The notes beneath the pieces are model-generated. The model worked only from the letters and a program-made list of their open reading frames with translations, was not told the DNA's origin and searched no databases. Shown here piece after piece: positions 1 through 64,000 of a DNA stretch of 64,000 bases. Made by a program: the position numbers and the translations under genes. The stretch is from assembly GCA_002205965.3 (NCBI GenBank), contig NADL03000458.1:744001-808000 (forward strand), written 5' to 3'. This stretch comes from Kappaphycus alvarezii. Taxonomy: Eukaryota > Rhodophyta > Florideophyceae > Gigartinales > Solieriaceae. How positions within the stretch are numbered: position 1 is the stretch's first letter; each line of letters begins with the position of its first letter.

Positions 1-642
1 GAGGAGAATTCTCGGTGACATTCGTTGATGCTACCACTTTTATTCGAGACGAAGGGACATTTTTGATTGATTCGTTGGCGACTCTTCAACCGGAAACGCT
101 CTTCTGCTCTCACAAGGAGTGTTGCCAATCTCCTTGCAGTTTTGTACGCCGGCATTATGGATGTGGTCGCTACCAGGGACTCCAAAAACCAAAGCTCCAC
201 CGATGCGTTGCCGCCTGTCCTGCCTCATAATCTTGCGACCATTCGCACTAACGAGCTGTGAGGGATCATTTGAACCCATCGCGCTCGACTCGCTCAGACG
301 GGTTGGACTGCAGAGCAGATCGATCAAATTGAAGGAGAACACCGTGAAATTCAACGTGCGGTGAGCAGTGAGTCTCAATTCACGGCGTTGTTGCGCGAGT
401 GTTCCGACCGCACAACAAGTTTTATGGAGGGCTGGATATTGTGCCGAAATCGTTTAGATAAGCTCCAGCTGTTCGTTGGCGGCCTCGCGTCGATATTCCC
501 CAACACCGCTACTGTGGAGTCCGACTTCTCAGTCATTGGAGCCGAAAAGAATACTCACCGCCAGTCTCTGACTGACTTTTCGCTCGAGGGAATTCTTCAT
601 GCGGTACAGTTCGAGTCACTTCGCTTACTATCCACCGAATAG
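1..642 (+). pseudogene. hAT transposase, C-terminal fragment
   Basis: The blocks spread over three frames read as the C-terminal part of a hAT-superfamily transposase, cut by the window start. The clearest part is 361-642, which carries the hAT dimerisation signature: an Asn-Thr-Ala-Thr-Val-Glu-Ser-Asp-Phe-Ser stretch followed by SLTDFSLEGILHAVQFE and a stop at 640. Upstream blocks (67-261 and 119-364) supply the preceding helical segments in other frames, so there are at least two frameshifts. hAT proteins are cut-and-paste DDE enzymes acting on their own terminal inverted repeats. No inverted end was recognised downstream, and the following sequence becomes AT-rich. Identification rests on family knowledge of the C-terminal motif; the copy looks non-functional as read. 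Confidence 0.72.
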
Positions 643-1549
643 ACCTATTACGGCCATAACTACTTGGAATATACTCCAAAATCTGATTCCCACACAATCC
701 CAGTATTAATTCATGAATAATTCCCACTATTAACTCAATATTGCAAATAGTGGTATTTCCCACTATTAAAGAGGCCTAGGCATGACATCTCAGCGTTGCT
801 TCGAATGATACGGTATTTCACACCGATCGGGCCGTTTTGCGACTACAAAACAGAATGCTGTGTTATTATCGAAAAAACTTTGATCAGTTTGAAAGAATCG
901 GTACCACAGTCACATATGAGTCGACGGGGCCATTGGTTTTCCTGCAATCCTTCAGAAGTGGCTCAATATTATGATTCGAACGTTGATTTGGAAACTATGG
1001 GTTATTTCGATCACGCCAAGAGATGGATCTGTATGCCTTGTATACCATTCCACTCCACAATCTACGGGTGGTTTTTTGATGAAGTCCTTCCGGTATGGGT
1101 TACGATAAGGTAGGATGTGGTGCGTTGGGAACCAAATATTCTATAAAGTATTCTGTGGTGCTTTGTTGCTCAAAAGTATTGCATAAGCCATAAGAGAAGA
1201 AGAAATCAGTCAGAAGTGGGGCGAAGAATGTTCTTGGCCAGTTTTTTGAAGGCGGACTGGATATTGGGACGAGTTCTGCTTGTAAAATGGCGAAGATCAA
1301 CGAGGATAGAGTGGAAGAGGTTGGTGTAGGTGGGGTTCAGGTGGGACTGAAAGAGCTTATATTCAACTGGTGTTCTTGGAGAAGGGCACTGATATTTTTT
1401 TGGAAAACGCTTTGCTGGTGGTGTGTAGTAGGGCAAGTATGACGCGGTGATGGGAAAATTGTATACGGCCGTAAGGTGTGGTATTGATTTTCCACTAGAG
1501 ATATGTGGAGTGGTGTCCCAGGTTGGAGATTTTGTGTATCTTCTGAATG
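643..1549. other. Intergenic stretch, no recognisable gene
   Basis: Only short open frames without recognisable motifs. The sequence 700-770 contains three nearby copies of a short 'tcccactattaa'-like phrase, a small local direct repeat just after the hAT fragment. Nothing else stands out. Confidence 0.5.
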
Positions 1550-2042
1550 CTAAAAAGAGCTGGGCGACATTTTTGAAAGTTGAGATGAGGGAAACAAGTC
1601 AGCCATACTTAAGACAATTAGTACCGGTCCATTTTTGTGGCATACAGTAAAAAAGCGCTCGTTGGCCTGGATCTGGGAGTGACCATAAATTCGAAGATGG
1701 TTGGACAGGAATTGATGGTACTTATTGGTGGTGGAGGGTATCATATAGATTGAGTAGGAGTTGGCAGTTGTGGCTAGGGTGTCTATGGGTCCCATCAAGG
1801 CGGGATTTCTCGCGGAAGGGCTCTTAAATTTTTTGTGTCTAAGGCTTATGTAGATATGCTGCAGATGTATAAAAATGGTCAATATGACCGCTGTGCTGAG
1901 TAGCGGTTGCTAGGGAGAGGCTGACTGTGGCTTTTTCTTGTAAGAGGTGATATAGTTGATATCTTAGCGCAAGTGCTGCTGCATTCTGTCGCCATGACTT
2001 GCACAATATAGTTTGCGGACGAGTTACACAGTCAAAGAACAA
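1550..2042 (-). pseudogene. Unidentified minus-strand coding-like block
   Basis: Two overlapping minus-strand frames (1550-1882 and 1839-2042) are open for 110 and 67 codons in an otherwise stop-rich region. I do not recognise the product. The strand and position match the endonuclease-like block at 2586-2927, and both may be parts of one decayed non-LTR element, but no reverse transcriptase motif is visible. The assignment as old coding sequence is an inference from open length only. Confidence 0.2.
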
Positions 2043-2585
2043 TTAGAGCGGTATTTCCTTTTGAAGAGAATGAATTTGGCCATGAATTAGATTGAGACTC
2101 GTGATTGAGGTTGAGTATTCATTTTTAATGGCGTAAATTGGATTTGATGAGAGGATGAAGCAGGAGAGAAGCCGATGTGTGAATTGGTACGAGCGGAAGA
2201 GCTGTGGCGATGAGCGGAATTTTTTTTTGTGGTAGTCGGAGTGCTTGGCTGGCTTGGCTTGGGTTTCTAGGTCAAGATGGGAAGAAGATGATGTGCCTGG
2301 GTGTATTATCTTGTGCTTGTACGGATTTTGGTTTTATAGGCACTGAATTGCGTGATACTGACTAAAGAGAATGGGGTCCCCGGATGCCCCCTGGTAACTT
2401 GAATACTTAGACTTAGCGGCGGGATTTCCACGGTGTAGTTAGGATTAATGGGATTTTCTTGGTACTTGAGTGTAGCGGACAGCATTTAGAAGTTGAAGAT
2501 TTAAATTAGGAGATAGGTTGAAGAGCAAGGTCAGGTGGCTGCGCGTCTGTTTGATCGTTTGTGCTTTTGTAGTGCCACGGCTGTT

Positions 2586-2927
2586 CTAGGTACAGGGGAA
2601 TGTTTTCATGGAGATAGAAATGGCAATAGGTGAGTGCAGAAGTTGAACGTCGTCGGTTGGTCCGGAGAGGAGGGTGTGGTGCGCATTCGAGTCTACGATG
2701 AGTAAAACCTCAGTGGTTTCATAGCCTTTAGATGCGGAATGCGGGTTGGCGGAGATCAAATCAATGAACTGCTTCGTGATTTCTGAATATTCAATATATA
2801 TATAATTAATCATTGTGTCTGGGTTTGGATATTCTGAGGAAAATTTTATGCTCGCGATGTTAGAATAGCGGGCGGAAAAATTGTTTGTTGGCATGATTGA
2901 GACCTTTGCGCTGCCTACGGATATCAT
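2586..2927 (-). pseudogene. Possible LINE endonuclease fragment
   Basis: A 113-codon minus-strand frame contains the phrase VLLIVDSNAHHTLLSG. This resembles the metal-binding core of apurinic-type endonucleases of LINE retrotransposons, where a hydrophobic strand is followed by Asp-x-Asn-Ala-His-His. The fragment is preceded by helix-like sequence with FIDLISANPHS, fitting the spacing of that domain. No reverse transcriptase follows on the minus strand with recognisable motifs. It is therefore at best a decayed fragment. An unrelated chance ORF cannot be excluded, since only one motif supports the call. Confidence 0.35.
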
Positions 2928-5628
2928 AGGGGGCCGTTGAGGTTATTTCAAGCAAACCAATAAGGGGACATTGCGAAAATTTTGACGGTTCGACATGAAG
3001 AGTAGAAATCTAGCTGTGCGCTGGGCGAAGTAATTTTTTTCTTGGGTTTGTGGTTGTAGGGGAGCATAGCAATAGATTGGAGGGAGTTTTTATGCTGAAA
3101 GCTTTCAATTATGAAATATATTACCCGAGATGGGCAGTCAATACCAGGATATTTGGCAGCTGTCATTTTAGCTCTGACGCGTTCATGATCGGCGAGGCAA
3201 TCAGCGACATGTATTCAGTCTGTGAATTAAGTATTTTTCACTTGAGCTTTGAGTGAATGTGGCATTGATGTTGTTTTGCGTGTAAGAACAACTCAATTTA
3301 CTGAACTAATTATTTTTGAGTAAGAAGAACGTTATGGCGTATAAACAGTGAACAAATATCGAACTAGATCAAACCGATAAGGGCTAAGAATAGTATTGGT
3401 TGCTTTTTGCGGAAGATTCAGAGTTTTACTGGATAAATAAGAGTCGTAAAATATTTCGTAACGCACTCAATTACATTTTCTCGGCAGAGGCAAACAAAAT
3501 CGATAGAATCCATGGGAAATAGTTCGCCCGATTGAGTTTAGTGATCTCTAGTACGTGCATGTGCCCTTTTTTCGCAAAAAGAAGCGGACGGTGTGTTTTC
3601 ATAGTGGGATTTTCGGTCGGATGCGGATAGCTTTGCGGGAAACAGAATTCTTATGTGAGCCCGGCCAACGAATTTTGATTTTCTGTGCTAGTGGCATGCA
3701 TAGCACGGCAACTGAGCATTCTTGGAAGACTCTGCGCTTGATGGGTAAAAGTTGAAAGATACAGAAGGGATATTTATAGGCCCAAATGATGAAAAATGGA
3801 TAGGGAAGGAGATTACGCGGTGGTTTGCGCCTGTTTTTCAATAAGCTGTAAGAAGATTGACGACACATTTTTCTATTTTTCCAATACTTCATATGTTGAA
3901 GGGCCTTAATACTGCTCTTGCCGTATAAAACCTACCTTCCTCTTCGAGAAAATGCAGAAACAGAAAGGAAGAACTATTCTACGCTTAAATAAACCCCTTT
4001 TATATTTGAGTTACCTTTGATAGGCAACGAAAGATCCTCAGTCATCAAAAAGAAGGCCCGTGGTAACAAACTCAGCAAGGAAGAAGAAGTAAAACTTTTA
4101 TCCTTTGGGCATAAGAAAAGGCTCCAAAACGGTATCGCCGAAGAGCTATATCTCTATTTCAAGGTTTCACGTAACTTTCTGAGATTTGGACTGAGCTGAA
4201 ATACAAAAATTTAGACGAAATTCCGTTTTGAATTGGTAAGAATGGACAGACCCAGCTTCATTAGAGAGAATATTACCTAATAAAGAGAAAAATGAAAGAG
4301 ATTCTCTACGATAGACAAGACATTAGGGCTTAACTGCAAATGTAGCGCGATTCGGTGCTATCTACATTTCGGAACTTTAATGACTCGTAAGAAAGGAGTT
4401 ACTGCACCAGATGCAATGCTAAAGCATTGTAATGAGAGAAGGTAGCGTATTGTTTAAAACGGGATAGAATAGTGCCGATAGGGAGCTCTGTTTTCTTTTC
4501 CGTTGGGAAGAAACTAATTTATTTGACCTAGATAAACCAAGGAGGCGTTCGAAAGATAATTGTGGACATGAACTTGTTTCGAGAACATAGCAGTATTAAA
4601 GAAGCATTTTCACGAAGATGGAAACGCAATGTGGTAATTTCAGAGGAGATCTCTACTAGTGAGTCTTATTTGAAGATTCTAGAAGAGAAAATGCTGCTTT
4701 TTGACGATGAATAGTCAGCTGAATAGTGTCTCATTCAGGATGGGGCTCCAGATCATGCTGCATGAATTTGCAAGGAATTTTCTCAAGATAAAATATTATA
4801 CTCTGGCCAGCGTGCTCTCAGAATTTGAAATTCATCGAAAGTTTACGTTGCATCATCAACCGTTCCTTTTCTGATAGTGAGAGACAGTTTGGTATTGTAG
4901 AGTCTTGAAAGGAAATTCTCATAATGAACTGGAGCAAGATTAGTGGAAAAGGAACATTCAGGATAATAGTTCGCAATAGATCTTCAAAACGCGTCAAACG
5001 CTGGTTTTCTAATGCCAAAGGTCATTAGAAACCATAAAAAGGGTTTTATTTGCTGCGCTAAACCGCTCAGCGAAATATCTTTCTAAACTGTGGCAAAAAG
5101 CATACTGTTGGAATATTCGAAATTTTAAATGGCTGGCCACTTAATTTCACAAGACATATATCTTATTAATTGGCCTTCCATAATGAAAAATTTCAAATAT
5201 GATATGGAAAAACTCTGAACAGCTCTCACACAAAAACAAACTATACTTTTCGATAACATGTCGAGAGCAACCATATCACGAATTGTTATGGTCGTCGTTG
5301 ACCGCATCATGGATATTCATACCCGCCCCAAGTGCTATTTTCCTGGTTCTTCGTCTGAAGGCATCTTGAAAAGTTTTGCTTAATATAGGCATATGAAGTG
5401 CTGACTTTAAATTTTTGTGACAGGAAAGACCAGGAAGTATTGATGTTAAATAGGGCGCTTTTAGTATTCACCTGAGAAAATTTGTATTCCTGGCCGTGTT
5501 CAGAAATTGACTTTTTGATAGCCTAAAATTAACTTCCAATTTTCAAAAAAAATTTGCCGGAAGAATAATGAAATTAAAATCAAGTGGGAACTTAGTTCTG
5601 CCTCGGTCGTCACGTTTAAAAGCGGGAT

Positions 5629-5653
5629 GCCTGCTCGCTTGAATTGAGCAGGC
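5629..5653. repeat. Small hairpin next to dispersed repeat
   Basis: Perfect 8-bp inverted repeat (GCCTGCTC at 5629-5636 and GAGCAGGC at 5646-5653) with a 9-nt loop. It stands out in the AT-rich surroundings and lies 12 bases upstream of the dispersed 40-nt repeat. It may be part of a transposon end; no function can be read from the sequence. Confidence 0.45.
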
Positions 5654-5664
5654 TATGTAAGGAA

Positions 5665-5705
5665 TATCATTGAGTGTTACCTAGCGACAACTTGTCCCGT
5701 GCAAT
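5665..5705 (+). repeat. Dispersed ~40-nt repeat, copy 1
   Basis: This segment, whose core is ACTTGTCCCGTGCAA preceded by AGTGTTAC, recurs in inverted orientation at 61628-61668. Within 5676-5704 the two copies agree at 23 of 29 positions and every difference is a transition. The sequence before it (ATTgAGTGTTAC versus ATTtAGTGTTAC) also matches. Two copies about 56 kb apart in AT-rich DNA suggest the terminal region of a dispersed transposable element. Confidence 0.6.
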
Positions 5706-8700
5706 GCACCCCTTATATGTAGCCTACCACAACTTCCATATATTAAATAACCCAAAAATTTTCCCATAGTTTTAAATTTTGTTCTAACTTTGACCAGATA
5801 CTGCAAGGTACTGAAAAACATTATATTTTTTGACCGGCAATGCATCCATCCCAAAATTCATTACAATGGAAATTTGGCTTCCAGAAAAGGAAATTGATGG
5901 TATAGTTCCTCCTAAAATCCGAAAAATGGCTTTCAGAACCTTCCAGCAGGACAAGTTTGGGTCAAAAATCTTTAATGATTCGCGGTGATCAGTTTTGCTA
6001 CGGATATTTTTGAGGTATCTTTTCAGAGTACGTCACTCTTCCAAAACCTCTAATATGGATAAAATTATTATATCAAGCCAAGAGGGATCTCTAGCCTTAA
6101 AAACGGCAAAGTAGAGGCGGAGCGATATTTTCTGAGGCCCTTGTCGTTTTATTCCACCGCTACTGCATCCCCGCAATGGAAGTGATCTTCGAGGCTCAAT
6201 AAAATCGTTTATCTGCTAATTAAAATGTTTCTAGCAGTCAAGATTTTGCCGCACCGTAACATGCACTACTTCGGGATCTACCATATGATGGACAAAGTTG
6301 TGGGAAGGGATCGCTGCTAGGTTTTTATAAAGTATGGAAGAAGAAGAGAAGGGTATTCAACAAGGGTGAAACGGAGGACCTGAGAATGATAACTTGAGAT
6401 GTCTAGCAAGGTGTCTTTCGTTTACGCAGTTATGGAGACCATTATACCATATGCATCGGTTGTGATAGTTCTTGAACCTAATAGGGTGTTAAAATAGCAC
6501 AAATTTTAGGAACAAATCATGTCATTTTGAACGACAGCAATTTAATGTCACTTATTATACGTAACAAATACAACCTCCAATGAAAAAGCAGCGCAAATTA
6601 TTATCCGCTAATTACAGTATTTAGATTGAACTGTACAGAATCACTGCTACAGCTTTTAAGAAATATAAGGTGACAGAGCCGGGAAGGTAAATCTTCATGG
6701 TTTCGGAACGAAAAACCACTGAATAAAATTACTCTAAGAGACTAGTTGCAGTTTTCGTATCACCTACTGTATCTTCTTTTTCAGGACATAATTTATGGCC
6801 CCGTTAGTCTTCTCATGTCATTAGTCAATTATTCGTATATTTTCCTCTCGGTTTTGCCGGTTGAGGTATCTAAATCAAGCTGTCAGATTTAAAGTTTTCT
6901 TACCACGCCAACTTCAGACGAATGGATTTATTTTTTATGCGAAGAATCAGAGGGGAGGTATTCTACGTTTTAAAGATATTCACTTAGGTGAAGTAGAATA
7001 ATTACGTAGAAATAGAAGTGAATTACAAGACCTAAAAATCTGGATGTATATCTGTAGTTTACTGCTATTTTAAACCTCTTTTTGGTCATTTTTTGTGTTT
7101 TGAAGAACTTTCAATTTCCACAGGGCCACAAACAGTCGACATTTATACCATTTAAGGTGTGAAAATAGGTTTCATTCTTTTTTTAGGCCACATTAAACGA
7201 TTATGCTGGAATTATCGCATCTTCGGGAATTTATACCACCTTATTATCGCAATACAAGTTCAAAACATCGAAGGATCTTAAGTAGTCTTCAATACGACTT
7301 GCGAGTACTTATTTCTTCTGAAAGAATACCTTGGCTCCAGTTCAAAGCCACGTTCAGATGAGGTGGCACTGAACTGTTAAAGGATAGCTAGAACTTAACT
7401 GCATCCGTTTGTGCCTCTATTTCTTTCCCCAAGAGCCACATTGGCAATAGAATAAATTTCAGAGTACATGTAGTAGGCTGTGCTTTAGGTCTCAATAAAA
7501 ACTTAGGAATATTTTCTGAACACCTGTGCTTCCAGTAAGTACTCTTTGGGCGGATAGGATCGTTCATCGCATCTCGAGCACATGGAAGCGTCGATTATTT
7601 GTTGAAATGCGGCTGAAATATCTTAATTTTCGAATAATATATAGTCTATCGTCTCGTGAAATCGCTTTACCATTCCTATACTTGATTGAAACTACACCCC
7701 GATCTGACCTACCTCAACATTATCCAATTTTATACGTGGATGAATTTCTCCCCCCGCTGCTGCTAGAACTTTTTGTTGAGTATTTGATTCTAGAGTTCAG
7801 CCTACAAGGACGCCCGACATTCTACTAAAGTTTCACAGACCGCGTCAGTCGACAAATCTGGCAAGAACAGAACTACTCTGAACTTTGTAACCTCTTTATG
7901 ACATTTATTACTGGATACTCATCCAGGTATACTGCATCGGTTGAGGTTCTATTATTGAAGCGGACACTCTCTTTAAATAGAGTGAACCTTAACGTTCATG
8001 GGTTATTCTCATTTCCTGGCGACGATCATAGCTTTGCATTACATCTTCAAATTTTCTAACCGGGTCTTATTTTGCATCCTCCAACCTATATTTATAAATA
8101 AATTTGAAATTTTCTCAGATTTGGGTGAGTAATGTCCATTACGCTTTCCCATCTGTGTTTTACTGGCATGAAAATCTTTCACTGAGTTCATTTCATTATA
8201 TGGATGGTTACTGGCTTATCAGATAATAGTTACCACCTTTTCAGATATATTTTGATGCAACTACATTTGCGGTACGACAGGCTTTTGGTAAATCGGTTTG
8301 GTACTGTGCTTTTTAACATCGAATCTTTGTCAAAAAAATAAATTCGAATCGATTCTGTAATAACATAATTGAATGTATCTACCTCTGCATTCACTCGATT
8401 TTCTTCTTTTGAAATTTTCCACGGGATGGTTACAATCAGTAACACGTAGCATAAGCGAGCCTAAACAATTGAAAGATAGTATAATACTTCTTTTTTGCAG
8501 GCAGATTGTGTTGATTATTCTATTACATCTTTCCTACAGAAAACGAGTTTAAAATATCCTGTGTCACATAAAAAATCATATGTCTTGAAGAAGTCATCTT
8601 AAAGCTAAGGATTTGTACCCAACTTTATTCATATGAAATTATTCTACCTTATGAAATCTTCTGAATACATATAATTAGAGTATATTATGCTCCGTACCTT

Positions 8701-11159
8701 TTCTTTGCTAGTTGACGGTTGAAATAACTATCGATAGTATAGTAGTATAAAAATATCCTTATTCATGGACAGAAAGGGTAATTTTTTTGTTTACAAGGGT
8801 TACATATATATTAATTGGCAATGATATTTTATCTGTGGCCTCTATTTAATCGGTTGTTACCGCTTGGCTTGAAAATTTTGAGTAAAAGAGCAGCCAATTA
8901 TTGTGCATCGATATACTTCTATTCTTTTTCCAAGCATTCATCAGTACACCATGTCTTCTGCTGCACTCCCTTAATGATAAATTATGGTAGTCTACAATTA
9001 TAATAATATCCGTTTTAGAAAAATTAGGGGTCACTTTATGACATCTTTGGGCGGAAGACTGGGAAGTTAGTTCCAACTTGGGGTCCTAAACTTGAAACAT
9101 TCACTTTTGCCGCAGAATTTCTCAAATTTATTGCAAATAATTATTTATGAGCTTTTTAGATGATTCAAAAGATAATTTTGGCCATATTTCTAGCTGGCAT
9201 ATTCATGTAATATCAGCAAGCGGGATAAGTTAAGATAACTTTGGCAGCACCGGTTGATTAAACCATTAACTTTGGCGGTACAAACGAACGTAGAAGCACG
9301 GATCTAATCTTAATCTAGCCCAACTCACTTATTGAAGCTTCATGTCCAAGCTGTTGAATTTGAGTTCAAGTGTTATATATTTGTGAAGTATCCACGAATT
9401 AATTATTACTGTCTCGAAACGAGTGGACTTATGTCAAATCCTTTTTTCAACAAACATACGTCCGGAAAGCCTAAAAATTATACCGTATATAAGCCAGCTT
9501 CTACACGCAACCGCTCCATATTTTTCAGGGAGCCCATCCTGTCTTCAATTTTAAGACTAATTTCGTAGTCTCGATCCACTGGTTCTGGAAGCGATTTTCG
9601 TGGAAACATTCTCGAGAAATTTATTACTGAAGACTTTTATGTTATTAATATCTTCTATAATCTACATAATCGCAGCTAATTTTAACTAGTATAACTCAAA
9701 CGACGGTAAACGCAAATAACGGAAGAGGGATAATTTCTTCATGTGATTCGATACACTTGACTAATGTCCAGTATGTAGGATCACATTATAGGACGTTACC
9801 AAAGAAGAAGAAAAATCCTGTACGTAAAAAGTCCTGTCACAATAGAGAAAGTTCATTTCAGATTTACGTCTTTTACAAGAGTACCAATGTGAATTAAATG
9901 TCGTTAAGGGGTTTAAAACCAATTTATCCGTACTTTGGCTTTTTGGTTGTAATGACTTTATTTTGCTGCTGTGGAACACTTCTCAGCTCAATGATTCACC
10001 CCCTTTTCGCAAAAAAAACTGTCCAACTAACACCTATTACTCTTCAAGGGAGAAAAAATATTAATTTATTTCAAAATTTAGGCAATACTTGTAGATCCAG
10101 CTTACGATGCGGTAACTTGCTACATATAAAATCCAAAAATTTTACATGATGACTTAAAAATCCATTAGCTATTGTGCCCTAAAGTTCTGCAGAACTCCTC
10201 ACTGCCAATACCGTTAGTGATATTTTTTTGAAAACATATCCCAGTTATTCCCTCGTTGATTAGAAATCACTCTCTGAAAAACCTTCCAAACATGCCAATA
10301 GGACTTATTATTCGTTCTTAAAAAACAAAGAATGATGCGAATTTATCGCATTCTTTGCATTGAAAATTTATTTAAATGACTGAATATCTTCCAGTGTAGC
10401 CAAGATATCCCATAAAACTCTGAAGAAGCTTCTTGGATAACTATATAGCTGCACCGCTGCATTTTTGTTTCTCTCCTCACTAATGAGTTTGCATATATCT
10501 TAAGCCAAATTAAGCTTCCGATTATCTCTAGGAAACGATTACTGTATGACAGCCCAAATAGGCTACCCGTCATATGCAGGTCAGTGGTCTCGACTAAAAG
10601 CTCAATAGCACTTAAATTCTTTCCATGTAACTATTCTTTTATGTGAGTACATCTATGAATGGGTACGTCTCCCTATTGAATCTTCAGGGATTCTGGAGAG
10701 TACCGGACGCAAAACGCAAGCCAATCCCTGTTGAAATATTTTACAAAAATTCTACATTACTACTGAAAGCTCTTTACGTGCAGCAATAGATAGCTAGTAT
10801 GGCCTGAATACGAAAAAGCCCAAACTCATGGCACTGAATACATAAAACCCCAAACTGGTTGCGACTTAGACGTGCTAGTAGAATACCGCAAAAATCAATT
10901 GAAATAAACAGCTCCAACGCTTCCGTAAAATGCCTCCTACCGCCAATTTGTACCAGTACTTAACAAGTGTAACTGTTGGCATTCAGTGTCGGAAATTTTT
11001 GTAAGAAGCCTCGGTCACATACAACATTAACCGCGCGACATCCACACTACGATTTTATACAAGAAAGAACATCTTTCCCCTGGAACATAGTACTAAAATA
11101 GATTTATGAGTGATGTATCTTTGCAAGTGTTTGACTTCCCAAAAAAGCAAGAATAGCGT

Positions 11160-12625
11160 GTGAATCGGAAAATAAGTAAGTGGTTGGTGATCTACCCTTT
11201 ACCATTCATGTCCGTAGAATGCCCTGAATTTTCTCCAGTTCATAGTCTTTTTAGCATAGACGTTGAAGTCCCTTCTCGAATCACGATTAACCGCATTAGT
11301 AAGCAACTGCACTATCATAGCTGTCTTGAACTCAAATCCATGCTTAATAATGTACCAGGAGAGAGAGAGATTAGCTTGACAACCGACGCCTGCCTGAAAA
11401 CCGACGCCTAGTTTTCGAAATTATACAAAGACTACATTAGTGTTCCAGTATAATGTATAATATATGATTGGGTTCTACATTTATGCACCCTGGATTTTCT
11501 TATATTTCATACTCCGCACACTGAAAAGGCTACTTGTATCGTGCTTTTTTATTTAATTTTTGACTGAAACATTTATGTTAAAGAGCAAGCCATAACTACG
11601 GAAAAGGGCGAGATCTGTAGTTGTATCGAAAATTTATGTTTACAATTTGTATAGGATGGGATAAATTTATCAGTAGTTTATGATTTTTATGTTCTTTATT
11701 GCTCAAACTGTAAATATTGCAGTAAATGAGTGTATGGGGCTGATACAGCAAAAAACAGGGACCACATAGTCACTTATGAAGTCAATCAGGGCATCTTTCA
11801 AGCGCCGGTGTTTTATTCGAAAGAATAAAGGCTTAGCTCGGTGAAAGAGGTGAGTTGCCGTTACTGGACGTTGAGACTCGACGGTTTTCAACTTCTCTTA
11901 GATTAAATTCTGCTTCGAGGGCACGCAATATTCTTATTGCCGTTTGTAACAGAATCATTCAGTTTTCGATCAGATGGAGTGAAAGGGTGAAAGCAGTCTC
12001 GATTTTCAGTTTGGAAACCGCTGCATCTATAACATAAATTCAATCGGGGACTTCAGACGTCACACTCTGCATTCCCGTGATGGCATTTATTTTTTAAGGT
12101 ATAAATCAAGTGCCTTTTTCAATGGTGGAGATCAAATATTATTTCCTATTGCGGAGGCCATGCAGAACAAACTGGACAAATACTACCGCCTTGTTCGCTC
12201 TGAGCTGTCAAAACTTTCCAGAGCAATTGATCCCTGTTTTTATGCAAACAAATTGCGGATTCAGATTTTTTGCGTCGATGCGTGACCATCGCCGACGCGA
12301 AAATAACATTGATGTTCAGCGCAACGACTTAATACCTAAAACCAAATTCGACCAGCTAGCTGAGAATAGTCTGGACGTCACTGAAAGTGATGAGGGTATA
12401 AATTTCGTAAGAACTACTCTGTGTTCCAATCGCGACATGGATCCACTATTCGTTCCTCGAGAAGAGTTGCCCATATGTATATATCGCAGTGGTGAAGAGA
12501 CGTGTTAGGCATCCAGGCCTCTTCGATAGCCAGTGAGAATATGTTCTCTCAGGCTAGCCACTTTTTAGACGAGTCTTTAAATATTAGTAATGATTGTGTT
12601 TTAATCAAGGCATCAGACTACTGTA
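11160..12625 (+). pseudogene. hAT transposase, broken copy
   Basis: Blocks in several frames follow the order of a hAT transposase. 11160-11411 is the N-terminal core region with a VECPEFSPVHSLFSIDVEVP-type stretch and LTTDACLKTDA, which corresponds to the hAT TTDAW catalytic-Asp motif with Trp changed to Cys. 11855-12037 gives LLDVETRRFST, matching the DVkTRWNST motif with the Trp replaced. About 12110-12260 in another frame gives helical sequence ending in SRAIDPCFY. 12506-12625 gives VLGIQASSIASENMFSQASH, the hAT C-terminal dimerisation motif. Frameshifts, stops and the lost Trp residues indicate a dead copy. It is unlike the first hAT fragment in sequence, so two hAT lineages are present. 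Confidence 0.7.
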
Positions 12626-12688
12626 GTTAAGACTATAACAGTACCAACGCCTGAATAATTGACGTCGTCAAAGGCTTTCCTAACCGAG

Positions 12689-12750
12689 CATCTGCTCCGG
12701 TGCGGCCGAATGCTCCAGTGCGGCCGAATCCGGCCGCACTGGAGCAGATG
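12689..12750. repeat. GC-rich tandem and inverted repeat
   Basis: An 18-bp direct repeat with one mismatch (12693-12710 and 12711-12728, core GTGCGGCCGAA) is followed by an inverted copy (12731-12750). The inner repeat forms a perfect 16-bp stem with the inverted copy; the outer one forms a 20-bp stem with one mismatch. It lies 65 bases after the last hAT motif and is far more GC-rich than its surroundings, so it could be a hAT end or a small hairpin element. No matching 5' end was found upstream. Confidence 0.75.
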
Positions 12751-13498
12751 GAAAATGAAGCTAGCGAGACATATCAGAAAAAGTATGGCGGTATCCTGGC
12801 TAGCAAAAATTTTCAGGCGTTTGTATTGTTAAAGTCTTATAACACAGTAATCTGATCTGTTGACTAAAATACATTTAGTACTAACATTTAGCTTTAAATG
12901 ACCATTATAAAAAGCGACGGAACAGAAAGTAAATTCACAGAAACATGGGAAAACATAAAAGGCGGACACGGTAACAGGTTATTGAAACCCAGTCCTCAGT
13001 TCGCAGGGAAGACCCGAGATGGCTGCAACAGTCGGGTCGTTTGATCATTTTATTTTTTCCCCCTTAAAGGAGCTTAAGTGTGGTATCTAACTGGGGGCAG
13101 AGGAATCATCGTTGTCGGATAAGTTCAATGGGAGAGAAGAGCAACTTATTAGAGATGGATGTGGCACGAAGGTTTCTGAATATCTGAGCATGTAGTTTTC
13201 AATAGGCTACGAAGTTAATAGGGCACCGAGGCGTTCTTGAGGTGAGTAGGAGGATTTTTTACTAGCGACGTGAAGCTATAGGATACTGTACAAATGGTAC
13301 ATAAGAAAGTTGTTGTTCGCATTGTGAGAGTAGTCTGGTGTGGGAACGCGCTTGGTAAGGCTGTAGGCGCCTATTAGAAAAGGTTGAGTGTAGAGAGACG
13401 TTAGGGATTGGAAGTGGACGTCATGTGTGGTCAGAAATATCGTCGCCCCACGGGGAATTGTCTGGCTACACATCAAGAGTATATCCCTACTGCCGCCA

Positions 13499-13570
13499 GT
13501 GATCGATAAATCGATCATGCGCAATTTTTGCCATTTTGACTGTAAATGTCTAGTGATCGATATATCGATC
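13499..13570. repeat. Tandem GATCGATAWATCGATC palindromes
   Basis: A variant palindrome (TGATCGATAAATCGATCA, 13499-13516) and the exact one (TGATCGATATATCGATCA, from 13554) lie 55 bases apart. The first is followed by CAATTTTTG, and so is the copy at 17584-17601, so the outer 5' copy and the 3' copy are also direct repeats over about 40 bases. Another partial copy occurs at about 17790-17800. These flank the transposon at 13550-17605. Confidence 0.7.
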
Positions 13571-13583
13571 AATAGAGCCGTTT
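13550..13583 (+). repeat. Terminal inverted repeat, left
   Basis: Pairs with the reverse complement of 17572-17605. The match runs from CTRGTGATCGATATATCGAT through to GTTT with about three purine or pyrimidine differences. The palindromic core alone would match in either orientation, but the non-palindromic part (CAATAGrGCyGTTT) fixes the inverted orientation. Confidence 0.8.
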
Positions 13584-13833
13584 GAATAGCGTTCAAAGCA
13601 GACCGTTCAAGACTTTACAGTATCAGCTTCAACAAAACTGATTTGACAAGTGTCATGCCAGCGTTCTTCTGAACACACTCGAAGTTCAATGGTCAAAATC
13701 CGTCGAGTAGAAGTGTTGCTGCTGGCACGCACGTTTCGGAGCCAGCCAGCTCCAACACTGGCAGGCAAGAAGTCGTCTGGCACCTCACGACCCGTCCAGA
13801 TAGCCACGTGACAAGCTTTGGGATCAAGCCAAC

Positions 13834-16800
13834 ATGGATTCTACGCTGACGCTGAACGTCCCTGCACCTGATCAATTTGAGGTGACACCGCCTGCAAGTC
13901 CGACGCCCGCCCCTGCAACACAGCAAAGACAGGCTCGTCTGGTGCTCGCGTTTCGGACAGCCCACCACCACCAACCACAAGAGGACGAGGTCGGGGCGTG
14001 GGAGGCCACGAGGTTCTGCGAGAGGGCCTTCAAGGGGTGCGGCAGCTTCGAGAGGGGAGGGGTCTTTAAGAGGAAGGGGGTCTTCAACAGGGAGAGGAAG
14101 AGGATCGGGTCGAAGAGAGGGTTCTTCAGGTGCGGGGGAAGGAGAGGTGGCAGAGGAAGGGGTCGTGGAGGTAAAGCGCGTGCTCATTTGGATCCAAGTC
14201 AAGGTTGGGTGCAGGACACAACTACATGCAAGAGGTTGGTTATGGAGTCTGATTTCACAGAGGGTATCATGGAAGATCGCGCGAGAATGTTTTGCGCAAG
14301 TGCTGTCGAGAAGTTGGGGTTACAGTGCAAGGTGAGATGTATAGCTCCAACAAGGGGGGTGTTGTGATACTACTTATGGATGGGCTCTTGAATCAATTGA
14401 TGATGTGGTTGAATGAGTACATTTCGTTGAAGAGCCTTTCACAGACTAGACTCACTCTCTCTGACATGTACTGTTATGTTTCTGTTCTTTTACTGTCCCA
14501 CACAACCGGTTTCAGTTTCGAGCGTACAATTGGATTCTTACGACAGATGGGACATACGGCTCCGTCCTTAGAGAGAGTGACGTTCATATCGGAGAACATT
14601 AAGGCGTACTCTCCGATAGGACGGGGTGATGAGGGTGGGATGAGTTGGAATGCACAAAGGGATCAAACAAGACAACTTACGGAGTTCGAGAAATTGCTTT
14701 CAGGGACACTAGGAAAGTTTTTTTCACGCCCTTACAGCTATTGGTGACGCTTGACGATGATTTGTTTGGGACAAGAGCGAGTGAATCAAAGTTAAGACTT
14801 TGAGCATAGGAAGGCAGACAGAGAAGGTCACACAGCCGATGCAGTTGCTGATGCTTTGTTCGAATCGTGTTGACTCTCGATTTCGGAGACGTAGGGAACC
14901 GCATGTTGAGTCTGTACGCAAGCTAGTCTCAAGTATTTTGGATGAACGCGGAGAGGAGTCGGTCAACACATGTATCGTGACTGCGGACAGAGGCTATGGC
15001 AAGGAGGCCTTTATGAAGCTGCTTTCAGAGTTTGGACTAGGCCCAGTTTTTCGTTGAGTCCGAGCATTTGCTGCGGGTGCATCCTTTTATTGCCACATCT
15101 CTTCTTAATCCTAGTCGACAAGATGAGGAGGATGAAAGTGGTAGTCTACCGGGAAGGAGGGGAGAGTGATGTAGCCATGGGAAGTGCACCAACTCTCAAA
15201 ACTCAAGCTCAAGAAGGGGGACGCAGTGGTGGAAGGTGGTGTGGGAATGGGGCAGAGGCAAGGAGCAGGGAGCTACAGGAAGCACCGAAGCTGTAAATCA
15301 ACCTTCGGAACCGGCTACTAGAAATCTGTACACTCGGAGCTGGAGCTCGATCGGAGGAAGGAGTTCGTAATAGATGACAGTCCAGCTTTGGGGCCTGCCT
15401 GTTTCTTTGCCACGAAGTCGGTTGGAGCGGGTTGTCGGGTTGGTCAAAACAGGATTACGGCTGTTGCTGTTAGAGAGCATGGCACTGCGAAGTTCTCCAA
15501 AGTATTACGCTTCATGTATACAGTACCGGATTCTATTCGCAGTAAGTTAAACACTTGGGTGGCTGTTCCCAGTTCAGGCCTGGACTTGAAACACAACTTG
15601 TTCATGGAAGTCATGGGGAGGATGAGAACTGTCGAGTGTTGAAGAAGACTATTGCCGATCGCATTCGCGAGAATTGCGAGGTTCTCACTAATGATCAGCG
15701 ATGCGCGGACTGGTTTGTACTACGTGAGTTTCGCGTGACTGGTACGAATGCGGGAATTGTGTTGTTGTCGTCTGCAGGTGTGAGGGAGACTTTTGGATTG
15801 GAACCAAGTACTAGTGGACAGGACAGGAGCGTTGTTGAATGGTTTGAACTGTTTTACAACGGCTGGTTCAGTTCTAAGGTTTCAACAGAGGCTATGAAGC
15901 GGGGTTCTGTGAATGAGAAGGCTGTTTCAAGAGCTATTGCGTCCAAACCGTTTGTCAAGGAAGTTTTTGAAGTTGGAATGATTGCCCTAAAGGTTGCAAG
16001 ACATTTGGCGTGTTCACCAGACGGTGTCGCTGTCCTACGTAAGAGCTACTTCGGGGAGTGGGGTGAAGACGTTGACGGATTTGAATGGGAGGGGGAAGAG
16101 CTAGTGCTGGCAACGGTTGAGATAAAGACGCGTGTCGCCGCGTCTACTCTAGGTGCATCAGCTACAATGGCAACAACTGATGTTATCCGATGTCAGGTGG
16201 GAGATGAAATGTTCAGGAAGTATGTTCCCAAGGAGCACATGTCGCAGCTACTTCACCAGCTAATCGTTTCACAATTTAGCTTCGCGTTGTACGTAGCTGC
16301 AGCAGAAACTGGGTTTTGTACATGGTGATTGTTAAGTGCCCCATCGCTATTCGACAATCTTGTTTCCAGGCTTTGAAGGATATTGTGGACCCGATAGTAT
16401 CCTGGGCTTATGAATCAGAACCCACGTTCCCTTTGTATGTCAAAGACGATTGGAAGATGACTCTGTCATCCAGGCTTCAATTCTGGCAGATTGCTGATGG
16501 TTATGTTAAGCGTCAGGGGCCATTTCCTCCGATCAAAGTGTTTAAACATGGGTCACGAGCTTTTATTCCAAAACAAAAGCTGGAGTAGATGGAGCTACAC
16601 AACTGAGGGCAATACTTCGCTCACCTTCATCCCATCTACATTGGGAACAAAAGGTGGTCTCGCAGACAATCAAGACAGTGACGGTGAATTCTTTTGTTGG
16701 GTGGCGCATGTACGAGAGGCGAGATCTAGTGGAGTCTTCAGAGACGTTTCGTTCACTGGATAGCTACAGAAACTTGCTTAACAAGGTCCAATCAACCGCC

Positions 16801-17539
16801 GAGTTTATGCTTGATGTATCCCAAGAGCTGTTAAGTCATGCCGCTCTTTTGTCGTCCGTCTCTGGTAAACCCATGAATGAAGTCGATGAAGAGGATGCTT
16901 TGCAACATGTTCCTGGCTCTGTTTCCAAGGAGGTCAAAAGGATAGTTCGTGACGCTAACAGCAGGAAAAACAAACGCTTGGCGTACTTCAATAGCACAGA
17001 CGGTAATCTCTTGCGACTAACTCTGCGTGGACATGAGCCATTGCTTCACAAATCCCTTTACTGTTCTCTATGCGGTCAACACAAGGTCGGCAAGCGAGGA
17101 CACCGATCTTCCTACCAATGTGCTCTCTGCAACGTCAACTTGTGTATTAAGGTATATCCTGGTTTGCGGAAGACATGCTGGAGTTTGTGGCATAACCAAA
17201 AGGAGCTGAAGCTAAGAAGAATTCCCGAGCCGCCCGCCCGACCGAGGGTAGTGGGGAAGTTGCGCAAGCTATCCCTGCTCCTGACGATCCTCAAGATGCT
17301 GCAGAAGACTTAGGACGTGAGCAGGAAGCTGGGGAAGATGGGTTGGAGATGGTGGCAGTCGGAGAAGAGATAGAGTAACAACAAGGCGCTCTCGTCGTGT
17401 TGCGTCCAATTCAGAAACGCCTACACAAGGAGAGACAGCGCCGCGGACTCGCGCAAATGTTGGTCGTGGTAGAAAACGAAGGGCTACAGCATCTACGGGT
17501 CAAGATGCAAGAGCAACTGCGAGAAGACGAGGCACCTAA
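13834..17539 (+). pseudogene. piggyBac-like transposase with YqaJ nuclease
   Basis: The first block (13834-14367) is a low-complexity Arg/Gly-rich leader. 14292-14747 carries the N-terminal helical domain (LMDGLLNQLMMWLNEYI, ISENIKAYSPIGRGDEGG). The first Asp lies in LVTLDDDLFGTRA (14753-14758), the second in TADRGYGKEAF (14986-14988), followed by HLLRVHPF. 15388-15642 is a linker. About 15640-16430 is a YqaJ-type PD-(D/E)XK nuclease: RGSVNEKAV, SPDGVA (Asp 16020-16022), VEIKTR (Glu 16119-16121, Lys 16125-16127) and QLLHQLIVSQ. The third Asp is in GVDGATQLRAIL (16588-16590), before HWEQKVVSQTIKTV. The C-terminus (about 17055-17200) is Cys/His-rich (CSLCG, YQCALCNVNLC, CWSLWH), like the piggyBac zinc-binding domain, and ends in a basic tail. 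At least five frameshifts are present, one at a T7 run (14718-14724). All catalytic residues of both domains remain. Confidence 0.72.
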
Positions 17540-17571
17540 GGCGTCCTGTTGGCATAGCTTTCCTTGTAAAT

Positions 17572-17605
17572 AAACAGCCCTATTGATCGATATATCGATC
17601 ACCAG
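17572..17605 (-). repeat. Terminal inverted repeat, right
   Basis: Right-hand partner of 13550-13583. It lies 33 bases after the apparent stop codon of the transposase (TAA at 17537-17539), the tight spacing normal for a DNA transposon. Confidence 0.8.
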
Positions 17606-18128
17606 CCAATTTTTGACCTCCATTTCCCCACCTTAGAACCCAAACTCACCGCTTTGCTGTGTCCACAATACTCGAGCTTGACCTCTCAAACTTGGCGTGC
17701 CATGAGCTGATGACCCTCTCATTTGCTCTATCTAATCAGATCCTTGATCCGATTAAATGCTGCGAACTATGAACAATTCAAAGTTGTGAGACATATATCG
17801 ATCACAAAATTTCGGCATTAGGGATATTAAACATTGCAGAAAATGATGAAGGACCAGGGTGGAAATGTTTTGAGCGAAAAATCATTGGTGCAGCAAATTT
17901 TCTTGGAAAATTTCAGAGAGAAATACTTTATTTAAAAGAAAACTGTCCAATCCTGGTTTTTGATAAGAGCCAACGCACCCAAACCACTGGAGTAAATAAA
18001 GACCTTTAAGAAAAATTTCCAAAAGGGCTACAGAAGCGAGTAACAAAATACACACCGGCCACTTCTTAATTCTCTTTTTATAAGAACACGTTTTTGTTCT
18101 TTATTTTCCCCTTCCAGCTCCAGCACAT
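17606..18128. other. Gap after transposon, no gene seen
   Basis: About 520 bases without a convincing open frame. It includes a degenerate copy of the palindrome (ATATATCGATCACAAAATTT near 17793) and otherwise ordinary AT-leaning sequence. Confidence 0.5.
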
Positions 18129-18770
18129 CTAGTTAACACCGTCGTATACCGCCATGTATCCATTTTGGTGCTTGTCGTAAACAAACGGAATCAAATTACC
18201 TTCTGGTTTTTGGCGGATTTTTCCAGCGTTTTTCCCACGCAAAATGGCCAAAAGAGAATTTAGATTCTCAGAAAAAGCATGCCATACCATGACCGAACTT
18301 TCACCTCCTGGAATTTTGATAGAAATCTTTCTCCAGTTCCAAGATCATTCCAGTAGTACTGCAGAACATCAGAACCATCCAAGTTGAATTTCTGCATCAC
18401 AGAAAAAACTTCAACCCCACTGAACCATTCTCCATAAAGCCTTCTCACGAGCCTAGGAAAACGGGCCATAATGTGCGAGTTGATAGAGTCGGAGATCTTT
18501 TTACTTTCGAGTAGCTCAGAAACGAGAGGTCTGAGAGTACATCTGCTGCGTACGGCACTTAGTAATGGGAAATTGGAGCTCTCTTCTGATTTTTCTACCG
18601 CTTTTTGGCCCTCAGGTCTTCACGGCGAAGATGGCGAACTTCTTGGCTGAAATTTTCGAAGTCCTTCCGCCTTTATAATTTTTTTGTAGTTCTTCTGGAC
18701 TGATAGAAAGGTTCTGACTGCTTTTTCTGATCAGTATAGCCTTCTGGAAAATTCTATGTTTGAAATTGCC
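18129..18770 (-). CDS. Conserved-looking hypothetical protein
   Basis: Not recognised. Reading the minus strand, blocks in two or three frames join smoothly into a charged, mostly helical protein of roughly 200 residues ending at a TAG at 18129-18131. It runs from about SEKAVRTFLSVQKNYKKII, through SQEVRHLRREDLRAKK and MARFPRLVRRLYGEWF (Met at 18467-18469), to YDKHQNGYMAVYDGVN. Two of the switches lie on homopolymers: T5 at 18602-18606 (plus-strand view) and A5 at 18272-18276. The adjoining frames otherwise continue without stops. The 5' end is uncertain because a TGA interrupts the frame near 18740, so the start or an intron lies near 18750-18790. It could be a single-copy gene broken by assembly indels or a recent pseudogene. 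Confidence 0.5.
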
Positions 18771-19164
18771 TCTGCCGCGTAAGTCTTAGCCTTTATTTGG
18801 TCGACAAGGGACAGTTTTGTTCTTTAGGCATCTTGGTTGGTCGTTTGATGAGTGACGGGTCGTTGAACTGTTCAAAAAAAGTTTATTTGTCTACAAATTA
18901 CCTTTTCATAATGTTGCGGCCTTGTAACTCTCATTCATTACGTCTACAGTTTTTTCATCCCCCGGGTAGTGTTTTGGAGTACTTCAAAAAGTCTTCAATT
19001 CATTTAGTTTTTTTTTGACAGTATCTGCTTTCAGAAAAAAAGGAATAGGATTAGCCCGTTTTTTTAAACTAAATCAAGCTTTTTTGAAGATATCAATGAA
19101 AAATTGCTCGTCTATACGTACAATAGTTGTTTGGCATACTGTAGCACCGCTTCTCGTGGTTCGG

Positions 19165-19183
19165 CTGTACTGTACAGTACAGT
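19165..19183. repeat. TACTGTACAGTA-type palindrome
   Basis: CTGTACTGTACAGTACAGT, a self-complementary tract. Related tracts occur at 19437-19453, 23741-23771, 29411-29434, 35841-35865, 40428-40450 and 46511-46550, always between coding blocks. They look like a genome-wide short palindromic motif; function unknown. Confidence 0.6.
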
Positions 19184-19827
19184 GAACGTTGCACAGATTT
19201 TGGAACCAGCTCAGAACCGTGTTCGTGGTTAGTCCCATATGCGTCGGGGTGTGAATCCAATTTCTATTTCGCGCGAAAATTTTGGTGTCAATTGGTTTCG
19301 GAAGAATACAGTATAAGTCTTCCCGGGCGTTTGAAATTCTTTTTGTTTATACATGCCTTAAATTCTAAACACTTTTCGGTCTTTTTTCTGCTTCCAAAAG
19401 TTGCGAGTTGAGGCTAGTTCTCCACTACCAGCACTGCTGTACTGTACGGTACACGTTTCTGATCATAAATTTAAGTTTATAATTTTTCAATGACTGGACC
19501 GTATCTCACTGGAATCAGCGGTTATCAACTGATAATTAAAAGTTGCAATCGGGCTTTTTCATCTCCAAACAATTGGCGCTCCATTGATGGCAGCTTGATT
19601 AATTTCAATCAATACATAGCCACTGACGTCTCTGGAGACCTACCTGAAACCTTTCTATAACAATGTTCAGCACGTCTCTACTACATCTAGACACTTACGG
19701 TGCCTTCTATCGTCATACTTTTCACTTCTCTTCTTAAGCGCTGACACCTGTGCTTACCGCACCACCGCGTTGATCCCCGGTGAATGTGGGAACCCATCAT
19801 CCCCTCTGTCAATCTAGTCAGAAAACG

Positions 19828-21402
19828 ATGCCCAAGCTTTCTCTACTAGTCTTCTTTGCTTCTGCAATCCTTTTTGCATCTCAGAAAAATGCCGCTTCTG
19901 CCTCGCAATTGGACGAGGTGAACCTCGCCCAAGCACCGAAGGAGGGATCAGTGATTGCGAATACGATGTCTTCCTCCCTTGACAGAGAACAACGTGCTGA
20001 TGACGCCTCGTCCGGTGTCCATGAAACAAGGCTTGGGTTGGATGTACAGCATCCGACAGATATCCGCGATGGGTTTGACCAAAGTGGCCAAGCCCCACTC
20101 CACTTCCAAGCCCCTGACATCTCATCTGTACGTAGCATTGCTTCCCTCCTGCTTCCCCGTCATTCATTTCACGACACGCAAAATCACCAAATCTTACTAG
20201 TCAACCCCTCTGTCAATGTCTCACTTATTGTTCCTCTGTCAACGCGTTCCTGCTCGACCTTCAACGTGTGTTGCATCACATGAATAGCTCTCCGGTGCAA
20301 TGCTGGATCCGCATAAAGCAACACATGGCCTTCGGGACATCTTTGGCGGCATTGAGGAATCCGCCTTTAACTTACCCAGGGTTATGGACGGCATGATTGA
20401 GTCCGCACTTTCATCTTTCGATCGAGCTGCCGAAGGCATTTTCGCTGGGTTTTCAGACACGAAAATTGAGTTTGCTCATTCCGAAGATGGATCTCACTTA
20501 GTCGTGCGTCTGCATATGCCCGATCGTGAGAGAAAACTCATACAAATCCCGCCGCCCCCAAAAAAATTCATGCCGCAGTTGTAGGCCAGTCTCATCTCCG
20601 CATCAAAATCGAAGCTGTTGCCGAAGACTTCTCCTCTATCTCCACACAGACAATTGCGTTGCCTGCAAAGGTGGCGCGCGATGAAGTGGACATCGCATCA
20701 AAGGCGGATGGCACCGTCCACATATCTCTTCGTGTTTTGACAAAGAGGAGGTCGCTAAAGAAAGCTTATCAGCACATAATCTTCAGGATGACTCCCGTCC
20801 TTGATTACTTTTCCCTTGCAGGCCGGTTTTCCCAGCTCTTTTCTCAAGGGATGATGAAACTGACCCAGCAAGGGATCTTGTGCAGGAAATTCCAAGTTCT
20901 GATGGCATTGAAGGCTGTAAAGCAAAGCAACGAAACGGGAGACTATTTGTGAGCAAGTGTTTATGTGATACTCTTGAAAGCACGGATAGCCGAGCCGTCT
21001 GCTTTGGGAATCTAATCTCGAGATCCGTCAGCATGGCACGTCGTCTTGGCATGGATGACTTTGCTACCTCTGTGAAACACAACGCCATTGAGTGTGCGAA
21101 TGGTGTTGAGAACAAAGTCGAATGCTTGGATGGTGTTGCTAATCACATCGTAGAGTATCTGTACAAGCAGAGGGTCAAAGGATACAGAGGGTGACCTCAC
21201 TGATCGCATTCGTCAAGCTATTGAGAGTGAGGACGACGGGCCATCTAATTTTCAGTCCTCCACAGGAACGCTGATTGGGAAGCTAGTGTTTGTCGCCATG
21301 ATTTTGTTCGTCCTGTTTTGGATGATCGTGTTGATAACGTCGCGTCGCCAGTCTTCAATCGTAATGAACTTTCGCCGTTTTTGCGCCTCTCAAGTGTTTT
21401 GA
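19828..21402 (+). CDS. Secretory membrane protein, crystallin-like region
   Basis: The start at 19828 gives an N-terminal signal sequence (LLVFFASAILFA within the first 20 residues). Exon 1 has 100 codons and ends at 20127. Intron 20128-20287 (GTACGT...AATAG) restores an open frame with no stop. Residues encoded at about 20440-20740 resemble an alpha-crystallin/small heat-shock domain: SEDGSHLVVRLHMPDRERK, then a core strand, QTIALPAKVARDEVDIAS and ADGTVHISLRV, matching the family's 'LP..v....v.A....G.L.I' end. The frame slips at a C5-A7 run (20555-20566). Downstream blocks continue in other frames with a possible 25-nt pyrimidine-rich intron near 20800-20822. A C-terminal transmembrane helix (LVFVAMILFVLFWMIVLI) ends with TGA at 21400-21402. 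The likely product is an ER-directed, tail-anchored protein. The crystallin call rests on pattern similarity alone. Confidence 0.55.
20128..20287 (+). other. Spliceosomal intron
   Basis: 160 nt, beginning GTACGT and ending in AATAG. Without removal, exon 1 runs into a stop at 20281-20283. With removal, TCT is followed by CTC TCC GGT and the frame continues without interruption for about 100 codons. This is the best-supported intron in the window and shows that the DNA is eukaryotic nuclear. Confidence 0.75.
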
Positions 21403-22550
21403 CGCAGAGCGCCCAAAGCCCAGAGCGCAGCAATAGTAGATCCATGAAGTCGTTCAGCAACGCTGGGGGTATGGTGCCAAGTAGCAAGGTAGATAACAAC
21501 TCGAAGCGAGAATAAGAGCAAGATACTAGGGGACTAAGGCTGGCTTCCGGAATGGTGCGAGAATCCCATGGCGGCAATGGCGGCTGCGAGTTGAATCCTG
21601 TGACGTAAGGCATGGTGGCGGGAAAGCATCGCCCACCGTGATGGTGAGGTACATGTGAATGCTTCCGGTGCTACGCAACGGTATGGGAAGGTGCATGGCC
21701 CCCAAGGTATTGTGCGTCTGCGTCTTGTGGACAAGTAATCGAGACGCATCCCTTTAGGATAGCCGCAGCAGCGAGCATTTCCTCTACAACGAATAAGGCC
21801 ATCATTTTCACTCACTGACCATTCATCGGCCAATGGACCTTGCTGAGACAGAGTCCTGGCCATGGAGTTGCGGCACATTGTTGTATGAGAGATTTTGTAT
21901 CAGTGTATTCTCTGCTTGCCCTCGTGTCGTTGACAAACAAGAAGCGGTCGAGGAAATCTAACCACCACCGGTGTGGGTCGTGTTGTAAACTTTTAGGTCA
22001 AGATCGGCTACATCAGCAAAGTCATATTTCTGTAAGCATCAATTGGAGCATGATGGGAACTAGGGCTTACCCTAGGCATCATGTGAGCAACATTGGAAGA
22101 GCGCGACATGCCGCGCATTTCTGAAAAGTTTCTGGTTTCTTGCTGCTGCATAACCAGACAAGCGAACTTTCTTTGCGTTTGGATTGAACAATAACTAAGA
22201 TGCTTCCTCCTCCGAAGTTACCTCGATAGACTGACCGTGACAGACATCTACTCTTAAGCCTCCAAGGTTCTTTTCAGGAAGAATACAGTGGAGAATAATT
22301 TTCGTGCGACCGTCAACTGTATGCCAGGGATAAATGCATCATTACACAGCATTCTGTTTGGCGTCTATTGACAAGCTATGTTGTACAGCCCACCTATGTA
22401 TCGGACCTTTATAGAACATGAAGTAAAGATGATTACATGTATCGGACAATGATCCCTGTCAAGTAGCGACGCTGGGATTCGCGCGCCCCCTCTCCTCTAC
22501 TCGTTTGTTCGCTACCATTGCTGTACGTTGATGCAGTTGGGCTGCTAGAG
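21403..22550. other. Gap with one weak coding fragment
   Basis: A short plus-strand frame at about 21620-21740 encodes HRDGEVHVNASGATQRYG and ends LRLVDK-stop. It looks protein-like but is unrecognised and has no obvious start. A 114-codon minus frame overlaps it (21534-21878) and is probably its shadow. Nothing else is recognised. Confidence 0.35.
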
Positions 22551-22551
22551 A

Positions 22552-23514
22552 TTAGCTGTCTTCCATCAGTGCGACTAACTGCAATAACCGCGGCGCAGTT
22601 GAACGCAGTGTAGTTGAGTTATGCAGAGCGTAGACGCACGAAACGGTATCTAAGCCGATATATGCAACAAGGACAGTGGAGAGCCAAAGGATTTGCGAAA
22701 CTGCCACGCTGAAAAGTGCTGACTGCGGAAGAGGTCTGGTCAGGTTCGTAACGCTTGCACTATTCGATAGAGTTCGGATTGAATGACATGAATCGAATAA
22801 CGTTTTACTGCTGTAGTACATGCATGGCTTTCGCTGCCTTTCCACGCAGGAAATGCTGCTATTGAGATGAAACTGGGCTTTCATCCTACACTAGCAAGGC
22901 CATTATTGACAAGAGAGGCCTTTGTAACATTGACCGACAATCTCCGGAATTATCCAATATCACCCGCACTACGTGCTCCCTAGGCATGTACGACAGTGAT
23001 ATATGAAACAGAAACTAAACTCTCGCATATCTACAAACTACTGTTATCGCTCATGTGGCTCGTTGACTAGGGTAACACAAGCATGCGACCCAATCAGGGG
23101 ATCTAATGCACTGAGCCCCTGCTGAAAAACTTTGGCATCGCAAGAAAGCCGTCTGTAAGAATCAATGGGCTACCTTGTCTCAATCTTCAAACGAAGGTTT
23201 TGTTTCAGTCTCTGCGAGAATGACATAGTGTTTTCCAGACTTCAAACACTCCCTCCAGGCAACAGGTCCGCCACTCCATACTTGATGTGAGGATGTTTTA
23301 AATTTGGCCAATTGTTGGCAGATAGAATAGCCTGTGAATACGTTGACAAAATTGCTTGATCCGAGTCTGCCGACACGATTGTTTGGTTTGCAATGGGCGG
23401 TAGATGGACTGCACGGGCCAACTCTTTTGAGTGGTGGACAAAACCCTCTACGCCTTTCGTTGTACATTCCTTAACGTCACAACTGCTCGTATAATTACTG
23501 AACAGGATATTCAT
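22552..23514 (-). CDS. Hypothetical minus-strand protein blocks
   Basis: Two regions look protein-like but unfamiliar. 23242-23514 reads from a Met at 23512-23514 through KGVEGFVHHSKELARAVHL and a hydrophilic segment, to a stop next to 23242. 22552-22884 contains a hydrophobic stretch (LFSVAVSQILWLSTVLVAYI) that could be a membrane helix. They may be parts of one gene separated by frameshift or intron, or unrelated open frames. No family was recognised, and there is no neighbouring gene close enough to give context. Confidence 0.25.
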
Positions 23515-23740
23515 GATCAGAAAGAAACGGTTAAATGCATTTTTTGGATAGGATTTTGTGGAAGAAAGAGCTCATTAGTAAGGTAGGGAGGGTACAGTAT
23601 TGAAAAGTAAAATAATATTATACAAATATACACTATCGTGACTTTTCATCTGAAATCGGTTCCAACAAATTCAATGGCATGGTATGACTCTGGTCCATCA
23701 TAAAAGGCTCTGATGCTGCCTTGCTGTGATAATACTAGTG

Positions 23741-23771
23741 TACTACAGTACAGTAAAGTACACTGTACTGT
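23741..23771. repeat. TACAGTA/TACTGTA tract
   Basis: TACTACAGTACAGTAAAGTA followed by CACTGTACTGT. The end is complementary to the start, giving another member of the dispersed palindromic family. Confidence 0.55.
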
Positions 23772-23774
23772 CCA

Positions 23775-24990
23775 TTAAAGGCTCTATCATTCAAGGGTAC
23801 TTAATTTATCATAATAGGTGCTATTACTTGCATACTTTTCTTTAACTCTAGTGCTCCTTTAACATGGATATTAATTTAATTCCCGGTGGAACCTGATCTA
23901 CGGTAGATTGCGCGTCAGATTATGCTTCGATTACAGTAATTCAAATCCCAACAATTCAGCTGCCTATATACACCAGTATTGCGCATTTTCTATGTTAAAG
24001 TACTACAGTATATTGCTTTCACTTTTACTATAACCGACCACATCTTCCATGCATTAAAATAACCCCAAAATTCCCCCTTTTATTATAACCAGTACAAAAT
24101 AAAAGTCACTCTCTTGTGACCTCAATCCTACCTCCTTGGCAAAGAATTTGCCCATTACAATCATTTATACTTTACCTGTCCTAATTCTAATACACCGGCA
24201 TCTGTTCAGAAATGATTATCCAAGCTTACTGTAAAACCCGAGCTCTCTCACCACATCCTCCCTGGTCGCGAAAAATATGGAATCGTATGGTCTCCTTACC
24301 AATTGACAATGAGTACATTCTGGATATTCTTTGGACATGACTCCAGTTCCCCTTTTCTTCATAGGTATGCTACAGTCGGTCTACAGTGCAAACCCGATAG
24401 TTATGTTGCCTGATAATCACCTGATTACAGACACATCTCATAAAGGATATTACTTTTCATCTGAATAAACGCTTCCCAAACTCATTCAATTGGGATATCA
24501 TACCTAGCACCCATATCCGCAAGCTGCGTTAACTTGGAATACGTTGCTAGAACTGCCGTATCCGCTAAACTCCTTATCAATTAAACCAATATCTAGTAAA
24601 GGCATAGCGTTTCAAACTAAACAAATATGTAGCAGTGAAAAGGCAAATTGGTAGAAGAGACATTCATCAATCACTGGTTTTTTCTCTCCATATAGAATGC
24701 TACGGTCTTATTGCAAAGTCATTTAATGCATTTAGTTTAACAACCACCCCCTACTGATATAAAATGAATCAACTCATTCAATACAGGATTATTTTCACAT
24801 CATTGTAACATAACAGGACCGTATCAGAATTGGGACAGCAAGAAGAAATCTGTTTGATTAAAAACTTCTGATACTCGGATCCTGCAGTGCACGCAAAAGA
24901 AATTAATTACCCATGAGTCGGCTATCAGCACCAAGTTATACTTCATGCGCGGTGGAATCGACTCTGCCGTATGGAATATTGTCATCAACT
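23775..24990. other. AT-rich gap, nothing recognised
   Basis: About 1.2 kb of AT-rich sequence with stops in all frames. No RNA gene, repeat array or conserved coding block was identified by eye. Confidence 0.5.
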
Positions 24991-24995
24991 CATGA

Positions 24996-26317
24996 TCAGT
25001 ACATTGACATGAACTTGCCGTTGTCCAAGGTGCCGGTAGTTCGCTTAAGTGTAAATCGACTGTGGGTATCCCTTTTCAGATTTGCACCGCCTACGTTGAT
25101 CTCTCTTCGCTTAACAGAATTCGTGATGCCCGCAAACCTATAAATTTCTGAGACTGACAGGTTGTAGTAATGGACAAACCTAGCTGCTATATTTGTTTCC
25201 TTAGTTCTGTCTTGCAATAATTTTTCTTCTGAAGACTTCAGTTGAGATGGTCTGAGTGCTTTTTTCTTCGATATAGCGGATGCTAAAACCAGGTACATTA
25301 TAACTGCCTCCCAAGACAACATCCACGGCATGAAATGTTAATGGATGCTAACATGACGACCGATATTCTGATTGAAGTTCGTTATTCGGAAGAAAGGCAG
25401 TAGATCATATATCGATTACATCTAGTCGGAGCTATGCTCGAGAATATGCTTGAACTAGAGCTACTGAGCTATTGAGCTGCCATTTTGATTTTTCTCTGTG
25501 GGACTCTCAAAAATTTAGAGCAGATCTTTCTTGTAGTGGCCAAACCTGGATCTAAAGAGCCATCTCTTGCCCTACTGTGAACTTTCAGTTAATTCGTTAT
25601 TAGTTTCACATATGTAGACCCGGGGCCACCAGAGTGCCACTTTTGCCAACCCAATACCAATGATAACAGCTACATCCAACGGGGTCAGAGAAAGGCCCTA
25701 CATCGTTCAAGTTTATGCTCCCGTATCATAAACAGAATCTTGAGGTGCTACTTCGGCTTGACCCTCTCGAAAGGTCAAGAGAATATGCAGCGAGCCGAGC
25801 ATATCCAGGATGAAGAGTTTTCGATCAATTCAAAATATCTACCTCGTTAATAGATGTAATTGCGTACCTACCATCGTACCGGACTCGAGACTTGTCAATG
25901 GGTTGTCGAGCCAATGTATTGTACTTGCTGAAGCATTCAAGCTTTCTAACCACGATTGTATTTACTGCAGAGAATCTGGGTACAAATGGTTAAATACAAC
26001 AGAGTAAGAGAGACTCGTCTATCGACAAGGTTATTTCTTGTGATGTCAACGTCCGAGTCATTGTGGACCGCCTGTTCATCTTTCGTCGCGAAATCACCTC
26101 AAACACTCCTTTGAAAGCATAATAATCTTTTTACGCATTGCGTCTCTGAATCTTCTGTTATAGGAGCAAACGTGTGGTACAGGAGCAAAGATGCAAAAAG
26201 TATTAGAATGAAAACCCGACCTCTGTAGCTGAATGGACTGCTATGAGAGAGTTGCACAGCTTTGAATGATACGTTATGATTCTCGAGACTGCCATCGGTC
26301 CTATGCTCCCGCAACAC
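24996..26317 (-). CDS. Possible single-pass membrane protein, decayed
   Basis: The upstream block 26099-26317 (Met at 26315-26317) has a polar N-terminus and a single hydrophobic helix (RVFILILFASLLLYHTF), the layout of a type II membrane protein such as a Golgi enzyme. Further minus-strand pieces (for example around 25870-25990 with SLNASASTIHWLDNPL, and 24996-25331) are open in different frames. No catalytic motif was recognised and the joining of the pieces is not established. It could be one gene with frameshifts or introns, or separate chance frames. Confidence 0.25.
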
Positions 26318-26523
26318 TCAATACAGCAACATGGACGGGTTAACAGGCACCAGTGAGGGTTTTTGGTTGCGTTGACCTGCTCAGTGCATTGAGAAATTTA
26401 TAACTGCAGGATCCGGTTTTCGCAGATACGGGTAAGTGTTTAAAATTAGGAGAAATCCTGAAGTCACAAGACTCTGCACATGGCAAAATTATGGTGCACT
26501 GCGAATGTTTTTTCATTCGGCTA

Positions 26524-27134
26524 TTAGAGCCAACCGACCTCGGCTTCGGCGGAGGCGGCCTCTAGTCGCTCTGCTCTGATCTCACCCCCGACTGGCTGTC
26601 GCGCCATTACCTTGTCCACAACTCTTTGAACAACTAACATATTCTGAAGAGGTGAGCGGACATGGGAACTGCGCACCATGTTCCAAGTAACGTGACATAA
26701 CAACCCAAGGCCACTGCAAGACAGTTTGCGACATAATGTCATGAGCGAACATCAAGGGTTGGTCTGATCACAGGCGACTGATTCATTCTTTGTCTAAGAA
26801 ACACTTGGGGCGCGTTCGACAATTAGAAACTGTTTCCCAAACTGCTTCGATTGCGATGGGAGACAATGAAATGCCTTGAGAGAATGTGGTTTGGGTAGGC
26901 TTCCACGAGATGCTCAGTCGTCAGGAAAGGTTCGAATCGAGTGACATGTGGTCACGTTCTTGAGAACAAGTGGAGGCACAAGAATGCACTCAAGCCAAAC
27001 ACAAAACCCCCCGATCGTGCCCTTCCACTTGAGACAAGCCTTTGTAACGCAACATGTAGCGGTAAATTAGCGCTGTAACCTTGCACCTCGCAAGCGTTCA
27101 ACCTGACAAGACAAAAAGGGGCGTTACACACCAA
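26524..27134 (-). other. Weak minus-strand coding signal
   Basis: Open frames 26952-27134 and 26524-26742 on the minus strand have a protein-like composition, but no motif was recognised. The second ends in an Ala/Glu-rich segment (GEIRAERLEAASAEAEVG). They lie directly downstream of the mitochondrial carrier on the same strand, so they could be an unrelated adjacent gene. Left unassigned. Confidence 0.2.
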
Positions 27135-27481
27135 AACTTTGAAGTGGCTATAGTATCGCAGCCTTTAGAGGGATGGAATCAAAGAAGGGATCGCTGTTTG
27201 ACGGCTTTTTAACATGCGCAAAGGTATTAGTGAGCTGGTGAAAAGTTTTGCAACAGTGCCGGTTGGAGAAGGCTGAAGGCTACAGACGGGCAGCCGGCCA
27301 GCCACACGAACTGGCCGTTGCAGTAATAATTTAGCGATCCCTGGAAATGGTTTTGTGCTCAGCCTCACGTTTCGTATCCAGCCTACGGGGCTTCCTAACA
27401 AAAGCTCTGCTCGGTATGAGAATGATTTATTGTAATTGTCCGGATGGAAACTGTTACACTAACTTTTCCAATTGTTTGCCG

Positions 27482-28579
27482 TCAAGTACTGGCCAAAGCT
27501 ACAGCGGTCGTCTTCGATTTGTCAAGGGCGTTTTCGACACATATGCTATTTCCCTGCCACGTTGTTGACGTCTGAAGAAGGACTTTGTTGTTGTATGCCA
27601 AAAAGAAGACAGCACTGGATGGCCCGATCAAGAGGCATCTTGGAACGATACCCTTGAATAAAGCGGTGGGACCTTCCCTGGACACAGTCTTGACAAACGC
27701 AATCGATGGCATTTTTATACAGGGCAGTACCGCTTGCCTGAGACATCATTCGAGTTCGAATAACATCGAGAGGGGTAGTCGTGGCAGCTGTAATAGTGCC
27801 AGCGACAGCAGCATTTTCCAGTGCGGACAAAGGTTTTTTGTTTTCTATGCGGATGGGACTATTTGCATACAACGATCGCAGACGTTCGTACAGACTGAGC
27901 TGTATGGCACGGGAATGGAATGTCACGAGCAATGGCAGCGGAGTAGCCTTGATAAAACGAGGAAGGACCTTGAGCAGCGGTGGCCTTGACGGCAGCAAAC
28001 GGGGATGGAAAGAGACCAGCTTGTGTTTTTGACTTGACTACCTCGCTAGGAGTGAGCCACAATGAGCCCATTGCATCTCCCATAGAGGCGGCGAAAATGA
28101 TTTGCAACCATTCCGGGCAATCATGGAGGGAAGTTTTGAAATGCGAACGCAGAGATTCGTAAGCGCCAAAGGTAAGCATACCATAGGGAACCTGACAAGC
28201 ATGGAGAAGGCGACACCGCGATACAGAGTGCCCTGGCGAATTGCGGCGGATACGGCAGAGAGAGTGGACTTTGAGGTTCGGGATACTTGGATACGGACCT
28301 TGATGGTATCAACGGGATACATGGCAAGTATCTGGGCGCGCGAGCAACTGCGCCACAGGCGATGTTCTGGGTGAGAGTTAGAGCCGGGGCGGTGGCGGAA
28401 GCGAGGTAATGGAGTGGGAGAGTTTTGCTTTGGTTCGGCTGAAGCGAAATCGCGGGTGGTGTTGGGGGGTAGATGTGGGCATAGTGGGGCAGAATGACAT
28501 TTGGTGGTTGGCAGGTCTCCGAGTGGGTGGCGATGTTGCGTAATCGAGAAGTGGATCTTGGACTGGTGAGTGAGGGCAC
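27482..28579 (-). CDS. Mitochondrial carrier family protein
   Basis: Six-helix inner-membrane transporter of the SLC25 type, assembled from several minus-strand frames. All three repeat signatures are visible: MYPVDTIKVRIQVS, LTPSEVVKSKTQAG and TPLDVIRTRMMSQ. The phrases between them (FPYGMLTFGAYESLR, YQGYSAAIARDIPF, FKGIVPRCLLIGPSSAVFF) are typical, and the last two recall S-adenosylmethionine carriers, so SAM or a related cofactor is the best guess at substrate. The N-terminus (Met at 28577-28579) is Pro/Ser-rich. Frame switches are single-base and lie on homopolymers: a C3 run where C4 is expected (28186-28188, plus-strand view) and one C too many at 27911-27913; others occur near 28338 and 27690. 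With no missing repeat or internal nonsense, assembly error is as likely as pseudogenisation. Confidence 0.75.
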
Positions 28580-28935
28580 GGTCGATGGGAAAGAGCTGAG
28601 ACTGAGAGGCGGCTTATAGCAAGCATGGCAATGGCCGTCTGCAGTAGAGAATTTAAATCAAATGCAAGGGTTTTTTTTGATTTTTCTGCTTTTGACAGTG
28701 TGATTATTGTACATTTGGTGCTTAGATTAGTTCTACAGATGCATCTGTGAATGCACCCGTTATGGCCCCCGAAGCATTTACCTCATTTGAATAGATCAGA
28801 AGAACTGCACTGCACCCTAACATTTATTCCTCACCTACAATATTGCACGAAGGAACGCCAGGCTGCTCTAGGGGTCAAGTGTGCCTACCAGCAGGTCCTA
28901 ATTTGAGTTTGCGGCAACTAGGAGACGAGGCTAGT

Positions 28936-29370
28936 TTAAGCAGCGACTGATATGCCATGTTGTGGCATTTGCGGATCGCTCAAAATCCCTTCCAGCCGAC
29001 AACTGGCTTTATTCTGGACTAGTCTCGCCGCGTGACGAGCGACCAGTGTTTGCCGCGCCATCACCAATCGGAACGGCTGCCCGTGCGGCAATTTCAGTCG
29101 CAACCCGTTTGGCGAAGTCCCGAGCAGCCGGTTGCCAGCCCCCACTGTGGAGAGTGGAAGGGAAGGAACGATGCCCAGGACCCTTTGTTCGTGTTAGTTC
29201 GCAAAGGGAGTGCCATTGCCAAGACGAGCATGGTGAAGGGGCTTGAGTGGGCATCGCGTAGGGGAGGGGAGGCGGGCGGGGGTCAAAGGATGGATGACGG
29301 TTACGTCATAGTGCCCCCGTTCTCTACAGGCGCCTTCATGTCCGGGCGAACTGCATGGATTCCTGCGGAT
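28936..29370 (-). repeat. Retroelement endonuclease-tail repeat, copy 1
   Basis: About 400 bp that recur at 49660-50219 with clear similarity and in part at 47085-47165, all in the same orientation. On the minus strand it encodes GAGNRLLGTSPNGLRLKLPH and, upstream in another frame, DVTVIHPLTPARLPS. This is consistent with the end of a restriction-like endonuclease domain of a non-LTR retrotransposon. It lies just beyond the 3' end of the larger element at 29520-31385 but belongs to a different family from it. Confidence 0.6.
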
Positions 29371-29410
29371 GGTGCGAGGGATCTGTTGTCAGGAATTATG
29401 TGGCAGAATT

Positions 29411-29434
29411 TACAGTACTGTACAGTGCTGTACA
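29411..29434. repeat. TACTGTACAGTA tract
   Basis: TACAGTACTGTACAGTGCTG followed by TACA. Same dispersed palindromic family as at 19165; a further TGTACAGTA lies at 29460-29469. Confidence 0.5.
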
Positions 29435-29519
29435 TAGATCGTGTGGTAAGTCTGTTGAGTTGTACAGTATGGCACATAAGCGCGCGGAGAGTATTCAGAT
29501 ATTAACTACGAATGCGCGC

Positions 29520-31385
29520 GGCGGATAGAATTCTGGCGCGCCTGCGTCACTTCAAGACTAAGCGCAAAACGGGCAACGAAGTCGCAAAGCTCCTGTTGAG
29601 GGGAGGAATCGCGACGGGAAGCAGCGAACGAAGCAAGACGGCGGAAGAAACCCTGGCCGTCGTCGCCCAAGGCGCCATAGGTATCAATCCCGACAGGGGA
29701 GAGGAGGATATCGTTTTGGTCGCAGTAAGTACCGTACTGACGATGTTTCTCGCGCTCTGCGAGTGTCGCGGCAGCGCCTGCGGTAACCGTACTTGGCGAG
29801 ATGTGGCGGCGAGCGGAGGGTGGGCAACAGTAACGTCGACGGCGATATCAGTACTGTGAAGCCCGTAGGCAGCGGGATGTAAATATCCATTCGTACGCGG
29901 GGGACTCCGAATGCCCAGACGAATTGGGAACCTGGTAGAGGAGCGATGCTCGACGAGGGCGACGATCCCAACTTCCTACAGAAGCGGGCAGAACGTTGCG
30001 GAGGACGTGAGTCGACGAGTCATTCCGTCTTCGTATTTGCAGGTCAACGCGTGTTGACCGCTTGGATCTAAGACGGGTGCGATGTCGGCCGAGCGCGGGA
30101 GCAGACCGGACAGCGAGTAGATCCAGGGAATAGCGCGATGCCGAGACGGAGAGCCAGAGCGACTTTCCACGCAGAAGAGGACATGTACGTACCGGGGGGG
30201 TGAGGAAGCGAAGAGAAAACAGAGGAGGAGGATGTGCGCACGGAGAGGAGCCGTGCTCGGTCGTGGGCTGCCGCGGACAAGAACAACCTATCGGACTTCG
30301 ATAGCATGAGTTCAGTTGTGATCGCAGACTGGAGCCTTTCGCCGGGGACCGGCGATGAACAACGCTCGAAAAGAGCCGTAGCTGTAAGCGACGAAGACAG
30401 CTGCGGGTGGCGGGAGGATAAGAGCGAGATGGCAGACGAGGGATCTCTTCCAGGTGGCGGTCCTGGGAAAGAGTCAGCAGGTCGGAGATAAGTCCAAAAG
30501 AATCAATTACAGATGCTGCGTAAGCAGCCTCGGTAATGTCTGAAGTTTGCAGGAGACCTAGACCGCCCATTGAGAAGGGGAGAGAGGCTGGAGCCAGGCT
30601 CGATCGGGCAGGGCAATTGCAATTGGTGGAACGCTTCCCTCTGCTTCTGATCGAAGCTGGGGCGAGTACCGCAGATTGAGTGGAGGGAAGCGTACGTAGC
30701 AAGTGCATGACCTTGGAGGCGTTCGCGCAGAAGCGGTGTAAGTGGAAAGCCAATTGAGCATCATCCAAGTCTCGAAGGGATTGGAAGATGCGGTCAACTG
30801 CGTTTGGCGGCCTGCGAAAAATTGGGAAACAAAATCCGAGCCAATCGGAGATCCCAGCACGATGAAACCGGGGGGGTAGAAAAGGGGCAGGAAGTGAAAG
30901 GGGAGGGAAGGGGAGAAGCCGTAAACTTGGGTCTTGGCAAGGTTGAGCTGGAACCCTAGTGGACCTCCTTCAAGCTGGATGAAACGGATGAGCGGCGGCT
31001 TGGGACCGAGGAAGAAAATGTTACCGTCATCTGCGTACCAAGCGTTCAGGGCAGGTGAGAACTTCTCCTGTAACGAGAGCAAGAGAGGATGAGAGCCAGG
31101 GCAAAGAGCAAGGGACCGAGGGGATCACCTTGCTGAGTGCCCTCTGAACTACGGACATAGTAGGGTCCGAAAGCAAGCTCTGTAGGAGCATCGTAACAGA
31201 GTGTACCCACTGTGCGAGGCCTGGGGCATGCGTTGTACGGCTTCCAGAATGCGCTGGCGGGAAATGCAATTGAAAGCGTTGCGAGCGTCAATCTGGACCA
31301 ACACGTGGTCATGGAACTCGGTTCTCTGGGAAAGACGACGCACGGAATGAATTATTGCGTCGGTGCGTTCGTGACGCGAACTAAA
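29520..31385 (-). pseudogene. RLE-type non-LTR retrotransposon, copy A
   Basis: Minus-strand reverse transcriptase followed by a restriction-like endonuclease, 5'-truncated near 31385. In order: VQIDARNAFNCISRQRILEA (RT A motif, about 31260-31310), TQQGDPLGPLLFALAL (B motif), YADDG (catalytic pair intact, about 31035), thumb with LNLAKTQVYGF and LGSPIGSDF, the downstream SMGGLGLLQTSDITEA motif (about 30560), a zinc-knuckle region (RCPVCSRARP, then GQHALTCKYED) and an endonuclease tail in about 29520-29700 (VGIDTYGALGDDGQGFF). RNA reverse transcription and target nicking would be its roles. At least four frameshifts separate the blocks. The order RT, zinc knuckle, RLE is that of the R2/Utopia-like group. 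Confidence 0.75.
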
Positions 31386-31389
31386 CGTT

Positions 31390-32100
31390 GAAATCAGGTT
31401 ATTACCGTACTGCAGATACGCACCCTACTAAGGAGCACCGTAATAACTTTAGTGTAGTATTCAGACCACAGACGCAGTCAACAGTTAGTGCAATTATCTG
31501 CTAGCTCCACTCTTCAGTGCAAACACCTCTCTTTAGTGCAATAATTTCGTTTATCCCTTAGTGCATCTACTCTACAACAGACTAGAGTCTAGATCTTTTC
31601 TAGCACCATGAAAAGCACGCAGTCCACCGAATAGCGGACAAACTGAGCATAAACATCTTCGGTATTCACTAACGCCTGAACTATTTCGCCACTCCAACCA
31701 ACTTCACGAGTGGACCAAGATTCCGGAATACACTGCATGTCCTAGACGACCTATCTGAGAGTACTATAATTTGCACATCACTGCCAACAAAAACCTGACC
31801 AGATTTGACATACCACAGTATGGTATACCAAACCTAGCCAGTTGACTGAATTGCCGTGTATTGGAATTGCCTTTTTAGCGACATCGGAACAGTGACCGAG
31901 CCAATAGGTCCTCCGGCTACTCCACCCATTGCGTAACTGGGTGAAGAAAAACCCACTTCTCGTTCGTAAATGCGACTGCAGTCCACCGATACCGAAGCAA
32001 ATTTGAATTCAACCCCTTTTTATCTTGATTTTATGGTCATCGCAAGCTCGCCGTCATCTCCGATATCGATAAGGTCTCCCGCTCGCAATATTCTCACTTC
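31390..32100. other. Gap between retroelement and pogo relic
   Basis: About 700 bases without a recognised coding block. The phrase 'TTAGTGCA' recurs several times between 31485 and 31565, a weak local repeat. It may be the 5' flank of the truncated retroelement or internal pogo sequence that has decayed beyond recognition. Confidence 0.4.
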
Positions 32101-32104
32101 TTGA

Positions 32105-32697
32105 TCATAGGTACTCATAACTGTAAGACCAGTTATCTGTTCTGCACCCCGCTCCCCAAGCTCCGCTGTTTCCACAACCCGCGCGCCTTTTTGCAGCACT
32201 AACGCAGACGTAGCTACGAGAACTGTAACCTAAAACTGTCTCCAGCGTATCAAAGACAGAGAAAATAACCACCGCTATCATATCTCCAACTTGCTCATCG
32301 CTAAGAACCTCGGTTGTCGCGCTACCAGAATTCATCGCGTGTATCCATCGCCTTCATGAACCACCTCCATCCTAATTACGCTGTTCACCCTTCTAGAAAG
32401 CTTCTTTAAGGCTCTCATCCTCCACGACCACGCTATATCCCAGGTATACTGCAGCCCCTGCGCCGAGCGACGAACAATTTCTTGCTTGCTTTATGATAAG
32501 ACAAGGAGGTCCCCGCTATTCCCCGGCAGCGACTTTAACTCTTCTAAGTTTGTAACGTGCGTTCTCCTTGCGAGTAGGCGGAAGAAAATTCCAGTCTCAT
32601 CCATATTGAATGTACATTCTGGCTCGAGTTCTTCTAATTTGATTCGTGGCTCCCGAATATTTGATCCTTTCAATAGTGGGCTGTACAACGCTTGCAA
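32105..32697 (-). pseudogene. pogo-like transposase fragment
   Basis: The block 32491-32697 contains ECTFNMDETGIFFRLLARRT. This matches the first catalytic-Asp motif of pogo/CENP-B-type DDE transposases (N-x-DETG-x-FF-x-LLP), with the Pro changed to Ala. A second minus-strand block (32105-32335) with acidic, hydrophobic-helix sequence could be the C-terminal part. The intervening catalytic region is missing or unreadable, so this is a relic. Assignment of the first block is solid; the second is tentative. Confidence 0.6.
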
Positions 32698-32699
32698 TC

Positions 32700-34350
32700 A
32701 AGTTACTTCATGATACCAAGAACAGATCTTCCTTGGGAAAACAATTTGGCCATGTGAGCCTCTTCTGTAAGGGAAAATTCTCAGCGTTTTGCAGTAATGA
32801 GGGTAGAAATGAGAAGAAAATGACTGATTGGCTGACTGTTTGTCTTCAAAGTGGCCATAATAAGTGGTATTCCCGAGAGTAAGATTCTTATGGTAGCTTA
32901 TCGCCTTGAGGTGAGTATAGAGAGCTGCCCTTGTCTTTTACTGCTGAATTTTAAAAAAAATTATCATGCGGTGCTTGGAACGGCGGGGTCGGGCTGTTTT
33001 TATACACCTGTGACACCGGATTTTCAATTAATATCTGTGTACCCATTTACAGGGTTCACACATTAAGATTTGTGCACATTACATGTGTGCACATAATAGA
33101 AGGGTCTATTAAACTGTATACAGTAGTATAGTAATATGTACACTGCCGCCTGAAATTATACGATAGGGTACTGATTTCGGCATACTCAAAATCTATTGAT
33201 GGAATTTTAAAAATTCCGTAAATGGTATCAGCAGTACAAAATATAGTAGTAAGAGGGACATTCTTTATACTCTGGTAAAAGGTAATGTGAACCTTAAGGA
33301 GAAAGAAATGAGCCCGACTGCAAGTATACGATACATTTAAAAGTCAAAGCAATTGAATCTTTAAACCACATTAAAGGCCAAACCAAAGTTCCTGAAACCA
33401 CAACAATAGCATTAACCTAATCTTGGAACGCTAAATGCTCAGTATCACGCCTTAGATCATGCCAAGAGCTGTATAAACCATCTTGGTTATCCGAATAAAA
33501 CCTTTTTTACATCAGGAAAGACAAAAAGGGACCACTATTTCAAGTTAAATGTGACGTAGTCTTGTGCCCACTGCAGTCGAGCAATTATGTGAGCATCAGT
33601 AAGATTCGTTACGCTCTGTGATTTTTGGGAACGAAGATGGGGATTGCCGCTGAGATATTGACGGTTATTGGACGCGTATAGGTCCAAACGCAGTTAATTC
33701 CTTAATACCCATGCGATTTTGACTTCGCTCCCTGAAGCTCGAATCGGCCATTTTTTGTTTTTCGGAAATTTTGCATGGTACACAGGATCTTTGGGCATTT
33801 CAACAGCTTTGCGGGTTATTCAAGAACTTTTTAACATCATCTCTTCTTGTCCTTACTTGGAGATCGCCGAAATGCTGAAGCATTTCTTGTATGCGATAGT
33901 TTTCCTGTCTGTAGCTCGGAAATATGCGTGTTTTTTGGCACTGTTGGGAATTAATTGGCTGTACAAACTGTAGAGAAGAAGATTGGGGGCTCGTTAGCTC
34001 TTTATTATGCCGTTATTTGTCTGCAATCAAAGATATTAAGTTTCTGTCGCATACTTTCAAGGGGAATTGAATTTTCCCATAGACCACTCTATCAAGGAGG
34101 CGAGACATTCAAAACAGCCAATACTATTGTAGAAACAAGGCTACTTTCATGAAATAAAGAAATATTTAAGTAATGACCCATAATAATGCGAAAGACAGCC
34201 ACAAGTCTGTATGACGACAAGAATACAGTAATTTTGGGCGCCAGATTTAGAAATGCGAAATAGGTCAGTGATTAAACTGTAAAATCAAAAAGCCGCTCGT
34301 TTTGGTAATGACCAAGTCATTACATAAAAACCCAATCTTCGGGACTTGAT
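32700..34350. other. Gap, nothing recognised
   Basis: About 1.6 kb. Open frames such as 33719-33973 are protein-like in length but show no motif. Composition becomes AT-rich between 33050 and 33500. Confidence 0.45.
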
Positions 34351-34360
34351 GCAGATTTGA

Positions 34361-35385
34361 GTGGCCTGCACCAAGTCCCTTGCCCCAATACCCAGCCCAC
34401 AGAGTACCATGGCCCCTACCCCATCCCAGCATCACACCTCCACCCACCAGAGCCCCCTTCCTTCGCCAACCCAAGCCACAAATCCCCTTCAGATCCCCGC
34501 TGATGTGGCCTATGAGCGCAACTACGAACTAAACGAGTTCGATGATGACGACGCAGACAGTACCGACAGCGAATCAGACTATCCCTGCCCTTTCTTTGAT
34601 GTGTTTTACGAATCTGGGGGTCCAAAGCGATCTATGACTTAACTTATTTCGATGCCGCTCAGTTTCAGACCGTTTGGAACAGCCTGTCCGATTTTATTAA
34701 TGAGTTGTACAATTGAGGTCCAGGTCGTAAGTCTTAGCACACTGGCAAGGACATGTTGCTCATGATGTTAACCGTACTGAAACATGGAGGGGGCTGGGAC
34801 ATGTTGGAAAAGGTGTTCAATTTGAAAGGCCCTTCCTTTGAAAGGATGATGACGAAGTTTATGGACATGTTAAGCAAGCCGCTGCACGAAGCGCTTGTTG
34901 TACGAAACGCCACTATTTTTTCGTACAACACGCTCATAAAATATGTCAATGGACATGGGATACCAAGGGGCTGGGGAAACTATACGGGCTATTATTCCAA
35001 AGAAGCCGAAGAATGGCGTGTTATCGAGGGAGGAGGAAACGGGAAACAAGAAAATTTCGTCGGATCGCGTAATAGGGGAGAACTTTTTTGGTCGCAAATA
35101 TTTGCTTTGGAACTTTGAAAGCAAGTGGAGATGGAGAGAGGAGAGGTGTGATCCTGTTTTTCAAATTTGTGTTCCTCTCACCAACGTTCATATAAAAATT
35201 CATCCTCTCAAAAATGAAGATGCGAGTCACTATAGACGTTTCAAAAAACGGCTTTATTCGATAGGTGATGAGGTTTGTAAGAAAAGACAGCGCATACAGG
35301 AGCGGTACTGCACGAAGCGCCGTCACCATATTGATTTACAGTTCTGTGCTGTCGAAATCAGTGACCGTGAGATTGAATTTGAGTA
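34361..35385 (+). pseudogene. PIF/Harbinger-like transposase relic
   Basis: The N-terminal block (34361-34640) is Pro/Ser-rich, then acidic (DDDDADSTDSESD). It is followed, after a frame change, by GKDMLLMMLTVLKHGGGWD (34741-34800) and a helical segment, as in the N-terminal half of PIF-type transposases. After further shifts, 35085-35385 reads FFGRKYLLWNFESKWRWREE, LTNVHIKIHPLKNEDASHYR and a Lys/Arg-rich tail ending in a stop at 35383-35385. The LTN-x-HI-x-HPL phrase is typical of the C-terminal part of this superfamily. The central DDE segment is short or missing, suggesting an internal deletion as well as frameshifts. Harbinger elements normally also encode a Myb-like partner, which is not seen here. 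Confidence 0.6.
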
Positions 35386-35918
35386 GTTATTCAAATAAAT
35401 TTTAATGATTTCGTCATTAATATTTGCCTGTGTCAATTTAAGGATAAGTTTTTTTTCTAAAATATGAAGCACTAAAAGCAATAAATTTTGGTGTTCGTAA
35501 GAGACATATGGGGAGTACAGGTTAAGCCTGATAGTTTTGCACTTATTTGGTCATTGCGTATTTACGTATGTAGTCTTGGTGGAGAGACCTATTGGTTTTT
35601 ATTTGTCTGTTTTGAATTGAGGTTAAATAAAAATCTGGGGAATTTTTGGGTTATTTTAATGCATGGAAGATGTGGTCGGTTATATCCACGCGGCTAATGC
35701 GTTATGTGGGATCTTGTCTGGTATGTTTGGCATACCACTGATTTGAAATATTAGATTTGTTTTTATTTTTAATTGTCACATGGGGAGATACAGTACACAA
35801 AATTGAAGGGTGTCGTATACTTTCAAGCGGCAGTGTATGTGCTGTACTGTACAGTACAGTACATAATGTTTTTATTACTGCTGTACTAGTCTGTCCCACA
35901 GGTTGGGCGCGCAGAATG
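35386..35918. other. Gap with palindromic tract
   Basis: Between the PIF relic and retroelement copy B. It contains CTGTACTGTACAGTACAGTA (35842-35861) and no recognised gene. Confidence 0.5.
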
Positions 35919-37646
35919 CTAGGTTGCGATCGGGATCGCGACTTTTGTCCTCAGTGAGCGAAGTCCGCAGCGCCAACTGTTAATTGTGTGGCCTTGGTGC
36001 GAGTGGCCGATTTGAAGGGCGACGCAATAGTGGTGTTGCAGGCGAGTGGGAGGGTCGCGACGTTGGGGCGTTGGCCAGGGGAAGGACAAAAATATCCGTG
36101 GGGCAGAGGTCCGTCGCCGGAATGAGGGGCGGTGCTTCGATCTCACAGTCGCGGCCGGCGGCCCGCATGACATGAGTTACCAGATCGCTTCGGACAGAGT
36201 TGCGCCGGTAAAGATGACCGAAACGGGTAGGACAGAATTCTGCTGTATGGTTAGCCAAGGCGTCCATGGGTTTATTACAGTGCGGACAGAAGATGGGCGG
36301 GGTCTGGGTACACAGGTATGCCGTGGTACCTTTATTAGCATTAATTGTCTGTCGAGGACCCGTTAGGAGGAGGGGCGGGCATCGAGGAAGGCGGAAATGG
36401 GGCTGTGGTAGAGGGCGTGTCCTCGGATGCGGAGCAGTATGTCCTAGTCGCTATGTTTGGAGAGAGAGGGGTTGGTCTCCCAGTCCGCGTCGCGCCAATG
36501 GAGGCAGGCCCGCGCGTCTTGCTGCACCCTTCTTAGTTTTGCTTGGGTATATTGAAGGGATGCAGCAGGGACCATGGGGTCAAGGTCCGAAAGGGCAGCG
36601 GGATCATGATGGCCCGGGATACGGCCGGCGAATGCATGAAGGAGCGGGCCGGCCTGATCCAGGAGGGAACGCCGGTCTCCAAGGCACGGCGATTGTAGAA
36701 GGTCTGAATTTTGGGAGTAAGAGTGTCGGGCGGTGCGATCGCGAGGAGGGGCTGCGTCCGTGATGCTGGTAGCGGCGATGCCAACGAGGAGGGGGCCAAT
36801 TTCGGAAAAGCCAATTCCACCAAGGCGGATCGGAGGTAGGCTTGGTCTAGGCTGGACAGGTGAATGGAACGTCGTTGGGCTTCTCATGGAACTCCCGCAT
36901 CGTAGAGTCCGCAGAATCCGACGCATGGTGAGCGTCCTAGAGGCGACACGCGTTTAGAATTAGGCACGTGGAAGCAGAGAGGCGATGCATATGGAAGCGG
37001 GCTTGTGGGTCTCGGATGAAGTGGAGCTTCTCGAGGTTTCGACGGCAGGACGCGATCTTCGTGCAGAGGAACTTGTGCATGTAGTCACGGGTGCTGATCG
37101 GGGCACTGAGGAGCTCGAAACAATGGCGGGGGCAATGCTGCAGTGAGAAGTCGGAGAGAAACTTCGCGCGCTGTAAGTGGTGTGTGCGGCCAACAGATGC
37201 GCATGTTGACGTAGAGCCAAGGGAAGGGCCGTGTTGCATAAGTGTGGCGAGTGCTCGGTGGCGGCGAGTAGTGTGCTGACTAGTGTGCCATCGTTTGCAC
37301 ACCATTGATTGAGGATGAAATCTGCTTCTTCCGCAAGCTCATGTAAAAGGGGCTGGATGGCGGGGGAGAACATGAGCATGCTGGCCGGGTCACCTTGGTG
37401 GATGTCCTGTGTGCTTAGAATCACGGTACGCTCACGGTCTTTGCCGAGGAGCGGAGGTTGCGAGCGGCCATAGACCATGTTGATGAATCGCGCGAGAGTG
37501 GGCATGTGGGCAGGAAAGATGTTGCGCAGCGACTGCCTGTTCATGCGGTTGAACGCGCTAGATGCATCAATAAGGACGACGGCGACCTGGTGGACGTCGG
37601 AGAGGTGATGGTGGAGGTTTCGCATATCACACACAACGGCATCCAC
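35919..37646 (-). pseudogene. RLE-type non-LTR retrotransposon, copy B
   Basis: 5'-truncated at about 37646. Minus-strand blocks in order: AVVLIDASSAFNRMNRQSLR (RT A motif), a degenerate B motif (DIHQGDPASMLMF) and CANDG where YADDG is expected, so the catalytic Asp pair is lost. After a stretch in other frames comes PIRLGGIGFSEIGP (the GGLG motif, about 36810-36860). 35919-36267 holds the zinc-knuckle and endonuclease start (ANHTAEFCPTRFGHLYRRNS, CPTDIFVLP). Sequence is clearly diverged from copy A, so it is another family or an older insertion. The mutated YADD indicates genuine inactivation rather than only indel error. Confidence 0.7.
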
Positions 37647-38512
37647 CCCGGACTAAAACAATCCCATTTGCCGTCTGTTGGGGGCGCAAATTTCTCTGGT
37701 GTCATCAATGGCGTGAGGGAGGAAAGTCTTCGTAACTATGCGGCGGAGAACAGTCGCGACAGATTTGGGGCGGATCCTGCCTGTTTTGGCTGTATGCGAA
37801 GGAGTGTAGCGGCAGGTTGATGTCGGCGCTGTGTGGGGAACGCATTCCTTACCTTTACTTTCATCTCTGCGCAGCGCCATCACGCGGGGGGGGCCGGGGA
37901 GGGGAGGGCGAATTGGCGGGGGCGGGTCGCTGTTGAGGAAACCAGACGGCCGGTTGCTGTGGGCGGTGAGGGCATCGACACCGAGCCTGTTTACGCCTGT
38001 TAGTAACTCACGACTGCTTTTCACAGGTCTTTACTAAGTGTGCTTAGCTTTAAGTTAAAAAAGAGTGTGATCGCCTATCCGGCACCATGAACTAAGTCCA
38101 ACTGCGACTCTGAAAAAGTACACTCTCCTTCCCCTGCCTCTTTCCCATTCCCTGCACTCTCCCAGTCTCTACCCACAATATCACCCTCCCCGTTCCCCTT
38201 CCCAACCCCCTGAAGCTGCGTCAGTCGACACGTGCCAACATGCGAGAGTATCAGGAGATACACCGGAGAGAAGACGGCGCCAATCCTGCTTCACATTGTG
38301 TGAAGACCTCGTCATTGGTCGCGAGGTTGAAGCTTCAAAGGCCTCAGCGGCAAATATCTTTAGTTCAAACTCTGTCTATGCGGTACAGTCGCTAGTCTGA
38401 CTATTCGGCCAAGAGCTAACCGGATGTTCCATGTCTGCCACGGGCAGTGGGGCACAGAATGGACATAGCGGTGGACGACCACATGACACTACTGAGGCGC
38501 CGGTAGATGCGT

Positions 38513-39454
38513 CTACGAAAACACAACGTCGGAAGTTTGGTACCGACGAGCTATACAATGTATAATTTCGTACAGTAGTTGGGTACTCGCGGGAGCGGGT
38601 GAACCCAGGGAGTCGAAAGCCAGAGGGCGGAAGTAGAAGACATGGTCGCGGTCTGGGCAGTGAGAGGAGTGCGCCAGGCGACGTGTGTGCTTACGTTCCA
38701 GATCCCTGAGCTTATCCCGGTGGCCGAGGGCGGCGGCGCCAACGGCGACCTGGGTGGCCTTCGTAGTTGCGGTGGCCTTGAATGGCGAGACCACAGTGAT
38801 ATCGAAGCCTGTGCGGTGAGCTGGATTAGCAGTAGGGAGGGTAGGAGTGTGGACTAGTATGTCCGCGGGCCCTGCGTTCCGTACCCGGGACGAGGAGTGC
38901 GACCTCGACCGCAATCCAGTCCTGCATCGCGAATGACGTGGTTTGCCAGGGCGTTGCGTGGGGAATTTTGGCGGTGGATGCGCCCGAGGCCGGATGGGCA
39001 AAGGTCGGCGGCGTGGTCGCCGAGACCGTCCATCTGGTGAGTGAAGTGTTAGCACTGGGGCGGTAACGAGTCCAAGAAAACAGGTGTCTGCGGAGCATGA
39101 CGACGCAGTGGGCGTTGCAGACCCCGGTGGCCGTGGAGGAGTGGGCAGAGGGGGAGGCGGCTGCGGGGGTATGGCGGAAGTCAAGACCGCGGATGCGATG
39201 CCGGATGTCGCGGGCGCTGTAATGCGACGGGTTGGGGTCCGCCGCAGTCTCCTCACCTTTCCAACAGTGCTTCTCTTCCAAGGGAGGCCGGGAAGCACGC
39301 GCTGCCGCCACTGCTGCGGAACGACGGAAACTGAGGGACTTTGTGACCAAAACCGCCGCCATTCCTGGTCAATACTCACCTGGACGCCCGCAACTCGGAT
39401 GGCAGTTTGTGCCGCTAGACTTTGACTCCCTGGGATGGCCGTCGGTGACCACAT
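38513..39454 (-). pseudogene. RLE retrotransposon endonuclease, copy C
   Basis: A 313-codon open frame on the minus strand plus a parallel frame. The 3' half reads ADILVHTPTL, GFDITVVSPFKA and FRPLAFDSLGSPAP, the order of the restriction-like endonuclease (catalytic Asp in DITVVSP, followed by the F-x-PL-x-x-D-x-LG end). The 5' half contains the zinc-knuckle-like region in another frame (VCNAHCVVMLRRHLF). No RT block is present, so this is a 3' fragment. It overlaps the oppositely oriented fragment at 39232-39609. Confidence 0.6.
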
Positions 39455-39609
39455 CTAAGGTGGTCGACGAGTATGCGGCTGTCATCGCGGCCCGTATTGG
39501 AAGATCTAAAGCGAAGGTGTCATTTCGGCTTCATCAAAAGATGAGCTATGCCATTTGGTCCACGTGTGCAGCTTCAGTGACAGGTCGTAGTCCGCAACAT
39601 GCAGATGTT
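39232..39609 (+). pseudogene. RLE retrotransposon C-terminal tail
   Basis: Plus-strand open frame with GWQFVPLDFDSLGWPSVTT, then IAARIGRSKAKVSFRLHQKM. This is the end of the same endonuclease type as copy C, in head-to-head arrangement with it. Only the last 100 or so residues are recognisable; its upstream part coincides with the 5' part of the opposite-strand fragment, so the junction is probably an insertion breakpoint around 39250-39300. Confidence 0.55.
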
Positions 39610-40084
39610 TGCCTCCCCCTCCAAAGCTAGTCAATTTTGGTGGCCCTGTAGGTTGCACTTCCCTAGTCTGTCGATAAAGCACACCAAGAGTTAGAAGCAG
39701 CGGAAGAAAGTAAACGACGCTGACCGTTCGCGGGCAGTGCAGCGTCAATGATGCTCGCGGCGGCGCCGTTGAGTGACGGGCGGATGAGTGAGAAGCCGTG
39801 GCCGCCCAACTGGAAGGGGAGGCATGCATGATTCTAGTTGGCGTCGGTAAGGGCAATCCCGTGCAGCTTTTGGTACGAAGGGTTCTGCAGAGCATCGAAG
39901 GCAGCTGCGGCAGGAGTAGTGTGGCGAGGGGGCGGCGAGCTGAAAGTCTTGCTTCAAAAAAAAAATAGACGCGCAGATACGCACGGTATGGGGGTCCCTG
40001 TAGTACAGTGTAAAACCTTTTAAATTTGCCGCTCTTTTGAGTCTGCACACACATACCGTACTCAGGTGTAGTGCCATCCTAAAT

Positions 40085-40134
40085 TCGCGCACTACACCTT
40101 CGGAAGGTATCCCTTCCGAAGGTGTAGTGCGCGA
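40085..40134. repeat. Perfect 23-bp palindromic hairpin
   Basis: Arms 40085-40107 and 40112-40134 are exact reverse complements with a 4-nt loop (TATC). The stem core is CACTACACCTTCGGAAGG. Such perfection in otherwise decayed surroundings suggests a recent origin or a selected structure. The right arm runs straight into the tandem repeat beginning at 40129. Confidence 0.85.
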
Positions 40135-40182
40135 GGGATACTCCCAAGGAATTCAGCGCGAGGGATACTCCCAAGGAATTCA
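40129..40182. repeat. Two perfect 27-bp tandem units
   Basis: Two identical units (40129-40155 and 40156-40182) beginning GCGCGAGGGATACTCCCAAG and ending GAATTCA. The first six bases of unit 1 are the end of the hairpin's right arm, so the two structures overlap. Confidence 0.85.
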
Positions 40183-41100
40183 GAAATTAAATTGCCAATT
40201 TGTCGTCAAAACTCGTCGGCGCATTTGCGAGTGCCTCAGTGGTGTCATGTCGTTGTCCATAGCGATGTCCATTCTACCCCGCACTCCACTGCACGTGGCA
40301 TACGTGTAACACCCTGTCAGATCTTAGCCGCATAGTCGGACTATTGTTTGACGACCACCCCTCAAAGAAATACATGCGTAAAATAGAGTGAGACTAAGGT
40401 TAGTGTGAAGCACAGCCACAGTTTGAACTGCAGTACTGTATACTGCAGTCTGTAACTCAATTGCAGAATTTTGGAATGAAGTCGTGAGGATATTTGCAAG
40501 ACCAGTGAGAAATATGCTTGATACAGCTGGAGAAGAGACAAATTTCGCGGCAGTTCAGCATTCGGCATACCAGATGGTACCAAGGCTTCATTTCTGCATC
40601 TCCCGATAGGGCTAGGCACCTCCCATTCCGATCTCCACTCTCGGAGAATGAAATCCAGAAGCTTTTTCCGTTTGCACGGAGCTTGCAAGAGCTATTACGA
40701 ATTGAGACATGGAATTTTTCTCGAGGGTAAGATCAATTTTTTGCAACGGCACGCTGCACTAGTGGTCTCCTGTGACTCGGCCTATTCGTTGTGTGGTCTC
40801 CCCCCTCTTTTTAATACAATGAAGACGTTGGCTATACTCTATGTTAGACACCGCCTTCCTCACAAACTTCTCTGGTTCTCAGCCCTCCGAGCTACTACCG
40901 TAAACACACTCCCTAGCTTCCTCCAATCTTTCATCATGGACAAGGCTGAAGGTACCAAAACTGAGCGCCTGCTTTCCCCTTCCTCCCCTTCCCGCTCCCC
41001 CTCCAATTTCTTTCACCACTGAAGGCTCCGTTCTACGCGCGCCTAGCGTCCACAGATGTGATATTTTTAATTGTTTTTCTGGTGCCCGTAAATCCGTTTT

Positions 41101-41129
41101 CAAATTTCAGAAATTATTTCTGAAATTTG
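41101..41129. repeat. 14-bp perfect palindrome
   Basis: Arms 41101-41114 (CAAATTTCAGAAAT) and 41116-41129 flank a single T. A related phrase, ATTTCAGAAATAAT, recurs at 41715-41730. Between the two sites sits retroelement fragment D, so they may mark the edges of a small composite insertion. Confidence 0.6.
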
Positions 41130-41211
41130 GATACGCATGGGAAACAGAGAAAAAGAGACTTTTGATTTCCTAGAGTCCAGGGGGGCATCACGCATGAGCC
41201 CCGTCCGGAGG

Positions 41212-41560
41212 TCAAGTGGTTGGGTATGTGCGCAGTTTTTGGTGATTCAGTATGACGACGGTATATTGTGGAACAAACGCCGAGACACGTGTCTTGGGAT
41301 TCCGGAATTCAGAGAGGAGATACTTCCCTCGACGATCAGCTGTAAATTTGCTCAGGTCATGAGGAACCTGAAGTGCGGGTGATCCGATTTGTCCGTAGAT
41401 ATCGATGATGATAGGTAGAAGGTCAATACCTTCTGCACACACGGTACGTCATAGTGCTCGTTTTTCCGCCATTCGGCCCGGGTCAGTGCTGAGAGACCAC
41501 CATCTGCCTGGTTGCGATATGGCGCGGAGTGGGAGCTGACAATGGTCATCATCTAGTCCC
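41212..41560 (-). pseudogene. RLE retrotransposon tail, copy D
   Basis: The minus-strand reading matches the C-terminus of copy E block for block: HSAPYRNQADGGLSAL corresponds to HSRPYRDLADGRTSAL, and IIDIYGQIGSPALQV to AIDVYGQIDIPGLQL, then YTVVILNHQKL to YTAVMINQRKF. It is a 3' fragment of about 350 bp in two frames. This shows that copies D and E belong to one family. Confidence 0.65.
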
Positions 41561-41627
41561 AGTGCGATGGGCGCAAATAAAGGGTCGCCTATGATAAGGT
41601 CCAGGCGCGGAAGTACTTTTCAGAAAT

Positions 41628-41760
41628 TTATCATACTGTACTTCTTGTTTCTAAATACTTCGCAGAATTACGTACTTCAGATCATATTTGTAATTTCGTA
41701 AATCAGTATTTAGATTTCAGAAATAATTTTGGTTTTATCATACTACCCATTTCTAAATTT
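41628..41760. repeat. Local imperfect direct repeat
   Basis: TTTATCATACTGTAC...TTTCTAAAT (from about 41628) and TTTATCATACTACCC...TTTCTAAAT (from about 41735) form two imperfect copies in AT-rich sequence. Nature unknown. Confidence 0.4.
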
Positions 41761-42213
41761 TTTTCTTTTTACCCACGAATCGTCTTGTTAGTAGATAATG
41801 AGTAAAAAATCATCCTTGATCATACATGTACGTAAAGTTCCTGCAGCCTGCATAATCAGCGAACCGAAATAATATTAATTCATTCAAACTTAAATTTTGA
41901 GCCTTTTTTTCGGCTACTTCAGAAGAGTTTTCCATGATTTCGCATGTTGCACCTACTGTACGTAGCGTACGGTAGATCTTTGGTAAAGCACAATTCAACA
42001 CTTCAAATTTTCGCCCTTCTGTACTTCGCAATGCAAATAAACCAACACAGCGCTGCTGTTGAGCGCTGAGTTTACTACTTAAATCTCACTTTGGCTCAAA
42101 TCGCTGTTTCTACACCGTATTCAAGTAGGCAGCTTCCATACGTACTCATCAATTTAAACTTCTCCTATATTTCTTTTTCAGCCCAATCGACTACGCTGAA
42201 TCCTAACCGCGCA

Positions 42214-44189
42214 ATGCGAACACCCTCAGCTACTGTGCAAGATGAGCTCGACGCAGAAATTCTAGCCGTCACAGGAGGCCAGAGGTGTGGAGGCCACTCT
42301 CGTGATGACTTGAATGATGCCTCCGCTTCATCAAACGGTCAATACGACGGCGTCAGCGATATCGATACTCCTGATGATGACAGCAACAAAATGCTCTCGG
42401 ATGATGACGAGGGCGATGAGTTCGTTCTTGACGACGAGAATGACGATCAATACACCTCGAAGAAAAAGTCTACGACTCGTGAAAAGAAACCGTCATCCTC
42501 CAGAAAACCCACGAAAAGGAGATCCAAACGGAGATCAAAACCACAGCCAAAGACAGAAACTAAATTCCTCCTCATGAGGAAGAGGAATTTGTGTACAAGT
42601 ACGATAAGGACGGCTACGGTGATGATGATGACCGCGAGGCGTTGGCCCACATGAATGAATTTGATCGTGAGCACTTGCTGGCTGATCGCTTAGAGGAACG
42701 TATAAAGCAGCTGGATTTGTGGACCATGAAAAGGGAAATGATGGCTCGTAACGGCGCAGCCTCTTCTGGGGTACCGAGCGAAAATCTAGAAGCAGTGGTA
42801 GAAACAAGGCATCGTCTAAATCAGACGCCGTGCAGGCCTTGGCGAAGGATAAGCGCGAAAAGATCTCGAGACCCTTCGTCGAGCTAAGAGACGCCAACAG
42901 TGAGACCGAGTCCAGGCCTAAACGCAGTCGCAAAGAATGGTCAAAGAAGCACAAGCAGCCGGAGCGCCCCGATGTCAACCCAATGTCTGCTCATGAGGGC
43001 CCGGAGCTCCGCTACAGTGATTTGGTCAAGGTTGAAAAAGCTCAAAGACGCAATACTTACCTATTTTTGCGTCGAGGTACATCATCGAGCTATCCCAAAA
43101 ACCCTATTTTACTCGCATGGTCATTGGTCTGTACGCCAGGATTAAGATTGCTGGTAATATGCCTGCGGATGGTTCTTATCTTCTCTGCCGCATTGTCGAT
43201 GTCGAGATAGGAAATATCTACTCTGAATTCGCGACTGAAGACCAATTACTGGTTGGTTTTGCAAATCGGAAATGCACGCCGTCGCTTTCAGATCCACAAA
43301 CGTCCGCCTCGCCCCTCTGGAGAGTGAGTTTGACGTCTACAGAAATCGCACTCTGGAAAGGGGTTATGAGTACCTCGTCGCGAAGAAGTAAAGAAGCTAA
43401 TAAAAAGGACGAGGAAGTTGTTCATCGAACGCAAGGTCGTTCCTACTGAGGAAGAGAACAAGAAGCATATACAAAATTCAGAGCTTCTTATCCATCCCGG
43501 GTCAACTGGACTCTCAAAAGGGCAGAGGCCAAGACAGAGTATGACATCAAGCTTCAGGAGCTCTCCAACCTGAAAAGGAAAAGAATGACGAATCAGTGGA
43601 AAAGCTCCAAGCGCATGTGGATAGGTTACTAGAACGTCTTCATGAAATCGAGAAAATCAGAGATTGTACAGCGTGAAGCCAGGTCCGACGACCGCCGATG
43701 TATTCCGCACTGGCAGAAAGGAAATAATAAGCTCAATGCTTCGGGCGAGCAACTGATGGAAAAACGCCGAAAATTAGAGAAGACAGCGGGTGGCGTAGAT
43801 CAATTTACACGGTTTGATACAACGGGGCAGTCGTACTTTTCTATCAAGAGAACAAAAGGAGAGAGAAATGGGAGAAAGAAGACGGTCCAAATCCATCTGT
43901 CAAACGAACCGGGGAAGGAGACTGGCGGGAGTGCCTCAAATCATGGGGGAGTGGCAAAAAGAGAAAAATAAACGGGAGTGCCCTGGATCCGAAATATGAT
44001 ATTGATTTGGAGGGGTTGGACGATTTCAGCAAGGAATTCAGTGAACAAGATTGCGATGGCAGGAGTGTTGCAGCTGCACGCCTTGCGTTGATTCCGCAAA
44101 CTTCCAAAGCGATCGCCGCCGCGTCGCGCTTCCTGCTGACGCAAAGGTCACCAGTTTTGACGAATGGAGTAAAAAGCATAGGGCATGAA
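42214..44189 (+). CDS. RTF1: Rtf1-like Paf1 complex subunit
   Basis: Rtf1 is the Paf1-complex subunit that couples RNA polymerase II elongation to histone modification. The chosen start (42214) gives LDAEILAVTGG then an acidic region (about 42340-42450) and a basic tract. After a frame change comes FVYKYDKDGYGDDDDRE, DREHLLADRLEERIKQLDLW and MKREM, the conserved stretch before the Plus3 domain. Plus3 is seen as RYSDLVKVEKAQ, RYIIELSQKPYFTRMVIGLY, YLLCRIVDVEIG and RLAPLESEFDVY. The C-terminal helical part ends with SFDEWSKKHRA and TGA at 44187-44189. There are about eight frame switches, one at a G4 run (42768-42771), yet conserved residues persist through all blocks. A pyrimidine-rich acceptor-like site (42172-42181) precedes the start, so a 5' intron is possible. 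Either assembly indels or a recent pseudogene. Confidence 0.72.
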
Positions 44190-44429
44190 GGTAGGAGTTC
44201 TTGAAATGGACCAGCCGACTTCCTCGTACTTACAAGACATAGGAAATTGGCGGGGAAGGGCGTCAAAGTAGTTGAGCTTTTTCGGAATGCTCTGCTGCTG
44301 TGCTATCTCTTGCAAACTAGTGAGTCATAACTCTTTGAATTTAGGAATAAACTTGAGTTGAGCTGCTCAATAGGTTTGTTTAACCCTCTGTGCAACGTCT
44401 CAGTGCCTAACCAAACGGGCCGGCACTGA

Positions 44430-44450
44430 GACATTCTCTTCGAGAATGTC
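44430..44450. repeat. Hairpin between convergent genes
   Basis: GACATTCTC and GAGAATGTC pair perfectly around a 3-nt loop. It lies between the 3' ends of the Rtf1-like gene (44189) and the TrmO-like gene (44599). It could be part of a 3' UTR structure; no function is demonstrated. Confidence 0.5.
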
Positions 44451-44598
44451 AGGATTGTACGGTAGCCTGGTTTCCAACGCACGGCAGTTAAAATGTGATG
44501 TCGATCGAAACAAAGGCGCAGCGTTCGTGAGTCGTCCTGCGGGGTAAACCCATATGGTAAGAGACCAAAATGAATTTGTAGTGGTTTAACATCAGTCT

Positions 44599-45746
44599 CT
44601 ACTGTGGAAATGTATTTTGGAAGTCAAGATGGAGCTCTGCCACTAAATCAGTCGCCGCCTCTTCTTCGCATATCCTCCTTCTCATTCCTGACAGGACATC
44701 TTGCACAACAATGGACTTTGTGTCTGGCATTGTCTCGTACAGGATTCGGAACGCACCAACTGGCAAGACACCTGACAGCGCTATATCTGGTACTGCATCT
44801 CCACTGATTGAGCCATATCACAAGCCGGGTCCGCTTCAGAGACTCTACAACCATGCCACGTATGTCGACTGAAGTTCCAGGTACCCTCCTGCTTTCAATA
44901 AAGTCAGTTTCTTGTCGGCCCGTTCTCCCATTTGCACCAAAATATCCGCCCGCCCTGTGCCATTATATTGATCAACCTCGTCATAATAAAGGGGCTTCAG
45001 ACGCTCCACCTCATCCACCCACCCCGCCTTGACCCCGAACCAGGCTTCTCTTGCTCATAAAGTTTAAACCCAATGAGAGGTGTTTCATCCAAAACATCTA
45101 ATCCATCCACAAACAAACGGCCAGCCTCTAGATCAACCCGTTCCACATTGCAAAGAGATAATCCAATAGGACTGGGGCGGTTCGGACTTCTTGTGGCAAA
45201 CAACCCTACCCGCCAACCGCCCTTTGCCCTTGGAGGCCTCACAAAATTCCTCCACAGACCATCATTCCGATCTAGCCAATAGACCAGCCATACCTTCCCA
45301 CCTTCTCTCAAACCTTGCAACTGGCAATTCCCTACCACCACTACCCTTTACCATAATCGCCCACAAAACTTTGCCTGGGTGCCTCAAACCGCTTTCGAAA
45401 CCCAGTGTACACTACCCCACACAAGCCGATTTCACCTGTCGCCCCTCGAAGTTGTCTTCCATATGCCTCGCGACCATCCCGTGACTATTCGCCCATATCT
45501 TCCGCTTTGCACTTCTCCCATCCCAACTTTTGCAAGTTGCACCCCCCTCATTTGCGCCACAGCACGAGCAGCGCTGACGAGATCCACAGCTCGCAAGACT
45601 TCCAACTCCGCCTGCTCGATATCCTGATTCAACTGATCACGGCGCCGCTCCAACTTTTCCAATTCCGCTCTTTGGAAATGACAAAATCTCGCAATTCTAT
45701 CCTCCCGTTGTTCGCCAAGTTCGACATCCTCAGTCATCTTTTTCAT
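44599..45746 (-). CDS. TRMO: TrmO-like tRNA N6-methyladenosine methyltransferase
   Basis: TrmO (YaeB/UPF0066) enzymes N6-methylate threonylcarbamoyl-adenosine at tRNA position 37 using SAM. The minus-strand order is: a coiled coil (Met at 45744-45746), then VVYTGFRKRFEAPRQSF, the family's N-terminal motif, then WLVYWLDRND, VGLFATRSPNRPSPIGLSLC (signature), DVLDETPLIGFKLYEQ, GWVDEVERLKPLYYDE, LPVGAFRILYE, VVQDVLSGMRR and a stop at 44599-44601. There are at least four frame changes. One of them, between SFVGDYG and NCQLQGL, could be removed either by a 1-2 nt correction or by a 20-nt GT...AG segment (45340-45365). The N-terminal coiled coil is in the same continuous frame as the upstream VMA21-like helices, so a fused membrane-anchored form is also possible. 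Strong family match. Confidence 0.8.
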
Positions 45747-46103
45747 GAGCAACTGCACGCGAAGTTGATCCGATATTAGTGTCCTCTTCTTCTTCCTCCT
45801 CTTCGCGTACACTGCTATGGTCCAATGAAAGCGTGGATCTCTCCTCTGCTGGAGACGGCTCCCCACGGCAAGGAAAGCAAATACCGAGGTTACAAGATTT
45901 AGAGAGAAGACAGCCGCGATGCCGGCCACAATGGGTGGGGAAAATGAAGTTGAGGGGATCGATCGGCAAAGATGGAGGACAACTGCGTAAACGAGAAGAG
46001 GGATGAGAGCGACTGCGGCAAAAAAGCGTATGAATCTTTGGACAACGGGTTGGTTCTGCGGTTCTCGTGAGATGGCTTGAAGACCGCGGTGAAGATCGGA
46101 CAT
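45730..46103 (-). CDS. VMA21: VMA21-like V-ATPase assembly factor
   Basis: VMA21 is a small two-helix ER membrane protein that helps assemble the vacuolar proton pump. From the Met at 46101-46103 the frame gives about 18 polar residues, helix 1 (FAAVALIPLLVYAVVLHLC), a luminal loop, helix 2 (VAGIAAVFSLNLVTSVFAFL) and then two alternatives. One frame stays open into the TrmO coiled coil, giving a fusion. A shift at the G4 run near 45855 instead gives an acidic tail (REEEEEEEDTN) ending HEKDD-stop at 45730, which looks like a natural C-terminus and overlaps the TrmO Met by 17 bases. The short length and helix-loop-helix pattern fit the family, but no single catalytic residue can confirm it. Confidence 0.55.
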
Positions 46104-46139
46104 GATATTTGATGGAAAATTCCAGGGGATCAAAGCCGA

Positions 46140-47080
46140 TCCTTTACTGATTTCGATGAGAGGGCATCAGCAATCGGAGAACTCTTCCTAGGTGCGTCGG
46201 CGAACCAGGTAATATCTTTGCGAGGGCCTTCGGCAAGGTGTTTGCACTTGACTTGGTTTACGAAAAACTAGCCAATCAGTGCCCTTAAAATTTGGTATTA
46301 CGGGAGTCACTCTATAGTTTTTTCGGGCACCCATTCTGTACTGCACCGTTCTGTACCACAGCCTTTGTTTTGGGAATAAGGCGAAGGTTATTGTTGCTGT
46401 CCAATCATGTTCCCATTAGGCAATTTCTCAAATAATTAGAGCAATCAAAGCCCTTTGTTTACGTATGCAATAGGGCACTTTTACTAACTGTCCCCCGTAG
46501 CTACATTTTAGCTAGCTACTACAGTAGTACCGTAGATAGCTACTGTAGTCTTCGGAAAATACTGTAGCCGTCCTGCATCCCTAATCGGTAAAGCACCCCA
46601 ATTTCCCCCCCTTGTACTAACTCTGTTTTGCAATCCTGCTAATCATCTAACCAACAGTCTTCGTAGGTTGCCTTCTAAATCTATCAATATTCTTTACTCA
46701 TGATGTTTCTGGAGTGTACACTCACTGACCGACTATGAAATTAAGAACTAAAAGATAATGGGACTAATTCTTTAGGTTTGTTTCAGTAGGGGGAACACTT
46801 GGGGTGTTTTTATGAGTGAAAAAGAAGTTAGCCTGTGTGTGTTCATTGTCTTTGCGAACCGTTTTGCACCTACTGTATAGATTTTTGATAAAGAATCAGC
46901 ATTTGGACAACAATAGCAAAACTCCCTCGGGGTCACTCTATAAACTAATTTTCATTTTAGAGAGTTTGGATGGATCAATAGCTACAGCTGGTCAAATTGG
47001 GTTAAATGGGTTTTTATTGCGAAGGATGAATCGTACATGAGGTTAAGCTGAAGATAACAGGGACGAGGCCTAGTTTGCCT
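46140..47080. other. Gap upstream of VMA21-like gene
   Basis: No gene recognised. It contains an unusual cluster of CTACTGTAG/CTACAGTAG-type inverted motifs at 46511-46570, related to the dispersed TACTGTA palindromes. The promoter of the VMA21/TrmO pair should lie near 46110-46300, but no clear core element was seen. Confidence 0.45.
46511..46570. repeat. Clustered ACTACAGTAG/CTACTGTAG motifs
   Basis: GCTAGCTACTACAGTAGTAC and, 20 bases on, TAGCTACTGTAG, then ACTGTAG again. The repeats are mutually complementary and would fold into a hairpin. Confidence 0.55.
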
Positions 47081-47084
47081 CGCG

Positions 47085-47165
47085 ACCAATATACCAAGTT
47101 ATGGCATGAAGAGTCGCTAAAAACCCCTTCCAACGGCCAACTGGCGCTATTCTGGACAAGGTGGG
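47085..47165. repeat. Retroelement-tail repeat, partial copy
   Basis: The phrase AGTCGCTAAAAACCCCTTCC followed by AACTGGCGCTATTCTGGACA matches the starts of the repeats at 28945 and 49660 and then ends. It is a short truncated copy. Confidence 0.5.
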
Positions 47166-47169
47166 TTAA

Positions 47170-48310
47170 ATGGCCTCATGACAACAATAATAACGGGTTT
47201 TTACTGAGGCTAGTCTGTGTTTCGAAGATGCTTCAATTACTGGCTACTTTGTGAGCATGATTGAACATGCCTTAGCAACCATCAACTTACCCAACACCGC
47301 AACTCACTGAGCCTACGCGTCTTCGAATGGCCCCGGCTCTCCTGCTCCTGCAAAATCGTCATCGACGTCATCGCCATCCGTGGAATTGATGTCGAACCAA
47401 CCCAGCCAGCTAACCGACACCCACTGGCGCTCAGTTCCATATGATCCCTGGAGAGACAAATTGGTGGCCATCTCGGTGCTCGTAAAAACCTCACCTGCGC
47501 GCCCAAGTTAAGTCTGCCCACAGACGCCTTCGGGGTTGAATTCATAGGGGCCGCTTCCGGAGAAGATAGGGGCTGCTCGTCGTCAGATGACAACGGACGT
47601 GAGGGTTTCGGTATATAGGGTTTGGAGGCCTGAGGCCTATTGGTTTGGAGGACGGTCGGGACCAGCTCTGGGTCTCAGCGCATTCCATCATGAATGCTGA
47701 ATAAGAGGTCACGTAGGGACCGGCTCAACCGACCGGGGGAGAGGCAGTCTTTGACGCTCGAGTATGGGGTTGTAGCGGGGATAAAAACGAGGCCACTACC
47801 TGACCGAGATCGTATTCCCGCCACACAGAAATGTTGTGTACGTCAAAGAACCGTTGCAGGTCCGACACGAGATCTTAACCATGCATGCGAAGGTCTGACA
47901 AGTCCGGACCGGAGGTACGAAGTTGCTCCTCTTCATCCGTTACCTGAGCCAAGTAAACAAACCTCAGATTAATTATGAGGGCCCGGGCGGTTTGAGGTTG
48001 TGCAGTACCTCGGATCACGCCTCGAGCGCTTCCGCGAAAGGTTGCCCTGAGTCGTCAAAGTCTTTGTACCAGCAGTCTTCACTAGGATAGACCAAATCTA
48101 TCTTCCAATAGTTAAAACACCCAAAACTTTCCCCCCTTCGCTATGAAGACGACAATCGTCATCATCAGCCCCCCAAAGTCTGATGTTGAAAAGTTGGGTT
48201 GGGTGGGGATCCGCAGAGACGAAAAGTCGCGGCAATGGCTCAACCGATGCCTACACCAGCTAAGTGGACGGAAGAAAATTCCCCAATGAAATCTTGGCAA
48301 GCCGAATTTG
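47170..48310. other. Gap with unassigned open frames
   Basis: 47282-47593 (minus, 103 codons) and 47694-47972 (plus, 92 codons) are open but unrecognised. They may be retroelement-derived, given the elements on both sides, but no motif supports that. Confidence 0.35.
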
Positions 48311-48311
48311 A

Positions 48312-49554
48312 GTAAAGGGGGTGGTTTACTTTTCCTGATAGAAGCAATAGCGCAGAACAGGCCTACAGTAATTTTAGTACCACTGACATACTGCGAAGGG
48401 TATTCGAAAAGATACACCGCCGCCAAACCGACACAGGTTGGACCCAAGCCACACTCCCCTTCCGTCTGGGTGGCCTCGGCCTTAGCCAGACCCAAGGCGT
48501 TCACATCATCGCTTACACGGCATCCCTCCTCGGCAACTCCGCACTTGTGCAACAGGTTCTCGGCCCCACCCCTCTCCGCCCCGCCCGCCTCCTCGCTTCA
48601 TCCTATGACCCACTTGCAATCGCCCTCGACCTCGCCCTCGACCTCCAAATTGAGAGCCTGATCTCTCGAACGTCCCGAATCGATTCCCCCCACCCACGGC
48701 ACCTCCAAGACGAAATCACAGCATACCTCCACACCGACACCCTACATCGGCTACAACATCTGACACCCGCATCCTCCACCCATCACCGCGCCCGCTTGGC
48801 GGCCGCTGCCTCAACCGCCGCATCCGCTCCATTCTACACGCTACGGCTATCCGGCAACGACCTCTACATCGAAGCCGAGGTCTGGCGCACAATGGTTGAC
48901 GTTCGCCTCGGCAACCCTATACTCGACGGCTCTCGTCTCTGCCTGATGTGCTCCACAACTTCCGCCCAGCACCTCCCCGTACTCGACGCACCCGGTCACC
49001 ACGCCTCCGTCTGTAAGGGCGCAGTAGGTGCGGTGAGGCGGCACAACCGTTTACGAGACACTCTCTACCGCCACCTCACCAACCCTGCCATTGCCCTGTC
49101 TGTCTCACGAGAACGGGGCCTGGCGGCCGACCTCCACAAAAGCCCGGCCGAACAACGGAAACTTGACCTCGTCATCGACGACCCCCTCTTCGCTCCCTCC
49201 CCGCAAGGAATCGACGTCACCATCGTCAGCCCGCACTCTCGCCCCTACCGAGACCTCGCCGATGGCAGAACATCCGCGCTCGAACGAGCCATCCTGAAGA
49301 AGCACAACTACTACGGCCCTCCTTGCCGGTCCGAGGGCATCGAACTGCGCCCCTTGGCGATCGACGTTTATGGCCAGATCGACATCCCCGGCCTCCAGCT
49401 CCTCCAGGACATTGCCAACTGCACTGCCGCTAGGCGGGGAAAGCCTGCTTTCACGGAGTTTCGCGCGCTTCGTACAATGTTGCCAGCATTCGTGCAGCGG
49501 TATACTGCAGTCATGATCAACCAGCGCAAATTCGGCGCGGTTGAACCCCAATAG
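48312..49554 (+). pseudogene. RLE-type retrotransposon 3' half, copy E, intact frame
   Basis: A single uninterrupted plus-strand frame of about 415 codons. It covers the region just after the reverse transcriptase: TLPFRLGGLGLSQTQGVH, then a zinc knuckle (CLMC, with the ligands H and C in PGHHASVC about 20 residues on), RRHNRLRDTLYRH, and the restriction-like endonuclease with RKLDLVIDDP, GIDVTIVSPHSRPYRDLADG, YYGPPCRSEGIELRPLAIDV and YGQIDIPGLQLL, ending at a TAG at 49552-49554. The endonuclease nicks target DNA to prime reverse transcription. The element is 5'-truncated and lacks its RT, so it cannot move on its own, but unlike its neighbours it shows no frameshift and is probably the youngest insertion. 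Copy D is a sibling. Confidence 0.75.
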
Positions 49555-49659
49555 GTCCAGCCGGGCCCGTACGGTCCCCTCGTAATGCATTTTAGTAATA
49601 AAAGGTCACCATTTCCCCCTGACATACCCGTAAAACGGAGGTTCTGTGGAATGTTCGGC

Positions 49660-50219
49660 ATATACTTTCAAGTTGTGGCCTTAGGTGTCGCTCAAAACCC
49701 CTACCAACAAACAACCGGCGTTATTGGGGACGAGTCTCGCCGCGTGACGAGCGAACAGTGTTTGCCGCGCATCAGCTATCGGAACGGCTGCCCGTGCGGC
49801 AATGCCAGTCGCAACCGGGTTGGTGAAATCCCGAGCAGTCGGGTGCCAGCCCCCCAACGTGGAACGTGGAAGGCAATGAAGCGATGCCCAGGACCCCTTG
49901 AACGTATCAAGTCGGCAAAGTGAGTGGCCTTGCCATGACGAGCATGGTTAAGAGGCTTGAGAGGACATCGCGCCAGGGAGGGGAGGCGGGCGGAGGTCAA
50001 AGAATGGATGACCGTTACGTCATAATAGTCTGTGACCCCGTTATCTCCAAGCACCTTGATGTTCAGGCGAACTGCATGGCTGCGTTGCCGAATTTGGATT
50101 TGTGTACTGCGAGTGCTGCGAAATAAGGAGTTCCATGAATATCCACAAAGCGGCGTGTCGTTGAATGAAAAAATGGCCCTGACCCGAAGGTACTGGTCTA
50201 CGGCTCTGCTAGCTACCAA
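49660..50219 (-). repeat. Retroelement endonuclease-tail repeat, copy 2
   Basis: Similar over about 400 bp to 28936-29370. On the minus strand a 147-codon frame reads YDVTVIHSLTSARLPSLARC, then GPGHRFIAFHVPRWGAGTRL and LRLALPHGQPFR. The D-V-T-V strand followed by the FIAFHV phrase fits a restriction-like endonuclease tail. It lies directly after copy E but on the opposite strand, so the two insertions are tail-to-tail. Confidence 0.6.
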
Positions 50220-51072
50220 TCGTGCTACCTCCTCGATAGTGGAGAACGCATCGAAATATCGCCCTTCGAACGTGAAGACAATAACCGGGACTAGCCTGTT
50301 CCTACCGTGGACCCCGGCTTTGAACCCCTAGTATTTTCCTAGCATGATGTTGTTGGCAGCGTCCTACCTCATGAGGGTGTTAAAGGTTCTCATCCTGCGG
50401 TAAGAAGGGGCAGTGAGTGGGTTCCACGTCCGCATGGCAGCGGAGAAGTCTGCAACAAACGCTAGTTGGGGACGTGGAAGGGCTCCGCGTCATGTTTTGA
50501 GCCCAAAGAACTTGGTCAAATCTAGATTGAAAAACATGATCTAGCAAAACAAGCGTTTACTCTTTTGCGCTACGAGAGATTTCTGTTCTCACTGAGCTCA
50601 TCTTTGGACAACCTTCATTCCATTTTGGTATCGCTGGAAACCACCCGCGACGCGATTCACCGACCATCCGTTTGCGAACGCCGCTGCGTCGAGGGTTCGC
50701 GAAGAGAACGGTTTTGGTCTTTCCGAACCGACTTAGTTCCGATTCACCGTTTTTTCGTTGGAACTTGTATTGATTTTTTCGTAATTTTTGCAAGGCCGAA
50801 GCCATCTCGCCGACGGCCACGGCCGCGCCGAGGGCGCCTGGACCGCACACCTTCGCGCGGGTGCAACCGTTCGAGACACCAGACGCTCTCAGACCGCTAG
50901 GGAGGATCGCCTCTTCATAAAACCGAACTCGCGCCGTCTCCTGGTGCGGAGGGAGATCCTATTAATGAGGAACGTTCCACTGTGTTCGAAATGCTGCACA
51001 GTGGGCACGTTTAGTTTGAATAGAGGTGCGCGAGAGCGCTTAATAACCAAGCTCCGGTAGTGCAGCTAACAA

Positions 51073-51758
51073 GTGACCGTCCTTCGCGTGGAGAGGATTC
51101 TCGGGACACCGATCTTCCTACTGAAACGCTCACAGATGAAGACTGACGGCGAACACTGCCAAGCACGAGGTTCCCAAGTCATCAAAACGCACCCTACTAG
51201 GCGGGGGGTGATGGAAGGTTCGGCGAGGGCCGAGGTCCTGGCAGCCGAGAACAAGTGCAATCGCGAACGTCCCGATAGCCAGGCCCGAGAGACCAAAACA
51301 CAAGCAGATGAGGCCAGGAATTTGAAGGAGAGGACTATGCGCTCCACGGATGTCATCGAGTCCCGCCTCCTGAAGGTGATTCCAACATAGCGATACCGTC
51401 CGCCGTAGCCACCAGCGCTCCGAGTAAGGAAGATTATTCCGTGACGGTGACGGATAAGGGCGACCCCTCCCCCCCGTTTGAGCGAGAAGCGGCCCCAGAA
51501 CAGGGTAAGACCGTGAATAATAACTCCAAAGCACCAGCTTCCGACAGGGTTTCGTGGGCTGAGATCGCGAAACGTCCTGGAAAGGCTCAGATGACGGCAG
51601 AAATCAAGGAGAAGACTGGAGTAGGTCAGGCGGCCCTCAAGGCAGCTGGTTTTCAGACGCTCGCTCCACCCCAGAACGCAACGCTCAGGGACCAGACGCC
51701 CATGTACTTTGGGAGAATTAAGAGAGGCCCAATCGGTGCCCACAACAGGTCTCCTTAA
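51073..51758 (+). pseudogene. LINE ORF1-like protein
   Basis: Two frames (51073-51390 and 51441-51758) encode a charged protein. The first part is Lys/Glu/Arg-rich and coiled-coil-like. The second contains RVSWAEIAKRPGKAQ and MYFGRIKRGPIGAHNRSP. The SWAEIA-type stretch followed by an F-x-G-I-x-R-G-P-I-G phrase is what one sees in ORF1 or linker parts of some LINE families. It immediately precedes the endonuclease-RT frame, as ORF1 should. It would bind element RNA. Confidence 0.5.
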
Positions 51759-52325
51759 GTCGGCATCCCCAATTAGGCGGTGTTTAACCAATCATTCATC
51801 AGTACTGCGGCGATTTAGATCCTCCGCCTCGAGGAAATCACCGCCTGTCTCGTGGTCGCCATGAAGCTTCTTGGCTTCCACTAACTCCCGAAGCTCAACC
51901 CAGCCAGGCTGCCCCCCCCAGGGAGTTACACGGACTCTGAATGGATCCATCTTCATTATTTATACCGTTTTTGGAGCAAAGCTGCCGTCCAGAGAACCCA
52001 GCCCGTGTCCAAGGCCTGGTACGATGGAAAAGTAAAAGCACTACTGGCGGGTAATCCCACGCTTGCAAAAGCTCTCAGGTCCATACGCCAGACTGCACAA
52101 GAAAAACTACAAAGGAGTTCTCTAACTTTGGCCTGAAGCAGGAAACTCTCGATAAGACCAAGGTTGCACCCCCAACTGCACCTTCGAGCGACGAGTCGTC
52201 CGATACTGCGCCAAGCGCCGACGCTCCGACTGAGGCTAGCGCCTTGGTAATCCACCCCGTACTGTTCACACCATCGGAATAGCAGACCCGGAAGAGCTCC
52301 CCGGGTAAGCCAGTGCGGGCTCCCG

Positions 52326-52960
52326 ATGAGAATCACAACTTGGAATATGTGGGGCTGGATCCAGTCTAAGATTCCCTAGGATGTCAAGCGAGCACCAGCA
52401 GCAGATGAAATACTCCTTACTGAGGTCTGGTATGAATGAAAAAACCCGGAGGCGCTCCGCGACTTCCGGAAGTTCTGTGTTGAAACCCCCGACACCTGGG
52501 AGACACAGTCGAGGATGCACCATAACCTTTCTAATACCCCCTAACTCCTGCACGACTTCTCGGGAATGTCGAAACACCAGCCTTTCATATCCTTGCCCTC
52601 TCCCTGTTTCCAACACCCAAGATCGGTGTATATCTTGGACCGAATCCCTTACTCAACAAGTTGCAGAGCTTCTTGTTCCACATTCTGAGCCTGGAACAAC
52701 GTCTGACGGCCGTATTTGGGGGACTGAACAACAGGCATAAAAATTAGGACTACTCCGTGAACAAGTCTGGCCTCGATTTTTCTCGAGCACTCCCCTCGCT
52801 ATGGCTTCTCCATCCGGACACAGGCGTCTCCTACCTTCTCGTCCCAACAAGGTATGAGAACAGTTGATCTGCTCCTCCCACGGAACTTGAAAGCAAAGTC
52901 CTTCACGACGTCGGAAAGCAACGGGCTCTCGGACCATGCGCCGATCCACACAGAGATACT
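52326..52960 (+). pseudogene. LINE apurinic-type endonuclease domain
   Basis: The ATG at 52326 starts MRITTWNMWGWIQSK, the Asn-bearing N-terminal motif of APE endonucleases. It is followed, after a TAG at 52377, by ADEILLTEVWYE, the catalytic-Glu strand. The domain ends at about 52860-52960 with MRTVDLLL, then NGLSDHAPIHTEI, the SDHxP catalytic-His motif. The middle is scattered over frames. The conserved N, E, D and H positions can all be located, so the fold is recognisable although the reading frame is broken. Confidence 0.7.
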
Positions 52961-53463
52961 ACCGTCCTCTCCCGCCTCGCTGGATTATGTTCCAAAATAT
53001 CCTCTGGAGAATAGTACTTGCCGCCAAAGGGTATATGCCAAATACTGGATACAGATAAATCTTTCCGTGGATCAGTTTAGAAGGCCTAACACCTTGGAGG
53101 AGTTTTCAGGAGCCACGCGGCCCCTGGCGGAAGCAACTCTCTGGCCTTGGACCGGCTTCTGTAGAACCCGTCCAGCGAGCTTCCGCCCGGGCTGGTCAAC
53201 CGCGCTGAACCGCAAGTACAGGACACGCTAGAAACTGCAGCTTTTTCGACCCGTGGGATCGCTGACAGGACCGCTTGTTGGACCGTGAAAGCAAGAAAGA
53301 GCCACGCCAGAACCGTCAACGCCTCTGGCGGAGCCTACAAACTGACCTAGGCATGAACCACCCCCTTGTTAAAGCAAGCCGTTAAAAGTCTCTTCTCGCT
53401 CTCTGAACGAGCGAATGGTTTCAAAAGCGGGACCAGCGAAGACGAATTCATGGAGTTCCTGGA

Positions 53464-54513
53464 ATGCAACTGGCTGTCGACCCGCGATGCGGATCAACCC
53501 TGAGCCATTTACTCTACATTAAGAGCGCAATTGTCATCTACAGACTGCGATGGATAGCGAAAAACAACGATGAGGCCCCGGAGCCGGATAAAATTCATTT
53601 AGAAATGCTGCAGTTGGACCTAGCGCTCTTTTATAAGCTATTTAGGCCCTATGAGCGTCAATGGGACAAGTTGGTTCCGTCCCGCCCCTGCTCCGGTCGG
53701 TCAATTTGATCCCAGTCCCCAAGAGGGAGGATTCATGTAAACCTACGGATTAACACCCAATAGTACTGCTCTCTGTCTTCCACAGGCTTATTTTGGAGGC
53801 TTATTTTGGCAGCTCTGAGCCGGGAAATCGATGCCCGCCACACACTGCACCCGAACCAGTTCGGGTTCGTCCAGGGATCTAGCACGGTGAAACCAATCGC
53901 AAGACTGGGCACCTGTCTTCGATGAACAACGGGATCCACAGCGGTAGACTTCAGGCAGGCATATGACCGGCTCTTACGCCTGAAGCTATTGGCATTGCTC
54001 TGCGTTCGACTCGCGAAGACCCTGATGCCGCAGATTGCCAGACTTTTGGTCTAGATGCTCTTACTTGGGCCAAACCAGAGCCGTTCGTACCGGGCGACGT
54101 CGGGAGTCCCCAAGAGGAACCCACCTAGCCCGCTACTCTTCGGAATCTTCATGGAACCCTTCTTGGAATCGACTAAGTACTCGGCGAAAGGAGAGAAAAT
54201 CTGCGTTGCGGATGAAGAAATCGTCCCGTACGTCACCCCCCCGGTTCTTCAGCGCATAATTCTCAGGGCCAGCGCATGGGCTCGCTCCGCTGGCATAGAG
54301 CGGAACCATGGGAAGTTGGCGGTGGTCACCTCCGCCATCGACTCATACGATATCGACTGCGATGCCGTTCGCTGCCTTTTAAAGTCAAAGTACCTGGGGG
54401 TCACCATCACCCCGGGCGGAACCTCCGACCGAGGCCTTTTACCTCGCCTTGCTAAGGCGGGCAGCATGCTGTTTCTTCTGTCCTGCGCCACAAAACGGTG
54501 GAACTTGGAATAA
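53464..54513 (+). pseudogene. LINE reverse transcriptase
   Basis: 53464-53709 contains EAPEPDKIHLEMLQLD, the RT-0/1 region (a P-G-x-D-x-I motif variant). About 53943-54055 in another frame reads VDFRQAYDRLLRLKLLALL, the A motif with its catalytic Asp. 54055-54513 has SGVPKRNPPSPLLFGIFMEP, the B motif, then ICVADEEIVPY where a YADD-type motif is expected, so the second catalytic Asp is replaced by Glu. RNHGKLAVV and KSKYLGVTITPGG are the D and E regions. Copy is inactive on these grounds as well as by frameshifts. Confidence 0.7.
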
Positions 54514-54959
54514 AGCATTAGAAGAGAGCTCTTCAAACCTTTTGTGGCATCTCAAACGGAATATGACCTTCACCTCCAACCCAGCACCACTGCGACCCTA
54601 CTCTAGGCCACCAAGTTCCTGCGAGCGGGAGTCTTTTGGATACTCCGCACAACCGCCGCAAAACGGGACCTCGCGAGAGGACTCCTGATGGCCGGAATTA
54701 CTCCTCCTTTGCAAAGGGGAGACCTTCTCGGCGTTAGGCATCTGGCCAAGTTCCAAGCTCAGGCCTTTAGATGAGACGCATCCATTAGAGACCACAGGAA
54801 TTTGGCTGCACTTCGCTTGGCTCCTGTCATACTTCACTTCGTTCGAATGATAAAAGACCCGCACGGGAACGCATCGAGCCTTGTTAGGTCTGCATAGGAG
54901 AAGATCTGGGCGAGAATCTACAACAAGGCCAACATTGGCCACGTGCGTAGGATCTCCTC

Positions 54960-55870
54960 TCACGACAAGGGCCCCTCGTGTTTACGAGACCCATTATCCA
55001 ACTCCGCCAAACGCATGCGGCTCTCTAGTACTTAAACAGGCTTCAAACCCACGCGGCGCCTAGATACTTCCTCCCCGCTCTGAAGATTCAATACGAAAAA
55101 GATGCGCCACAGCGCTCGGCTCTACAAGACCTCCTAAATCGAGCATCTTCTGCTCGTATGCATCGGAATTATGTCCAAATCTTCCGTTCGGCTGCACCTT
55201 GATGCCCATGTTGCATACCATAGTGGAACGTGGCGGAGGTCACACCGCCACGCCACGGCGACACCGATCATAAAGGGGACTAAGAGCTTTCCTCCGGCAC
55301 TCAATACATCGCGGAGGGCGCAGTATGGTTCTCCGCTTACCGCCCTACGGAATCCCCTCTCCGTAACGAGGATCTACGGAACGTTCCCCCGCACCTCGAT
55401 CTCCCCTCACCCGCCACCGAAGTCAATGAATCCTCACAGCTCGGCAACTTCAATCATAGGGGATGGACCACGAGCTTGTTTCCGGCACTCACCCCTCTGA
55501 GGAGGGCGCCGACGGGTACTTCGCTTACCACCCTACGACATTGCAGCACAAGTTGTCTACCCCGATCGCGGATAAGGGGTGATGCACGGCCGAGAACATA
55601 TGCACGGACGAGCAGAGACACACGTCACCAAGGGACCTCGCAGGATAGATCGGAACCTCACCATAAGGGCACGGACACCCAGCTTTTATGCATTTGCTGC
55701 CGGCCATAGTTGATGGAGAACAGGAGACTTGGGAATTCTTTCGAAATTTGAAACTTGGCCCAATAAATTGGCCGCCAAGGGCCCTACTGTAAGGGCCCCA
55801 AAAGGGGAAAAAAGCCAGCCACTTACAGTACCTCGGTACTGTCAGCACCCATAAGGGTACTGTCAACTCT
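54960..55870 (+). other. Degenerate region with imperfect tandem repeat
   Basis: Two related segments about 220 bp apart (around 55270-55375 and 55450-55550) read ELSSGTQYIAEGAVWFSAYR and ELVSGTHPSEEGADGYFAYH in plus-strand frames. They look like duplicated coding sequence of unknown family. The region lies between the LINE RT and the beta-rich block, and frames change repeatedly. Confidence 0.4.
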
Positions 55871-56426
55871 TTGGGATTCACGCAATCAATCAAGATACCT
55901 TACTGGGAAGCAATAGGGGAGCTACGGGACGCCTACTGCTGATTCGAGGACGCGGAAGTCTTCCTGCCACGGCCAGATTCCAGCTTGCGGGCCCCCATGG
56001 ACATTCCGACGACCCCATTACCACCTCCGTAGAAGTTCGGGGCCCTATCGGAGGAACGTAATGGCCAGGGATCAACGTTATCTCATGGAGAGGGACATTC
56101 TCCGGTAGCACTCGTTGGGACAACGCATACGGCCACCAAAAATTTTGCGATACGGTAATGGACATTCGTAGCTCCTTGCTCCTCGAATCGAATAGGACGA
56201 AGGTATTGTGCACCCCCTCTTGATTCGGGAGGCGTACAACTCTCCCTCCTCGAGAACGGCACCATCATCACCGGCACACCCATCCACCCAGACGAAGGCT
56301 AGCACCACGTTCAGTCTGCCATCCTTCGAAGGACGGCACTCCGCAATTTCGTTCGGCTCCATCTCGGTAACCTCCTCCGGCACACTAAGCCTCTCCCTCT
56401 CCCAACCTGTACTGCGGTATTTCTGA
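55870..56426 (+). pseudogene. Unidentified beta-rich coding block
   Basis: Plus-strand frames join into a Ser/Thr/Gly-rich sequence with alternating hydrophobic residues: RGSLPATARFQLAG, TTSVEVRGPIGGT, VQLSLLENGTIITGTPIHPD and FGSISVTSSGTLSLSLSQPV, ending LRYF-stop at 56424-56426. The alternation suggests beta strands, as in jelly-roll or immunoglobulin-like folds. Not recognised. It could be an extra domain of the preceding LINE, a host gene's 3' end, or a captured viral structural gene; the sequence alone does not decide. The sharp compositional drop into AT-rich DNA right after its stop marks an insertion or isochore boundary. Confidence 0.35.
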
Positions 56427-56429
56427 CGG

Positions 56430-59400
56430 AAAGATTTTTGGTTGATAGATCTGATTAATTTCTTAATACAATTTTTAGGACAGAGTGGCAATATTTTTTC
56501 TCAAAAACAGTTTAGAAGTACTTCTAGAATGTACGTAAATACATGCTTATTTGACTCTAAAATAATCTGAGATGAATTGTATTGAAAATCATAGATGAGT
56601 TTTGCCCGAAAAAAGCAAATGGAGTAATGTTGTCAGTAGAAAAAGTTTGAAGGGGTCACTTGGTAAATGTTACTACGAAATAAATCCAGGAACTGTAACT
56701 ATTATTTTATGGTGTACACATAACGGCTGTATTGAAGTATTTGAAAATAAGACAAATAAAGTCCAAATGGTATGTAATTTCCTTCCTTTTGAAATGATTA
56801 TTTCAACAATTTCTAGCTTTTATTTTCTTTTAGGGAGAAATTAGTTATTGCGGTAATTCAAAATTCTTCCGAGATTGGAAAACAGAAAATTTCAAGAAAA
56901 GTAATGCTGTTTCCATTTTATATTCAGTCCGGTTTGTATTCGTAGCAACTATTATTGATCTAATTTAACTACTGGTAGAATTTATACTGATTTTATATAT
57001 TCTTACTGTTATTTGAAATAAATCTACGGTTTGATATGCAAATAACAGCCTCTCATGATTCCAGGAGATATATTTTGATGTCACGTTTACATCACAAACA
57101 TTTCTGTAAATAGTAACAGAAATATGGGAGAGAGAGCTGTATGCATAATCGTAACAAGGGAAAGAGCATATTATACATTTGAAGCCTAGAACCAGATGTG
57201 AAGAATAAAATTAGACGTAGAGTAGAGCACATAGTACATTATCTTGAAACGAAATAAAACGCTAAATATGGGACATATCCTCTTCATTTTACAATTTAAC
57301 GTTTTTTGCAGCACTAATATTTGAGCGAGTAGAGAAAATGATTGCGTACCATGGTTATATTACTAGTAAATTCAAAAAAATCAAAAACAACAGATAAGAA
57401 ATAGACTAAATAAAATTATGAAAAAATGCACCAGCTCATTATGATTTTCGTAAGTTTTAACAAATTTTACATTTATCGCAAGGCATTGCATGAAAATTTC
57501 TGGAAAAGAATGAAAATTAATATGTATTGATTCTAAACTCTCCTTGGAAATGAATATTAATGTTGTACTTCTGTCAGTGATATTTGAAAATTTCCAAGGA
57601 GGAATTTTTATGGAAAGTGTTGTAAGATTTATTACTGTATAGATTATAATATTTTTATGTGAAAATCACCTTCGTTTAGTTCCTTGGAGACCAGAAGAAG
57701 TTGATTACCGGGGTGCTGTATTTTCGAATAAAAGGGGGGGTTATTTTGAAATTTGATAGAATAATTGTTGATTGCAATTTTTTGGTTATGTAGGAGTTAT
57801 ATGAAGAAGAGATACCTGCTTTTAATAATTTTTTATCCTCAGAAATAGAATTTTCTGAGTTTTTGCTAATAAATCTCAGTATATGTTTTCGCCGGTTAGA
57901 GTAAAGACGATTATAGTGAACGATTAGATATTTATTTATCAATGTATTTCCTATCTTCAAGTGTTGATTAGAGTCTTGATGTCTTTTTGAGCTAAATAAA
58001 TGGATTATATATTGTTAAGCCAAGATTTCAAGGTGCCTTATATAGCTAAAATATCACTTTAAAGACCTACTTGAAAACATAGGAGGGGTGTGATTTTGCC
58101 GATGCCAAATCATCCTTCTATCTACTAACTTTGTTTTACTATAATTGGATATAATAATTCTTGGCATTCTTTGTTCCTCAGAAGTAGCTAGAATCGGGAT
58201 AAAATAGGTTCCTCCCGCTAGGAATCTCATCATCCAATTATAAAGCGTATTTTCTCTTTCGGGTCCTTTAATTAGCTCTGAGAAGAAATTTGATAGAAAG
58301 GGGGGAATTGAACTGTACTCAAAAATTTTCATTCATATAGATTATAAACTATTCGCAGTAGAATTTCAAATTAAAATATATAAGAAGTATGACAAGAACC
58401 GAATAGTACGGTACGTGAACCATTCCTAAAGTTTCATTTTAGCCATTTCCCATAAGTTTTCCCTATACCATTCTAACATTAAAGATAATATGAGCCATAT
58501 GTTCAATCAGTACTCATTTTACGTGTATTTATTGAAACTGTCATCAAAATTTACAGTTGAACTTTCAGCTGTGCTAAGAGAGCTAATCATTCATTCAATC
58601 ACTTATTATTAGTCTGCTCTTATTTCTTGGTACTTCAACTATGATTACAATTATTTTCTTGTTTTTAGAACTAAAGGATGTTAGAGATAACTCAGGCTTG
58701 GTTTTTCTCTATTATGGAATAATTCTTTTCGAAATTAGTAAAGCGAATTTTGCGCCAATAAGCAATTATGCTGGAAAAGCTTCGATCATAGAGAAAAAGC
58801 TTATTTTGAATCAACCGCAAAGGAGTTGAAATTGTACATGTATATCTATTGAAACGAAAAGGCACTTGAATCATACAAAAAATAATTGGACACTAGCTTA
58901 CTCCACCTCGTGTTTCCAAAGTTTTGCTTTTGGTGCTCAAATTTGTGTTATTTGAAAATCAGGTTTAAATATAAATTAATACGTTATTATTCAATCTTGT
59001 GCTCGAAAAATCACGTCCGTAGACTTTCCGTGCTACAGGATTGGCTAAAGATAAATTTTAAATGCATTGTAAAGTGTCTTCAGAGGAATTGGTGATACAT
59101 AGCTGGATTTTCTACTTCATTACCTTTAATTAACTTATACTACAGTATACAGCCACCCCTATGGAGGAATTAACCTCCAACGCGGTTTATCTGCTAGCCG
59201 GCCTCCAATCGATATTCTAGTGTAGATTTTCGATCGTGTTGGATTTATTCATCATAAATTTTACATCGCCTTGTCAGCCACTCTACGGGGTCTTGGACGA
59301 TATCTACTTCCAGTAAATGAACGTCCTATTCCACTTTAAACTGGAGGACTATTTATTTCACACAAAGAGATTTCATCTGAATTTTAAAACGAATGGAAAA

Positions 59401-62400
59401 TGCACACACTAGATATAAGCTACCAATGGGCTGCCATTCTTGGATTAAATGTTAGTAGATTTTATGGATCATTTCATGGATCTAAAATACCTAAAATGCG
59501 GAATCGGTGCAATTGAAACCCTGTTTATTTTTTGTTGACCCCAAAAATAATTGCAAGATCATGAACCAATTATTCGCATTTTGATGGCATTTCACACATA
59601 AATTATGAGCATTGAACGTTTTTAAGCTTTTGAATACATTCTAACTGCTCATTATGTCCTCCCTCCATGAAATTTTAAGACTTCCTGGACTAGCACAGGG
59701 AGAAGTAGAGTAGGTCAAGTTGATGAATCTTAGTTTCTAGTTTCTTAGCTGGATTTTTGACGCTAAATTATATTATTTCTTGTGGTTTTAATGATAATGT
59801 CCAAGTTTCGGTCCACTCGGTTTTAAATTGGTCCATTTAAACATTGATTTACAGGTGGATAAAATAAAAATGAGAAAGTATGAGACTTTCCGTATGACAT
59901 GATTGCCTGAGTGTGACTAGAGGAACCGATTATTATTTGTAAGTCATTACCTCTAGTCGCTGATGTTTTTTGAGAATGATTTCATGCAAATATTATATTA
60001 ATTGAAACTTTATAAAATTATAAATGTTAGGAGGTACTGTAATTTACTGCCTTATATTTAATCATTAAATGATCAGAAGATCGAATTTATATCCAAATGG
60101 AAAAGATGTAAGTGGCTGAAATACTATTGAAAGTTTTATAAAAATTATGACAAAGAATGATCCTAAAGGTAAAAATAATGGAGTAATTACATACATAATA
60201 TGAAAACTTTTAAATCAATGGCGAAAAATAATTTTTGTCCACGAAAGGTTAACTAAAAACGCAGGAAAATTTTTAAAAGCGTATTGTATCACCACGTATG
60301 GTCTCCTGATGTTGTCAAAAGAGTTTCAACCTGCAATCTACGAAATTAGACTTAGACTCAATTTTGAAAGCAGTTGAATTTACAGTAACTATTATATGCA
60401 TGTGATAAGTTCTTTTAAGAAACATTACAACCAATCCCAAGCACAGATCTCAAGTTTCGATTCTAGGAAAAGTATAAATAACAAAGTTTAAAACAAAAAA
60501 CAAGACGGTTACTTATACTACTAAGTTCAAGTATCATTAAGAGGAACTGAAGAATTTTCCAAAAAACATTTTTTGACTTTTGTTTTGAATAAAAGAAATT
60601 GGAGGATTTTTTGACCGTTGCCTATTGCCCCAAAATGTCTGAAAAAGTTTCACAAAGTTCAGAATACATCTAAAACATTTTTCCACTGACCAGTCCTCGC
60701 TTGCATGTCAAGATCAGAATAATATCACTAAAAGATTTCCAATAGCCGTTCCGTACTTATAAAAAGATTAAGTTCTTCACAACACTCATTGTAAGGATAG
60801 GCCGCAAAAGGGTGGTGGTTTATTATATTTGTATTTGTTCTAATCTTAATATAAAGAGTTATCGCTTCAGATTGCATGGAAATAAGCGATTTAACTTTGT
60901 CGTTTCTTGTTCTTATTCTCCCTTACTTAATTTAAAATGAGTTTTATTCCATAACTAATCGTACAAGGTGAACAATTACGCTTTTGGAATGTATCTCCTT
61001 CAGATTCTTATCATTTTATCCCTTAAGTTGTACTAAAATGGTTTTAGTAATACATTTTAACTTTTCTGATGAATTCGGGAGGGCAGAAAGTCAAGGAAGT
61101 TTTTGGCGTCTATTATTTTAGCAGAAAAATATAATAAAATTACTGTAAATTCTCTATGTTTTCCATAGCTCATATTCAAAGATTAATACTGTACCTAAGA
61201 AGGAAGATAGCGAAAAATACGGTCAGAAATCTTGAATAAGTTTTTATCTCAGGCCATGCTGAGCGATAAATTAATAATTTATCATTAAATAGAAGAAAAA
61301 CAGAAAAATGACGCTGAAGTCTTTTGAAACCTTTTAAAATTTTAAAATAGCAAATAAAATTCTGTACAGACTATAAGAGAAGGATTTGGAAATTTTTATA
61401 CCTTAGAAAAAGCATAGGAACCTTTTTTAAGACTCAATAAAGGAAACATTGCATTAAATTGTGCCATGCAAAGTAAATTAGATACTTCTTCAGATTTTAA
61501 GATTTCTTACGTATATTATAAAGAGATTTTTTCGGAATATCTATCATAAACGTAAAACGTAAGGAGAATTTGAGTGGTATCAATGTTTTAAATATCTGGT
61601 TGGTCGTACCCACGCTGCTGGAAGTTAGTTGCGCGGGACAAGTCGTTACTGAGTAACACTAAATAACTTCCCCGTAAGGGCAATGTTTTTAAAATGACAT
61701 CGGAGGAATTTATCAGGAGTCATTAGATTTGTTTTATGAGAAGTATCGGGTCTTTTTTTAGTTGCATGTACCTGAGTTTTGGTCCAGAAGGAAACAACTG
61801 TTCCAAACCATGCTAAATTATTTGATAGTATTATTTATTTAATTTTATTCATTCCTGATAATAGTCAAAACTAGTCTTCTAACGGTTCAACTGAAAAAAT
61901 CAAAATGTCTAGTGCGAAAATTTGTCTCAACGTATATATTTTGCAATTGAAAGCTTTAAATATGAGAAAGAACGTTACATGATAAATAAAATTATCTGGA
62001 AACCATATTAAGCTATCAAATATTTACAAGAGAAATCATAAACTATCTCCAATTTCCGTTACCAGATGTTTTTGCTAATTTGAATAAGGAACTGTGATAC
62101 TTAATTTATTGGAATTACTTGTTTAATTTGGAAACAATTAGTTTCTGCTCTTTTCAACTGCTTAAATGAAAATTACTCGCCTCAAGTTTGGATCAAGTGG
62201 ATTCACTAGTGTACTAAATCTTAATAGAGAGTTATTGGTTCCCATATTTCTATAAATGAATGAGCAAGGCCTTTGTATCTCCTTGACTTTCTAATAGCTA
62301 AAGGAGATTCAGTTGTATATAGAATATGGATAAATAGACCTGCTCATATTCAGTTCAGCGAAATGCATTTTGGACTCGACCACAATCATATCTTTGATGG

Positions 62401-64000
62401 ATTACTACGGAAGAAGGGCCACTTTTACTCCAACTCCAACGCCATCTGATCGGGAGGAAACAGAAGCTACAACACTAGCTATATCTCATCTTGAAAATTT
62501 ACCCCTTTAGTCCCAATCAAATTAACTTTATATCTCATAGAAAATTGATTTGATAAATTATTTGGAATTCATTGCTTTGTTTCAAATTCAATGCTCTTCG
62601 AAACGTTCACCTTGGAATTTCTGGTTCTGATGATAATAATATTTTAAATACATTTCTCCACCATCAGTTAGTCTCCTTTATTATAAAAAACTTTATACAA
62701 AAGTAGCTCTTGCTCTCGAATGCCATAACTGCTTGCAATCTATTTTTCCGAATATGTTTGAGAATTCTTTCCTTCATCAGTATCGCCGCAAATTATGTAA
62801 CAAATATTTATAGCTTCTCTCGCTTAAATCATTATTTTATTGCTGGGTTAGCTGTAACATGGAAGCCCTAACTCTTCCTATCTGAACTGCTATGCATAGA
62901 CGAGATTTACTCTGGAGCACTAGCAGTGCAGGTCCATAAAATTTATTGCTTTGTTTAGAACTCAAAAAACAATTTGAAAACTTTTGCATGGATATGATCA
63001 TTCTTGAGCCTCCACTGCTATTGAGATTGGATGAGCTCTAAGTCAACGCCAGCTCATTTCGCATTAATTTCAACCATTTAAACATTTATGATTATGTAAA
63101 GCTTTTCAATTGTGCTTCGACCTCAGTAAGGAATTTATTGATTCATCATTTGTATCTTCGTAGATAGTCACATCATCAAGCATATCATAAATGTCCAGTT
63201 ATCTATGCGTGTGAGATATACGTTATTAAACAAAAACAGTAATTATAACTTACTCGTGCTCTGATTTTATTTATGTTATATCTTTCTACATAACAACAGA
63301 ATTTGCATTCTTTTCCTGATATTTAGCAGTGAAAGAAATCAAATATCACCCGGGGTGCATATTCCTCATTATGATTTTATTGAGTAATTGCAGCAACTTA
63401 CAAATATTCAATACTGAAAACGCAGTAAATGTATAGAATTGATTCAGGAGAAAGGAACGATATCAAAGTAATCTGAAATTGGAAATTAAAAGAAATTACA
63501 TAAAATTTATACTAATTATTATTGTTTCAAGAACACGTCATCAGTTGTAAAAGTGGAAAAGCGACATAACTAAAATTCATATTTTAAGTCCGTGAGGGAT
63601 AAAATTTATAAAAGAATCCGAGGTAGTAATGACTCATTTGGATTAAATTGAACGGTAATTATCAATTTAATTTCACTTTCCATTTCAAAATCGACGGATT
63701 TTGATTTTATTCAAATTTAGTTTTCGCTGGATTCCTATTTTGAGACATGTTTTGGTCAGATAAGAATAATATAGAAATATTTATTATAAAGAACCAACGG
63801 GAATAATCAATCTGAAATTAATTCTCCGATCTTACTATTCTGGGGAGATTTAGATTCAATGTCGCCTAAGATTATAGCTGCATACAAAAATAATATGCAA
63901 ACGGCGAGAAAATTATTCTAAACAGTACATCAGATGCTAATTTTACCATTCTCATCTATGTATTTGTGATTATCCAAAGCTCTAAACAGTTAAGTAGGAT
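56430..64000. other. Very AT-rich gene-free region
   Basis: About 7.5 kb, roughly two-thirds or more A+T, with dense stops. Frames such as 56602-56844, 57676-57960 and 58054-58332 are open by chance length only; no motif was recognised. The only structured item identified is the inverted copy of the dispersed 40-nt repeat at 61628-61668. The region resembles 3000-11000 in composition. Confidence 0.5.
61628..61668 (-). repeat. Dispersed ~40-nt repeat, copy 2
   Basis: Reverse complement of the repeat at 5665-5705; the core on the minus strand is ACTTGTCCCGCGCAA. Differences from copy 1 within the 29-nt core are all transitions. Confidence 0.6.

Follow-up and report, generated by a model that had tools for sequence, protein, structure and literature searches.

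The window, a 64,000-nt stretch of DNA from Kappaphycus alvarezii, contains a transposon almost certainly built around a DDD transposase with a nuclease of the lambda-exonuclease/RecE/YqaJ type lodged between its second and third catalytic aspartates (D2 and D3), as judged from sequence comparison. Our reading of the whole, to which we assign a probability of about 0.5, is that the window element is the remnant of a multicopy DNA transposon of piggyBac-like, cut-and-paste type in which the nuclease resects the flank of the donor site. One and the same enzyme may move the element and also process the break left behind. No description of such an in-domain fusion was found among the open-access papers listed.

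Domain order and coding region

The coding region of the window copy, which lies on the plus strand, is spread across several frames and contains stops, and since it is broken by these shifts and stops it encodes, as read, no complete protein. It begins with a broken, low-complexity Arg/Gly-rich N-terminal transposase region at 13834–14367 (open frame 13804–14367, ATG at 13834), similar to that of copy L009, followed by a pre-catalytic region in one frame piece (14253–14747), recognised by frame reading and comparison with other genome copies. D1 (TLDDDLFGTR, 14753–14758) falls in the frame piece 14633–14803 and D2 (TADRGYGK, 14986–14988) in the piece 14785–15057, while D3 (KAGVDGATQ, 16588–16590) aligns to the GGVD of piggyBac; frame reading leaves all three where the preliminary description had placed them. 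Beyond D2 comes a stretch (ATKS..RFMYTVP, 15322–15642) that, by inspection only, is possibly the counterpart of the insertion-domain strands of piggyBac, and then the YqaJ/lambda-exonuclease-type domain itself (15639–16325), assigned from profile matches and conserved residues (Glu 15915, Asp 16020, Glu 16119, Lys 16125 and Gln 16257). The C-terminal, zinc-binding-like Cys-rich domain (17062–17200) was placed by Cys conservation and by matches to zf-Tnp_2 and C1_2.

The order D1–D2–nuclease–D3–Cys-rich domain is kept in genome copies that retain those parts. L009 has an open frame of 975 aa that covers D1, D2 and the whole nuclease and is broken near D3; L010 has one of 958 aa that runs from D1 to beyond the Cys-rich domain, in which D2 is replaced by Glu and the nuclease Asp by Asn. 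The position first proposed for the nuclease, flanked by D2 and D3, is thus confirmed within a single open frame in other copies, and from the overlap of L009 and L010 the protein is estimated at ~1,150 aa. Intact homologues had been proposed as a check; the same genome yielded these long open frames and, among the copies read, none that combined an uninterrupted frame with a full set of catalytic residues.

The nuclease domain

The window piece 15546–16325 matched the Pfam YqaJ profile with 25 bits against a cut-off of 22 (E 2.6e-5), so the earlier YqaJ assignment withstands its profile check, and it also matched PHROG 434, a phage RecE-like exonuclease family (E 4.1e-5; 6.2e-7 for copy L029). 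Searching the whole genome with the YqaJ profile gave four matches, all on members of this transposon family, the best at 36.6 bits (E 8.6e-7). Trimmed nuclease domains matched in 13/16 cases at E≤0.1; among nine long nuclease-bearing frames, four matched YqaJ, all below the cut-off, and five had no match at E≤1. AlphaFold, given the window nuclease alone as a single sequence, returned a pLDDT of 40.5, too low to use.

Active-site residues of the nuclease, the roles of which (Glu, Asp, Glu-x-Lys, Gln) we take to be those of lambda exonuclease, were present in nearly all loci read: Glu in 24/24, Asp in 21/24, Glu in 23/24, Lys in 24/24 and Gln in 23/24. Across divergent subfamilies this conservation is on a par with that of the transposase aspartates, which were found at D1 in 19 of the 22 readable loci (the window row being read in a shifted frame there), at D2 in 18/22 and at D3 in 23/24. 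Some copies carry single changed nuclease residues. Between subfamilies, pN for the nuclease was 0.34 and pS 0.81. No close relative of the nuclease was found in the collections searched: there was none in the viral contigs, none in the prokaryote genomes, which were searched with the nuclease profile only, and none in the phage collection, which gave just two matches (E 1 and 7).

Copies in the genome

The family was sought in one genome, a 336.0-Mb assembly in 884 contigs, which holds at least 149 matches to the nuclease, 152 to the D3 region and 148 to D1–D2; with such numbers in the same assembly, the fused arrangement is not due to chance. D1–D2 and D3 were spaced 1.3–2.9 kb apart in 71/72 pairs (71 loci), and the single pair at 0.7 kb represents a deletion, since D2 is also missing from it. 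Domain order was identical in the loci of seven multi-copy groups. No nuclease-free sister occurred among the copies examined, and homologues with transposase and nuclease as separate genes, the finding that the preliminary description had named as fatal to its proposal, were not seen in this one genome.

Other origins for the nested nuclease were considered. Chance nested insertion is ruled out by an order that is constant across many groups, and an intron-borne nuclease by open frames that cross the joins; inspection by eye for an intein revealed no splicing motif.

Element boundaries, target site and internal palindromes

Alignment to copy L030 (97%), together with the outer ends of L031, delimits the element at 13485–17823 (±2 nt; plus strand, CCCTA...TAGGG), between copies of ATAT at 13481–13484 and 17824–17827, and the flanks of the window element, once joined, match an empty site, L054. 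A 15-nt inverted repeat pairs 13481–13495 with 17813–17827 and includes the terminal inverted repeats, CCCTACTGCCG at 13485–13495 on the plus strand and CCCTAATGCCG at 17813–17823 on the minus strand; related tips, CCCTA or a point variant of it, were found in the 18 mapped elements, including those of other subfamilies. ATAT flanked both termini in all 18 copies with both ends mapped, and paralogous empty sites contained one four-base site only. A two-base TA duplication within A-TA-T would leave the same sequences as a four-base duplication of ATAT.

The limits given previously, 13550–17605, are wrong, as genome copies can be aligned over 13481 to 17827. What had been described as 34-bp inverted ends (repeats TGATCGATATATCGATCA at 13554 and 17584) are palindromes lying within the element. 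At the left end, palindrome 1 (13500–13517, bp 16–33 from the tip, 8/9 pairs matching) is predicted to be the likely site of the Cys-rich domain, and its position held the best palindrome there in 17/18 elements; palindrome 2 (13554–13571, bp 70–87, 9/9 pairs), which lies within the supposed left end, occurred at bp 69–71 in all seven elements scanned that far. At the right, the inner palindrome (17584–17601, bp 223–240, 9/9 pairs), within the supposed right end, occurred at bp 223 or 225 in 7/7 elements scanned that far. The outer one (17787–17804, bp 20–37) is weak in the window copy, where it is not the best palindrome at that place; it was the best in 8/18 elements, with 7–8 of 9 pairs in six. 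Across six subfamilies the palindromes stood at a fixed distance from the tips, their sequence varying and their palindromy being kept.

Relationship to piggyBac

The tip of piggyBac is CCC. The family shares with the piggyBac superfamily (T. ni piggyBac; DDE_Tnp_1_7) CCC tips, a four-base palindromic target, the D3 motif with its following helices and a C-terminal Cys-rich domain which, with palindromic internal sites, has the appearance of the piggyBac arrangement. Residue counts agree with the D-D-D triad of that superfamily. In hhalign comparisons with a piggyBac of the same genome, the D3 region scored 33.3, a value reached in none of 150 shuffles (E 0.0011–0.0016, with a low probability of 15.8–20.9% from the program itself), whereas D1–D2 did no better than chance (15/150 shuffles as good). 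The DDE_Tnp_1_7 profile check suggested earlier gave a mixed outcome, one of 12 D3-region members matching (E 0.072) and none of ten D1–D2 members. For the Cys-rich domain, zf-Tnp_2 was matched by 9/12 members (best E 9.2e-4, E≤1) and C1_2 equally by 9/12 (best E 7.9e-4); the four Cys that were tracked occurred in 24, 24, 22 and 24 of 24 loci. When L010 or the three family profiles were searched against the sequences of solved structures, nothing matched convincingly; a conventional piggyBac from this assembly did match the solved piggyBat and piggyBac structures.

The internal palindromes resemble the site bound by the Cys-rich domain of piggyBac: the available text of PMC7351741 describes bp 17–33 of the piggyBac left end as a palindromic repeat bound by a dimer of that domain, compared with bp 16–33 here. 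The present element differs in having an extra palindrome further in at each end, ATAT in place of TTAA (18/18 copies and the empty sites), and a D1–D2 region too diverged for a significant match. The piggyBac-likeness originally suggested is therefore upheld for the D3 region, Cys-rich domain and ends; D1–D2 shows no significant match, and the target is not TTAA. On these sequence features the element is piggyBac-like but non-canonical.

Domain order would put the nuclease (~230 aa) just before the D3 helix, in or next to the slot that in piggyBac is occupied by a small beta insertion domain within the RNase H fold. The roles known for insertion domains in DDE transposases are structural and DNA-binding. 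The one in piggyBac comes after beta-strand 5 and provides a lining for the target channel, according to the same part of PMC7351741.

Possible role of the nuclease

We tentatively favour, at rather less than even odds, resection of the donor flank, which would promote recombination that restores the donor copy. The transposase would use its Cys-rich domain to bind the palindromes, and the element would be excised by cut-and-paste at ATAT. The nuclease, which from the insertion-domain slot would adjoin the channel holding target DNA, would then digest donor-flank DNA at the break, and the resulting single-stranded tails would favour repair by recombination with the sister or homologue over seamless rejoining, so that the donor copy is restored and copy number rises. 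More doubtful is the full proposal of two enzymes in one catalytic domain, with a phage-type exonuclease resecting the ATAT break so that copies are gained by host recombination. If true, an enzyme in the insertion-domain slot that selection has maintained in many lineages within one genome would represent a new route of break control for a transposon and a naturally occurring model for joining a resection enzyme to a transposase, and the old question of whether a cut-and-paste element can choose its repair pathway would become testable.

The nuclease might instead cut the second strand at the element ends, replacing the piggyBac hairpin step much as TnsA (5′ cleavage) and TnsB (3′ cleavage) divide the work between them, natural TnsAB fusions being active (available text of PMC8188705). 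Active residues are indeed retained in both transposase and nuclease, but we consider this unlikely: the profiles matched by the domain are YqaJ and RecE-like, with no TnsA profile among them, the CCC tips and four-base target copies suit a piggyBac-style hairpin route, and the TnsAB parts, as far as that text describes them, are joined end to end and not nested. Less probable again is a mainly structural or DNA-binding insertion domain in which cutting is no longer used; the position in the slot and the altered residues of some copies would fit this, whereas the conservation of the active site across divergent subfamilies, which equals that of D1, D2 and D3, speaks against it.

Comparably improbable is work outside transposition, for instance against rival elements or in promoting recombination between copies. 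Precedents exist in the available texts of PMC4482050, where most autonomous ISL2EU transposons encode a YqaJ protein of a role stated as unknown, and PMC9587614, where the homing endonuclease of KolobokP is proposed to serve unequal crossover; such work, we reason, would be better suited to a free-standing gene, and the copies read contained no separate nuclease gene. Scarcely credible is that the fusion is an artefact, either of assembly or of the arrival of a nuclease element in a single transposase copy. The window copy by itself, being in pieces, might suggest as much, but in this genome such a view already conflicts with the order common to seven multi-copy groups, the open frames spanning the joins and the 71/72 spacings that fit.

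Comparison with known systems

TnsA belongs to the PD-(D/E)XK class. The TnsAB fusions of Tn7-like transposons likewise join an endonuclease, TnsA, and a DDE integrase in one polypeptide (available text of PMC8188705); they differ in being bacterial, end-to-end and of another nuclease group, the nuclease here being of RecE/lambda type and inside the DDE region. ISL2EU, of the PHIS superfamily, is also a DDE transposon that encodes a YqaJ exonuclease, although it is described in the text available of PMC4482050 as having a separate YqaJ ORF, a THAP transposase, tips that are usually GG and the target A|AT|T. The present family has one ORF, CCC tips and ATAT, and no THAP domain was among the Pfam matches at E≤1 in ten frames scanned. 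KolobokP and KolobokD are, as the available portion of PMC9587614 has it, DDD/E transposons of eukaryotes that have gained a nuclease (His-Me finger and DEDDh, respectively); their nuclease folds and transposase superfamily are different, and KolobokP is composite-like. Phage RecE, YqaJ and lambda exonucleases share the motif set and the profile matches with the nuclease described here; they are phage recombination proteins, whereas this nuclease is embedded in a transposase.

Conservation of the nuclease across a multicopy family

The preliminary description had proposed a DDE transposase with a YqaJ-type nuclease between its second and third catalytic Asp. D1 (14753–14758), D2 (14986–14988) and D3 (16588–16590) of the window copy were indeed found at these positions, and the YqaJ identity held: with coding pieces run separately in profile searches, that at 15546–16325 passed the curated Pfam YqaJ cut-off (25 versus 22 bits). 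The coding part of this copy is split over several frames and contains stops, so that it is a relic. Across the family, 13/16 trimmed nuclease domains matched Pfam YqaJ at E≤0.1, the PHROGs RecE-like recombination exonuclease was matched by all three members tried (6.2e-7, 4.1e-5, 1.2e-3), and the NCBIfam lambda-exonuclease family was matched with a score far below its cut-off. Four of nine long frames containing the nuclease matched YqaJ, all below cut-off, and the other five gave no YqaJ match at E≤1.

A search of the assembly (336.0 Mb, 884 contigs) returned at least 149 nuclease matches, at least 152 matches to the D3 region (D3 through the Cys-rich part) and at least 148 to D1–D2. Loci retrieved for comparison (20 + 3) fell, by DNA comparison, into seven multi-copy groups plus single loci; identity was ∼94–99% inside groups and ∼63–73% between them, from which several lineages of the nuclease-bearing transposon probably transposed fairly recently. 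Locus L009 has a single open frame of 975 aa containing D1, D2 and the complete nuclease, broken near D3. L010 has one of 958 aa that begins upstream of D1 and takes in the nuclease, D3, the Cys-rich domain and the tail, with Glu at D2 and Asn at the nuclease Asp. None of the copies read was intact in both frame and catalytic residues.

Across 24 loci (23 retrieved plus the window), the nuclease residues were kept as Glu 24/24, Asp 21/24, Glu 23/24, Lys 24/24 and Gln 23/24, and the transposase Asp in 19/22 (D1), 18/22 (D2) and 23/24 (D3) loci. Between subfamilies (14 pairs pooled, synonymous sites saturated), pN/pS was 0.34/0.81 in the nuclease, 0.25–0.33/0.81–0.86 in the D1, D2, strand and D3–Cys parts, 0.45/0.78 in the stretch immediately downstream of the nuclease and 0.54/0.85 in the C-tail. 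Pooling 19 pairs within subfamilies gave a ratio of 0.62–0.94 (nuclease 0.83), inflated by frame errors in broken copies; such values are what decay of inserted copies should produce. Our reading of these patterns is that the nuclease is under selection in active lineages.

Position of the nuclease

The first 94 of the at least 152 D3-region matches were compared with 144/149 nuclease matches, the other five having been removed as second fragments of loci already counted. A same-strand nuclease match lay ≤2.5 kb away for 63/94; six of the remaining 31 were retrieved, and in all six the interval from the D2 side to D3 contains nuclease sequence, partly deleted in one (L038). When 146/148 D1–D2 matches were paired with 150/152 D3 matches, at a limit of 6 kb, 72 pairs representing 71 loci were obtained (C767 counted twice). 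The distance, an indirect sign of the nuclease, was 1.3–2.9 kb in 71/72 pairs and 0.7 kb in one. This last, L055, was considered as a nuclease-free ancestor and rejected, because the loss runs from before D2 to the nuclease end: with D2 also gone, it is a deletion. In L056 (1.5 kb) part of the intervening stretch is gone and most of the nuclease retained, a second pair at 1.5 kb lies on contig C45, and the 1.3-kb pair (C454:626150) has a partial nuclease match.

The preliminary description had named intact homologues with transposase and nuclease as separate genes as one of two findings that would undo it. A genome-wide YqaJ profile search gave four matches, all four at known loci of the transposon family, and no free-standing YqaJ gene, although this search scored only 12 candidates, missed most family members and could overlook a separate gene that has diverged.

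Relationship to piggyBac

The same genome holds 119 Pfam DDE_Tnp_1_7 matches at E 1e-10 or better, which by these scores would be distinct from the nuclease-bearing family, whose members reached E 0.072 at best. Six ordinary piggyBac loci had open frames that span D1 to D3 and contain no nuclease; a profile of these frames recovers the solved piggyBat and piggyBac structures. They are of two kinds (L033, L034, L036 and L037 versus L032 and L035), the canonical GGVD/GGID type versus a divergent one carrying (S/A)Q(V/I)DRHNRCRQ at D3.

Against the ordinary profile, the D3-to-Cys region aligned GVD to GGVD at E 0.0011–0.0016, with an hhalign probability of just 16–21%; 0/150 column shuffles equalled this score. 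With the whole transposase minus nuclease columns, 0/60 shuffles scored as high, and the D3 part alone aligned. D1–D2 was in register at D2 but at chance level (15/150 shuffles; longer version, 11/150), and a comparison with alignment A3 gave no match. Displayed bit scores were all below cut-offs for Pfam zf-Tnp_2 and C1_2 (each matched by 9/12 members in the Cys-rich part) and DDE_Tnp_1 (4/10 D1–D2 members, best E 0.0023).

The nuclease follows strand-like stretches downstream of D2 and precedes the D3 helix. PMC7351741 places the piggyBac insertion domain (residues 372–433) after strand 5 and before the D447 helix, lining the channel occupied by target DNA. Order and motifs suggest that the nuclease occupies this slot.

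Ends, palindromes and target site

Alignment with locus L030, and with the outer portions of L031, extends in the window from 13481 (or 13479) through 17827. The ends proposed earlier (13550 and 17605) must accordingly be moved outwards, the ‘34-bp inverted ends’ being an inner palindrome pair. In 18 of 21 copies examined both ends were mapped (L012, L014 and L022, with one end unmapped, were omitted), and these have the structure ATAT-CCCTA...TAGGG-ATAT, a few tips carrying point changes. Ends were placed by script via ATATC/GATAT beside the alignment ends, and raw alignment ends agree to a few bases.

Numbered from the CCC tip, left bp 16–33 formed the best palindrome of the scanned stretch in 17/18 elements and right bp 20–37 in 8/18. 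A deeper scan of seven elements from six subfamilies (L012/L014 group left out) found inner palindromes starting at bp 69–71 on the left and bp 223 or 225 on the right in 7/7, each with ≥8/9 pairs. Judged one by one, many outer palindromes do not beat base shuffles (for example, P 0.36 for L010 on the left and P 0.34 for the window copy on the right, there at another spot), and the argument for them is their fixed place and repeated pattern, not single scores. Both arms change together (TGATCGATATATCGATCA, TGATCAGTATACTGATCA, TGATCAATATATTGATCA, TGTTCACTATAGTGAACA). The piggyBac left end has a palindromic repeat at bp 17–33, bound by a dimer of the Cys-rich domain (PMC7351741).

L054, on a different contig, is an empty site that matches the joined flanks of the window copy (query 1–487 of 504, 88%), with one four-base site at the junction, ATAG versus ATAT in the joined flanks. 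L017 is inserted in a high-copy repeat: 40 matches comprised its two own flanks and 38 others spanning the junction, and ten empty sites retrieved had four bases, gap-free, in 10/10, reading ATAT in 5/10 (by eye). With at least 38 copies matching across the insertion point, this repeat is a useful set for insertion-site mapping.

Possible role of the nuclease

The observed anatomy, conservation, ends and target of the transposon allow a mechanism to be proposed. By analogy with piggyBac, the transposase would bind the ends through the palindromes and excise at ATAT. Enzymes of the lambda/RecE family digest 5′–3′, leaving 3′ tails, and the nuclease may do likewise. We propose, with a probability of roughly one in three, that it resects the donor flank, favouring recombination repair and thus copy gain. 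TnsA-like second-strand cutting by the nuclease seems unlikely, and we hold as slightly less probable still both a purely structural domain and, to the same degree, a role outside transposition.

Relatives in kind are TnsAB fusions (PMC8188705) and Kolobok lineages with added nucleases (PMC9587614); ISL2EU likewise pairs a transposon with YqaJ, but as a separate ORF (PMC4482050). Listings drawn from 5.39 million open-access papers, on YqaJ in transposons, transposase insertion domains and red-algal transposons and mostly as titles and abstract openings, yielded no description of a nuclease inside a DDE domain, nor did parts of PMC4482050, PMC7351741, PMC8086355, PMC8188705, PMC11299335 and PMC9587614.

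Several copies (L031, L055, L056, L038 and L027) have mid-gene internal deletions, and the L031 joint has a 4-nt overlap in BLAST coordinates; the deletions would fit interrupted gap repair but also ordinary decay. The window element has a counterpart on a different contig, at C481:336060–340930 (nuclease region 97% identical, protein), which shares its flanks (98–99% identical) and so is either a block duplication of the insertion or an unmerged haplotype. Elsewhere in the window, 36963–37652 on the minus strand gave a weak reverse-transcriptase match (RVT_1, E 0.0015, under cut-off) and is probably retroelement debris.
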